Shown: in pieces, positions 1-64,000 of the stretch | Numbering within the stretch: position 1 is the first letter of the stretch | Layout: each line of letters opens with the position of its first letter | From: Antennarius striatus | Taxonomy: Eukaryota > Chordata > Actinopteri > Lophiiformes > Antennariidae | DNA: 64,000 bases | Reading direction: 5' to 3' | NCBI RefSeq assembly: GCF_040054535.1 | Contig: NC_090785.1 | Span: 16,556,001 to 16,620,000 of the forward strand | Made by a program: the position numbers and the translations under genes | Notes under the pieces: generated by a model | Seen by the model: only the letters and a program-made list of their open reading frames with translations | Database searches by the model: none | What the model was told of the DNA's origin: nothing

Positions 1-180
1 CTCATGCATGCCGTCTTTTGTTTCCTCTGCTTCACATGTGTTTTTTGACCATTGACACAAATGCCACCGTTGCAGGTCCAAACTAGAACCAAGGCAGTCA
101 CGGATTGCAACATCCTGCGACACCCCTGAATTCAAAAATTTACGCTGATCTACTTTCATATGTCAGTGTAAATCAAAGTT

Positions 181-470
181 ATGGTCTTACAATGGCCTTC
201 TCCCTGGTCTTTCTATCTTATCCGGTACCTGATTCTACAAAAATTGAAATTTGATCTTGACCTAGTTTTCTCAAAGTCAAGGTCATCATCTCATTTTCAT
301 CCCCTTTGCTGCCCGAGTAATGTGCTTTTTGTTTCATCTTTCTATCTGCAACGGTTGCGAAGATATTTGGTAAACTAACGGACGAACACACGGACGAATG
401 GACGGACGAACACACACAAACACTGACAATTACAATAAATCCCCTTCGCGGGATGTAATAAGCCTTTAAC
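181..470. repeat. unclassified interspersed repeat, copy 1
   Basis: The block contains a doubled AAGGTCAA-type stretch, then a short GGACGAACACAC-like tandem (379-412), and ends in the motif CCCCTTCGCGGGATGTAAT (441-460). The end motif recurs in inverted orientation near 24890-24930, which supports a dispersed repeat. I recall similar sequence as a common fish repeat but cannot assign a class. Confidence 0.55.
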
Positions 471-2094
471 AAGAGAGCCGAGATAAGACTAAATTCAAGA
501 AGGTCGGGATAATATACTAAACATGAAAGCAAAAAATTAATTTTCTAAGTTACAAATAGATATTTTAACGGAAACATGGTGCTGCTACATGCTACAACTA
601 GTACCAGTACTCACACAGGCCCCAGTACACCTGTGGTACGCCTATGCCTGTCTTCTGTTATGACTTTTCTTTTTGTGTGTGTAATATTTCAAACTCTTTA
701 CTCATTTGTGTAATAACATAGTTTGCCATCTTCATGATACAGTGTCTTTCATGATGCTTTTTAAGAATTACTTTTTCAATACCTGCTTGCTTTCAAGGGA
801 ATAAAGGTACACCACAATTTGGACTGTATTTTATTTATTAGTTCTGGTTTTCTTGCTTCATCCTAGCAGATTTTTATTTGGTACCAATTCCACTGTAAAT
901 TTCACTGTTGAACAAAGTGAAGTGTTGGGTGTTGTAGTTGTTATTGTTTCTAATTCTGAATATTTTAATTTACACATCCTTGATATATACTCGCCTCTCA
1001 GCTGGAAACCTCATTACTGTTTGTTTTTTCTCTGTCTGTTGGAAAGACTTTTATATTCTGTACATGAATACAGTGATATTTACATTTTGGGAAAAGAAGC
1101 ATCTTCATCTGGGTAAATGTTTTTCTTTTTTAAGAGTAAAAAAAATAACAAAAGAAATCAGTAGAAAATACCTCTAGGTTCTGAAACGACAGTGCTGTAC
1201 TACATTAACCTGTTTTGAGTGTGAATTGATGATGTTGGCCGGACATGAAATAGTCAGCACATAAAGGAAAAAAACAGAACTAATGTCATTTATAATTTAT
1301 GAATAGTTTCTGAAATATAGTCAGTATTTACTACTGTTTGACTTTTGATTTATATTTAGCAGTGTTATCAAAATATGCAACATTTTCCCTATTTTTTTCA
1401 TACGAAGGAACGCAAATCAATTACAAGTGATGCTTCCTTAAACAGCCCCATGATCCCTTTCTGCTCTGTTTTGAATGAAAAAATTCTTTTGTACTCCACT
1501 GTCTTTTTTATCATATTTATTCAACTCCAACTTAATGTTCATTTAAAGATTAATCTAGTAAAAATGAAGGTACCAATGTGTCATCTCAAAACCTTAGCAT
1601 GGCAAGTGTAATTTATTGTCATCAATGGCTCCATTTGTGACATGAGGCTTCGTTTATGATATGGTTGTACAAGTGAAAATGTTTTGAAGTACAAAATAAT
1701 TTAGAAAAGAATATAAAATGTACAACAATGGTCCTGCAAAGGATTTGAAATGATGTTGTATTTCCATGAAATAAAAAATGTTTAACTGAAGTTACATCAT
1801 TCTGGTCTCTTACACCTTGGTAACAAAAGATTGAGTATCTTGTCCTTGTTTTTCTGTCCATAACTGTGACAACCGTGGAGTGTTATTTGTCCAACGCACT
1901 GGCCTGTGAAATATGCCAACATTATCCTGGTCATACTGCAAGCTGTGGCTTACTTGGTGATGCTATTGTCTCCCCCATCTTTATGCCATTTAAAGTTTTG
2001 GTTGATTTAACAAGAGAAACAGCTGGATTAAGTCACCATGGTTATTAAGAAAATGGCATCATCTGACTCCAGACTATTCACGTCTTTCGTGTGG

Positions 2095-2345
2095 CTCTGC
2101 TCTCGGAGTGTCCCCTGGCACTCGCCCGTAAATGATCTGGAACAGGCTCCAGTGATCCCTGTGACCCACAAAAGCAGAATAACTGGTCAAGAAGCCCACC
2201 CCCTGAGAACTAATACCAGGTTGGAGCTGCCCGACCCCTCAACCTCCCATTGTGTATGTCGCATGCCTACAGGCCCCCTCATGTGTGTTTGTGTTTGTTT
2301 CAGGGGCCTGTACACACATACATACATGCATGTCAAAAATAGATA
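2095..2345 (+). repeat. SINE-like fragment
   Basis: The distal half (about 2255-2320) carries GCCTACAGGCCCC and GGGGCCTGTA, a short palindromic block that also occurs in the SINE tail at 19558-19602. The proximal half resembles the 3' part of the DANA-like repeats seen elsewhere in the window (CTCCAGTGATCCCTGTGACC). It is probably a composite of decayed SINE pieces. Confidence 0.45.
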
Positions 2346-2527
2346 AAGTACACTTCTTCTTCTTCATTTTTCAAATATAAAAATTCTGAGGCTGTAATTT
2401 TCTGTCAGTACTAATACTATATATATACCGGTAATTATAAGTACCAAAAGTTATGCACGTGTTTCAAAGATTAGCTAACTTGTGTCAAGAACGTGAATCT
2501 TTCAAGGTCTGCCGTAGAGGTGGGTGA

Positions 2528-2685
2528 GATGACGTCATCAAATGCCGTACGCCTATTGGCCACATGGCCGGAAACGTATGTCCGGGGTTATTTTCAAAAT
2601 TCAGCGGGGAAGTGGTTGTTGTTGTGGGTGTCAGCTGCACTGCAGCCTTATCGATCACTTGCATATTCGGAATTGTGGATCAAAA
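2528..2685 (+). promoter_or_regulatory. hmmr: hmmr promoter with CRE, CCAAT and CHR-like motifs
   Basis: Just upstream of the hmmr start codon lie a perfect palindromic CRE, TGACGTCA (2530-2537), an inverted CCAAT box, ATTGG (2555-2559), and TTCAAA (2593-2598), the reverse complement of the CHR core TTTGAA. CCAAT followed about 35 bp downstream by a CHR is the known layout of G2/M genes controlled by NF-Y and the DREAM/MMB complexes, and HMMR is such a gene in mammals. The motifs are seen; their use here is inferred. No TATA box is evident. Confidence 0.6.
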
Positions 2686-5600
2686 ATGTCTTTTTCAAGA
2701 GCTCCTTTGAAAAGGTTCAACGACACCATAGGTAAGAAACGTTTAAGAGCTAGCGGTAGTTGCTAATGGCACAGCACAATGCAAGATATTCGATCGTAAG
2801 TAACGTTAGCTAGTATGCTAGCTGACATAACTCAGTACAGGCAGTTTGCTAAGTCAATATTAACTTGAACCAGTCCGGTAGGCTGTTAGTAGAATAGCAG
2901 TCCTGTTACAGCCTGAGAATGTGGTTTCATTTCAATCGTATTTAAACTTTTGAGTGAGTAGCATAAGAAACGGGGTTAACGGTGTGCTATCCGCCGAAGG
3001 TTGTGCCCCTCCACCCGGAACCTACGACATTAAACCTGAGGACCTGAGGGGATCAGTTTCTTTTGACAAGTCTGACCGCTTCAAACATGTTAAAGCAGGT
3101 GAGTAAATAAGCACATGTTTAAAAAACAACAACAACTGAGTAATCTTAATCAATTTTGTGCCAATGGTATATTTCATCTCTGCATCCAGCTGCTCTACCA
3201 CCACCACCACCACCATCGCCCTCCAGAAATGCCTTCGTGTCACCCGTCCGCAGGACTGTGTCTGTTGATGGTCTTGTAAGTTCTCCTTTCAGCATGCAGT
3301 ATCTGGCTTCATCTGCTAGACCAGTGGTCATTAACCTGGGTTCGATCGAACCTTAGGGGTTCGGCGGAGACGGCGATCGAGACAAAACAGCTGACACGTC
3401 GTGTCGGGTGTTTTTGCCGAACATACACGAATCACTGTACGTTTGACACATCGTGTCAATTCGTGATGACACGCCCCCCTTAGCCATCACTGGCTGCAGG
3501 TGATCACGTGACGCTACATCGATTAGCCTACCTGTGCTAGATGGGATTTTGCGCATTTAGTAGTCGTTCTATGCCTGCCATGATTGTGCGTCATCTGATT
3601 GCTTTCTTAATATTTTGATTCATAGTAACTATGTTGAGCAAAAAAAGAAAGTGGTCGGACGGATATGTGTAACCTGAATTTATATGTACTGTATAACGGG
3701 AACGTGATGGGAGTCGGCGTTCTGCATGATTTGCAATGTCAAGTTGAGCAAATCTAGTCTCACACTGGCAAAAATAAAGGAACACTTCCTTAAGCTGCAT
3801 GGGAAACAACAGAAACAGACTTTGCTGTGAAAATGACATCAGAGTAGCACTTGTCAAGGTGAAGCCACGCATATCTGAACTGGTCTCAATAACAGCAGAA
3901 GTCACACTGATTTGCAGGTAGGTCATTTCATGTAAGTTCATGCACTGTCTTGGTTTTGTTCTTTGAAAAAGGTGACATTAATTCAAAATTCATTGAATAC
4001 ACCAGTAAAACATATACTTATGTCTTGAATTTGAATTTTTTTTTTTTTTACTAAAGAAGGGTTTGGTGAGTGAGCATATGAAAGTGGCAGGGTTCAGTAC
4101 CTCCAACAAGGTTCACAACCACTGTGCTAGACCTATGACTGCTCCTGATGTAAAATAATCTGTTTCTCTCATATGAAACCCCAGGTCGAAGGATCAAGTG
4201 TAAAGAAAGAGAAGGATGCCACTTCTATGTCAAGGAAGCAGCAAAAGCTCTTGGAGAAAGAGGTACACTTTTAACTGACACATTATTGATTTCATTGCTT
4301 TATCACAGAATGTTTTACTTGTCAGCATATCTGCAGACATTCATACTACCACTGTTCCTATCACTGCACATGTCAAATCCTTAATTAGTTTGTTTCCTTT
4401 CAGATAAGGTCCTTGGTTCAAGAACGAGGAGAGCAGGACCGCCGTTTGCTCGCTCTAGAAGAGGAGCTGAAGAAAGTGGAGAACAAGCTGCTGTCTGCTG
4501 TCAGGGAGAAGACTGGTCTTGCTGCCAGTGTTACAACTCTTGAAAGACAGAGGGCTGAGCTAAAAAAAGTCAATGAATTCCTGAAAAATAAGGTTTGCTT
4601 GTTTTGTTGATCATTCATAATAGGTAGTGATATATTTTGAAGTCATATCTTGATTACTAATTTTGAAAAGGGTGACTGAGTGTATGCTTGGTTTAGGTTT
4701 CTGCTGACACAACAAAAAAGAGAATAAATTCTCTCACAATGGAGTTGATGGAAGCCAGGAACACTTTGGATGCGAAAAAGAAGGTACTAATTGCAACCAT
4801 ATATTCAGAGCTTCTTCCTTGGTTTGATGATGGCCAAACATTTCATCAGAGTTTATGCGTGTGTGTGTGTGTGTATGTTTATTTTTGTGTACGTCCAGGA
4901 GTTGAGTGTCATGCAGGTTAATACTGATGGTCAACTGAAGGTTCTAGAAACTGACCTCCAAGCTGCCAGGTCTACTGTCACTGCTATGAAAAACAAGAAC
5001 AAAGACTTGGGTGAGATTTAACTACAGCAGATAAACGTGTGTTCATGTAGATGAACAGAAACAAGAGGTGACTGGATGTGTTCTGGGATTTTAAAATTTT
5101 ACAGAGGATTTTCATCAAGTCAGCAAAAGTCAGAATGAAGCCTTGGAGAATGAAAATGCCAGATTATATGGTAAGATCTGAGGATATTCTATTTTTTCCT
5201 TGATAAACAATTAGTATTTTTTTCCCCTGCAAGAATATGTCTCCCCTTTTCATGACAGTTTTCTCAGCCTGATAACAGAAGGTGAGGTGAGTGACTCTGG
5301 AAGAAGATACAGTAGTGGTATTGATAATCAATTTTTGGCCAGTAACTGTAACTGATCCAAAAATTAATCGATCAATCTTTGTTCAGAGTCACTCATTCCA
5401 CATTTGAGATGCAAGTACATTGGCCTCAACATGCAAATGAATAAGCTAGATGACATCAAACAGGATTTGTACTCCTGCTTCCTTTTGTTATTGTCGATAA
5501 ATGTGTGTTGCAGCTGTGATACAAGAGCTGAAAGAGGAGACCAGAGTTGTACAACATTACCTGGATACAGCCAATGACCAGATCCAGGTATTAATTAAAT

Positions 5601-8600
5601 CCATAAAAGCAACTTTTACAAGAACAATTTTTCCTGTGAAAGAGAAGCTTAATCTGTTTGGGGTTCTGCAAAAATATGGAATTTGATATTGGTAATTTTC
5701 AGGACAGAATAAATATAGACAAATGACTTTTAGAATCATGGCAGTCTTAGTAGGAAGCATGTGTTCATGTTCTGGTAGGATCTTTGCCTGAAGCTCCAAG
5801 AAAAGACTAAGGAGAACGCTGTTGCTGGGTCACAGGCGGAGAAAGTAAAGTAAGAATATTAAAAAACCTAACTTTTTTGTTGAGCAAGTTTGATCTGAAC
5901 TGCAAGTGGAAGCAGCAAGACATTCATTTGTCACTTTCCTACAGGCAACTCGAGGCCGAACTTGCACAGTGCACAGCTGATTTGGAAAGCACTCGGAATG
6001 TGCTCAGACAAAAAGATGAAGAGACTCAAACACTGCAGCAAGAGTTACAGGTGTCAAAGGATGCTTTAGTGAAGGTAGAAAGGAGGTTGGAAGACCAAGA
6101 ACAGGAGCTTACATCTTCACAAAATTCCACAAGTTGCTTGGAGGAAAAAATTAATTTGGCCAACCAAGAAATTAAGGACTATCAGGTGACAGTTCGTCAG
6201 CAGGATGCAGAGCTGGCAAGACTAAGGGAAGTGCTCAGAAGGACGGAGAAGGAGCTTGATGAGAGAGTGGCACATCTTGAACAGCGATATCTGTTCTCAG
6301 AGGAAGAGAGAAGTATGGTAGTCATATTCCTGTAATTAAAATTTTAGATGGAAAAACTTTAGTTATGTGTAATATATTTATTATGTATACTGTATATTAT
6401 TTTGGTTATAGGTAAGACTCAGGAGGAGGGGCTGAGGAGAGTGGAGGAACTGAAAACAGAGCTCGTCTCACTAAAAGAGACTAAAAGAGATGAGAGAAAG
6501 AGACAGATTCAGCTCGAGCAGGAAGTCAGTGCTCTAACTGAAGAACTTACAAAAGAAAAGGTGACACATTTTTTTTCTGTTGTGGCACATTTTTAGAGCG
6601 AGTGCATAGCGCAATAACCGGCTGTTTCCATTTCTCTACAGGCACTTGTGGACTCCTTGTCTGTTCTGGTGGAGCAGGAGAGGCAGGATTCAGAGGAGCG
6701 GTTTGGACAGCTAAAGGAGGAGATGGAAGAGGTGCTAGGAGAGCTCGCTCTCCTGGAGAATCAGGAGCAGAAAAGTCAGGAGGCCATCCGGAAGCTGCGG
6801 GGAGAGAATAATGAGCTGGAGGGACAGCTGAATGATACTAGGGCTCTGTTGCAGAGGTGAGCAAAGCACACCCATTCTAACAAGGAAGTGTAAGAATAAA
6901 GATCACAAAACTTGCAAAACAGCTATTTTTTTTGTCAGTCCTTGTTTGCTGCTAATTAGTCACAGGGGGACATAATGCAGAGAAAAATTATCACAGCTTG
7001 CATCTCTGTGACATGTCTGACATGTAAGTTTGCAAGTAACTTCATAACTCCTTTATAGTCTTAGGGGAAGATCTTTAAAAATGGAAGCAGGAAGAGTTGG
7101 GAGAGCCAAAGCGGCTGCATAACAAAATAATCTAGATTTGTTTTGTCATGAAATTTGAATAAATGAAGTAAAATGGCCATCACAATATCTGAATCCTGGA
7201 TGGCTTTGTCAAATGTCTTTTTTTTAGTGCAACTTGCAGCCAAGAACTCAGACATGCAGTTCATGGTGATGCATGACACATTAAGCAGCAAACAGATGCA
7301 GTATTATAACGGTGTTATTGTGATTTGTAGCAAGAGCTGTGATGTGGCAGCTCTAAAAGAGGACCATTTCACAGCCTTGACAGAACTACAAGAGGCACAG
7401 ATGCACTCAGTGAGCAAGATGGCAGATATTGTCACAGAGCTGGAAAGGTGAGTGAATAAAACTGATTGTTTATGGATATTATTTATGAAATGTTTTTTTG
7501 ATTAATATAGATTTTCAAATTAGTTCAGAGAATAAGGTTCATGGAGAGCTTGTCTCATTTTAGTACTAAAGAGGCTCTAAAGCTAGCAGAGGAAGGACAA
7601 AAATCATTGGGACTGGAGGTAGAGAAAGTGACACAGAAAACGAAAGAAGAGAGGGACAAAATCCTCCAACAGAAAGAGGAGGAACTCAAGAGACTGAAGG
7701 AGGTTCTAGAGGAGCACCAGAAGGCACAGCTCACTGAGGCTAGGGAGGAGAATTCAAGGTATGCCTCAAATTGAATTTCAGTGTGCATGAAAGTAATTGT
7801 AACTTTTCAACACTTTTGATATTCTCATTTTCACTGGCTTGATAGACTGTTGCTGGAGGTGCAGACTCGCCTTACACAAAAAGAAAAGGAGATCGAAGGC
7901 ATGGAGGTGAGCCATGCTGCCCTGATTAGTCAACTCCACCGTGAGGTACAGCTGCAGACAAAGGAGAAAGAAGATGCACTGAAACAACTAGAGGAGCAGA
8001 GAGGTCAAAGTGTAACTCTGCTACAAAATGAGAAGGAAGAAGCACAGGAACTGCTTAGACAGGTCAGCCAGGAAAAAGTGGAAATAATGGAACAGCTCAA
8101 ACAAGAGCAAGAAGAGAAGGTTAAAATTCAGACAGCACTTCAAGAGGAAAGGGAAGCACTGGAGGTTGAAAGGAAGGACCACCAGCAAGCAAGGTCAAAG
8201 GTGCACACACTACAGATTGATCTTGACAGGGCAGACAAAGAATGCATGACTCTTCTGTCCGAAGTGAAACTCAAAGAGGAGTCCATAGTTGCCCTTGAAA
8301 ATCAGCTTAACACGGCAGAGCAGGACAGAAATCAGCTTCGGTCTCGCCTGGATGAGGCTGAAAAAAGGAGTTTGAACTTCCAGACCCAATTAGGCCTTAT
8401 TAAAGAGAACACCAAAGCCATGCAGCATGAGCTGGAGGAAAAACGGCAAGACAGAGGGGCTCTACAGGAGCAGGTAGAAATACTGACTCAAGAAAAGGTT
8501 ACACTGCAGTGGGATATGGAGGAGCAGCGGCAGAAACTGGAAAGAGAAATAAAAGAAGCACAGGAGAAAATGTAAGAAATGATGGATTTTACCTGTTTGT

Positions 8601-9783
8601 GCAATAGAGAATTTTATTATTCAATTAATACATTTATCTCTTTATTTTTTTGTTCTCCTAAGTGCCCCAAGTGCAGAGATAGAACACTGGAGGAAACAGT
8701 ATGAAGAGCTGTTTGCAAAAGTAAAGCCTTTCCAGGTCAGTCTTGGTTTATTTTATATCTTCCTCCGAACAAACCTTGTGTTCCTAGGACGAATGTAAAT
8801 ATGGTTGTGCTCTAGGTTAAAAGGCTAATATCTGGAAGTGGATAAGAGTATGAATGTCAAATTCAATGTATTAACTGGTTGAAAACTTTTAATGTCTGAG
8901 TTTGTTGACAACATATCGTAATGAGAGAGATGTTTGTGGATTCTGGGAGACGGGAATTTCAGAAGCCTGTTGGCTTCTACTCGTCAGCCCTTTTTTTCGG
9001 ATGTTGTTGAAGTTGTGAAGGTGTGCAGTCTGTCATATTAACATGTCCGGAAAAATAAATAAATTAATAAATATCTTTACCGAATCCTCTTTCGCTAATG
9101 CTAACCTCACATAATGCTGCCTGTCATTGCTCTATTAACAGGTCTGGCTATATTAATCAAAAGAATTCATCAAAGTTTTTCTAAATAGTAATTCTGTTAA
9201 AACCGAACTAATATTCATGTTGTCCACAGGAACAACTCAATGCATTTGCAGCAGAGCGAAATGCACTACTTAATGAAAACGGAGCAAACCAAGAGGAGTT
9301 AAACAGGTTGTCTGATGCTTACGCCAGGCTACTGGGCCACCAGAACCAGAAGCAGAAGATCAAACATGTGATGAAGCTGAAGGATGAGAACATCTCCCTG
9401 AAACAGGTGATGGATGATTTATATCCAAACCCTACACCTACATTGTCACAAGCTCAAGTGCTGCACTTCTTATTTCGTCTCTGTGCAGGAGATTTCCAAG
9501 CTTCGGTCCCAGGTAAATAGGCAGAAGAGTGATTTGGAGCAGCTGAAGTCAAAACTCCCTGGTGCTTCTTGCCGCAGGTTTGATCCCAGCAAAGCTTTCC
9601 AACACAACAAGGAGAACAGACAAAAGGAAAAAACTGAACCTTTTAAAGATGGTGAGTGCTAACCTGACCTGTCAAAGCAACATTAAGAAACTGCATTCAC
9701 AGTTTTATGGATTTCATGCTATTGTGGAAATATTTGAACGGATGCCTTCTTTCTATGTTTTGTCAGGAAATCATTACGTCTAA
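2686..9783 (+). CDS. hmmr: hyaluronan-mediated motility receptor (RHAMM), 20 coding exons
   Basis: HMMR is a microtubule, centrosome and spindle-associated coiled-coil protein that also binds hyaluronan. Exons: 2686-2731, 3000-3098, 3190-3275, 4185-4262, 4404-4592, 4697-4783, 4899-5010, 5105-5170, 5514-5587, 5779-5849, 5945-6312, 6412-6560, 6642-6856, 7331-7447, 7564-7758, 7846-8571, 8663-8735, 9230-9406, 9489-9651, 9767-9783. All introns are GT-AG and phases chain without a break, giving about 1,035 aa. The start [13 protein letters not shown] matches the conserved HMMR N-terminus, followed by CAPPPGTYD and QERGEQDRR. The middle is a long Glu/Lys/Gln-rich coiled coil. The C-terminus has [24 protein letters not shown] (the basic centrosome/hyaluronan-binding region) and FDPSKAF. 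It is longer than human HMMR (about 724 aa), mainly through coiled coil. The last exon adds only five codons (NHYV plus the split Gly), so the extreme C-terminus is the least certain part. The acceptor of exon 2 has a weak pyrimidine tract. Confidence 0.93.
3322..4124. mobile_element. non-autonomous hAT element in hmmr intron 3
   Basis: This 803-bp insertion is flanked by perfect 8-bp direct repeats TGCTAGAC (3314-3321 and 4125-4132), the target-site length of hAT transposons. It begins CAGTGGTCATTAACC and ends GGTTCACAACCACTG, so the ends are imperfect inverted repeats starting CAGTGGT. No transposase reading frame is visible inside. It lies wholly within the intron between exons 3 and 4 and should not affect coding. 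Confidence 0.8.
5285..5400. repeat. foldback (hairpin) element in hmmr intron 8
   Basis: Two arms of about 50 bp are inverted copies of each other: the left has GAGTGACTCTGG and ATTGATAATCAATTTTTGG (to 5339), the right (5352-5400) has CCAAAAATTAATCGATCAAT and CAGAGTCACTC. The loop is about 12 bp. This is a MITE-like palindrome; no target duplication was recognised. Confidence 0.55.
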
Positions 9784-10140
9784 TGGAGCTCTTCAACCAG
9801 ACAAGCAGTGCCCACTAATTGGCTGCCAGGTTTCATTTCTCTGGATTAGTCCTTCTATCACATCTTTATTTTTTCAGATTTTTACATAGAAAGTGAGGAG
9901 TTACATAATGTGTTTTTGTTAGGGATCGTATTCTACATCTGTGTGTATGTATGTATGGGTTTGTGTAATGATAATTAGTGAAAAGATGCATGCAATCTAG
10001 GAGCAAAAGCATCAAAATATGAGATTGTTATTGTTTATTGTTTGCAATTCTTTTTATCTGTGTAACCAGCAACTATTTCTCTTACTCCTTTTGTAAATAA
10101 ATAAATCGTCTGAATAAACTAAAATTTTACGTCTCTGTCA
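9784..10140 (+). terminator. hmmr: hmmr 3' UTR and polyadenylation signals
   Basis: After the TAA stop (9781-9783) there are two canonical AATAAA hexamers, at 10096-10101 and 10113-10118, which give a 3' UTR of roughly 330-360 nt. No ORF of note lies in the stretch. The gene ends about 200 bp before the polyadenylation signal of the convergent insulin gene. Confidence 0.65.
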
Positions 10141-10335
10141 CAGTCACTTTAGCTCGAAGCATCCCAGCCATGTCCATCGTCAGCCAGAAGAGAGCACTGT
10201 AGGACTGTAGGCATATGTTGAAGCGCCACAAAAACCTTTACCCCTTATGTTTGATCCACACCATATATCAGTGACAAAAAACACAAATTCATATCTTTGC
10301 AGAAAGGAGGAACTCTGGGTTATGGGTCATGAAGC

Positions 10336-10341
10336 TTTATT
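10336..10341 (-). terminator. insulin gene polyadenylation signal
   Basis: AATAAA on the minus strand, about 84 nt after the insulin stop codon. This fits the short 3' UTR usual for insulin mRNAs. Confidence 0.6.
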
Positions 10342-10424
10342 TCCTTTGTTTGGTAAGACATTGCAAGTATTGGGCCAGAAATGGACTTTTTACAAGCTAT
10401 GAGTGGTGCTAGTTGTGGAGCGAT

Positions 10425-11374
10425 TCAGTCGCAGTAGCCCTCCAGGTGGTAAATGCTGCACGGCTTATGGCAGCACTGCTCCACGATGCCTCTCTTGACC
10501 TTGGGCTTGTTGTGGCCGGATAGAGTCTTCCACAGCCTCTCCTCTTGTCTGGCTCTTTTAGACAGAAAACCTTTGGAGTGGACAAAGTTTCCACAGCCCT
10601 GTATTAAATACTGCTGCTGTGCAAAACTCCAGTTCGTCAAACTTCCATTTAGTCTGCTGACACTTTAATGGAGACTTAATGGCTAGGTAATCTGATCTCC
10701 ACAATCCTTTAGTCTTGTTAGCCTCTGCTTCAACAGCAGATATGATGGAACTCCAGAGGCATGTCATTTCCGAAATGTCAAAATGTAGTTTTGTAACCAA
10801 TAGATTGAGATGAATGGTCTGCATAATGCATTCTGAGAGAACAAAAAAATTATTTAAGAATTCGGGGATCTGTTTAAAACATCAGAAAACAGCATGGCCA
10901 CACCACTGAAATGAGGTTGGAAACAGTCTTTGCACACTGACGATGGTTAGGACAAAGTTTCCCACATGTTGTCTCTCATCATTTTTTCCACAAGCCAGAA
11001 ACATAAATTGGCATTCTCATTAGACTGAATCTGGACTTTAAACAGACGTAAAGCCAGCTTAACATCTTTGGGCCAAGTCATGCTGTTTCTCTGAACTCCC
11101 ACCATCAATGACCAAATTAGAACTTATTTTACAGAACTCAAACAGATACAGTCAAGGCTCCTCCCAAAGTTAACGTGGCCTTACCGAGCACATGTTCCAG
11201 ATCCCGTTTGTGAAGTCGGTTTGGGTTGTGGAAAAAACCCCGTTCTCCACATACAAAGTAGAGCATGTCCACCAGGTGGGAGCCACATAGGTGCTGAGAG
11301 GGGGTTGAGCAAACCCCTGGAGTGTAGAGGATCAGCAGCAACAGCGTGGACTCCACCCATGGTATCTTGGCCAT
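10425..11374 (-). CDS. insb: preproinsulin, divergent teleost paralogue (insb/ins2 type)
   Basis: Secreted hormone precursor acting on the insulin receptor. Two coding exons: 11374-11185 and 10570-10425, joined at a phase-1 intron, the conserved position of vertebrate insulin intron 2, giving 111 aa. Residues 1-23 form a signal peptide with a Leu-rich core and VCS at the cleavage site. The B chain starts [13 protein letters not shown] and retains CGERGFF. Dibasic KR sites follow the B chain (NRLHKR) and precede the A chain (KVKR), which starts [11 protein letters not shown] and ends YCD. All six cysteines, HisB10, ValB12, TyrB16, PheB24/B25, GlyA1-ValA3 and TyrA19 are kept. Oddities are Met at B14, Phe at B17, His at B26, Gly at A18, Asp instead of Asn at A21, a B chain extended to KR at B33-34, and a 31-residue basic C-peptide with an internal KR. 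A 5' UTR intron ends at 11389, 14 nt before the ATG, as in other insulin genes. Insulin identity is near certain; the paralogue label is inferred from divergence. Confidence 0.92.
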
Positions 11375-12484
11375 CGGAGGGAGAAGGGCTGGATGGAACA
11401 CAAAAAGAGTTATGGAGCTTTTCTAACTTTTATTTTGCTTGTTTTATAAAAGCAGAACCGAATCCACCCATCAATACTGCATAGTGGTTTTTATATTCGA
11501 TCAGAGATTTGTTGATAGCAGCTGAACATTAAAATATTTGTTTGTTTAGATTAATTTTGATATAAAAGTTGCTTGAAAGTTGAGACTTGAAAAGATAGAG
11601 ACAAGAATATCAGTACATAGCAATATCCCAAATATAATTAAGAGCTTTGACATGATAAGAAAATGGCACAGGTAATAATTACGCTTCGTTGAAAATCAAA
11701 GGCTGGGATGAGAAGCACTAGTGAAATAATGGCTTAAAATATGATTAGAAGATTCTGAGATTTTACCCCAATTCTGAATCAAAACTCCTGCTTTAATTAA
11801 TGAAAAAACAAAAACAAAATTATTTGCACATTAAAAAAACTCACAACAGTTACATCACATCTACTGATAAGTTTGCTATTTCTAGACAGTTCCCACTGAA
11901 GAAAGTTGAAGGTATTTAGATTTACATTTTTATTCTATAATCTATTGTTATATTATCAAACTGCTGTGTGTTACAAGCTAGAATGACAGCTAGTGCCATA
12001 GTCATTGTACATAATGTCACCTCACCCCAGAGGCCTGTCCCCACCATTCTGTCCACTTTTAGCAGCTATAGCGCTTAGAGGGAATGTCTAAGATTACTGA
12101 AATGTTTTTAGTCAAATCCCATTTGTGATGGATATTCTCCTGGGTTGAAAGATCAGCTCAATTTTCAAGGTGAAAAGCATATTTAGCAGTCATTTAGAAA
12201 CTATATAGACCTTTTGTGGACATCTTATAGTGTACTGCAGATTATTGGATTGAAAATGAATCATTTTAACAGTGTCTGTAACAATGCACCTGTGCCAGGC
12301 ATTACAGCATTGACAGAGCTCTCTATCTGGCCCGCTGCTCGTCTATCCCTCTTGGCTGGATGCCAGGCTCCTTGGCAGAGTCGATAGGTTGAATTAAAGC
12401 TCCTGAACATGCTGCTTTCATCGCTGGTTATTATACACAGACATTTTAAAAGCTGAAAACCTGAGGGAATGCAGAGAAACATAC

Positions 12485-12700
12485 CTGTGTTTGAGGCCTC
12501 AGTACCACAGAGCAGTTGGAAGTTACAGATGTAAAGGGCCTGGGCATTTAAGGCTAAACAGGTTCAGAGAACATCTCCACTTAGCAACCTTTACCTTTTG
12601 TAACTCCAAACCTCCACCCAGCCTCAGCAGGCTCAGTGGACAATGGTAAAGTCTTGAAATTAGCACCCTGACCTGTCGTTAGTACCCTGACCTGTAAGCA
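12485..12700 (-). promoter_or_regulatory. candidate insulin first exon and proximal promoter
   Basis: Insulin genes have a short non-coding first exon. On the minus strand the sequence CAAACACAG ends at 12485 before a good donor, GTATGT, and a TTAAAT element (about 12547-12553) could serve as a weak TATA box about 30 bp before a start near 12520. Further upstream, 12660-12695 holds two tandem copies of a 17-mer (in minus orientation ACAGGTCAGGGTRCTAA), each with an AGGTCA half-site. An A-box-like CTAATTT abuts the proximal copy. The distance to the coding exon (1.1 kb) is plausible. No transcript evidence is available, so this is a guess by structure. Confidence 0.35.
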
Positions 12701-15030
12701 TGTTGATCTGTACTTGTGGACACTAAGTCTTTAACTGAGGTGTGGACCAACAGTGGAGTTCAGGTGAAGTTCAGAAGGGCAGTCACCCGGAGAGACACTG
12801 AACTCAACCCTGATGTCCTGAATGGCTCAGTTCACTGGCCGACAGAAAAACACCATATGTCAAGTTGCGGTCACTGATCGTGGATTAAAGGACTTCCAGA
12901 GTCATTGGTGACCACTAGTGGTGAGTTAACGGTGGAGACGTGTGCACAAACGGCTGATGAAAGTACAGTAGCTTCCTTGCTTTAAAAAATCAGTTTTTAG
13001 AAATCAGAAAGCAATTCAATGAAATAAATTGATAAAATGCAGTCTAAAATCATTATTGCAATATAGTGTGTCTGCAAACCACATAACAACATGTTTTGAC
13101 TTCTGATAAGATATTTTTTCTGGATGCCTTAATTCACTTGGTTAAATGTCTATTAGAAAATGTTGTCTTTGTTGGAAGTCATAATTATGTAGTTTTTCTA
13201 GTGAACAGACTTTACCCCTTAATGATTATTAAAACGGGTAAGTAATGGTGATGTAATCATGAGCAATTAATGAGGGATTACTTAATTTTATGATGCATCA
13301 GTTTTCTTGAGGGTGCAAAAAAGACAAAGTAAAAACTGAAAGTAAATGGGGTGTTACTTTTTGATTAATTTTTAATGATTATTATGTAGCATATTAAAAG
13401 TAAATACAATATGAATGTCTAAGCAATACCAGACAGGACCTTCCCAAAGCATTTTAAATGTTACGGATGAAAATATTCATTTCAACGGACCCTATGTTGG
13501 ACTTCCGATCCGAAAGTTGCACAGTTTGCTCTGTTTTTTCTTTTCCTTTGATTCTTCATCCAAAGATTTTTTCAACTTTTTTTCCTTGAAGGATGGCAGG
13601 GGAAGCCAAACATGAAGATTATGATGGTTATTATAACAACCTTAATGATGCTATGAATGGTAAGTTGTTGTCTGATGTAAGTTGGTGATGCAACACATTG
13701 GCTAGGATGCAACAATTTGATTTACAAATATCTACATGCATTTGTGTTGTGATGCATTGAGGATTGACAGTTCAGATTATATGTATGTTTACATGCATAT
13801 AATGAATGCCTCTTTTTCCTGCACAACGTACTTTGATGCATCAAAAGGTACTTTTGGTATATAACAAAGTTATAAAGCAGATATTAGAAGCTGACATGAT
13901 TAAATATACTTTTAATAAGACAAAGAATATTACATATGGGTCGATGACATCAGTGGCTTGTGGGTGAACTAAAATGAACAGAAACAGATGCTCATTTCCT
14001 TTTTAGACAGATTTTAGTCAAATGAGCGTAAAGGGAGGGCAGGTCCTTCAAAACCTGCCCAATGAAAGGAGGTCTTTGGAGGAATGATAAAAGAGATAGC
14101 TGGAAAGAAAGCTATCTACCACCTTGGCACTGCAATTTGAGAAAGTGTTAAATGTAAAACCTAGAAAGGTCCAACTATGTCATGCTTTGAAATTCTTTCC
14201 TCTAGAGACTGGAGCAAAGCGGCTGGAGCTGCAAACAACAGCCACATCCTTCTCTCTCCGGTTGCACAGCAGCTTCAAACACACACATCAAATAGCGGAG
14301 GACTAGCAGACGGCCTAGACAAGCAGAGACAGACAGAAGTTGGGTGGAAAGTCGGCTGGGTCCCTGAAGTGGGAGTTGCGTAACTCGTTTCTCTTCTACA
14401 GTGTTTGACGAGATGAAAAGAAGGGGGGAGTTCAGCCTACTGAGATGTTGTTAATCTGCCCTGATCGTGAGCTTTTTTACCCGGATAATTATCCCCAACT
14501 TTCTCGAGAATAGAAACCAAAGAGACTAAGAACATCAAAATAAATAAATAAATAAAAGCTTGTTGACTCACATAGTAAACAGAAACAGCTTGTATCACGA
14601 TGCTTTTATGTGGGAATTTGAAATCTAAGAAGACAGAAGTACTGAAGCAGATTTCCACAAGTCAACCTTCGGAGCTGGATATTGATACAAAAGGCTCTGT
14701 GAAGATTTATCTGTGCTTAGACTGAGCAAATCTTTGAATGTTGAATGATTCACATTCAAAATCACTGACACCTCAAAAGAAAGCACCAAATGAGTCAAAA
14801 GTTGAGAAATATTACTCTTTTTTTTTTTTTTTTAAAGATATTTGGCAAGGGCAAAGAGTTTGAATTTGGCAGGTCAAGCAGTCTTGTCATATGCAAACAC
14901 TGTCTCATGCATGTGTGCGTATATACACAAAAGACAGACTGGACACGTCCGCCTGTTCCAGACGCTGCCCCCAGTGTGTGTCATGGCCTGCTGGCTCAGA
15001 TCCATGACAGAACTCTGTGGAGGTCCAGAA
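12701..15030. other. intergenic, no gene supported
   Basis: AT-rich DNA. One exon-like piece at about 13594-13660 is discussed in the findings. No protein-family match was recognised in any frame and no repeat structure stands out before the TG tract at 15043. Confidence 0.5.
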
Positions 15031-15037
15031 AGTGTTG

Positions 15038-15042
<5 letters not shown>

Positions 15043-15123
<81 letters not shown>

Positions 15124-15140
15124 AAGAGACAGAGAGTTTG
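15043..15140. repeat. (TG)n microsatellite with GA-rich tail
   Basis: About 70 bp of uninterrupted TG (15043-15112) is followed by an AGAGAG-rich stretch to about 15140. The apparent ORFs of Cys-Val or Thr-His repeats across it are artefacts of the repeat. Confidence 0.95.
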
Positions 15141-16310
15141 TGAGTCAGGGAGGTCTGCCCTGGTATCTGCACCCTCCTGTCTTGCCACTGACAGTTGCTA
15201 ATACGCTACTAACCTCTGTCACGACCCACTTTGCTATGCTACTTCTGTCCAGACTCTCACAGATTGCACACACACATTAATAATGAATAACAGGAATCTT
15301 TTTTTTGATTCCAAATGACATGAAAAACTATACTCAGCACACACACAGAGACACACATATGTATTTTAGCAGATTAGAATTAAGAGCTAGCAGGTTGAGT
15401 TGAGGAATGGAACTTGGTAAGAGTATGGTTTGACAGCTGAGAAAATGACTACATGTTATGAATTTGACATGTCCCCAGGAGTGAGGTGAAACAGGACAGA
15501 ATGATGGCCAGTTTGATTTTCAGGCCAGAAAATAGATTTCCATTTAAACCCTCATGCGACCAGCCTTTTCAAGCCAAGCTCAGCGTGAAACAAGAAAATG
15601 CAATTTAGAATGGGCATTTTTTTTGCAGTTTGTGTGAGGTCTCCTTTAGTTTGATGGATTGATTCAAAAACACCTTTGCTTCCTCTCTGAAGGTATTTTT
15701 TCACACCACATCTGAAGCAAGAGGGATATTGTGTCTCTTAGCGCTGTGACCCTTCCACCCCAGTAATATAACCCATCAGAGAGGTAGCATCACCTTAAAA
15801 TGTGCTTGGTCCCATACACGTCTCATTTGATCGGGACTCAGGTGACATATTCTTTGCCTCTTTGATGTTGACAGCATTTAAAACCAGTTTTATGCTTGCT
15901 TCCATCCATCTTTTTTAAAGATAAAAAAACTGCAGTCACGCTAGCGGCACAGTGAATCTCTTCCTGGGCAAAGCTGAATTTTAACTAAATTCTCATATTA
16001 GAACGTTAGCATGCTTAAAATGATCCTTCTAGACTGTGGATACTTAGTAACAATAATGACTACCTGGTGAATCATTACGTGCGAACATTTGCTTATTAGC
16101 ACCAACTGTGAAGTACAAATGCATGCTATTTTTCAAAAATTACCATGGCAACAAACTTGTATAGCATTCATGGCACAGGGTAGCCATGAATGAAGGCATA
16201 TCTTATTATATTTGGTAAAATGTTACTGTTACTTCTTATTTTAATTGTTATTTTAAAATCTATTACAAACTACAAATTAAATCTTGACCATTTTGACACA
16301 TTATAACAAA
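15141..16310. other. intergenic, nothing recognised
   Basis: No gene, RNA or repeat could be recognised on either strand. The composition is AT-rich, like the rest of the desert. Confidence 0.5.
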
Positions 16311-16672
16311 ACCATCCATGCATCCTTTTTCAATACCCGCGTTTTCAGCCGTCGCTGGTCACTGAAGCCTATCCCAGATGACTGGAGGCGTGAGGCAGGG
16401 TACACTCTGGCTGCGATGCCAGCGCACCACGGAGACACTTGTAGATAGATAACCACTGACACGCACACTCAGACCTACTGGCAGTTTGAAACCGGCAAAT
16501 TTGCCAGGTGCATGTTTTGGAGGTGGGAGGAAGCTGGAGAACCCGGAGATAACCCACGCAGACACGGGGAGAACAAACTGCACAGAGTGGGACTCGAACC
16601 GGGAAACATTGTGCTGTGTAGCGACAGCGCTACCTACTTCGCCAACGTGCTGCCCACAACAAATCCAATAGC
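16311..16672 (-). mobile_element. DANA/Mermaid-like SINE, minus orientation
   Basis: The minus strand reads as the tRNA-headed SINE seen at 52132: a box-B-like GGTTCGAGTCC region near 16600, then GTTTGTTCTCCCCGTGTCTGCG, GGTTATCTCCGGGTTCTCC and a 3' part with AGGCTTCAGTGACC. It is well preserved at the 5' end and decayed at the 3' end, where CCATCCATGCATCC (16312-16325) is what remains of the ATGG-type tail. Confidence 0.75.
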
Positions 16673-19140
16673 AGAAAATGTGTATGTGTGTGCTTGTGTG
16701 TGTGTGTGTGTCAATGTTCTTCTGTCTACATGTTTTCACAAATCAATACTTCTGGTATCACACCCCACTTCCAACTCCACAAGTATCTCCCCATGTTCTT
16801 CAAGATAGCGTGGAGAAAGTAAACCTACAGCTAGACATAAGAATGGGATTAGCAACAGGAGCTTATTGGATGGAGAAAAGACGCAATATGGCGGTCTTAA
16901 CACTTTTTATGGCGAATGTGTGTGGCAGGAACTGTCAAGAAAAAGGTCAGGATCAATCAATCCAATGTTCTCTGCTAACCTCCCTCAAATTACATATTGA
17001 CTCGGCGCAACAGCTTCCAAACCAGTGGATGTCATGCTGACAACTTTAATGCAACCGTGGAGCTTTGCTCGACATGTATCTGTATACCACCACTGCATGT
17101 ATCAAAGAGCCTGAGTTGTTATATCAAGGCTGAGCTGTTCATGTCATTCCCTTCTATGCTATCTTTTCCTCGAAAACCTCCTCTCATGCATTGTGCAGGT
17201 GTACATATAAGCGAGAGGTGCAGGTGGTTTGGGAACAGAATGCCAAAGATGCCTATGTTTGTCTACCTGACACCCTGGAGTTATCGGGAGCTGTAACTGT
17301 CAGCTATCTGCAGCAGCTGTCAGTGAAATAAATATAAGTAGTGTGCAGCGGCTAGGAAGGACTGTATGCATCTCTGTTGGCTCCCACTGGGTTCACATAT
17401 GGCCTGTTTAATAGGAGGTGCTATAGCTTTGGTATGTTGATGAGACGCTTTTATGATGTGTGTGGATCCGTGAGGAATCGTGTGTCTTTGTTTGCTTGCC
17501 GATGTGTGTGTTTTAGCCTTTTGCTCAAGAAGAGGGGGGTGCTGCGTCAGATGTGTTGTCCTTTCATTCCAGAGTTCTCCTTTGAGGTACGAGAAACCCA
17601 TGGAAACTTAACATTTCATTGTGGCTTGCTGCAGATAAAGATTGAATTATCTGTTTTCTCCTTAAATCCTCTTCAATTTTTTTTTAACAAGGATGAAAGA
17701 TTGCGTCTGTGGCGCCTGAGGAGCTATGCACCCCACTGTTTGGTAATATCTGAAATTAATTCCTCCACCCTTCGCTGTTGCGCCTAAACAATTCAAGGGC
17801 ATTGTTAGATCCTCAAATTGAGAATTTACTGAAAGGTCTTTGTACCACAGCCAGTGATAGATTTTGTTAAGCATAATTCCATTTATCATTACTGTGTCGT
17901 ACTACAAACTGGTTTGTATTTCCCAAGCAGCCTAACACATTGGAGACTCAATCACAAAGGTTGTTCGCAAAGGTTGTTATCCATTTATGGAAGTTAATGT
18001 TTTTCCAAGTGTTAGAATGAGAGAAAGAAGGTGGATATTTGAAGGAAGAGGACCTCCTATATGGTCAAAGAGCCAGCCAGCAAAAGGCAGACTGGGAACA
18101 TAATAAGGGAAAAATAGAACAGTTCATTATTTTGATTCCACACAATAATATCTGAATCTGACACTCAGCTTTTCATTTACACGTGTCACTTAAGATGTTC
18201 CAAAATCTATTTTACTCACTAACATATTCCTGAATTTACACATTCAAATCCCACAGATTAAAATAGATTTTGTTGTTTTTAACAGCTGCACAACATGAAA
18301 TTTATATTGTTGTGGACAGGCCCATAAAGACACAAGTTTCTTCAACAGATCAGTGCATATATTTCTGTACTTGCCAATGATGAATCCAAGATGTTAGGCA
18401 TTACAGGAAGCATCTCCCTTATATCTGTATCAGATCAGCCTTACTAAATTGACTAAATGTCCACATTCAACATACCAGCTAGTGGCAGTTATAACTGACC
18501 CTGACACTTCCCTTATCACTGCTTTTCTTTTGAGTTAAGTAAAAGCTATTGATTAAACCATGATGGAGTTCAAACAACTGAATCCCAAATTGCTTCAGAG
18601 AGATGCTGGTCAGTGCCTGATCTGGACCACAAATCGTTTCTACACATATTGACTAGTTGGGGATTACTTCGTTAAATTTCCAATCAGTCAGAATTTTGAA
18701 CCAGATCAAATTTGTTGAATAAATTATTCAGTCAACTCAGAACTGGAGCTGGTAGAGGGTCTCGGTCCACTTCCACATGAGCTGCATTGTCATCTTTTAT
18801 AGCATGAAAGCAAACAGACCAACTAAAGGATTGTTAAGAAAGAGTTGAAGATTTTTTAGCGATATTTCAATTTAGAGAGAAATCCGTCTGCCAGTCTGGA
18901 ACTATTCAGGAGGTATTTCTTGTAATTGTATTTACATAGTCCTGACTAGATGTCCGTGGAGACTCTTAGTCATCTCATCCACGTCATTAAAGAATTCTTT
19001 GTTGAATAAAGTCAAGTGGACTTGAAAAAGAATGAAGCCTTTTCGCCTCTCACGCAAAGTGCTTGTTAAAGACAATAATGTCATAATAGTCGATGACAGA
19101 ACAGAAGATAATTTACTAAATTTGCCCATTTTTTAAATGT
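16673..19140. other. intergenic, no gene supported
   Basis: Several open stretches of 60-136 codons occur (for example 17377-17787, +), but they overlap each other in different frames, are rich in Phe, Cys and Leu as expected from AT-rich non-coding DNA, and match no family I know. No repeat class was recognised. Confidence 0.5.
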
Positions 19141-19840
19141 AATAGGCCAATAATGTAATAACAGTTCAATAATGAAAAAAAGTCCTGAACCGATAACGTA
19201 ATATTTTTTGGCTAGCAACGTAATAATTTATGTTTTTGGTTGGTTATTATGTTATTGGCCTGGTCAAAAAAACCCAAAAAAAACAACCCTAACCCTAACC
19301 CTTAGCCTAAGCCATCGTCTTGAAGACAGGATCGCCCAGCCATTGGGCGTTCAAATCCTGCTCCCGCCAGAACATCCCGGAGCGTGAGCTGTCGGTAGGA
19401 GGTGTCGGCTCACCTCCCAGCCACTGCCGAGGCGCCCTTGAGCAAGGCGCCATCCCCCCTACAAGATGCTCATTGGGGCGCGACCCTCGTGCGCGACCTG
19501 TAATTCCACCTCCGTTGTTCCACCTCCACTGTATGTCCTCTCTACTTACTAATTGCATGCCCACAGGCCCCTAGTGTGTGCTGTGTTCAGGGGCCTGTAA
19601 CCTGTAACACATGTGTGTAATTAACACATATATATGTACATATGTGAGTGTGAGCATAAAAACAATTTCCCCAAGAGGGATAAATAAAGTATATATTATT
19701 ATTATTAATAATAATAACCCTAAGCCTAACCCTATGCCTAAACCTAACCCCAATCATTAGCCAAACACTATTACTTTATCGGTTAAGGACTTATTACGTT
19801 GTTGTTTTGGGGTGTTAGGGTTATTATGTTATCAGCTGTC
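19141..19840. mobile_element. foldback element with telomere-like repeats, split by a SINE
   Basis: The arms are inverted: AAGTCCTGAACCGATAACG at 19180-19198 pairs with CTTTATCGGTTAAGGACTTA at 19774-19793, and the similarity extends about 75 bp (left 19149-19225, right 19755-19833). Near the inner ends lie CCCTAA-type repeats (19286-19313 and 19716-19751). The interior is filled by a SINE (19316-19700). The arms suggest a MITE-like DNA element; no target duplication was recognised. Confidence 0.55.
19316..19700 (+). mobile_element. V-SINE-like SINE
   Basis: Contains CGCCCTTGAGCAAGGCGCC (19432-19450), a central motif shared by many fish SINEs, then GCCCACAGGCCCC and GGGGCCTGTAACC, and a 3' tail with CAATTTCCCCAAGAGGGATA and AATAAAGTA followed by a TAT/ATT simple repeat. 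That tail resembles L2-type LINE 3' ends, which such SINEs borrow for retrotransposition. It sits inside the foldback element and so arrived later. Confidence 0.65.
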
Positions 19841-22800
19841 TTAACATAGTGGCTTCATCCAGGCTTCTTCTGGACCTCTACATTATTCAACATTCAGAAC
19901 TCAAGAAGCCTCTTAGATGAGAGATGAAATAACTTCAAGCTTTTTCTACAAGTCCAGCTGACTTTATTTGACAGAGATAGTCTTTACTCTGACTGCACAC
20001 CAGCAAGTGTATTCACTTTAAGAAAAACTGTTACAATGCTCATTTCCTATGAAGTGAGCATGTCAATTGATTAAAGAGAGGTTGACAGCAAACTCACAGT
20101 AATTTGCTGAATCGTTATTGCACTAGATGTCTCCTTGTAGTTCTTTGGTCTTTAGTTTTTCTCCATTTAGTCATTATTCATAATATGTGGTCAATTTGCA
20201 GTCTAATAATACCCATAATGCTCATAATTAGTTATTTCTTCATGAGGCTGTTGTGACACCAGAGAATATAAATATACACATCAAGAAGCATTTAAGTGCA
20301 GCATAAACGTCTGGGTAACATTTATCTGCTACAAAATGGAACCTAATGCTACAGTATGTTTAGCTACAAAGAAATGAATCATAATTAGCTAAATACACTA
20401 CAGTTTATTAATTTAATCTTGGGGGCCATGTTGGGGCAGCACAACAAGCTAACACTGACATATAACTACTTAAAATAATTGGAATAGTGGTAGTAAGCAG
20501 CGGATTGCTTGGGAAGACATGAGCAACATTCACTGGATGTTGTGTTTGCGTACAGCTAATGAAGAAAAGAAAAAAAAAACTATGTTTTGTCTCTAAATGT
20601 GTCCGTCTGCAGGTTGATTAGTGCACAGTTGTTTTTCTTCTACTGACAACATCCCTGAGAAGAGCAATGACAGTGAAAAGAAGAGGAGTATCAAAGGATG
20701 TTAAAAAGCTTTGTGTCTCTGAAAGGAGTCGCAGAAATCAGGGATAATTATTTCTACATTTGTCACTACCAGTAACAATATGCACATATCATATAACTCA
20801 CACATGATAATTAGAGCCATTGTTAATCCAAGAATAATCATTGCAGCAGCTCTTTATTTAAAGTACGCTACATTTATCATGATGGTGTTTGCTAAACTTT
20901 GAGACTGGTGGATTTAGCTTGTTTGGATTTGGTGCCGGAGATTCCTGTGGGTGGTGACCTTTATGGCTGACTACACTAATGAAGTGTGTTCAAACCAGAG
21001 AAAATTACCTGCTGCAGGAAGTGAGTTCCATTGCTCCACACGTAGAGAATAATGTCATGAGCAACTGGAGAATAATGCTTCCTGGAGGCTTTGTAGCCGT
21101 TGCAGGAGTCGACACATTCTGTTGCATGAGAAAAGGATAGAAGTGAGCGATACAGAGCGTAAATATTAGATCAGAAACCGTCACACTAACAATTGGCTGA
21201 AGGACAAAAAAGGGATTGAAATATGACTCAAACCATGTGGAGAGTTAAAGATTATAGCTCCAAGCATTAAAATGGGCGAAAAAGAGATTTAATAAAGCAA
21301 ACAGTGTGGATGATTTAGTGCGGCCAACCTGACTTGTCACAGAGGCAATCCTTCTAATAGATCCGTTCTGATTTATCGCAAAGACTCTCCACAATAGAGA
21401 CTCTAATGGGCTTTATTCATACTTTTATTTTATGAAACACGATGAAAGGGGTCATGATGGCCATTAAGTGGATTAATGGTATGTGTTGGGTAAAGAAGAT
21501 GCTATAAAGTCTTAAAAGTTAATGCTGTCATCTGTGAACTCCTGTCCTGATGGAGTGGGAGGGGCCACGCGCAGCTAATAGACATAATTCAGTCAGGTAA
21601 TTTGGGATCACTGAGACAAGATGGATATCACTTGGCAATGTTATGGGGTGTGTCGTGGTGTAGCGGCACATTAACACCGGTTATTTATGCTCCATAATGA
21701 AGACTATAATGAAAATTGGACACAACTATAAATATGAGCAAGGTAATGTGGAGGGATAATCATTGATGCAATTAAGGTGTCGTACACATGCAGTGTGGGC
21801 CAGGCCTCCCCTGACTCTCTCCTCTTCCCCTCACCAAGGCCATATTTCTTCCTGAAACATCACATTCAATCAGCCGGGGTAATGTCAGTATAAATCTCTT
21901 GCTCCTGCACAACGAGGATGGCATTTTAAATATGCTAATGTCAAAGCAATAAAGTTGTTGCTTAATCTATCTTTGAGCGTATTGACAACTGCTGTTGCAT
22001 TGCTAGTAGTATTTCCCCATCTTAATTGGTGTGTGGGCATGTCTCAGTGGACGAGCTTCTCGCTGTGGGTTTATGTGGGAGAAATGAGAGAACAGAATGA
22101 GCGGTTCTGACTACACATATCGCCACTCTGTCAGAACTGTCACTTGGTGAGTGAGAGAGGGAGAAATGAGGGAGGGAGGCAGGGAAGGAGGCAGAGAAAG
22201 CCGGTAAGGAGATCCTGGACGGACAGAGATGGAGACAGATGAGAGTGGGAGTCCATGAACTGGAGTGACCCTGCGGACCAGATGCTGATAAACTGCCATC
22301 ACTGAGTGCTCTGTCAGCTCGGTCTGTATCTGTCACTGTCACTCTACTGCATTCCTACATTTTCTCCTCCTCTAATTATTTATCTTCCTTCACCTCCTCT
22401 GCATCATCTTTATCCCACCTGTATGCATCCTCTCCCCTTTAATGGCACATGTACAGAATGATTCGTCAGTATCATTGGCCGCTTCACACATATCTTCTCC
22501 TGTAAAACAAATCTTCACGTCTCTTTTCCTCTGCTCAACCTCAAAGAGAGGATATTTGGTTGTTCCATACAGGACGACCACAGCCAGAGATGTCAGTTGC
22601 TTTGTGCTCACATAAATAAATCATTGTGGGGTGTTAACACCTGCTCTTTCTTTCAGTTGTAACATTTATTTCAGGCAGGGACAGAACTTCATAAATGTTC
22701 ATTAATAGACTACATGTACAATCTTCATATTTAGAGTCTTAGTGCACTGCTTGTCATATAAATATGCTAAAAGCAGCATTCGCATTAGGTAGAGTTAACA

Positions 22801-23637
22801 TCCAGATAGGGTTGTCCATCAAGTCCTTTATCCTAAACCATGGATATGCACCAGGGGATATTTTTTTTCTTCATTAATGGTGGATCTACACACAAGTTTC
22901 CAAATCATTTAAAAGATATTACATTTAAGATATTACAGTGCCCCAAAAAATGCAGTACAACCCTCCACAAACTCAAAGCTTACACTCTGTTTTTGCTTTT
23001 GAACTCCACAAAAGTGGAACTAATTTGCAGAAACCTGCAAAAGCAGGATGACTTGTAAAACAGGAAGCCAATGCCTCCAAACAGGCTATTAAGCACAAGC
23101 ACTAGAGCCATGCTTTCACCTTGATCTCATCATCAGTCTGTACAGTTTGCTCTGTTCCACCTTCGATTGCACAGTATTTAAGTAAACCAGAGTTATTACC
23201 TTCTCTCTCCTTGTGCCACACGTCCTCCCCTCTCTCACCAGCCCTCAGGCTCTTAAATTTTCAGACAGACTCTGTCATCCTCTCCACACCTCCACTTGCC
23301 ACTACTCTGTTTTTACCAGTTCCTCCCTTTCTTAATAAATTCACCTTTAAGCCTCAAACCCCAATGGGAAGCTTTTGACTTGCAGTGTTTCCTGTACTGT
23401 TAGTGATTTTGCAGTTTATATGAAATATGTAGGCATATTCATAATAGTTACATTCATTTAAAAAAAAAATTAAAATTCCCAAGACGCTTCATTTGTTTGC
23501 GCAGGAGCAGCTTGTCTTAAGGCGTGAGGCGGGGAATGCATTATTATGTTTTCATGCACGCTGTATTTAAACCAGGATGATGTTGATTAAATGGACCTTA
23601 CTTATTTAAATACATTTTAATATTAAAAATGAATGAT
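19841..23637. other. gene-poor AT-rich stretch
   Basis: No gene or RNA recognised. About 22140-22210 is a purine-rich patch (GAGGGAGGGAGGC type). About 21400-21780 has a less repetitive, mixed composition with several TAAT/ATTA homeodomain-type cores and is discussed in the findings as a possible conserved element. A short piece at 23519-23540 (GGCGTGAGGCGGGGAATGCA) resembles a fragment of the DANA-like SINE. Confidence 0.45.
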
Positions 23638-23643
23638 GGTGAC

Positions 23644-23681
<38 letters not shown>

Positions 23682-23682
23682 G
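23638..23682. repeat. (GAT)n microsatellite
   Basis: About 14 tandem GAT units, interrupted once near the start. Confidence 0.95.
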
Positions 23683-24035
23683 TAGAGTACATAAAACACT
23701 ATTCTATTATTTTACTGTCTGAAGGTCACAACATAAATATTGTTTTTGAATTTGAATTCATCCATAAAAATCTGGGTTGCTGTAATTGTAAATCAAGGAT
23801 CCTCAACAAGGCCAAGTACTTATTACTTCACAATACGTTGAATTAAATATCAGATGAACAAAGGAACTTTCATATTTCTTTGGGGAAAAGAACAGAATGG
23901 TAAACAACATGGTGTTGATTGTCTTATCTTATAGATTTTATTTGATCTATTCTTGAACACTCCTCAGGCTTACAACACACATCTCTCTAAGTTTTTATTA
24001 TTTACCCATAGCAACATTGTTCACTCAAATACATG
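23683..24035. other. AT-rich intergenic spacer
   Basis: No gene, RNA or repeat recognised. Confidence 0.5.
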
Positions 24036-24113
24036 GATGAATGAATGAATGAATGAATGAATGAATGAATGAATGAATGAATGAATGAATGAATAAATAA
24101 ACAAATAAATAAA
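24036..24113. repeat. (GAAT)n microsatellite
   Basis: Tandem GAAT units that decay into AAAT/AAAC units at the 3' end. Confidence 0.95.
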
Positions 24114-26642
<2,529 letters not shown>

Positions 26643-26730
26643 CACTGAACATAGCACAACATGTAACAACAGTAACAAATCATAAACAATGATTTATCTT
26701 CTCCCTTACACGGTGGTTGACCAAATCCTC

Positions 26731-27005
26731 TCCATCCATCCATCCATCGATCCATCGATCCATCCTTCCATCCTTCCATCCATCCATCCATCCATCCATC
26801 CATCCATCCATCCATCCATCCATCCATCCATCCATCCATTTTCCTGTAGATAACTAGATTAACCATTCAGTTACAATTTCGATCATCTCGTCTACAGCTG
26901 CTTATCTACTGTACAGGTCACGGGTCTGCTAGAACCTATCACAGCTGGCTATGGGGAAAAAATGGGGTAGACCCCGGAGGCCAGGCCAGCTTGTTGAGGG
27001 GCCAG
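26731..27005 (-). mobile_element. DANA-like SINE 3' fragment with (ATGG)n tail
   Basis: An (ATCC)n tract of about 108 bp (26731-26839), with a few ATCG and TTCC variants, abuts CAGCTGCTTATCTACTGTAC and AGGTCACGGG...AACCTATCACAGCTGGC. This is the reverse complement of the known fish SINE 3' end (CAGCTGGGATAGG... followed by ATGGATGG). The tract is therefore best read as the expanded 3' tail of a 5'-truncated SINE on the minus strand. Confidence 0.65.
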
Positions 27006-30000
27006 ACTAAAGACATTTAAGGAGAGGTATTTGTGTTTGACACATAGAAGAATGTATCAACTTCATGATCAAATGGTGCAACTAGTGGTAGTTGCCCACA
27101 GGAATTGTGTAATTATATTTATTAAGAGTTTTGTTTGTGTTTTTACTGGATGGGAGTCTGATATTTACTCTTATTTTAGATTTGCTCTCAACTATTGGCT
27201 GTTTAGAAGTGCACAATGGCCATTTAGTCTGCCATTAAGTGGTGTGTAGGCAGCAAACAGTGGGCCAGTTGTTGAAAACAGATGTTGTCCATGGGTGGAA
27301 ACAAGCTTGATCAGAGTAATGGCAGCAAATAAAAGCAAACTAGGGGTCATAAAGTCAAAACAATGAGCTGAAAGAGGGTAAAATGCGTTTTAAAAGGAGG
27401 CCATAATTCCTTTAGTACCAGCATTATGAATAGATTTGATTCATTTTTGAATGTAAATAAATATATTGCTATTTGGAATCATTAAAAACGACAGAAGAGT
27501 AGGATGATATTGTGAGTTTGTTTCTAAGACATAAACTAATAAAGCATAACCATGTGCTAATAAACATCCTTGATTAATTATCACTGCAACAGATGCTGCA
27601 CATTTACTAATGATAGTGAGAGATGAACCTTTGCCAGGTCTGAAGATAATCCAAAAATATTTTTGCAATCTATTTTTGTGGTCTTATGATGACACACTGC
27701 TGCAAACATCAACAAACACTTTGAGGATTTGGAGGTAATAATATCATTATTATTGATAAAGACGCATGACATTTGCTGAAGTCGCCTCTAGCCTCATGAG
27801 CCATGCAAAGTACACATAGAGTTTCTGCTGATCTTTAATCAATTTATTCTGCAATAAGCTTCAAAAATAGGTGGTGGATGGTGCTGCATTAAAATTCTGT
27901 TTCATTTCACTTCACAAGAGGCTTTAATGTCTGATGTGTTTACCTTTGAAAGAGGACCTCTTTGAATCTATTTATTGGAAATTCCTGCTTGCTATCCCCA
28001 GAAATATCTGGGGGAATAGGAAGTGGAGTGATTCCACTGTTCTTTTTTTTGAACTACAGGCATTTTTGACATTTTTATCAACCTTTTAATCATTGTACAA
28101 TTAGCTTGGTGGTTTTTAAATTTACCTAATTTAAAGAAAATTAATGCTTACAAATATATGATTTTGTCAGATGGCATGTCTCTTTAGGGTTTTCCAGCTG
28201 GAAACTATATTAATTACAATCACATTCTTATAGATATATTTGATTGGTGTGTTTTTGCTCTATTTGGTGCTAACTGTTCACAACACTACCCCCTGAACCA
28301 CCACCCTCCCTTCCCAAAATCCCTCATACTATATTTGAATTGATACTTTTGGAGCTTCACACCAGTTAATAGAGGTCTAATAAGGAGTGGCTGCTTGTAA
28401 ATTACTATGAACATAATTGGCTATAACAAACTATGCATATCTATTTCTGTGAATTACTTTTTTGAAAAGCAAAAGGAATAAATATTTGTACATATTATTC
28501 AAGAAATATTACCTCATTTGGTGTAATAACAATTCCCATGCTTTATGACTGTAATCAAACATGCAAACTCAACTTGTAGCAAAGGGAAGAATTGCTCCAC
28601 AAATAATGAATCTAACTCTAGTTTGTTTCAGTTTGTTCTTACATTTAGAAAAAGCATACATTATAGACAAAAATGGATGATTTTGCTATTTTTTTCCTCA
28701 TACAGCATAGCATGACACAATTAATATTAAAAAATATCATAAAATAAGATAATAAGTGTTGATGCAATCATGCAATGGTATGTGCTAACACGTACAGTAG
28801 GAACTTGCTTTGTAGTGCATCTAGAAGCAGACTAATGAGGACTCAGCAGATGCTCAGAATCTTTTTTGTGTATTTTTAATAGGAAAGAGCCTCGTTGTTA
28901 ATTCCATGAGCAGATTGCAGTAAAGGTTGCTGGAGACTGACTTCAGCACTATCAACAACTGGATGTAATCCATGTATGTTGCATAGATCATACGCAAACC
29001 TTGAATGATATGCGAGCCAAATGTTCCATCTTTATTAAATATGTGAATTATAATTAACATTGCTGGCAAGTCCAGTATTAGTAACTCTGGCCATATGCTC
29101 ATCTCCCTCAGCTTTACAACAGCTGAGTTGGTTACTGTGTCTTTTAACCAGAAAACACATTATGACAGCATTTGGCAAGCCCTGCTTTCTCATCTTAATG
29201 CTGTTGTTGGTGCCAAAACCTCTTACTTTTTGATGAATGGGAACAGACTGACAGTAGGTGGCAGTGTTGTTCTTCTGGATTTCTTGCATCAGCCTATGCC
29301 CAAAATTGATTAATTAGTTTATAGAATATTATATAGACTTAAGTGTATTGGTTCTTGTCTGCTTTGATTCTCCATCTGATCACAGATAAAGGGGTTACCA
29401 ATGGGTAATTCAGTATGCAGTGGAATCAATATCTACTGTGCATAAAACAAAACACGCTAGTAGTAGCTCCTAATTTTAAACACACAGCTTCAGACTGTTG
29501 CATTTTAACACATTTAGGAATTTAATGGAAAAAACAACATCACTTGATCTATCTTTATCTTAATATAAAAAATGTCTCTTTTGCAACCAAGGCCATTCTA
29601 CAGACATACTGTATAAAGGCTTCCTCACTGTGTATTGAGCCAGTGAATACTTTCATATGAAAAAACTTATTGTGCCTTCAGATTATTCACACATGAGGTG
29701 ATGGAAAGCCTTTCAAGCTCTGCTAAATTGCCATTTGGTGTTAAGCATATTGTTAATTTCAATGAAAATTAATTTTCTTTCATTTCAATTTTGTAAGGTC
29801 AACTAACTTTGAATAGAATAATGAGAGTCCACCATTATCATTAAATGTGTCCTGATTGGGATTGGCCTTGAGTGAACAGTTTATAGGCTTGAAATAGAAC
29901 AGGAAATTGTGGGTGCAAACCTTCAGGGAAAATGATAAGGAGAATTCCAGCGTTTTAATGATTCAATTGTATTTCCAGTAAAAGAAATTAATTACACACC

Positions 30001-31335
30001 TATACGTCGCTTGGAAATGGAAAAAGGAAGCTAAAGACTTAGCAATCAGTTAAGATACAAAGGCTCTTAATTTGTCATATTACCAGAATACTGAATGAAA
30101 CATTAATTTGGAAGAACAATAAGAGTATGTGTTTGAAGGATACAGTTGAAGGTGAAGGCATATGCTCTTGATCAAAGCTCTTAAGATGATTTAAACAAAA
30201 TACAAATTGAACACTTGAATATGTTTCTCCAAGAATAATGCATCAAAAAAACTATATTCTCAAACGCAGCTCTGCATGTGTCAGGAAGAATTTACTGCAC
30301 ACGTGTTCTGGAGGCATTCATAGATGGTTGATCAGATGTAAAAACAAAAGCGATGTTTAAATATATTTTAAAGGGTTTATGGTTTCTTTATCTTTGCATT
30401 GCATACTCTCTACCCTGATGTATCTTTGTTGTATAAATGTGAATCCTTCCCACGCTGTCATACCTACATAATATGAAGATGTCTGGATTCTGTTGGTATC
30501 ATGGTCTGCTCAAATATTGCTGCAGCACTGTTTGTACTAGCAGGACGAGGCAACCTTATAAACCTAGCCTCTGACTTCCAGACGGCCTCTTTGAGCAAGT
30601 CACACCATGAAGTTCATCACTAATTTAACACTGTCCAAGTACCAAAAAATATCCCAAGAAAGAAAAGAAAGCCTCTGTTCAACATATTTAATACGCACCC
30701 TGTGTGGATCTTATCACACCCATTCTCTTTGAAAACTAAGAAAATGATAATTAATTTTTCATAGTGTGAATTAGAATCCTAATTTAAAAATGTGAGATCA
30801 AAAGAAACAATTTTAATAGCTGGCTAGTGGAAGTAATCCTTGGTGGCCAAGGACAAGAGGCTGTGTTGTTCAAGATATCCCCAGTGGCAGCTTCATAGCA
30901 GAATGTAAAGAGGGATTTACTGTTTGGCTGAATCACATTAATAAACCATGTCCTTATTTAAACCATAACAACATAGGAATGAGTCATGGTTACTTTTTCA
31001 TTTTAATTTATTATTAGAACCAACTTCGTTTTTTTCCATAATAATTGAACACCCCCTTTACAAAAATACACAATGTAGCATTTCTAGACCGGTCCTTGCA
31101 CACACAGCACAATCCCATAAGCTGTATATTACATGCTTAGTAAGTAGCTAAATAATCATGGCACCGATTCAGGATGATGAAACAGAAGCAACTGCATTTG
31201 TTGGAGATCACTTCTACAGGGTGTAGAAAGGTCAAAGAGGTTGTGAACCACCGAGGAATCCTAATCAAGTCTTGTTTTAAGTCTAATTAATTACAGCCCA
31301 GAAGGCAAGAGATCATACAGAGACCTACACGCTAG
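27006..31335. other. 4.3-kb AT-rich gene desert
   Basis: No coding region, structural RNA or recognisable transposon was found on either strand. Open frames are short and of low-complexity composition. Confidence 0.5.
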
Positions 31336-31359
31336 CACACACACACACGCACACTCACA

Positions 31360-31426
<67 letters not shown>
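31336..31426. repeat. (CA)n microsatellite
   Basis: Imperfect from 31336, with AC units broken by CGCACACTCAC, then pure CA from 31363 to 31426. Confidence 0.95.
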
Positions 31427-31428
<2 letters not shown>

Positions 31429-32400
31429 AAGGACGTCTGTATCCTTGGGTTTTCTTACTTTGCTGTACACATATCAATCTTTGATGAATCCTCTCCAATG
31501 CGTTCCCTCGCATTCTATAACTTTTCACCCAGCCTAACACCCCAGTTAGAAATGTCCTCTTTCTAAAGTATCTTTAGGCGATCACCAGAGCGCACGCGTG
31601 CACACTCACTGCATCCAGCTGTTTTACAGGGAACAGAAACACAGCAGAAGTGTACACTGGAGAAAATCATAACTGCTTTATAGAACGTGAGCAATTCAGA
31701 AATCAATGTCAGCGTTTTTTAGTTTGATTTTAATTGGGCAAAATAGTCCAGAGAGAAAAATAAAATTTTATAAATTGTGAAGAACTGACAATAATTCTTT
31801 ACTTCGCTTTTTCTTGTATTGGGTTAACTATGAAGAAAAATCAACTCCATCAAACGATGCAAACAATATAAAAAGAGTGAGCAACTCTAGCAGAAGCTTA
31901 TTAAACGATAGCTTTATATTTTGGGAATTTCTTTTGTCTGCTCTCTTGCTGAGAGTTAGATGGAGCGATCAATACCGCATTCAGGCTAGACAGAGCAGCC
32001 AGTTATCTTAACTCAGCACTGGAGATGGGAAACATCAGGCTTGGCTCCATCCCAAGAAGTAGCTCACCAACACGTCTCTCAATTTTAAATTTGTGAATCA
32101 TAAATTATGCCATTGCTATCTCTTTGTTGAGAGAATAATGATTTCATAATGTCTTCTCTAGCTGGCTTTATTTACACTGATGAAAAAAAAGAAGAAGTGT
32201 TGATTAGTAAATGTTGGCGGTACTAGTAGGTGGACTTTTCAGACAGAACTAGTCTAGCTGATTCCACGTGTAGTGTTTATGTGGTGGAATTTGTGCTGAA
32301 TGCACATTCTTACTGGTATCAATCTTCTCAGCAAAATCAAATAATCATGCTTCAGTAAATATTGCTTCACTGCTCGGGGATTATTTGTCCATTGTTTACA
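31427..32400. other. intergenic, nothing recognised
   Basis: AT-rich DNA without a supported gene or repeat. Confidence 0.5.
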
Positions 32401-32402
32401 TT

Positions 32403-32417
32403 GTGTGTGTGTGTGTA

Positions 32418-32498
<81 letters not shown>

Positions 32499-32548
32499 TG
32501 TATATATACTGTATATATACTGTATATATACTGTATATATATATATAT
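32403..32548. repeat. (GT)n-(TA)n compound microsatellite with 11-bp units
   Basis: A short GT run (32403-32416) is followed by about 73 bp of pure TA (32424-32496), then four units of an 11-mer of the form CTGTATATATA, and a final TA run. The TA block is self-complementary and may form a cruciform. Confidence 0.93.
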
Positions 32549-34925
32549 CGCTGCAGACACGCGTGTTTATAAATAGTACATTTTCTAAATTTACTTTCAA
32601 ATTTTCATCTCTTTATATTGTTTTCAAATCTCATAATTGTTGGATGAATAAATTCTATGCTATCTCATCTTCTAATATCATTCTCTCATTACTGGCTCAT
32701 CTCCTTTCATCTCATTTCATCTTATCTTATAACACATCCTGTCTTATTTTGCACACCTAAGAAACACCCCTTATGTGATGCAACACCTTTTACAACTATG
32801 AATTAAATACTTCACAGCAGTATAAAATGATTAAACATACTGTACATTTTAACTGGATTTTCTTGTGTCTATTGTAATAGTGGGTCCAGGATTTTTGTGG
32901 CAGCAGCACCACGAAAGCCAGCATGTGGGAGCACTGATTAGCATAGGACAGACCAGCCACAGGCTTAGAGGGCAGCTCTGTCTCCAAACAGAGAACAGCA
33001 AGGGCAAACCAAAGCAGAAGATCATAAGGATGTATGTCTGTGAGTTTATGTGCATGTGAACTAGTTTGCATGCATGCATTATGATATTTAATGTAGAGCA
33101 ATGTTGAGTAACTTTGTGGACGCAAATGCACATCCAGATCTTAATTTATTGTAAAATCAGGATCTGTGTCAGGCCTGAGCTTCAAATAAAACAAAAAAAA
33201 AAATTCAAGTGATTAATCATCGACTAACAAAAAAGGATGGCCATCATGAATATGTTAACCTTGAGGGTTTTTTATTTTATTTTGCTAATGTGCTGAGTAG
33301 GTGAAAAATACTGACTTAACTTCAATAATGCCAACTTCTCAGACTCATACTGATGCAGAGTACATATTTTCCTAATCGATTTGGGAGCAAATCCTCCTGT
33401 GAAGGCAAACAGGACTTTAGTATTCATGGGGGGGTGTGGGCCTCTTACTATGTTAATAACTCTGTCTTCAGATGGGCTCAGGCTGTAATGAGGATGTGCA
33501 AATTCAAATCACATTCTGCTACATATGTCAATGCTGTCAATATACAGCTCTAGTGTTACAGTTTTGTATCTATTTCTACCACAGACCGACTGCTTGACCC
33601 TTCCCACCCTGACAAGAAAGCAGTAAGGAAGTTATCTGTGCTCCTATCAGATTGTGACAAGATGATGACTGCCCTATGGCCTTGGCTTCATGGTTTACTG
33701 GAAAGCTGTTGGCAAGCAAATAGCATTAAAGAAAAAAAAATAGAGAAGAAAATGATGAGGTCTAAACACTGCTGCTATTTAATTCTAGTCAATATTTTGC
33801 AATGCAAGCAGAGGTCTGTTAAAATTACACTTTTCAAAAATCGATGCACAGTCTTTATTCTTTATGTCTGTGAGAGTTTTCTGTGTAGGGTCTTGAACTG
33901 TGTTTTTGTACCGATACTGGGGGGCTCTCTGCTTTAACTGTGTTTAATAAATGCTTAATAGGATGGTTACATGAGTCAATCTAATTTAGTGTTTCTCCTG
34001 CTCTCTGTGTTTTCATCCATAAGTGTTTATGTAAATCAGTGCAGGCTAGCAGGTCTCCCTTCAGTCTGATCCCCGTGGATTTAATCACATGAAATAAAGG
34101 AGTTTAAGAGGGGATTGTTTGCCGAAATTGGATTTTTGAAGTTCGTGTTGTTAGGTGAGCACCTGCATTTCCTTATATCTGGTGTTATACTAAGCTACAG
34201 TGTTTATTAGTGGAAATTTCCCAAGGTCTCTCTTTAAGCTTCCTAACCCCTCTTCTCGAAGTTCACTCTCAAATAGTTACTTTGAAGAATGAACTTGAGA
34301 TCATTACAGCCAAAGTCCTTGATTAATTAAGCAGTTCAAAGAGAAAACACAGAGCAATAGTTTGCTTCTTTCTGGTCAACACTTGTTTGCTACTGTTTAT
34401 TAAAAAGGTTCCTTTGGGTGAGGAGACCTTTTAAATGGGGTTAGGGCTTGTTGAAAGAAGCATTTTGTGGTGAATAATTGTATCGAGGCTTTGAGCAAAT
34501 GTGTGTTTAACCGTTGGCGTGAAATAGAGCCTTGGGTGTGTTTACCTGCCAAGGTTCTCTCCTCCTCCTACCCTCCTCTCCTCCCTTTACCCATCCTCTG
34601 CTCTTCTCCTACTCTCTAATCAGTCTGATAAAGGATATCCACGGCAGTCCCCCAGCCATAGCTCTGCAGCAGCGGATTAAGCAGTCTGCTCGTACCCAGC
34701 TTGAAATGGCAGAGACAGACAGCATTACAGGTGGACATGGATACAAGCACCGGGCTGAGGATGTAAAGTACACACAGACATTCAGATGGGTGAATTCATT
34801 TCTTCTCATATACGATAAAATATGCACAACAGGAAAGCGTGCCGGACACGAGTGGTAACAAACTCCCAGACTCAGCTAACAAGCAGAAGTGAGTGGCTCT
34901 GACAAATTGGTATGTGCTGATGAAT
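32549..34925. other. intergenic, no gene supported
   Basis: No family match. An open stretch around 34595-34729 is bounded by a TCTAATCAG acceptor-like and an ACAG/GTGGAC donor-like site, but it lacks other support (see rejected items). Confidence 0.45.
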
Positions 34926-34927
34926 TG

Positions 34928-34937
34928 GTGTGTGTGG

Positions 34938-35000
<63 letters not shown>

Positions 35001-35027
35001 TGTGTGTGCATGTGTGTGTGTGTGTGC
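34928..35027. repeat. (TG)n microsatellite
   Basis: TG units interrupted by single TA and CA changes, with a smaller GTGT run again at 35164-35180. Confidence 0.95.
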
Positions 35028-38000
35028 ACTTCAGTTAACAACAGTTGGAGTAATGAGCAGGTTGCCCCTAATGCAACCTCTGCAAGCTGAGTTACAGAGA
35101 TGGATGCTGTCTCAGACAGCTACGAGAGGTGTGTGCGGTATGAATGTGTGTGCATGTGGGCATGTGTGTGTGTGTGTGCACACGATCAAATCTGTAAGTT
35201 TGCAAGACAGCCAGTAGCATGAAAAACTTTTCAAAATATTTGAATACATGACCAGAATCCTCGTGAGGTCATGATGAATGTCCTCTGACTTTTACTTAAT
35301 CGCTGCAGCACCAGACTATTTGTGTGCCTATAAACACAGAGGAGAGGAGGCAGAAGAGCCGCTCGATGGCTTTTACTATCCAGGAGATGCTGTATAGAGA
35401 CCTTTTGCTCATCTGCAAACGGCGCGTGAGATGCCAAGTCGGAAACATTAGTAGATGGTGTTGCTAATTTCAGACACACTTTTATTTACTCTGAGCGTGA
35501 AATTGCACCACTCAAGTTGTTTGCAGCACTAGAACACCGTTGATTTTGTAAACTCCTGGTAGCACTTGTAAGTCCTAAAATACACATGCCAACACTGTTG
35601 CCTTTGTGTCGAGCCTGTCTTGTTTTTACTTGCAATGGCTTTTACACGTTTTATGGAACAGGGCAGAGGAGAAAGCAGCACACTGCAAATTGTTTTGTAT
35701 GCGCCAAGATGTTTCATCTCACATCCGGAAAAGTCAGATGGATCACATTTTGAAAAAAGTTGACTATAATTCACTTTTTAAAAAAAATCTGTCACAGTAT
35801 TTCTCACGTGGACAATTTTCAACAACTTTCACAAGTTATTTTCTCCCAAACTTCAGTGTTTATTTCTTGTGTTTCAGTTACTGTTCATGCAGAATTTCTG
35901 CAGATGCATGTTCATTAAATTCCCTCTTTTGCAGGCCATGTGATTCTCCATCAAAAAAAAAAAAAAGAATACAGGTAAATTCTTTGTGTTATGTGTGATA
36001 TGCTGTCTTTATTCTAATCAAAATGTAGTTTTTTTAGTTGAACAAATGCCACTACAAAGTCACCTTTCAGTTGAAGGTCTGCTTTTAAACTCACAGTTGA
36101 TAGAGTTATTAAAACACAAGTCAGCAGTGCTTTTAATGCATATAGCTGTTTGTGTGGTGTGAAGCCGCTATTGCATCATGACACGAAAGGCTAAACACAC
36201 TGACAGTGTTGGCACGTTAATGGTCGCATCACTCCTCCACTGCTGGGTTATTCCTGCTATAAAAAGATGCCATAGCTGTTAAAAGTCAGAGGTTGTCATA
36301 TTTAGAAAGCTACCTTGAAACAAAGAACAAGATGATTATTTGGGATGAGGGAAACAAGCTGAGAGGGAAAGTTTCTGCTGTTGATTTTGGCAAAATTGGA
36401 AATGTATGATTACAGAGTCATGTGGAGAGGGCCTGAAGCTTTACACATCACACTGGGATCATGAGGCAATCCTTTTTCTCTGACTTCAACTACGTTTATA
36501 CGCGCATATGATTTCCCTTTAATTAAGGTCCTGAACCTCATCAAGACACACGACATGGTGCCATTATCAGCACCTAGAGAGCCACATAGCACCCCAGTGG
36601 CTGATGGGATTAAGGAGCAAAGAGAATCACGGGATTTACAGGACACGATAGACGCGCCGGAGCATGCGAGGCAACCATTTTGTTTACCTTTGTCTTTTTC
36701 TTTTATTCCATTTCGTAGCTGTTGTGTTGCGACTCCCTGTTGGGGGTAGGCAGAGAGTGATATCTTGTTTGGCTCCTGACAGCACCACTCGGAGAGGAAA
36801 ATGAAAAGAGATGGTGATAACACAGAGACTCACGCATTCACACACACCTCCTGCCGACCTGTCCACACCACGCTGTTCATAGGGCAATTTAGGCCTGGCA
36901 ATTTAGGACCAAGTTAAAATAGAGGGAAAAGGCTAAAATAGTGAGACAAGGTGAAAGGGGGTGAGTGAAAGGGGTACCTAGGGAGTGATTGGTGGAATAG
37001 TGAGGGACAGGTGTAATTTTCAGACAAAGGCAGGGTAGTAATGTAATTTTCTTGATGTGTGTGAGTTGTGTGTGTGCATGCATGCAAATATCTGAGTGGT
37101 TCTTATTAGAGGACAATGCAGATGCTGCAGTAATACATAGATGGAGGATTCATCAACTGGGAGAAGCAAAACATAATTTTTACTCAGATATCTCTGGGAG
37201 ATGGGAGTTTTTTGTTTTGCTTTTGATTTAATGGGTACTTTTGAAACAAAAGTAGAGTTTTCTTCTTGTGAGAAAGTCTTACTTTGACCACAAACACATT
37301 TGTCTTGAGATTATATTATGTGAGCTTTCACTTTAAAAACTGATGATTGAGTCACTAATATATTCTTTTTTTCTTCTTGCTTCTCATTTTAACAACCAGT
37401 GATAAAACAACATGTGCAGCAACTGTAATCTCTAGCAAATGAGCTTTAAAATTTGGAAGGACACAATTTATATTGCTATCAATGCAAATTGTGACTATTA
37501 CTTTGCCTTCTCTGTTGGATTTGCCAAACTAATATTGTGCCGGGACGACATTGTTTGATGCATTATGCTCCTGGCTGTCTTGGTAGACAATTAGTGTGAC
37601 AGATGAATAAAAGAATATGAGACCATTTTCTGCAGGAGATGGATCCCTCCTGCAGCATATATCCATTAATGGGGTGGGTGGGGGGGCTATTTTTATATCA
37701 AGGAAAAGACAAACATTAAAACTTTGGTAATTGAATGGATTAAGGGAAACTCTCAAAGTGAATCAAGGACATCGTGATCTTTTCAATTTTAACTTTAAAT
37801 GCATTGACACCAGACTGAACTATATAGTCCATTTAGAAAGCATTTTTCTCCTGTCAGCAGAGACTGTCCAACATAAATGTTCATTTTAGTCACATTGAGC
37901 CAAGTTTAAACCCAGTATTTAATCTTCATTCTGAAGCAATAAATAGCATTTACTAAAAACTACAAAGCTAGCGACTTTATAAAATGCTGCATGGTTTCAG

Positions 38001-39175
38001 TACTTTTGATGGTTTAATTTGAAAGTATAATGTAAGTATATATTTCTCTCTGAATAGTTATTTATATTTCCCAGAAATGTATTCATTTGCAAGACAATAA
38101 TGTGCATCTGCTAAGATATTCTTATTTTCATCACAAATCACATCCCTCTTCCTCTATAAACATGACTGCTGATGCTTAATGAATCTAAATAAAGTTGGTG
38201 AACATGACATTGTCAGTGCTCTATTGGTTTCCATGGAGATGGAAACTCAATCTGGAGGTTTGGGTAAGATGGTATTGTATTAGCATTGTAACCATAAATT
38301 GTCGCAGCACTCAGTCACACTGTTCACACTCTGACGTCATCTCTCTTTCATCGTACAGATGGGAGGCTGTCTGGTGTTGGAAAAAAGACAGATCTTGCTT
38401 ATCATACCAACAGTGCCTCTGTTTGAAAACTTTTACTTGACTGTGACTGCATCATCATGTGAGTGAGTAGTTAATTCAGTAAACCCTGTAACTACAGGTT
38501 ATGGCAACAGGCAGAATAATAATGAAAACCCTCATTACCTACCTCGAGAATTGGGTAGATTAAAATAAGATTCTGCAACCAATCAGGAACATGAACCACT
38601 TTTTAAAGGCGTAGTCATGACCACATGAAATTATCTGCGCAGTAGAGCAGATTTTATTTGAGCATTTACCTGAAGACAACATTTACTGGCTCCTCTTCTG
38701 ACCTCGATGTCCTTGTGAATCTCAGCGGGACTGTTAGTATCTTGATGGAAGTCTACCTCCTAGTATAAAACACTCATCCTCTGCAACAACAACTTTATAC
38801 CTACGGGAGTGGGATTTTATGACCTCATCAGCTGCATGATTTTACATTTTCCAGTTGGCAAAGTGACATATGCTGCAGGAAACAAACACTCGTCTTCAGG
38901 ACACCCAAACCTCGTGAGCTGCATGCAGATGGTAATGGCCTAGAGTCAATCATGCTGTAATGTCCGTTCTAAACAATGTGACCTTTATTGTCCTGCTGAG
39001 ACAAAAGAACTTTAAAAACACGATTTATTTTTTCTTGTGACAATGAGGACGTGAAGACAGAGAATAATCGAAGGTAGAATTTATTTTTGAGGGGATTTGT
39101 TTTGAGGATCACCTTGTTCTTAGGCTTAGGGAGATTTTTATGAATTAAAGGTAACTGCAATACGTACAGAGAAAA
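35028..39175. other. intergenic, nothing recognised
   Basis: No gene, RNA gene or classifiable repeat. A G tract (GGGTGGGTGGGGGGGC, about 37672-37687) and a homopurine A tract at 35953-35966 are the only compositional oddities. Confidence 0.5.
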
Positions 39176-39177
39176 AT

Positions 39178-39690
39178 AATCAATCAATCAATCAATCAAT
39201 GAATCAGTCAATTTAGTGCTTATCATACAAACATGGTGTGACACAAAGTGGTTTATGTTATGAAACAACAAAATAAAGGTAGTCCAGAAACAATACAATT
39301 AAATAACAGTAAAATAAAAATAAAAGCACACTGGGTGATAAAAACAGACTGGAATGTGTAAATACATGGACTAACAAATGTATTAAATAATACCAGTAAA
39401 TAATACAAACGATTTAATGCCATTCAAATCTGGACTAAAAGCTTGGTCTTGAGTTTGGTTGTAAAACATTCAGGCTCAGTCCCTCTCAGGTCCTCAGGAA
39501 AGCTCCTTGAACCGGCACCATAAAAATGAAAGCAGACCTCAACAATAATCTTTGTTTCTATTTCAGTAGGCCAGCAGAAGACCAGAGGGCTTTTAGGTCC
39601 ACAGAATAATAATAAATATGTAATACATAGGATGCATAGGATCAGGCCATTCAGAGTCTTATAAACCAACAAAAGAATATTAAAATCAAT
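39178..39690 (-). mobile_element. L2/CR1-like LINE 3' end, decayed
   Basis: Read on the minus strand, about 39670-39424 encodes a decayed LINE C-terminus with LVYKTLNGL, then FYGAGSRSFPEDLRGTEPE and KLKTKLL, the usual order of the final segment of L2/CR1-type polymerase ORFs. It is followed by a non-coding tail that ends in a (TGAT)n tract (39179-39201), as expected for the 3' end of such LINEs. Stops break the frame, so the copy is dead. Confidence 0.7.
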
Positions 39691-40520
39691 TCTGAAGCAA
39701 ACAGGTACTTGATGCAGAGGCTTTAAAACTGATGTAGTGTTTGTGCCCTATCTGGTGTCAGTGCATGAGCTACTGAATGTTATTCTTCATTGCCTTGATT
39801 TACATTAGCACTATACAGAATTTGACACACCTTTAATACAAATGAAAGCCAGAGGTAGATGGGAAAACCCAGCCTTACATGACTATGTTTGAAAAAACAC
39901 TTTGCATCAAAATGATCCGGGACCATGGGGACATGCCCATGTAGAATATTCAGTGCTTCTGCATTAATCACATATGCATCATTAGATTTTGTCATCACCA
40001 AAGTCAAAATGATGACTCAACAACAGTTGTCTAAAGTGTTCATACTCATTTAGCTCTGTTTTTAATAGCTTCCAATAACTATGTCCATTTGCATGCATTT
40101 TGCACATCCGAGCTGGCAGAGGCTGACTAACAAGAGCTGCAGTTATACTGTATGTCTTCTTGCTGCAGAGCACCTCGATTCTTTTGGGGGCAGTTGAAAT
40201 TCTGCAGAAGCCAAGTTTTCATTTTCATAGCTGCATTTACATGCTGTCCTGTCTGCCCCTTTGAGTTATATCAGGGGGCTTTATCACCCGAAATAAAGCA
40301 GAGATAAATGTTGCTGAGGAAAGTGTAAAACACAGGCCCCTCAGAATATGTGTTTTGTGTGTGTGTATGTGTGTGTGTGTATTATTTAATGCTCTATATC
40401 TTGAGGCCCTATGTGTGTGTAAACTATGAGCATTCTGCAGACTCTGCTTCTCACGTCGTTCTTGTAGATCTGCTGAGGATGCACTTTCAGCTGAGGGCTA
40501 CAGGAGGTCACTGCCTGACT
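39691..40520. other. intergenic, nothing recognised
   Basis: No gene or repeat beyond a short GT run at 40355-40380. Confidence 0.5.
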
Positions 40521-40556
40521 CACACACGCGCACACACACACACACACGCACGCACG

Positions 40557-40602
<46 letters not shown>
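40521..40602. repeat. (CA)n microsatellite with CGCA interruptions
   Basis: CA units with CGCACGCACG inside (40547-40560). Confidence 0.95.
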
Positions 40603-40604
<2 letters not shown>

Positions 40605-42004
40605 CGCGGCCATGCGTGCAAACACATGGACAGGCATCCAGTTTTGCAATGTTCCTGACATTTGACACGTTTGGGATACACGTATGGAATCAGCTGCCTT
40701 TCAAAGATGTTCATTTCATTGGTGACATTTACTTGGGATTGCTGGGAATCATTAGTTAAGGTCAGTTTTATAGCTTCCCTGTGAAGAGACCCTTCTACAG
40801 GGCTGTACAGTAAGACTGGATTTGTCGTGTAGGAGAGAAGACTGAGCAAATATTTCACCTTGGTTCTGTATGTGAAAAATTTCTAACTGAACCATGCTTT
40901 TGCTTAAATATAAAAGTAGTTTGTTGCTCTATTCCCTTCATTAAATCCCCAGATTCAACTCACTTACACCTCCATTGTCTTATTTAACAGCTTTTCCAGA
41001 CTCCCGCTCCTTTATTGGGGAGCTTTTGATGAAACCTTGAGGTCTGTTTAGAAACTGACTCCCTCTGAAAACTCAACTCAAGAGTATCAGAGAGATATCA
41101 AGGTGCTGTGCTTCATATGGTAAATATTACACACAGTTGTGTATGTGTTGGGTGTGTGTCTATGTGTTTACATCTGAGAGGTAATGAGTATCAGTGGAGG
41201 GATTTGAAGAGACCAATGCATTTTTTCTCCAGACTTAGCTGGTTATATTTCTCATAGATGAAAAAAACCCAAAACATCAACAAAAACAACAAAAAAATCT
41301 TGATATTCCCAACTTCCCTTTCTTATGTTATACCAGCTTGATTTCTTGCATTTTTAACCTGGAACACCCACTGATTTGGGATTCAGATTACTATGGTCAA
41401 TAGTAATATGGAATTCCATGGGCTTTAAAGCACACAAATGCAGAAAGATTCATTAGAAGGCAATCCATGCAACCTATTCATTAGAAGGTAACTTAAAATC
41501 AGTTGACAGAACAACACGGTAAAATTCTGATTGTGTACTCCTGATCAAAGTGATTTCTTTCTCTTCCTGTCTTTTTTCAGAGATCCACTTCTTCACTGAC
41601 CCAAACTCTGAAGTGTTAAGCCGAGTACTGCTGAGGATCTCCCATTTTTTAATGACACGCTATGAAGCAACACTGAGGCATAATGCAATATCACAGCGTA
41701 ATCCAATTTAATCATACCTGGGGGGTAATTGATGGGGTAGGCAGTGAAACAGTAACACAAGTCAGTGTGTTAGTAAACTGACATAAATAAAGAGGCCTGT
41801 AATGTTTTATAATGTAGCCTATTGGCTGAGATCTTTGGGAAGCAGCTTGCAGTCTGTGCAGAGGAGGGACATCGGCTGCCAGTTCTTAATGTTCTGCATG
41901 TCTCCTTTGCGTTCCTTCAGCTCAGGGGCAGCCGACTTTCCGTCAGAGTTTCCTTGACCAATCACTGCCCAGAATTTTTTTATAGCACACAATGCATTAC
42001 TTTC
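40603..42004. other. intergenic, nothing recognised
   Basis: No gene supported. The stretch ends at the 3' boundary of the RTE LINE. Confidence 0.5.
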
Positions 42005-45000
42005 AGCCAAGTTGTCTTTTTCTTCTTCTCCTTTCCGCTTTTTCCTTCAGGGGTCGCCACAGCGAATCAGTTGCCTCCTTCTAACCCTGTCTTCTGCATC
42101 CTCTCCTCTCAAACGAATTACCTTCATGTCCTCTTTCACTACATCCATAAACCTCCTCTTTGGTCTTCCTCTAGGCCTCCTGCCTGGCAGTTCAAAGCTC
42201 AGCATCCTTCTACCAATAAATTCACTATCCCTCCTCTGGACATGTCCAAACCATCTCAGTCTGGCCTCTCTGACTTTATCTCCAAAACCTCTAACATGTG
42301 CTGTCCCTCTGATGTACTCATTCCTGATCCTATCCATCCTGGCCACTCCTGAAGAGTACCTCAGCATCTTCATCTCTGCTACCTCCAGCTCTGTTTCCTG
42401 TCTTTTCCTCAGTGACACTGTCTCTAGACCAGGGATTCCCAAAGTGTGGTGCGCGCACCCCTTGTGGTGCGCGAGCTGCCGTAAGGGGGTGAGCGAGTGT
42501 AATGGCAGCTGAGCACCTTGAAATACATAAATAATAAATAAATAATTTAAACACTTTTTAATGGAGGATTAACAGTTTAAATATTTAAATTCATTCACAT
42601 TTGTAATTTTCAATTAAAAAAAGTTTTGGGAAAATTTTAAATAAAAAAAAAAATCCCAAAATGCACTTGGCTTTCTCCTTGCTACGTGCTAGCTTGTTGT
42701 GATAGCAACAACAATAATATGCCGAAATGCATAACTGGTTGAAAACAGGCAGTCTGTCCGGTATTAAATCTGGGAGAAATGAAAGAGGACAGGATACATT
42801 GGCCACAACTGAGAGCTGTGCAGTCTACCAGGCTGAAGAAATCCAGCAGGAAAAAGAGAGTGATGATGACGAGACAGGGGAAACTTAAAATGAGGAGCAC
42901 AGAACACAGAAAACTCACCCGGACACTTCATCGGGAGAAGGGGGTAAAGAACACAATAAGACTCGTACTCGAAAGAGAAAATATGATGTTGAACTTGGGC
43001 GTATGTTATTTTGATTCTTTGTGGCGGAGAAGCATATTTGTTTCCATCTAATAACTGTTAAAGTTTGTTAAATAGGCCTATTTGTTACATAGTAATAACT
43101 GCTGTTCATCACTCATCTGTAGTCGGCCCGCTCAACGACCATTTTGACTTAAAATATTATTATTGTCATTTTTATATTGTTACTATTATTCTCCCCACCG
43201 TTTCTGAAGTGAGAGATCATTAGGGCCATTATTACACAATCTACTCTGTGTTAACAGGATCCTTTATTATTAAACTTGATACCTATATGGCTATAAAGAC
43301 TATGCCTTTTCTTTTTTTTTTCATGTTTTGGGCATTGGGGTGCGTCAGCTAAGTCGGGAGGTAGAAGTGGGTGCGTGAACTGAAAAGTTTGGGAACTGCT
43401 GCTCTAGACCAAACAACATCGCTGGTCTCACCACATTTTTGTACACCTTTCCTTTCATTCTAGCTGAAACTCTTCTACCACACATCACACCTGACACTTT
43501 TTTCCACCTGTTCCATCCTGGCTGTACACACTTCTTCACCTCTTTTCCACACTCTCCATTGCTATGAACTGTTGACCCTAAGTACTTAAAATCCTCCACC
43601 TTCTTGATCTCTTCTCCCTGTGACCTCACTCTTCCACTTGGGTCCCTCTCATTCACACACATGTACTCTGTCTTACTGCGGTTAACATTAATTCCTCTCC
43701 TTTCCAGGACAAACCTCCACCTCTCTAGCTTCTCCTCTGCTTGTTCCCTGCTCTCACTACAGATCACAATGTCATCTGCAAACATCATAGTCCATAGAGA
43801 TTCCTTTCTAAACTCATCTGTCAGCCTGTCCATCACCATAGCGAACAGAGAAGGGGCTCAGAGCTGATCCCTGATGCAGTCCCACCTCCACCTTGAACTC
43901 CTCTGTCACACCTACAGCACACCTCACCACTGTCTTACAGTCCTCATACATGTCCTGCACCGCTCTCACATACTTTTCTGTCACTCCAGACTTCCTCATA
44001 CAATACCACAGTTCCTCTCTGGGCACCCTGTCATAAGCTTTCTCCGGATATACAAAAACACAAAGCAGCTCCTTCTGGCCTTCTCTGTACATCTCTATCA
44101 ACATCCTCAAAGCAAATACTGCAACTGTAGTACTCTTTTTTGGCATGAAATCATACTGCTGCTCACAAAGGCTCACTTCTGCCCTTAGTCCAGCTTCAAC
44201 TACTGTACTCTTTCCCATAACTTCATTGTGTGGCTCATCAGCTTTGTTCCTCTGTAGTTGCCACAACTCTGCACATCTCCCTTGTTCTTAAAAATGGGCA
44301 CCAGCACACTTCTCCTCCATTCCTCAGGCATCTTGTCACTATCTGAGATCCTGTTGAACAACCCAGTCAGAAACTCTACTGCTATCTCTCCTAGACACTT
44401 CCAAACCTCTACAGGTATATCATCAGGACCGACTGCCTTTCCACTCTTCATCCTCTTCAATGCCCTCCTCACTTCAACCTGACTAATCTTTGCTATTTCA
44501 CAACAGTCACCTCTTCTAGTCTTTGTTCTCTTTCATTTGCCTCGTTCATCAACTCTTCAAAGTACTCTTTCCATCTTCCCATCACACTACTGGCACCTGT
44601 CAATAGACTTCCATCCATATCCTTAATCACCCTAACCTGCTGCACGTCCTTCCCATCTCGGTCTCTCTGTCTTGCCAGCCTGTATAGATCAGTCTCTTTC
44701 TCCTTACTGTCCAACCTAGCATACAAGTCATCATAAGCCCCTTGTTTGGCCTTTGCTACCTCTACTTTCACCTTACGCTGAATCTCCCTGTACTTCTGTC
44801 TACTCTCCTCAGTCATCTCAGTGTCCCACTACACTCCTGTACCTCCTCATTCCACTCAAGCCTCTTTATCTACTTTCCTTCCAGATGACACACCAAGTAC
44901 TCTCCTACCTGTCTCCCTGATCACATTAGCTGTAGTTTTCCAGTCATCTGGAAGCACCTCCTGACCTCCCAGAGTCTGTCTTAACTCCTTCCTAAAAGTC

Positions 45001-46035
45001 ATGCAAAACTCTTCCTCTGCTCTGCCTTGGCCCTCTTCATCTTCCCCACCAACAAAGTCATCCTACACACCACCATCCTACGCTGTTTGGCTACACTCTC
45101 GTCTACCACTACTTTGCATCACTGATCTTCAGATTACACGGGTAGACTACACCAGGTATAGTCTACCTGTGTGCTCCTACCTCCACTCTTATAGGTCACC
45201 CTATGTTCCTGCCTCTTCTGGAAGAAAGCATTCACTATAGCCATTTCCATCCTTTTTGCAAAGTCAACTACCATCTGTCCTTCTGCGTTCCTCTCCTGGT
45301 TACCAAACTTGCCCATCACCTCCTCATCACCTCAGTTTCCTGCACCAACATGTCCATTGAAGTCTGCACCAATGACAACTCTCTTACTTCTAGGTGTGCT
45401 CTGCATCACTTCATCAAAGTCCAACCAGAATTTCTCCTTCTCTTCCAGCTCACATCCTACTTGTGGAGCATACCCACTAATAACATTGAACATCACACCT
45501 TCTATTTCTAGCTTCAGACTCATCACTCTATGACACTCTTTTTACCTCCAGGACATTCCTAACAAACTCCTCCTTCAAGATAACTCCTACTCCATTTCTC
45601 TTCCCATCTACACCATGATAGAACAACTTGGACCCTGCTACTAAACTAACCTTGCTACCTTTCTACCTGGTCTCCTGGACACACAGTACGTCTACTTTCC
45701 TCCTCTGCATCATGTCAACCAACTCTCTACCTTTTCCTGTCATAGTTCCAACATTCAACGTCCCTACTCTCACTCCTATAATCTTGGCATTTCTCTTCTT
45801 CGTCTTCTTATGAACACACTTTCCTTCTCTCTTTCTTCGACCAACAGTAGTCCAATTTCCACCGGCACCCTGTAGGTGAATAGCATTAATGGGGGTTGTT
45901 GTTAACCTGGGCCTCGACCGATCTGGTATGGAAGTCATAGATTTGATTCGCATGTTTGATTTGGCAAAGTTTTACATCGGAAGCCCTTCCTGACACAACC
46001 GTCTGTATTTATCCGGGCTTGGGACCAGCACAATT
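42005..46035 (-). mobile_element. RTE-clade LINE, near full length but dead
   Basis: Reads on the minus strand, apparently with all domains but many frame breaks. The N-terminal endonuclease has VGTLNVGTM and VLCVQETR (45780-45663), SGYAPQ and GADFNGHVG (45480-45340) and GGRSTQVDY (about 45160). A linker follows (44816-44493). The reverse transcriptase has GPDDIPVEVWK (44430), NYRG (44250), [10 protein letters not shown] (44030), [10 protein letters not shown] (43860) and the catalytic FADD box (43780). The C-terminal RLRWFGHVQRR signature is at about 42260, and the 3' end lies at GGGGTCGCCACAGCGAATC (42049-42067, given on the + strand) with a TTC-rich tail. A CCGGGCTTGGGACC block near 46013-46026 resembles an RTE 5' UTR. 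Nested hAT DNA occupies 42430-43401. No target duplication was found. Confidence 0.88.
42430..43401. mobile_element. hAT element nested in the RTE LINE
   Basis: This 972-bp insertion is bounded by perfect 8-bp repeats CTCTAGAC (42422-42429 and 43402-43409). The empty site is preserved in the second RTE copy as GTCTCTAGACCAAACAAC (54177-54194). The ends are imperfect inverted repeats: CAGGGATTCCCAAAG on the left, and CTTTTCAGTTC plus GGGAACTGCTG on the right. Inside, a short piece reading KRKYDVELG (about 42977-43002) resembles the KRKYDE segment near the N-terminus of ZBED/SCAND3-like hAT transposases, but the frame then stops. It is an internally deleted, non-autonomous copy. Confidence 0.88.
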
Positions 46036-46816
46036 CCCACGAATACGGTATGTATACAGATGACTGCCTTGATAATCAGCTGTTAGCTGGGAAGAACACA
46101 GAATTTTTCTACTGAATTAGAATCCTCAACTGTATCACGATTACCACTCACTTCATGGAAAAATATTGCCCTTGCTCAGTACTTTTGAGTCAGATTGAGG
46201 ATGGCGCTCATTTGCTAGGCTGTGTAGGACCAAGGAGAATGTTTGCCAAGACACACCAGACATGACTGGAGTAGACCAGATGCCCTTGTTGTGTCGCTAC
46301 TACATGTGCTTTGTTTAGGGAAGGAGGAACAGATGGCTATGCATTCTTGAAAACCTTTAGACACCAGGGGCATGATGAATAAATGACAGAGAAATGCATG
46401 TTTTTCATACCAGCAGTAATGCAAATTTGTTACAGTATTCTTCAATATGTGACAGATACTTTGAATGAAATACAGTAATAAAGCCATATGTTTGTCACGG
46501 TTAAAGCAGGACAAGGACAGGCAAAAAAACACACCAATAGCCAGGGGTGGTAGGATCTGACCCATGGCAGAGAGTAAGGTCATATTCTCTGGTTTCATAT
46601 CAGCACATCCGGAGAAGCTGACACATGATGTGCTTTTTTTTTTTTCATAAGATTTGTTGTCAATTCATTTATTTTGTTCAAGCTGAAATAAACAACCTGC
46701 ATCTACAAATTAGCTCCCTGTTGATTAGAAGATCCATGGTGACTTCAATATTTCATAGTGTGAAGTTGAAAAAATGGATTTTAAATAATCAGTCTTATTA
46801 GCATTCATTTCACATC
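46036..46816. other. intergenic, nothing recognised
   Basis: AT-rich sequence between the RTE 5' end and the unexplained ORF. No gene supported. Confidence 0.45.
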
Positions 46817-47443
46817 ATGACCAGTTGTTTTTACATCTTACAGTCACCAATTGCATGTTCGGTATCAGTACTATGTTCGCTTTATGGCCAGGGACCGAAG
46901 AGTCAAAATAGATTGCAGCTAAATCTGGTTCAAAACAATGTATCTATTTATCCTTCTTCTTCTGTACTGAGTGTTTGGTGTTGTTTCCTGTTTACTTCAG
47001 TGTGTTATTTGTTTGTGTTGTGTGGTTTTTGCCAGCCAGGCTTGGGCTGGTTTGTGGACCACTCAGACACCATCATGGCTTCTGGTGGCCTCACCTTACT
47101 ATTGAGGACGCATGGCATTAAGGTGGATGTTGGATCTCTTTGCAGAAGAGGAGGCACTAGCAGTGGGGTAGATCATTGTGTAAAGCACTGTGTGGTCTGG
47201 TGTTTGGATGGAAAGGGCCATAGTGTTATCTGTAGTGAAGGTGGATCAGGTGAAATTGTTGGTGGAAAGGGCGATATCTGTAAATGGACTGTTCGAACAA
47301 GTCTTGCCTTTGTCGCAGCTGGCATCAAAGATAAGTCTGTTAAATGTGCCCCCCTTTCATTCCTTATTCCTGATAAAACAGCTGAAAAAGTTTATGTCAC
47401 TGATTTAAAAAAGGTCCCCGCTGCTGAAGGAGCATTTTGTTAA
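46817..47443 (+). other. unexplained 208-codon open reading frame
   Basis: This is the longest single open frame outside hmmr and the LINEs. I do not recognise the product. The first 70 codons are low-complexity hydrophobic (Cys, Phe, Leu-rich), while from about 47034 the composition changes (more Gly, Ser, Lys; higher GC than the neighbours) with GWFVDHSD, SGGLTLLLRTHG and DKTAEKVYVTDLKKVP. A TTTTTGCCAG acceptor-like site lies at 47026-47035, just where the composition changes. A second frame stays open across 47190-47408. It could be a relic of a transposon or retroelement gene, a lone exon, or chance. Confidence 0.3.
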
Positions 47444-49015
47444 AGCCTGTCTTAACCATGATGGCACAGATATGTGAGGCTAGACTAGTGAGACGGTGGT
47501 TACCAGCATGAAAGATATGGAGTAACAATATGATGCTAACATGGCACATTATAGTGCTATGAAGCAGGAAGACGCTGGGAAAATCCTGGCGAGGAATCCG
47601 AGCGTCAGGCGGAAGCGAGACAGAGGTGAGAAGTGAGAGGGAAAGTGAGACAGGTTACAATGGTGACAAGGTAGCTGAGGTTGTGTGCGGCACTTGCAGC
47701 TACTGATGCTGTAGCTGTTCTGTACTGCACTAGATGGTCAGCAGCCTGACATTAAAAAGTGCTAAAAAAATATGGGTGTACGACTTGGAAAAGAATTAAT
47801 CATCTTCTCTCCTGAAGCTGATGTTTATGCCCAAGCATTGATCTTCTTTTATCAATTAAACCTCTTTAAAATTGATTTTTTTAATGAGCGCAATATCTGG
47901 TGAGGCTCAGCTGTTCACTGACACACTTCGTGTCTCACCCATGTATTTGCGGGAAATATGTAAATTCGTCAATTTTTACTAGGAAATCATCTACATTACT
48001 GTATTTGATTTAAAACATATAAAGCACTAACCAAAGAATTAAAATTGAAAAAGATTGTATTTAATTATTTTTCTAGTTTTTGCTCTTCATGATGCCTCCC
48101 CTGATCGCAGATCCCTGGTCAGATGTAAAGCTGGACGGAGAGCGGCAGATGACGGTGACAGTAAAGATTTTGTTTCTAGTTACAGTGAACTGTCTCACAC
48201 TCGCATGTGACTCTGGGAAAATGTTTTTTTGCAGTACTACAATAAAGTGTAATTGCACATCCACTACAGTAGTTAGCAGTGGCGCTCTCATTGTCAGGTG
48301 TGCACAGAGAGTGCTGTATTAGCACTATGGTGTAGGGTTAGGCGATATGAAATGCAGTAAACAAACCCTCAAAAGACAACATGAAAATTTTTATCAGGGA
48401 TGAAAAGAAAGGCGGAGCAAGACGAATATAATGAGACAAGAGCAAGTCACCCGAAAGCTAAGACGAGGAACTATGAAGAAACGTCTGTAGCGCTGGGCTT
48501 CACTGTGACTATAGTGTTAAGGTTTGTTTGAGTCTGGACCCCAAGGAGCAGAGACTGATAAAAGTCGAAAAATCAACAGTTTATTGCTCAGGCTGAAAAC
48601 ACAAGTGGGCAAAGGGAACAAAAAGAAACAGAGCAAAAACCATGACAAAAATCCACAAACTACAAAGACAGACAACCAGCAGAGAGACAACTGGGAGCAC
48701 TAACATCACTGAAATAGGACGGAATTATCTGGCACCTTCTTAGGGAAAGGCCAGGCCTTTTGAGCAGAGGCTGATCAGCAGAGTGAGAACTGGTGTGCCT
48801 TGTGAGCTGCTAGGAGCCAGCCACACCCCCTGCCACAGCCTGACCTGTCTGGAGACAACAAGTTAAACACAAAAAAAGACCTGCTGAGCATAGAAGAACA
48901 GAACCTAGACATACAGTGGGAGACGAGGAGGGATGGAGCCAAATAAATTAAGGCGTCACTTAAAGATATTTCACCCAATCACACTGATAACCCGCTGGAG
49001 TTTTGTCAGCTAAAA
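47444..49015. other. intergenic, unassigned, perhaps repeat-derived
   Basis: No gene. The block 48508-48960 (oligo-purine stretches, then CCAGCCACACCCCCTGCCAC at 48818-48837) looks like a dispersed fish repeat by composition, but I cannot name it. Confidence 0.35.
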
Positions 49016-49765
49016 ACTTCCTTTTGCTTCACCAATGAAAGCTTTGAACATCAACCATTCAGATTCGATGTCCCCAGCCTCCTCAGGGATGCACGACAAG
49101 CTCTTTCGCAGGTGTCCAAAACACACGGTTGAAGGTCAGATGATACGATTACAAGATCAATAATTTAACTCCGACCCAGGGTGCTCTGGTACCAGGTACA
49201 CTTATGAGCATCCTCGTGTTCAAACATGGTGTTAGTTATGAACAATCCGTGACTAGCACAGAAGTCCAACAACATAACGTCAGGGTTTATAATATAGCAT
49301 CTCGGGTTTACATCAGGGATGCCATTCCTCCCAAACACGCCCTTCCCAGTGCCTCCATCATTGCTGACATTTGCAATGAAGTCCCCCAGAACAACAATGG
49401 AGTCCCCTACAGGACCCCATTTAGGGACACCAAGAAGGCCGAGTACTCCAAGTTGCTATTTGGTGCATAAGCACAAATAAAAGTCTTAGTTTTCCCTCCC
49501 ACAGACTTAAGACATACAGAGGCGACCCTCTCATTCGCCGGAGTAAACTCCAACACAGCAGCGCTCAGCGGGGGGCTTGTGAGTATCCCCACCCCTCCCT
49601 GTGCCTCACTCCTGATGCTACTCCAGAATAAAAGTCCAACCCCTATCCAGGAGTGTGGATCCAGAACCGAGGCTTTAGGTGGAGGTAAGCCCCACCAGAT
49701 CCAACTGGTAATGCTCCACCTCCAACACAAGCTCCGGCTCCTAATGTTAGTAAAATTATTCTTTG
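49016..49765 (-). mobile_element. non-LTR retrotransposon endonuclease fragment
   Basis: On the minus strand 49670-49410 encodes a stretch with EAQGGVGILTSPPLSAAVLE, NERVASVCLK and [17 protein letters not shown], the central part of an APE-type endonuclease (GVG, CAYAPN). After a frame change, IIDLVIVSSDLQPCVLDT (about 49155-49105) continues in family order. Both ends of the LINE are missing. Its clade differs from the RTE copies nearby and is not assigned. Confidence 0.75.
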
Positions 49766-50014
49766 TTATAAATTGAGCTATATATCTTTTTTTTTCTTCT
49801 TTTTTGTCCAAGGTTTTAGCTAACATGCTAAGGGAAGCTATGGAGAAGGCTAATCACCATAGTCCACGGTAAACAATGTCTACCTCATTTGAATACATAA
49901 TTTGAAATGTTTTGTGTAACGATTATTGGGTATAAATACTGTTCTCATTTTGCTAGATCAAGAAAAGGTTTTTGACTGTGTTGAGCATGGAGAGGTTTTG
50001 GTTCAGCACCAGTT

Positions 50015-51037
50015 TCATTGCTTCAGTAATAAGTACAGGCCGATATCACATTATTAATTTCTGGAAAGATCATCGAAAGAGTTGTGCTTCAGCAGATATA
50101 TAAGCAGATAAATATTTCTGCAACAATACTTTTGTGGTTCAAACAATCTCCTAAACAAATTTCTTGTGTGGTTTTCGACAACACCACAGCACCACAGCCA
50201 GTTTTAGATTACATCCACCTGAAAATTAACACCTTTAAATCCAACGCTTTTGTATTGCTGAAATCTCAGTGCTGCATTTGACACAGTTAATCACATCATA
50301 CTGCTTGACCTAACTGGAAAAGTGGGTAAGGCTTACTAACATTGTATCCAATTGGTTTAAATCTTACTTACAAGATAGGGACTATTTTCTCTCATTTGGT
50401 AACTACAGACCAGAGCAAACAAAGATTGCATTCCTGAGAGGTTCATTCTCAATCTATTTCATTCTTAAATATTGGCTCTTACTCAGACAATGATTAATCG
50501 CAACATCTGTTACCACACTTAAGTTGACGACATCCAACTTTGCAGATCAATGTCATCACAGGACTACAGTGCCTTACCTGCTCTCAGTAAGTGCATACAT
50601 CAAATCCATGAGCGGATGTGTCAGTTTTCACCAGCTCAACGCAGACAAGATTAAGTGATTTTATTTTGCACCAAAAACGAAAAGTCAACGATCAACTTAA
50701 CTCCATATCACTAAAAGTTACAAATCAAGCCCAAAATTTCAGTGAAAGAGGTTACTTATTCTGCCTATTACTACCTGAAGAACAGGTAGAAGACACAGAG
50801 AAATTTGCTTTTGTTTTCAGTGGGTTAGATTATTGTAATGTGTCTTTACAGGTTTAAACAAGAAATCAATCAAACAGTTGCAGCTGAGCCAGAACAATGC
50901 ACCCAGAGTCCCAACTAACACCAGGAAACTGGATCATATTACTCCAGTCCTCAAATGACGACATTGGCTTCCTGTCAGACAAAGTTCAAAACCTTACCCT
51001 TGGTCTAGAAAGCACTGAATGGTCTCAGATCAAAATA
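50015..51037 (+). mobile_element. decayed L2-type LINE (reverse transcriptase part)
   Basis: Plus-strand translation in shifting frames gives RPIS (50037), then SAAFDTVNHIILLDL (50267-50311), a DDIQLC catalytic-box remnant (about 50527-50544), FSGLDYCNVSLQ (50815-50853), KLDHITPVLK (50929-50958) and HWLPVRQ. This is the motif order of L2-type LINEs. Stops and frameshifts are frequent, so the copy is old. It is cut at 51037 by the next element. Confidence 0.7.
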
Positions 51038-51394
51038 CAGTGCGCCCTCGTTACTCGCGGTTAATGCGTTCCAGGAACCACACGCCAGTAACGAATTCAG
51101 TGATATAGCGATGAACTATATAATATTATTTAGGGTAATTTAAATGTTTATGAACCCTCTCCATACTGATATTAAACAACCTTCTATCTGTATTACTTTT
51201 TACCACACTCTTATCGACTGTTTAAAGCAAGTTTGTGTCTCATGGAAGTGCGTTGCATTCCGAGACTCACGAAACGTAGTGCACTTCAAAGTGCCGTCAG
51301 CCAATAGAATGCACGTACGGTATCACGTGACTACCTGCCAAAAATATGAGGTAAAGTCACGAGTGTTGATGCGCGAATGCAGGAGGGCACACTG
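51038..51394. mobile_element. pogo/Tigger-like MITE
   Basis: The left end CAGTGCGCCCTCGTTACTCG (51038-51057) pairs with the right end, whose reverse complement begins CAGTGTGCCCTCCTGCATTCG (51394 inward). The left flank is TA, the target of Tc1/mariner-pogo elements; the right flank reads TG, one change from TA. At 357 bp without a reading frame, it is a non-autonomous copy inserted next to or into the L2 remnant. Confidence 0.6.
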
Positions 51395-51749
51395 TGCATC
51401 CTGGACTTATTGGCCCTGTAAAAAACATTCAGAACCATGAGGTCATCAGTGACAGATTTATTGTGTGTCCCCAGAACCAGAACCAAAAATAGTGTCATTC
51501 AGCTGCAGTGGCAGGTTGTGCATTTTAACCGTAGGCCTTCAGTGACGTCATATTTATTCCTACCTAAAATACACATCGTAATATCAGTATAACATCAGTA
51601 TAACACCAGGGTTTGAGAATCCACACATATACATTACATCACCCTTAATAAAGGCTATCAAGCAACACCTAATTTCTGGAGCATTTAAAATCAATTATTT
51701 TTTAGTATTTTTGACATTGAACTTTGTTACCAATGACTTTACTACTAAA

Positions 51750-52960
51750 TATGACAAAAGAATACAATACAAATAAAATTTTTACACTCACCAAATCCAT
51801 CCTTCTTACTTTCTTCAAAGAAACTTTCATGGCTCTGTCGAACAATCGTTGCGTTTCAGATCCATCAGCAAGTCTTTCTCTCTGGACATGGAGGCTAATG
51901 CTGAAAGCCACGTCTGTCCGGTCGTATTTCTGGCATACATTTTTAGACGCTTCAGTGCCGTGAATGAACGTTCAGCAGAAGCAATGGACACAGGGATGGT
52001 TACAGCCAAAGAGGCCAATGCGTTAATTGCCCCATACTCTCAATTAGATTTTTGATCGTAAGAAAATCAGGGAGATCAGTGGGACTCTTCCCTTCAGACA
52101 GTTCTGTTTTAAGTCGGGGAAAATCAAACAGCGGCGGCATGGTGGCGCAGTGGTTAGCGCTGTTGCCTCACAACACGTCGGGTCCGGGTTCGAATCCGCT
52201 CTGTGCGGAGTTTGCATGCTCTCCCTGTGTCTGCGTGGGTTCTCTCCGGGTTCTACGGCTTCCTCCCACCTCCATAAGCATGCGCTTCAGGTTAATTGGC
52301 CGGTCCCAAATTGCCCGTAGGAGTGAGTGTGTGTGTGTGTGCACGGTTGTCCATCTTTGTGTGTGGCTCCACGGTGCACTGGCGTCGTGCCCGGAGTGTC
52401 CCCCGCCTCACGCCCTATTCAAGCTGAGTTAGGCTCCAGCTCCCCTTGACCCGCTGCGGTGGATGAAGCAGCAGAAGAACAGTATTCACAGTATTCCTTG
52501 CCTCTACATTAAACTGGACTATGCTGCTTTTTTCCCTGTGAGTGTGAAAGTGCTGGGGGTCGAAGAGAGAGAGAAACATCAACATGTTATGGTCCTGAAA
52601 TCGATTCCGTATCTGGGAATGAATGCTGTCGTGGAGTTTTTGGTAGTGTGCGCTCAGATCTTCTTGCGCTGCGCCCCAGTCACTGCACACAGCTGAAACA
52701 CCTGAGATGTGCACCGTTTCCTCATACTGTATGTCATTGAATTTTCTCTTTGCTTGCTCAACAAAACTTGTTCACTCTTGTCAAGCAGAATTGTACATCC
52801 AATGTTTTTGGCTGTAGTATTGTAAAAAGCGCAATCTGCATGTTCAAAAATCCCATTGAATGTGTTGAGCAAAAAAACCAGCTCAAAATCCTCCAGACAT
52901 GCTTTAAATCCCTCTGCAGAAAGTATAGTGTCCTCATACTCGTCATGACGTTCTAAAATA
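51750..52960 (-). pseudogene. hAT transposase remnant (C-terminal half)
   Basis: In minus-strand order: FEHADCAFYNTTAKNIGC (52840-52787), SIHSQIRNRF, LSLFDPQHF and THREK (about 52625-52540), then, beyond the SINE, LFDFPRLKTEL (52131-52099) and, after a frameshift, the hAT dimerisation domain with SIASAERSFTALKRLKMYA (51984-51928) and LSALASMSREKDLLMDLK. The order matches ZMYM-like hAT transposases. The N-terminal catalytic part is missing, and frameshifts and an inserted SINE interrupt the rest. Confidence 0.8.
52132..52475 (+). mobile_element. DANA/Mermaid-like SINE
   Basis: The tRNA-like head has a box A (TGGCGCAGTGGTTAGCG, 52142-52158) and a box B (GGGTTCGAATCC, 52187-52198). Then come GTTTGCATGCTCTCCCTGTG (52211-52230), the TTAATTGGCCGGTCCCAAATT segment (52292-52312), a GT run, and CCCCCGCCTCACGCCC (52400-52415) with AGGCTCCAGCTCC. 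It is the best preserved SINE in the window and splits the hAT transposase remnant, so it is younger than the hAT element. Confidence 0.85.
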
Positions 52961-53764
52961 TGACCAGATCTACCTCTTTTCCTCCTTCAGCCATCGTGGG
53001 TAGCGGCGAATGTCCTGGTTCAGGTTTGATGTGTTGCAGAATAACAAATGAAACCTAACCTAGCTGTTAGGTTTGAGGTAGCAAGTTAGGTTTACTCCAC
53101 AAACCATTGGAGTTGTGTGTCCGAGCAGCAACGCTGTCCGCCACTGCCCTCCAATGACTCATTTGCACCAGCAGGTGTCAGCGTCATAGAAAGCTTCTAA
53201 AAGGGACCCGCATGAAGGGCCTGAGGTCTGCGAGCTGATTGGTCCAAGCGCTGTACACTGAACAGGCTGTGTCCATTCATTACATCAGGCAGAACCATCA
53301 CTTTGGATTCTGAAGGTCTGGCAGATTTAATGCAACCTGACAACGTTAGGTAGCTGAGATATGATTGGATAAATAGTTTTATCCAACTTATTAAATGGAA
53401 AAACCTTTTTTATAAAAATAAATATTATCACAATTTTATTGAAAAATATTTATGAATAATTGTTTAACTGAGTATGTTTTAGGCCAGCAGAGTAGGCTTT
53501 GCTGGCCCTGACGGCCCGCCACTGTTCAGCTGTTATGCTCCTCACCTGTGGAAATTAACTTTTGCAGGTGAGATCTGTTGAGATTGTCATCTCCTTTCAT
53601 CAGGCACGAAAACCATTTGTTTACTGTAAGCTTATGTAAGTTTAGGGCAGATGCTCAATCTACTACCTTGACTTTTAATGCACTTTCATTTTTAATCTGT
53701 GTATTATTTCTATGATTAATAGAGTTATAATAATTAATATTATTAATGTCTGATTTAAATGTCT

Positions 53765-55356
53765 ACCATTAATTCTTCTTCATCTTCTTTTCCTTTCGGC
53801 TTTTCCCTTCAGGGGTTGCCACAGCGAATCAGTTGCCTCCATCTAAGCCTGTCTTCTGCATCCTCTTCTCTCACACCAACTACCTTCATGTCCTCTTTCA
53901 CTACATCCACACACCCACTCTTTGGTCTTCCTCTAGGCCTCCTGCCTGGCAGTTCAAAACTCAGCATCCTTCTACCAATACATTTACTATCTCTCTTCTG
54001 GACCTGTACAAACCATCTCAGTCTGGCCTCTCTGACTTTATCTCCAAAACCTCTAACATGTGCCTCTGATGTACTCATTCCTGACCCTATCGTTCCTGGT
54101 CACTCCCAGAGAGAACCTCAGCATCTTCATCTCTGCTACCTCCAGCTCTGTCTCCTGTCTTTTCCTCAGTGACACTGTCTCTAGACCAAACAACATCGCT
54201 GGTCTCACCACAGTTTTGTACACCTTCCCTTTCATTTTAGCTGAAACTCTTCTATCACACATCACACCTGACACTTCTCTCCACCCGTTCCATCCTGCCA
54301 CGCTTCTTCACCTCTTTTCCATATTCTCCATTGCTCTGGACTGTTGACCCTAAGTACTTAAAATCCTCCTACTTCTTGATCTCTTCTCCCTGTAACCGCA
54401 CTCTTCCACTTGGGTCCCTCTCATTCACACACATGTACTCTGTCTTACTGCGGCTAACCTTCATTCCTCTCCTTTCCAGGACAAACCTCCACCTCTCTAG
54501 CTTCTCCTCCATCTGTTCCCTGCTCTCACTGCAGATCACAATGTCATCTGCAAACATCATAGTCCATGGAGATTCCTGTGCTTACCTCGTCTGTCAGCCT
54601 GTCCATCACCATAGCGAACAAGAAGGGGCTCAGAGCTGATCCCTGATGCAGTCCCACCTCCACCTTGAACTCCTCTGTCACACCTTCAGCACACCTCACC
54701 ACTGTCTTACAGTCCTCATACATGTCCTGCACTGCTCTAACATACTTCTCTGCCACTCCAGACGTCCCCATACAATACCACAGTTCCTCTCTGGGTACCC
54801 TTTCTCCAGATCTACAAAAACACAATGCAGCTCCTTCTGGCCTTCTCTGTACTTCTCTATCAACATACTCAAAACAAATACTGCATCTGTAGTACTCTTT
54901 TTTGGCATGAAATCATACTGCTGCTCACAAATGCTCACTTCTGCCCTTAGTCCAGGTTCAACTACTCTTTCCCATAACTTCATCGTATGGCTCATCAGCT
55001 TTATTCCTCTGTAGTTGCCACAACTCTGCACATCTCCCTTGTTCTTAAAAATGGGCACCAGCACACTTCTCCTCCATTCCTCAGGCAATTTCTCGATATC
55101 TAAGATCCTGTTGAACAACCCAGTCAGAAACTCTACTGCCACCTCTCCTAGACACTTCCAAACCTCTACAGGTATATCATCAGGACCGACCGTCTTTCCA
55201 CTCTTCATCCTCTTCAGTGCCCTCCTCACTTCATCCTGACTAATCTTTACTACTTCCTGGTCCACAACAGTCACCTCTTCTAGTCTTGGTTCTCTCTCAT
55301 CTTCCTCGTTCATCAACTCTTCAAAGCACTCTTTCCATCTTCCCATCACACTACTA
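53765..55356 (-). mobile_element. RTE-clade LINE, 5'-truncated copy
   Basis: The minus strand aligns closely with the RTE at 42.0-46.0 kb but begins only within the linker before the reverse transcriptase. A 217-codon frame (55349-54696) holds [35 protein letters not shown] and VFVDLEKG; a small deletion right after that removes the AYDRV part of motif A and shifts the frame. [14 protein letters not shown] (about 54650) and FADD (54555) follow in other frames, and LRWFVQVQKRDS (about 54000) is the C-terminal signature. The 3' end is GGGGTTGCCACAGCGAATC (53812-53830, given on the + strand). 5' truncation is typical of LINE insertion. Confidence 0.87.
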
Positions 55357-56415
55357 CAAATAAACTTACTGGTGTCCTAAGTGTAACAGTTTTTTTGTGT
55401 TTTTTGAGTATAAGAGACTTGCCTTGTTCTTCACTGTTTTAATGAATGTTTAAATTTGTTCAGTGATACTTTTAATTTAAAAAAAAAAGTATTTGGAGCA
55501 GATTACAAGAAAACACTTAAGAAAAAACGGCAGTTTTTAAACTTTATGTGTGATCAAGTTAAGCTAGCTAGTTATGTAATCATAAATAATAAACTGGGAA
55601 AAAAACAGATCATTTTGATTTTATTTGTGATTATGATTTCCTGTTGAGATAGGAGAAATTACATTTGTGAATGTGATTTGTGTTTGTGAAAATATACTTT
55701 ATGACATCTTCTCTATTCAGCCGTAAGAGCTCATGTAAACTGACTTTGTTTAGTCCGACAGGAAAGATCTCTTCCTGCTATCGGCATAGATTTCTGTGCA
55801 TGTTGGATTGGGTATGAAATTGTCTTTAATTGCACACACACAGAGATGCATCGTATTATCTATTGGGGCACCACATAGTGTATATCAGTGTTTACCTTAT
55901 TATAAATTTAAACACAAAATGAGTCTATTGAGATGTGTGGAAAGCTGCCTCTTGGGCGGAGATGAAATATTAGTAGGGGCTCAGGGGGTGATGGAGAGGA
56001 TGATTAAGAAATTTAAAGGATTTCTCAGCATGCACCTGTCTGAGTCCTTCCTGTGGTGAGCTGAATTTAACAATATTCAAAATAGTATATTTAAATGATT
56101 TGATAATTATATGGTTAGACACCTAATTAAGGTAACAAATCTTGAATACTAATGTCAGAAGCCCTACAGCTTATTTCACTTTATATTTAGTCATAACTAA
56201 ACAGTATTACCTGAAAGATTTTAAATGAGAACCACTAATTTACTTTTATCCATCAAATTTATGACAGTAAGTAGTTCTGTTATATTGCTGAAACTTAGCA
56301 AGCATATGGATACACAAAACCATCTAATAAATGTGTGAAGTATACACACACTCGCTCACATTTTACTTAGAATTGCACTGGTTTGTTTGATATAACCAAT
56401 ATACTGTAATTCAGT
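55357..56415. other. AT-rich intergenic spacer
   Basis: No gene, RNA or repeat recognised. Confidence 0.5.
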
Positions 56416-56700
56416 CAGTCATCTTCAGATTACCACCGCTGTATCCGCCGCAGCGGGTCACGGGGAGTCGGAGCCTATCTCGGCAGCATAGGGCGTGAGG
56501 CGGGGGACACTCCGGGCACGATGCCAGTGCACCGCGGAGCCACACACAAAGAAATAAAACCATGCACACACACACTCATTCCTACGGGCAATTTGGAACG
56601 GCCAATCAACCTGTAGCGCATGCTTTTGGAGGTGGGAGGAAGCCGGAGAACCTGGAGAGACACGGCGGCAGTGTTAACCACTGTGCCACCGTGCCGTCCA
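56416..56700 (-). mobile_element. DANA/Mermaid-like SINE, minus, internally shortened
   Basis: On the minus strand the head (GGTGGCACAGTGGTTAACAC, near 56694-56675) and the 3' part (GCCTCACGCCCTA, GACTCCCCGTGACCCGC) match the element at 52132, but the box-B region and following segment are missing, so it is about 60 bp shorter. Confidence 0.8.
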
Positions 56701-56804
56701 ATATAATTCATTATTCTAAAAATAGACTGACACCAATATGGAAGCACAGGTTTGAAAATAAGAAGACTTGAAGACAAACTGATGGGACTTATTAGGTCTT
56801 GTTT

Positions 56805-56829
56805 ATTAGGTTAGGTTAGGTTAGGTTAG
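56805..56829. repeat. short (TTAGG)n tract
   Basis: Four to five tandem TTAGG units (ATTAGGTTAGGTTAGG). The number is small, so it is probably a chance or microsatellite tract rather than telomeric DNA. Confidence 0.8.
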
Positions 56830-57218
56830 TTTGAGTTATTGAGTTATTATTTTGCATTCCTTAGTTTGTTTTTATATACTATTTATGCATATTTTCATTT
56901 CAGGCACAGATTAGGAATAAAAAAAACCCCAAACTCAAAACATTTTCTACACTCTTATTCTCTGCAGGGTTAGGCTCATCAGTTTACTATGTGACTGGCA
57001 TTTAAATAGACAACCATTCAAATTCATGGCTATAAGGAATGTAGTCACTAATTCACCAACAGTACAGGCAGGTAATCCTCAACATACAAACACAATTGGT
57101 TTTTGATGATCCCACTCTTCGATACTGTAGCATGTAACTTACCTTTCGAGTGAAGGAGGAGGAGGAGGGGGAGTTACCATCAGAGATGGCTACCACTATT
57201 GTCACTAGCCTTTGCTTT

Positions 57219-57380
57219 ATCAATCAATCGAACGATCGATCGATCAATCAATCAAGTTGTATTTATATAGTGCTTAATCATGGCAACAGACATGTCAAAG
57301 TGCTTTAACAGACAGTAAAACCCAAATGAAGCATTAGTAAGCATTAGCGACAGTGGTGGGAAAAACTCCCTTAGAACCCA
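57219..57380. repeat. (ATCA)n-linked fish repeat fragment
   Basis: An ATCA/ATCG tract (57219-57255) is followed by TTGTATTTATATAGTGCTTA (57257-57276), CAAAGTGCTTTAACAGACAG and CGACAGTGGTGGGAAAAACT (57349-57368). The layout matches a common teleost dispersed repeat with a short tandem-repeat end. The orientation and class are uncertain. Confidence 0.6.
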
Positions 57381-58055
57381 GACTCCTTTGAGTGGCCGTT
57401 TGTAAGTTGAATGTTCATGTGTTGAGGACTACATGTTTATTGCATATTTATGGATTATGGAGGGAGGTCAGAAAACCTGCATGGAACCACAAGCACATGG
57501 GAAACATGTTACTTGATCAGGAGGCAACAATGCCCAAGTCCTGTTCAAATAGCTTCTTGTTGTCTTTTTTTGGTCCATATGTTATGTTGTGTTTGCACAA
57601 TTTATGTACTTCAGTTAGACAGAAAATACAATCTATTATAGCACAGACAGTGAAATACACTATCTGCATCACAAACACATGGATATACCATGGACAGAAA
57701 CCACAGATGTTACCTTTGGAAAGAGTGGACACTTTCTCAGAATGATCCGAATGATATGAAACAAATGAAAGGTTAATGTGAGGACACTGATAAACAAAAA
57801 AGATTTATTGTTCTTAGCGGTTTATAACCCTTTATTATGGAAATATCCCTAATTGTGGTTTGTTCAGGGTAATTCTCATATTTTATTCACAATTATGCAA
57901 TATTGTATTTGACAGGAAGGCCAAAAAAGATATCCAGAGAATTGAAGTGTCTGCATAGAATTTTCAAGTTTGTTAAACTTGTCACAGTGTAAAATGTAGG
58001 TTTCCTCGCTGAGCATCAGTGCTGCCCTGATTAATTGTCTGCATTCCTCATGTAC
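57381..58055. other. intergenic, nothing recognised
   Basis: No supported gene or repeat. Confidence 0.5.
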
Positions 58056-58087
58056 AGACAGACAGAGAGAAAGAGAGAGAGGGGGGG

Positions 58088-58137
<50 letters not shown>
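58056..58137. repeat. (GA)n microsatellite with G10 run
   Basis: GACAGACAGAGAGA leads into AG units, a run of 10 or more G (58080-58090), then pure AG to 58136. Confidence 0.95.
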
Positions 58138-58139
<2 letters not shown>

Positions 58140-61100
58140 GGTAGATAAAGTGAACGGGACAGGAATTAATTCTTAAACATTGATTTCACACTGGGAAACT
58201 TAAGATCAAGATCAGTTGTTTGCAGAACTTTGATTAGCAATCACTGTACTAATAGGAGTATTGCTATCATGGTCCTTCACTTCTCTCTTTTTTCCCTCTC
58301 TCCCCTTTCCCACCTTTCCCCAGTCTCTAGTCCTATTCACATAGCATTTTTAACCCTGGCCCGATCCATTACTTCTAGCTAGTTGTTCTCTGTGAACTCA
58401 AGGAAAGTGTCTTTAACTCCGTTTTATGTACCGGTAGCATTGGCCGTTAGTTACATCATGGCCAGTGGCCACTGACTGGTCAATGCTCATGGAATATTCT
58501 GCACAAATCAAAAGCCATGTCCCCGATGTGACTTTTTTATAATTGCTGTACTGTGGATGTGTAGGCCTTCCTGATGAGACAACTGTAGAAGACTTCACCA
58601 CCTCAGTTTCATGTGGTGTCTGTTTATCCTGAGGAGGTACTATCCCACAATGAAAAGTAACTGGCAGAAAAGTACCTGATGCCATGCTGAGTTCATCTAT
58701 GTAAATCCAGTAGGACACAGTGGAAACAAGTAATTTGTTCCACTTCTGTGACAGATACAGAGGCAGTTACTGCTGAAACGTGGTGGGGGAAGGTTGGGGC
58801 AGTAACATTTTTGACATTATTTTGTGTGTGTCTGAACTGAACTACCCATACACAAGCCAATAGCAACTGGCAGCTAACTACCAAGAAGAAAAATTGTAAA
58901 TGTCATGTGACATTTGGGGGTTCTTTATTATCCAGGAAGGACAGCAGAACAGGACCCACCCAACAACCACCTTCTTGACATTGCTGGTTATGAATAAACT
59001 GAGTTTTAAACTCTTAATTCTTAATATCTTTTTTTGCTGCCGTGTAATTTTATTCTGTCTTTTTGCTTCTCAGAATTTTAATCTGATTCATTAAGTATTT
59101 CTCAACTTCCCAGGTTATATTATCTCTTTGCCCTTTAGCTTGCTGACCCCAGCTGCACTCTTACTGCTCCCCACTCTCTCCCTTTCTCTAGCTCTCTATA
59201 TATACAGTATACTGTGTATACTGTACGTGTGTGTGTGTTTCATTTAAGGGCCAAAAGCTCATGTTTTACAACAAACAACCATGAAAAAATTGGTGGAACT
59301 GCAACGATGGCCTTTTCCCCTCTCAGTCCCTGCCCTCCCCACCACTTCCTCCATCCCACACCCCCTGGGGAATTTGTGAAGATAAGGATTGAACATCTCC
59401 GGATGCCACTTTGCATAAATGTTTAATAGCAGGGAAAACATTAGCAGTCATTAAAGCAGTAATTTAGGCCTAGACGGCATCAACAGGCAAGCTACTTCCA
59501 CACTGGAATAACACCATTGAAACACAGTAATTAGCTTTGCTTTGATTGGACGGGATACTGGGCGTAGAGAATGTGTTTGCATGTCTGTGTGTGTTCATTT
59601 GCATGTGTATAAACACACATGCAAACGTGCGTGCACATAGTAAAGGAGGATGCACTTTTTTGTGTTTGCCTTCCTTGTAAATAGCTCACGCCTGCACGCT
59701 AGTCACAATTGATCGTCTATTCCCAGCGTGGGTGCTCTCGAGATTGATTGCATTTGAACGTGTGGACACACAACCAGTATGTGCATAAGTTGTTGAATGA
59801 CATTTATCATTGTTTAGGAAAGTGTTTAACATTGGCCTGAGGAGGTCAAACATTGCCTCGGACTTCCCCAAGGAAGCTGATGTTGTCCTATGCCATCATC
59901 CATGTCCTGTGAGCCTCTCCCTCCCTTTAATTCCCCCTAAATGCAAGACTCTAACCTTTCTATCTTCCTGGGACCTCTGGGACAGTAGCCTGCATTCTTT
60001 TTCATTAAAGTGCTATGATAGCAATATGGCTGTGAGGGGGGATGATATGTTTTGCTTTTTCCACTGGCATCAAAAATCGTTAGGAGAGCAAAGAGGTCAG
60101 TCAGGCTCGTAGCCGGCTTTTAATGGGTCCTTAAAGCTAAACCCCAGGGATGGGTAGACACATACACACAAACACACAAAATACGGGGAGTATGGAACCA
60201 AGCTAAGCATTGTTCTCATTCCTACTCACTTTATTTCATACTTTTATTGTCATTCTCTCTCTTTCTCTATCCAAATAGCTGCAGTCTTTGATGTATTGCA
60301 AAGGACTCCTGCTGGAGCATCATCCCTATTCTACGAATCTAACTGATCTTTGGCTCTAGGTGAACCATGTTGGTGTCTTTCTTTATTCCACCCAGTCTTT
60401 TTCTTGTCATTCTTCAGAATGTCTCGGTCCCATTCAAAGACTATTTTAATCATGTTTCTGCCAGAATTTATTATTTATGTGTCAACATGGTAAACTCACA
60501 ACCTTTGACCTTTCCAGAGGGAGCACTTTTTATTTGTAGCGGCACCCTGCTGCATCTTTTCAATATGCTGATAGAAATTCTATGCAGTTTAATTAAGCGT
60601 ATTGAGTTTGCATCAGCAGTGGGGTGTTATATGACCAGCTGGATGTGCACACACACTCACATAAACATGCGCACAAGCTCACAAACACACTCCCGTGCGT
60701 GCACACTCCTATCCATCCCAGCTGACAGCTTGTTAATTGCCAGGGGGTTAACTGGAAGTGGTGGTGTAATTGCATCAGAGTTTTAATTTACCCTGGCCTC
60801 TTATTTATTTACCTAGCCGTAGATTTTAAAGCAGCATTAATCGTCTCAGTGTCAAGACGAAGCAGGGATAGACAGGTTTGATGTCAGTCCAGACTCAGTC
60901 CAGCCAAACCTGTAAATTGTTCAGTTTGAATTTGGAGAAAGAAATTGCATATACCATGCCAAACCATAATACACTGCTGCATATTTTCAAAGTAGAATAT
61001 TTAAACTCACTGAAAGAGAAGATAATAATTGAGTCAGTGCAATGTTCTTTAAGGCTCCAGGGTATTTTCCTCTTGAACTGCTGCAGGCTTTATAATCTAT

Positions 61101-61970
61101 GGAAGTATTAAATGAGCCTCTGCAATGCTGTGTTATTATCAATGTTTTGTGCAGCTGGATTATTCTAAAAAATGGTGTATATCTTTTATTATGAAGCCTT
61201 GACGCTTAAATGTGTGGCATTTTATGACTACATTGACTATTTTCCTCAACAAAGGGTATTTTTTAACTTCTGACCTTAGGGAAACAGAAAAGCAGGGAGG
61301 CCTTGATAAATGCATTTGACAGACAAGGTGCTGAATAGCATTGCTGCAGACGAGGCTTCGGTTAAAAACTTTGAAACAGGGAGAGCAGCTATGAAACAAT
61401 ATTTTGTAGTCTTGTTGATCAGAAAAAATGCCACATTAATTACAAATTTACTAAATAGTTTTTGTGCTTGGATTTCTTTTGTCACACTACAAAAAATATG
61501 AAGACATTTTTAGCTCCTATATTGCATGAGATGAAGTAAAAGATACAATCCTTCCACTCCTAATGTTTATTCCCCTAAAAACATATTCACACATTTGTGT
61601 AAATATGGTTTTGTGAGCATTTGCCCTTGACTGAGTTCATCTGTTGACCTGACAAATGAAGCTTAACAAGATATCGATTTAACGCTCACATTTGTGTTTG
61701 GATTTTCAATATAAAGGGTCACTTTAAAATGCAGTTTTATTGCACAACACAATCCCACAAAAGTACAGTATTATTAACACTTTCCAGCAGAGATTCCCAT
61801 GAATGGAATATTTGTTTCTGTAACATAAACTAGCTTTATTGTTATTTCCATGAATTTTGGCAAAATCAAATCCTCTTCACAACCACAAGCTACGTATTTT
61901 ATTCCCATCCCAGGTTTCCATTATAAGCCTCTCTGCTTGTGAGATCATTTGGGATCAGTCACGGAGACAG
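58138..61970. other. intergenic, possible non-coding conserved sequence
   Basis: No gene supported. Between about 59880 and 60870 the sequence is less AT-rich and non-repetitive, with many homeodomain-type TAAT cores (AATTAAGCG, GTTAATTGCC, GCATTAATCG). This may be a conserved non-coding element, but only comparison can tell. An extended pyrimidine stretch lies at 58280-58330. Confidence 0.4.
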
Positions 61971-62039
61971 CTGAGGCAACAGCTGGAAAAACCCCCCAAA
62001 AAATCAGCTCAAACTATCGGGAAACATCTCAAGGAAGCT

Positions 62040-62540
62040 CCCCATCCATACCCGGTTTGTTGAGGGCATTTTGAACACACAGAGGTACCAAGAAAAGAAC
62101 TGTCGGCTCATTGTTGCTCCGTGTGTCCACTGGTATCACCTCATGTTGCAGCATGATAATACATAGTCCCATGTTGCAAGGATTCCAGAATTCTTGGAAG
62201 CTGGAAACAGCTCAGTTCATACAAAGCTCCTTCCATTAGGAGCAGTGCCAGGCACACCTGTGGAATTACAAAGCTGTTTAATCAGCTCTGTTATGAGGGT
62301 GTCACTGTGTTGAAGAGTGGTGGGAATGCAACCTCCTTTACAATTTACAACATCTATGTCATTGTGTTGTGTGGTGAAACTGCCCATTTTAGAGTGATGT
62401 TGTGACAATCCCAACACACACCTGTGTGATGACCATGTTCTTCAGTCAGCATCTTGACATGCTGTACCTATCAGGTGTACAGATTTTGAAGCGAATGCAA
62501 TTTTTGAATGAATAGACCAAGCAAAAAAAAAAAGGCATTA
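62040..62540 (+). pseudogene. Tc1-like transposase relic
   Basis: In one plus frame 62141-62215 reads LQHDNT, stop, SHVARIPEFLEAGNSSV, matching the DDE segment of fish Tc1-like transposases (LQHDNARPHVAR...FLEA). It is preceded by a piece with FVEGILNTQRYQE (62057-62095). The non-coding sequence after it (62380-62495; TTTTAGAGTGA, CACACCTGTGTGATGACCATG, CAGCATCTTGACATGC) also follows the order of such elements. Terminal repeats were not found. Dead copy. Confidence 0.7.
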
Positions 62541-62736
62541 CCTCTATGTTTTTGCTGAGAATATGTTAAAAGGTTCCTTTATATTTGTCTGAGTTGTGCA
62601 GAGCTTCTGGTGTTGGATGTGCATCAGAATCACATAGAAGAGGAATGCTAGGAAATAGGATAAATTCCCAGAAACAGTCCAAATCTGCAACTTGAAGCCT
62701 TAAGCCTTTTTCTATCCTAGCTACTACCATAAACCT

Positions 62737-64000
<1,264 letters not shown>

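Follow-up and report, generated by a model that had tools for sequence, protein, structure and literature searches.

An intact insb-type preproinsulin gene next to hmmr in the frogfish Antennarius striatus

The stretch of DNA analysed here, 64,000 nucleotides from the frogfish Antennarius striatus (the window; C10:16,556,001-16,620,000 of an assembly of 548 Mb in 42 contigs), contains an insulin gene that we identify with high confidence as the orthologue of teleost insb ('preproinsulin b'), present as a single intact copy. A second insulin gene is known in most teleosts, with insb located beside hmmr (PMC6591164). The window gene resembles teleost insb (PMC6591164; NCBI 'preproinsulin b') in its sequence, two coding exons, cleavage sites, six cysteines and hmmr neighbour, and differs from it by nothing but ordinary substitutions. 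Its coding span is 11374-10425 on the minus strand, exactly as first noted. The parts of the gene are as follows:

12485..12588, minus strand: probable non-coding exon 1, from extension matches (12588 marks only where a match ends)
11389..12484, minus strand: inferred intron 1, 1096 bp (donor CAG/GTATGT after 12485; exon 1 placed by similarity)
11185..11388, minus strand: exon 2, with 14 nt of 5' UTR, the ATG, signal peptide, B chain, KR site and start of the C-peptide (acceptor TTCCATCCAG/CCC at 11388, donor G/GTAAGG at 11185)
10571..11184, minus strand: intron 2, 614 bp, phase 1, GT/AG
10425..10570, minus strand: exon 3, with the end of the C-peptide, KR site, A chain and stop TGA (phase-1 acceptor, translation, PF00049)
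10336..10341, minus strand: poly(A) signal AATAAA

The coding sequence starts with an ATG at 11374, stops with a TGA at 10427-10425 and is divided over two exons by intron 2. The first coding exon has its 3' end at 11185 (donor context TGTGCTCG/GTAAGG), and the second begins at 10570 (acceptor context CACTCCAAAG/GTTTTC). Another acceptor at 10598 (ATACAG/GGC), more obvious by eye, was rejected: being phase 0, it would put the sequence out of frame with the strong phase-1 donor at 11185. The acceptor at 10570 is in phase with this donor and thus restores the frame, and a suspected frameshift was dropped. The LG/FL junction is the same in the genome's own insa gene and in insb orthologues. PF00049 matches residues 27-110 of the predicted protein with E=1.9e-24, which excludes a chance open frame. 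The protein contains six cysteines and dibasic KR sites at residues 56-57 and 89-90; the putative signal peptide was assigned by eye. The stop is followed, 83 nt on, by the poly(A) signal. The earlier note had described a complete preproinsulin of 111 residues with an intact frame: the spliced gene does read 111 residues with canonical splice sites, and the intron phase, cysteines and dibasic sites are confirmed, the signal peptide by eye. Every needed element is intact, namely the frame, splice sites, cleavage sites, cysteines and poly(A) signal.

The 5' end of the gene was sought using the N-terminal extensions present in 14 orthologous predicted proteins, 13 of which, having at least 12 residues, were compared by tblastn with the window only. 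Four of the 13 have matches with E<0.01, and these four lie within 12321-12588 on the minus strand. Three of these matches, spanning 12477-12588, stop beside a perfect donor, CAG/GTATGT, after 12485: the extensions of P0049 (12588-12487, E 8.6e-6), P0066 (12539-12483, E 3.5e-4) and P0022 (12521-12477, E 0.003), with E values that refer to the window. They point to a probable non-coding exon 1 of insb with its 3' end at 12485. The window copy of the P0049 extension is interrupted by stops, and the extensions of the orthologues probably represent untranslated sequence that was predicted as coding. Within intron 1, positions 12398-12321 on the minus strand resemble the extension of P0038, a model of preproinsulin b from Mastacembelus (69% over 26 residues, E 7.5e-8 against the window); the segment is perhaps an alternative first exon or a promoter element.

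The neighbouring gene is hmmr, which lies tail-to-tail with insb:

2686..9783, plus strand: complete hmmr of 1035 residues in 20 exons (exons read by eye; HMMR_N, HMMR_C, 100% protein match)
10096..10101, plus strand: first AATAAA downstream of the hmmr coding sequence, probably the poly(A) signal of hmmr

Pfam finds both hmmr domains (HMMR_N, 5.3e-88; HMMR_C, 3.3e-62), and the protein read from the window is 100% identical over 1035 residues to A. striatus hmmr (P0208). There is no gene between the coding end of hmmr at 9783 and the insb stop at 10425, and the AATAAA signals of the two genes are about 240 bp apart. According to Irwin 2019 (PMC6591164), hmmr adjoins all insb genes. Elsewhere in the window, one of the hmmr introns seems, on inspection by eye, to contain a piece of a mobile element with a zinc-finger-like coding remnant (3594-3977 and around 3300-4100, plus strand), and RVT_1 fragments of retroelements are found at 43348-44287 and 54699-55376, both on the minus strand, in the gene-poor stretch beyond insb.

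Among the matches listed (the best 120 of 277), the window protein is closest to a handfish sequence, preproinsulin b of Brachionichthys hirsutus, with 85% identity over the full length; many percomorph proteins in the same set are 69-80% identical. With its top match at 85%, this set of the best 120 of 277 holds no frogfish insb entry, whereas frogfish hmmr was found at 100%. The deposited frogfish annotation may be without insb, or may model it at another length. We built a tree of 72 rows from a short alignment of 116 columns, comprising the window protein, the genome's own C13 insulin and 70 proteins hand-picked from 207 fetched, with partial and duplicate rows and insc absent. The window protein is sister to the handfish sequence (99/98, starred) and nested in starred sets of 27 rows (99/85) and 28 rows (99/94). 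A group of 32 rows containing the window protein includes all 19 rows named preproinsulin b, with moderate support (88/93, unstarred). The C13 insulin falls into an insa set of 25 rows (100/95, starred), outside a set of nine insab-like rows. An acceleration in Lophiiformes was considered and rejected, the branch shared by frogfish and handfish (0.14) being within the range of other insb branches. The earlier note had proposed a divergent, second-type insulin gene beside hmmr, to be supported by grouping with insb and refuted by grouping with insa. The protein does group with insb, a complete hmmr is directly adjacent, and insa lies elsewhere, as a gene of its own on C13. The note's description of a less studied paralogue is also true, though earlier work had already described the gene, its position next to hmmr and its constraint across teleosts (PMC6591164).

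Conservation was analysed in 59 insb orthologues (P0001-P0063 less P0014, P0040, P0043 and P0061). Mean column entropy is lowest at the two cleavage sites (0.06 and 0.00 bits), followed by the A chain (0.30), B chain (0.68), C-peptide (1.09) and signal peptide (1.33). At 21 of 111 positions the window protein has a residue other than the commonest one: nine of 24 in the signal peptide, five in the B chain and seven of 31 in the C-peptide. It has the commonest residue at all 21 A-chain and all four cleavage-site positions. Met37 of the B chain (preprotein numbering) is shared by the handfish alone, and Ser26 occurs in none of the 59 orthologues. A21 (residue 111), an Asp in the window protein, is Asp in 41 of the 59, Asn in 16 and Glu in two; by comparison, it is Asn in 48 of 49 insa proteins. 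Over 47 codons of the A chain, B chain and cleavage sites, the frogfish's own insa and insb give dN 0.129 and dS 1.31 (NG86), a distant pair near saturation; the maximum-likelihood dS of 9.4 means that dS is saturated. A dN/dS of about 0.33 over 44 insb sequences is given in Irwin 2019 (PMC6591164). The conservation pattern fits purifying selection, and constraint on the window gene has indirect support from the intact frame, the conservation of the A chain and dN versus dS between insa and insb.

These data also bear on whether the gene is a decaying relic whose frame is by chance still open. Such a fate would not be out of keeping with what is reported for insb in general: relaxed selection compared with insa and a failure to find the gene in 6 of 51 teleosts (Irwin 2019, PMC6591164), and zebrafish insb mutants that are viable and fertile (PMC6300353). 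The frogfish gene, however, retains all the elements listed above, and its changes spare the A chain and cleavage sites while falling on the signal peptide and C-peptide. We therefore consider a relic very unlikely.

A Pfam Insulin search of the genome gave eight exon matches belonging to four genes: C13 carries insa, C10 carries insb, and C22 and C4 each carry a gene of the IGF type; from their sequence we take these two to be IGF1 and IGF2. The IGF genes belong to the same Pfam family as insb, but their B and A domains are only 41-52% identical to the window protein where aligned, and their exon structure is of the IGF type. Searching the genome with handfish insb revealed one insb copy, and searching it with a Seriola insab-like protein (E<=1) brought up no locus other than the insulins on C13 and C10 and the two IGF genes, the best locus being C13; neither query found a further insulin gene, a match on C19 (E 0.41) being treated as chance.

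Since insab, a processing-deficient copy of insa, is common in percomorphs, a second insulin gene in a frogfish could be insab, or else insc. We regard this assignment of the window gene as extremely unlikely. The neighbours differ, insab being near sh3pxd2b and insc near prr12/scaf1, neither of them by hmmr (PMC6591164), and hmmr flanks the window gene. Most insab proteins are without cleavage sites, with one of 14 predicted to form two chains (Irwin 2019, PMC6591164), whereas the window protein keeps both KR sites; it is also far from the nine insab-like rows in the tree, and the Seriola query found no other candidate. For insc, exclusion comes from the neighbouring gene and the similarity to preproinsulin b only, as the tree has no insc row. 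The chance that the window gene is instead the main pancreatic insulin, insa, is next to nil, as it groups with preproinsulin b and adjoins hmmr, and the place of insa is filled by the separate gene at C13:4193006-4193487, which encodes an insa-type protein and groups with insa sequences including the Swiss-Prot tilapia insulin INS_ORENI.

The two frogfish insulin genes share the insulin fold residues, two coding exons and a phase-1 intron at LG/FL. They differ in chromosome (C10 for insb, C13 for insa), in the length of the intron at this junction (614 bp in insb, 134 bp in insa), in residue A21 (Asp in insb, Asn in insa) and in the C-peptide, the sequences of which are unrelated. In the insb C-peptide, a basic stretch, FLSKRARQE..., includes an internal dibasic pair, which the insa C-peptide does not have. 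Such a pair is present in 51 of the 59 insb orthologues, compared with none of 46 insa C-peptides (46 parsed of 49 rows). KR occupies exactly the 68-69 place in only 37 of the 59, and the two positions are about as variable as the C-peptide average of 1.09 (K68, 1.17; R69, 0.96). We see a slim chance that insb encodes a two-product prohormone, the C-peptide of which would be cut into two smaller peptides, an output absent from insa. Internal cleavage of the insb C-peptide is not mentioned in the titles and abstract openings of the literature found, nor in the processing section of the main text of Irwin 2019 (PMC6591164). If insb does have this output, the extra peptides could explain its retention despite the viability of zebrafish mutants, and proof that the pair is cut would provide a testable explanation of why the gene has been kept so long.

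We also compared the wider surroundings of insb and insa. Ten_N matches at C10:16,978,250-17,092,583 indicate that the chromosome of insb also carries a gene of the teneurin type, at a distance of about 0.41 Mb. There are 20 Ten_N matches in total, 12 on C10 (in three clusters), five on C6, three on C8 and none on C13. Irwin 2019 (PMC6591164) places tenm2 near some insa and insb genes in a few species. The presence of a teneurin gene on the chromosome of insb but not on that of insa neither proves nor refutes an origin by genome duplication. The 200 kb around C13 insa contain no relative of hmmr (tblastn, E<=1e-3); eight of ten open frames scanned there have Pfam matches, including caudal-type and glutamate-receptor-type domains. 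The idea that the insb and insa blocks might go back to a single ancestral stretch is a guess based on human gene positions.

By established insulin biology, the putative signal peptide would direct the insb product into the secretory pathway, the A and B chains would be joined by disulphides, prohormone convertases together with a carboxypeptidase would cut at KR56-57 and KR89-90, and the resulting two-chain insulin would act via insulin receptors. Zebrafish insb has an early developmental, largely non-pancreatic expression that is minimal after 48 hpf; its mutants are viable and fertile, and its overexpression lowers glucose (PMC6300353). By analogy with zebrafish, frogfish insb is probably expressed in the early embryo, with low or absent expression in adult beta cells, where the metabolic role would fall to the C13 insa gene.

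The finding is correct but ordinary and not new in kind: insb is a known gene, and a further fish has it at its usual location. Frogfish insb alters no view of the insulin family; it is an extra data point for teleost insulin evolution, from an anglerfish relative that has one clean copy of insb with hmmr linked to it.
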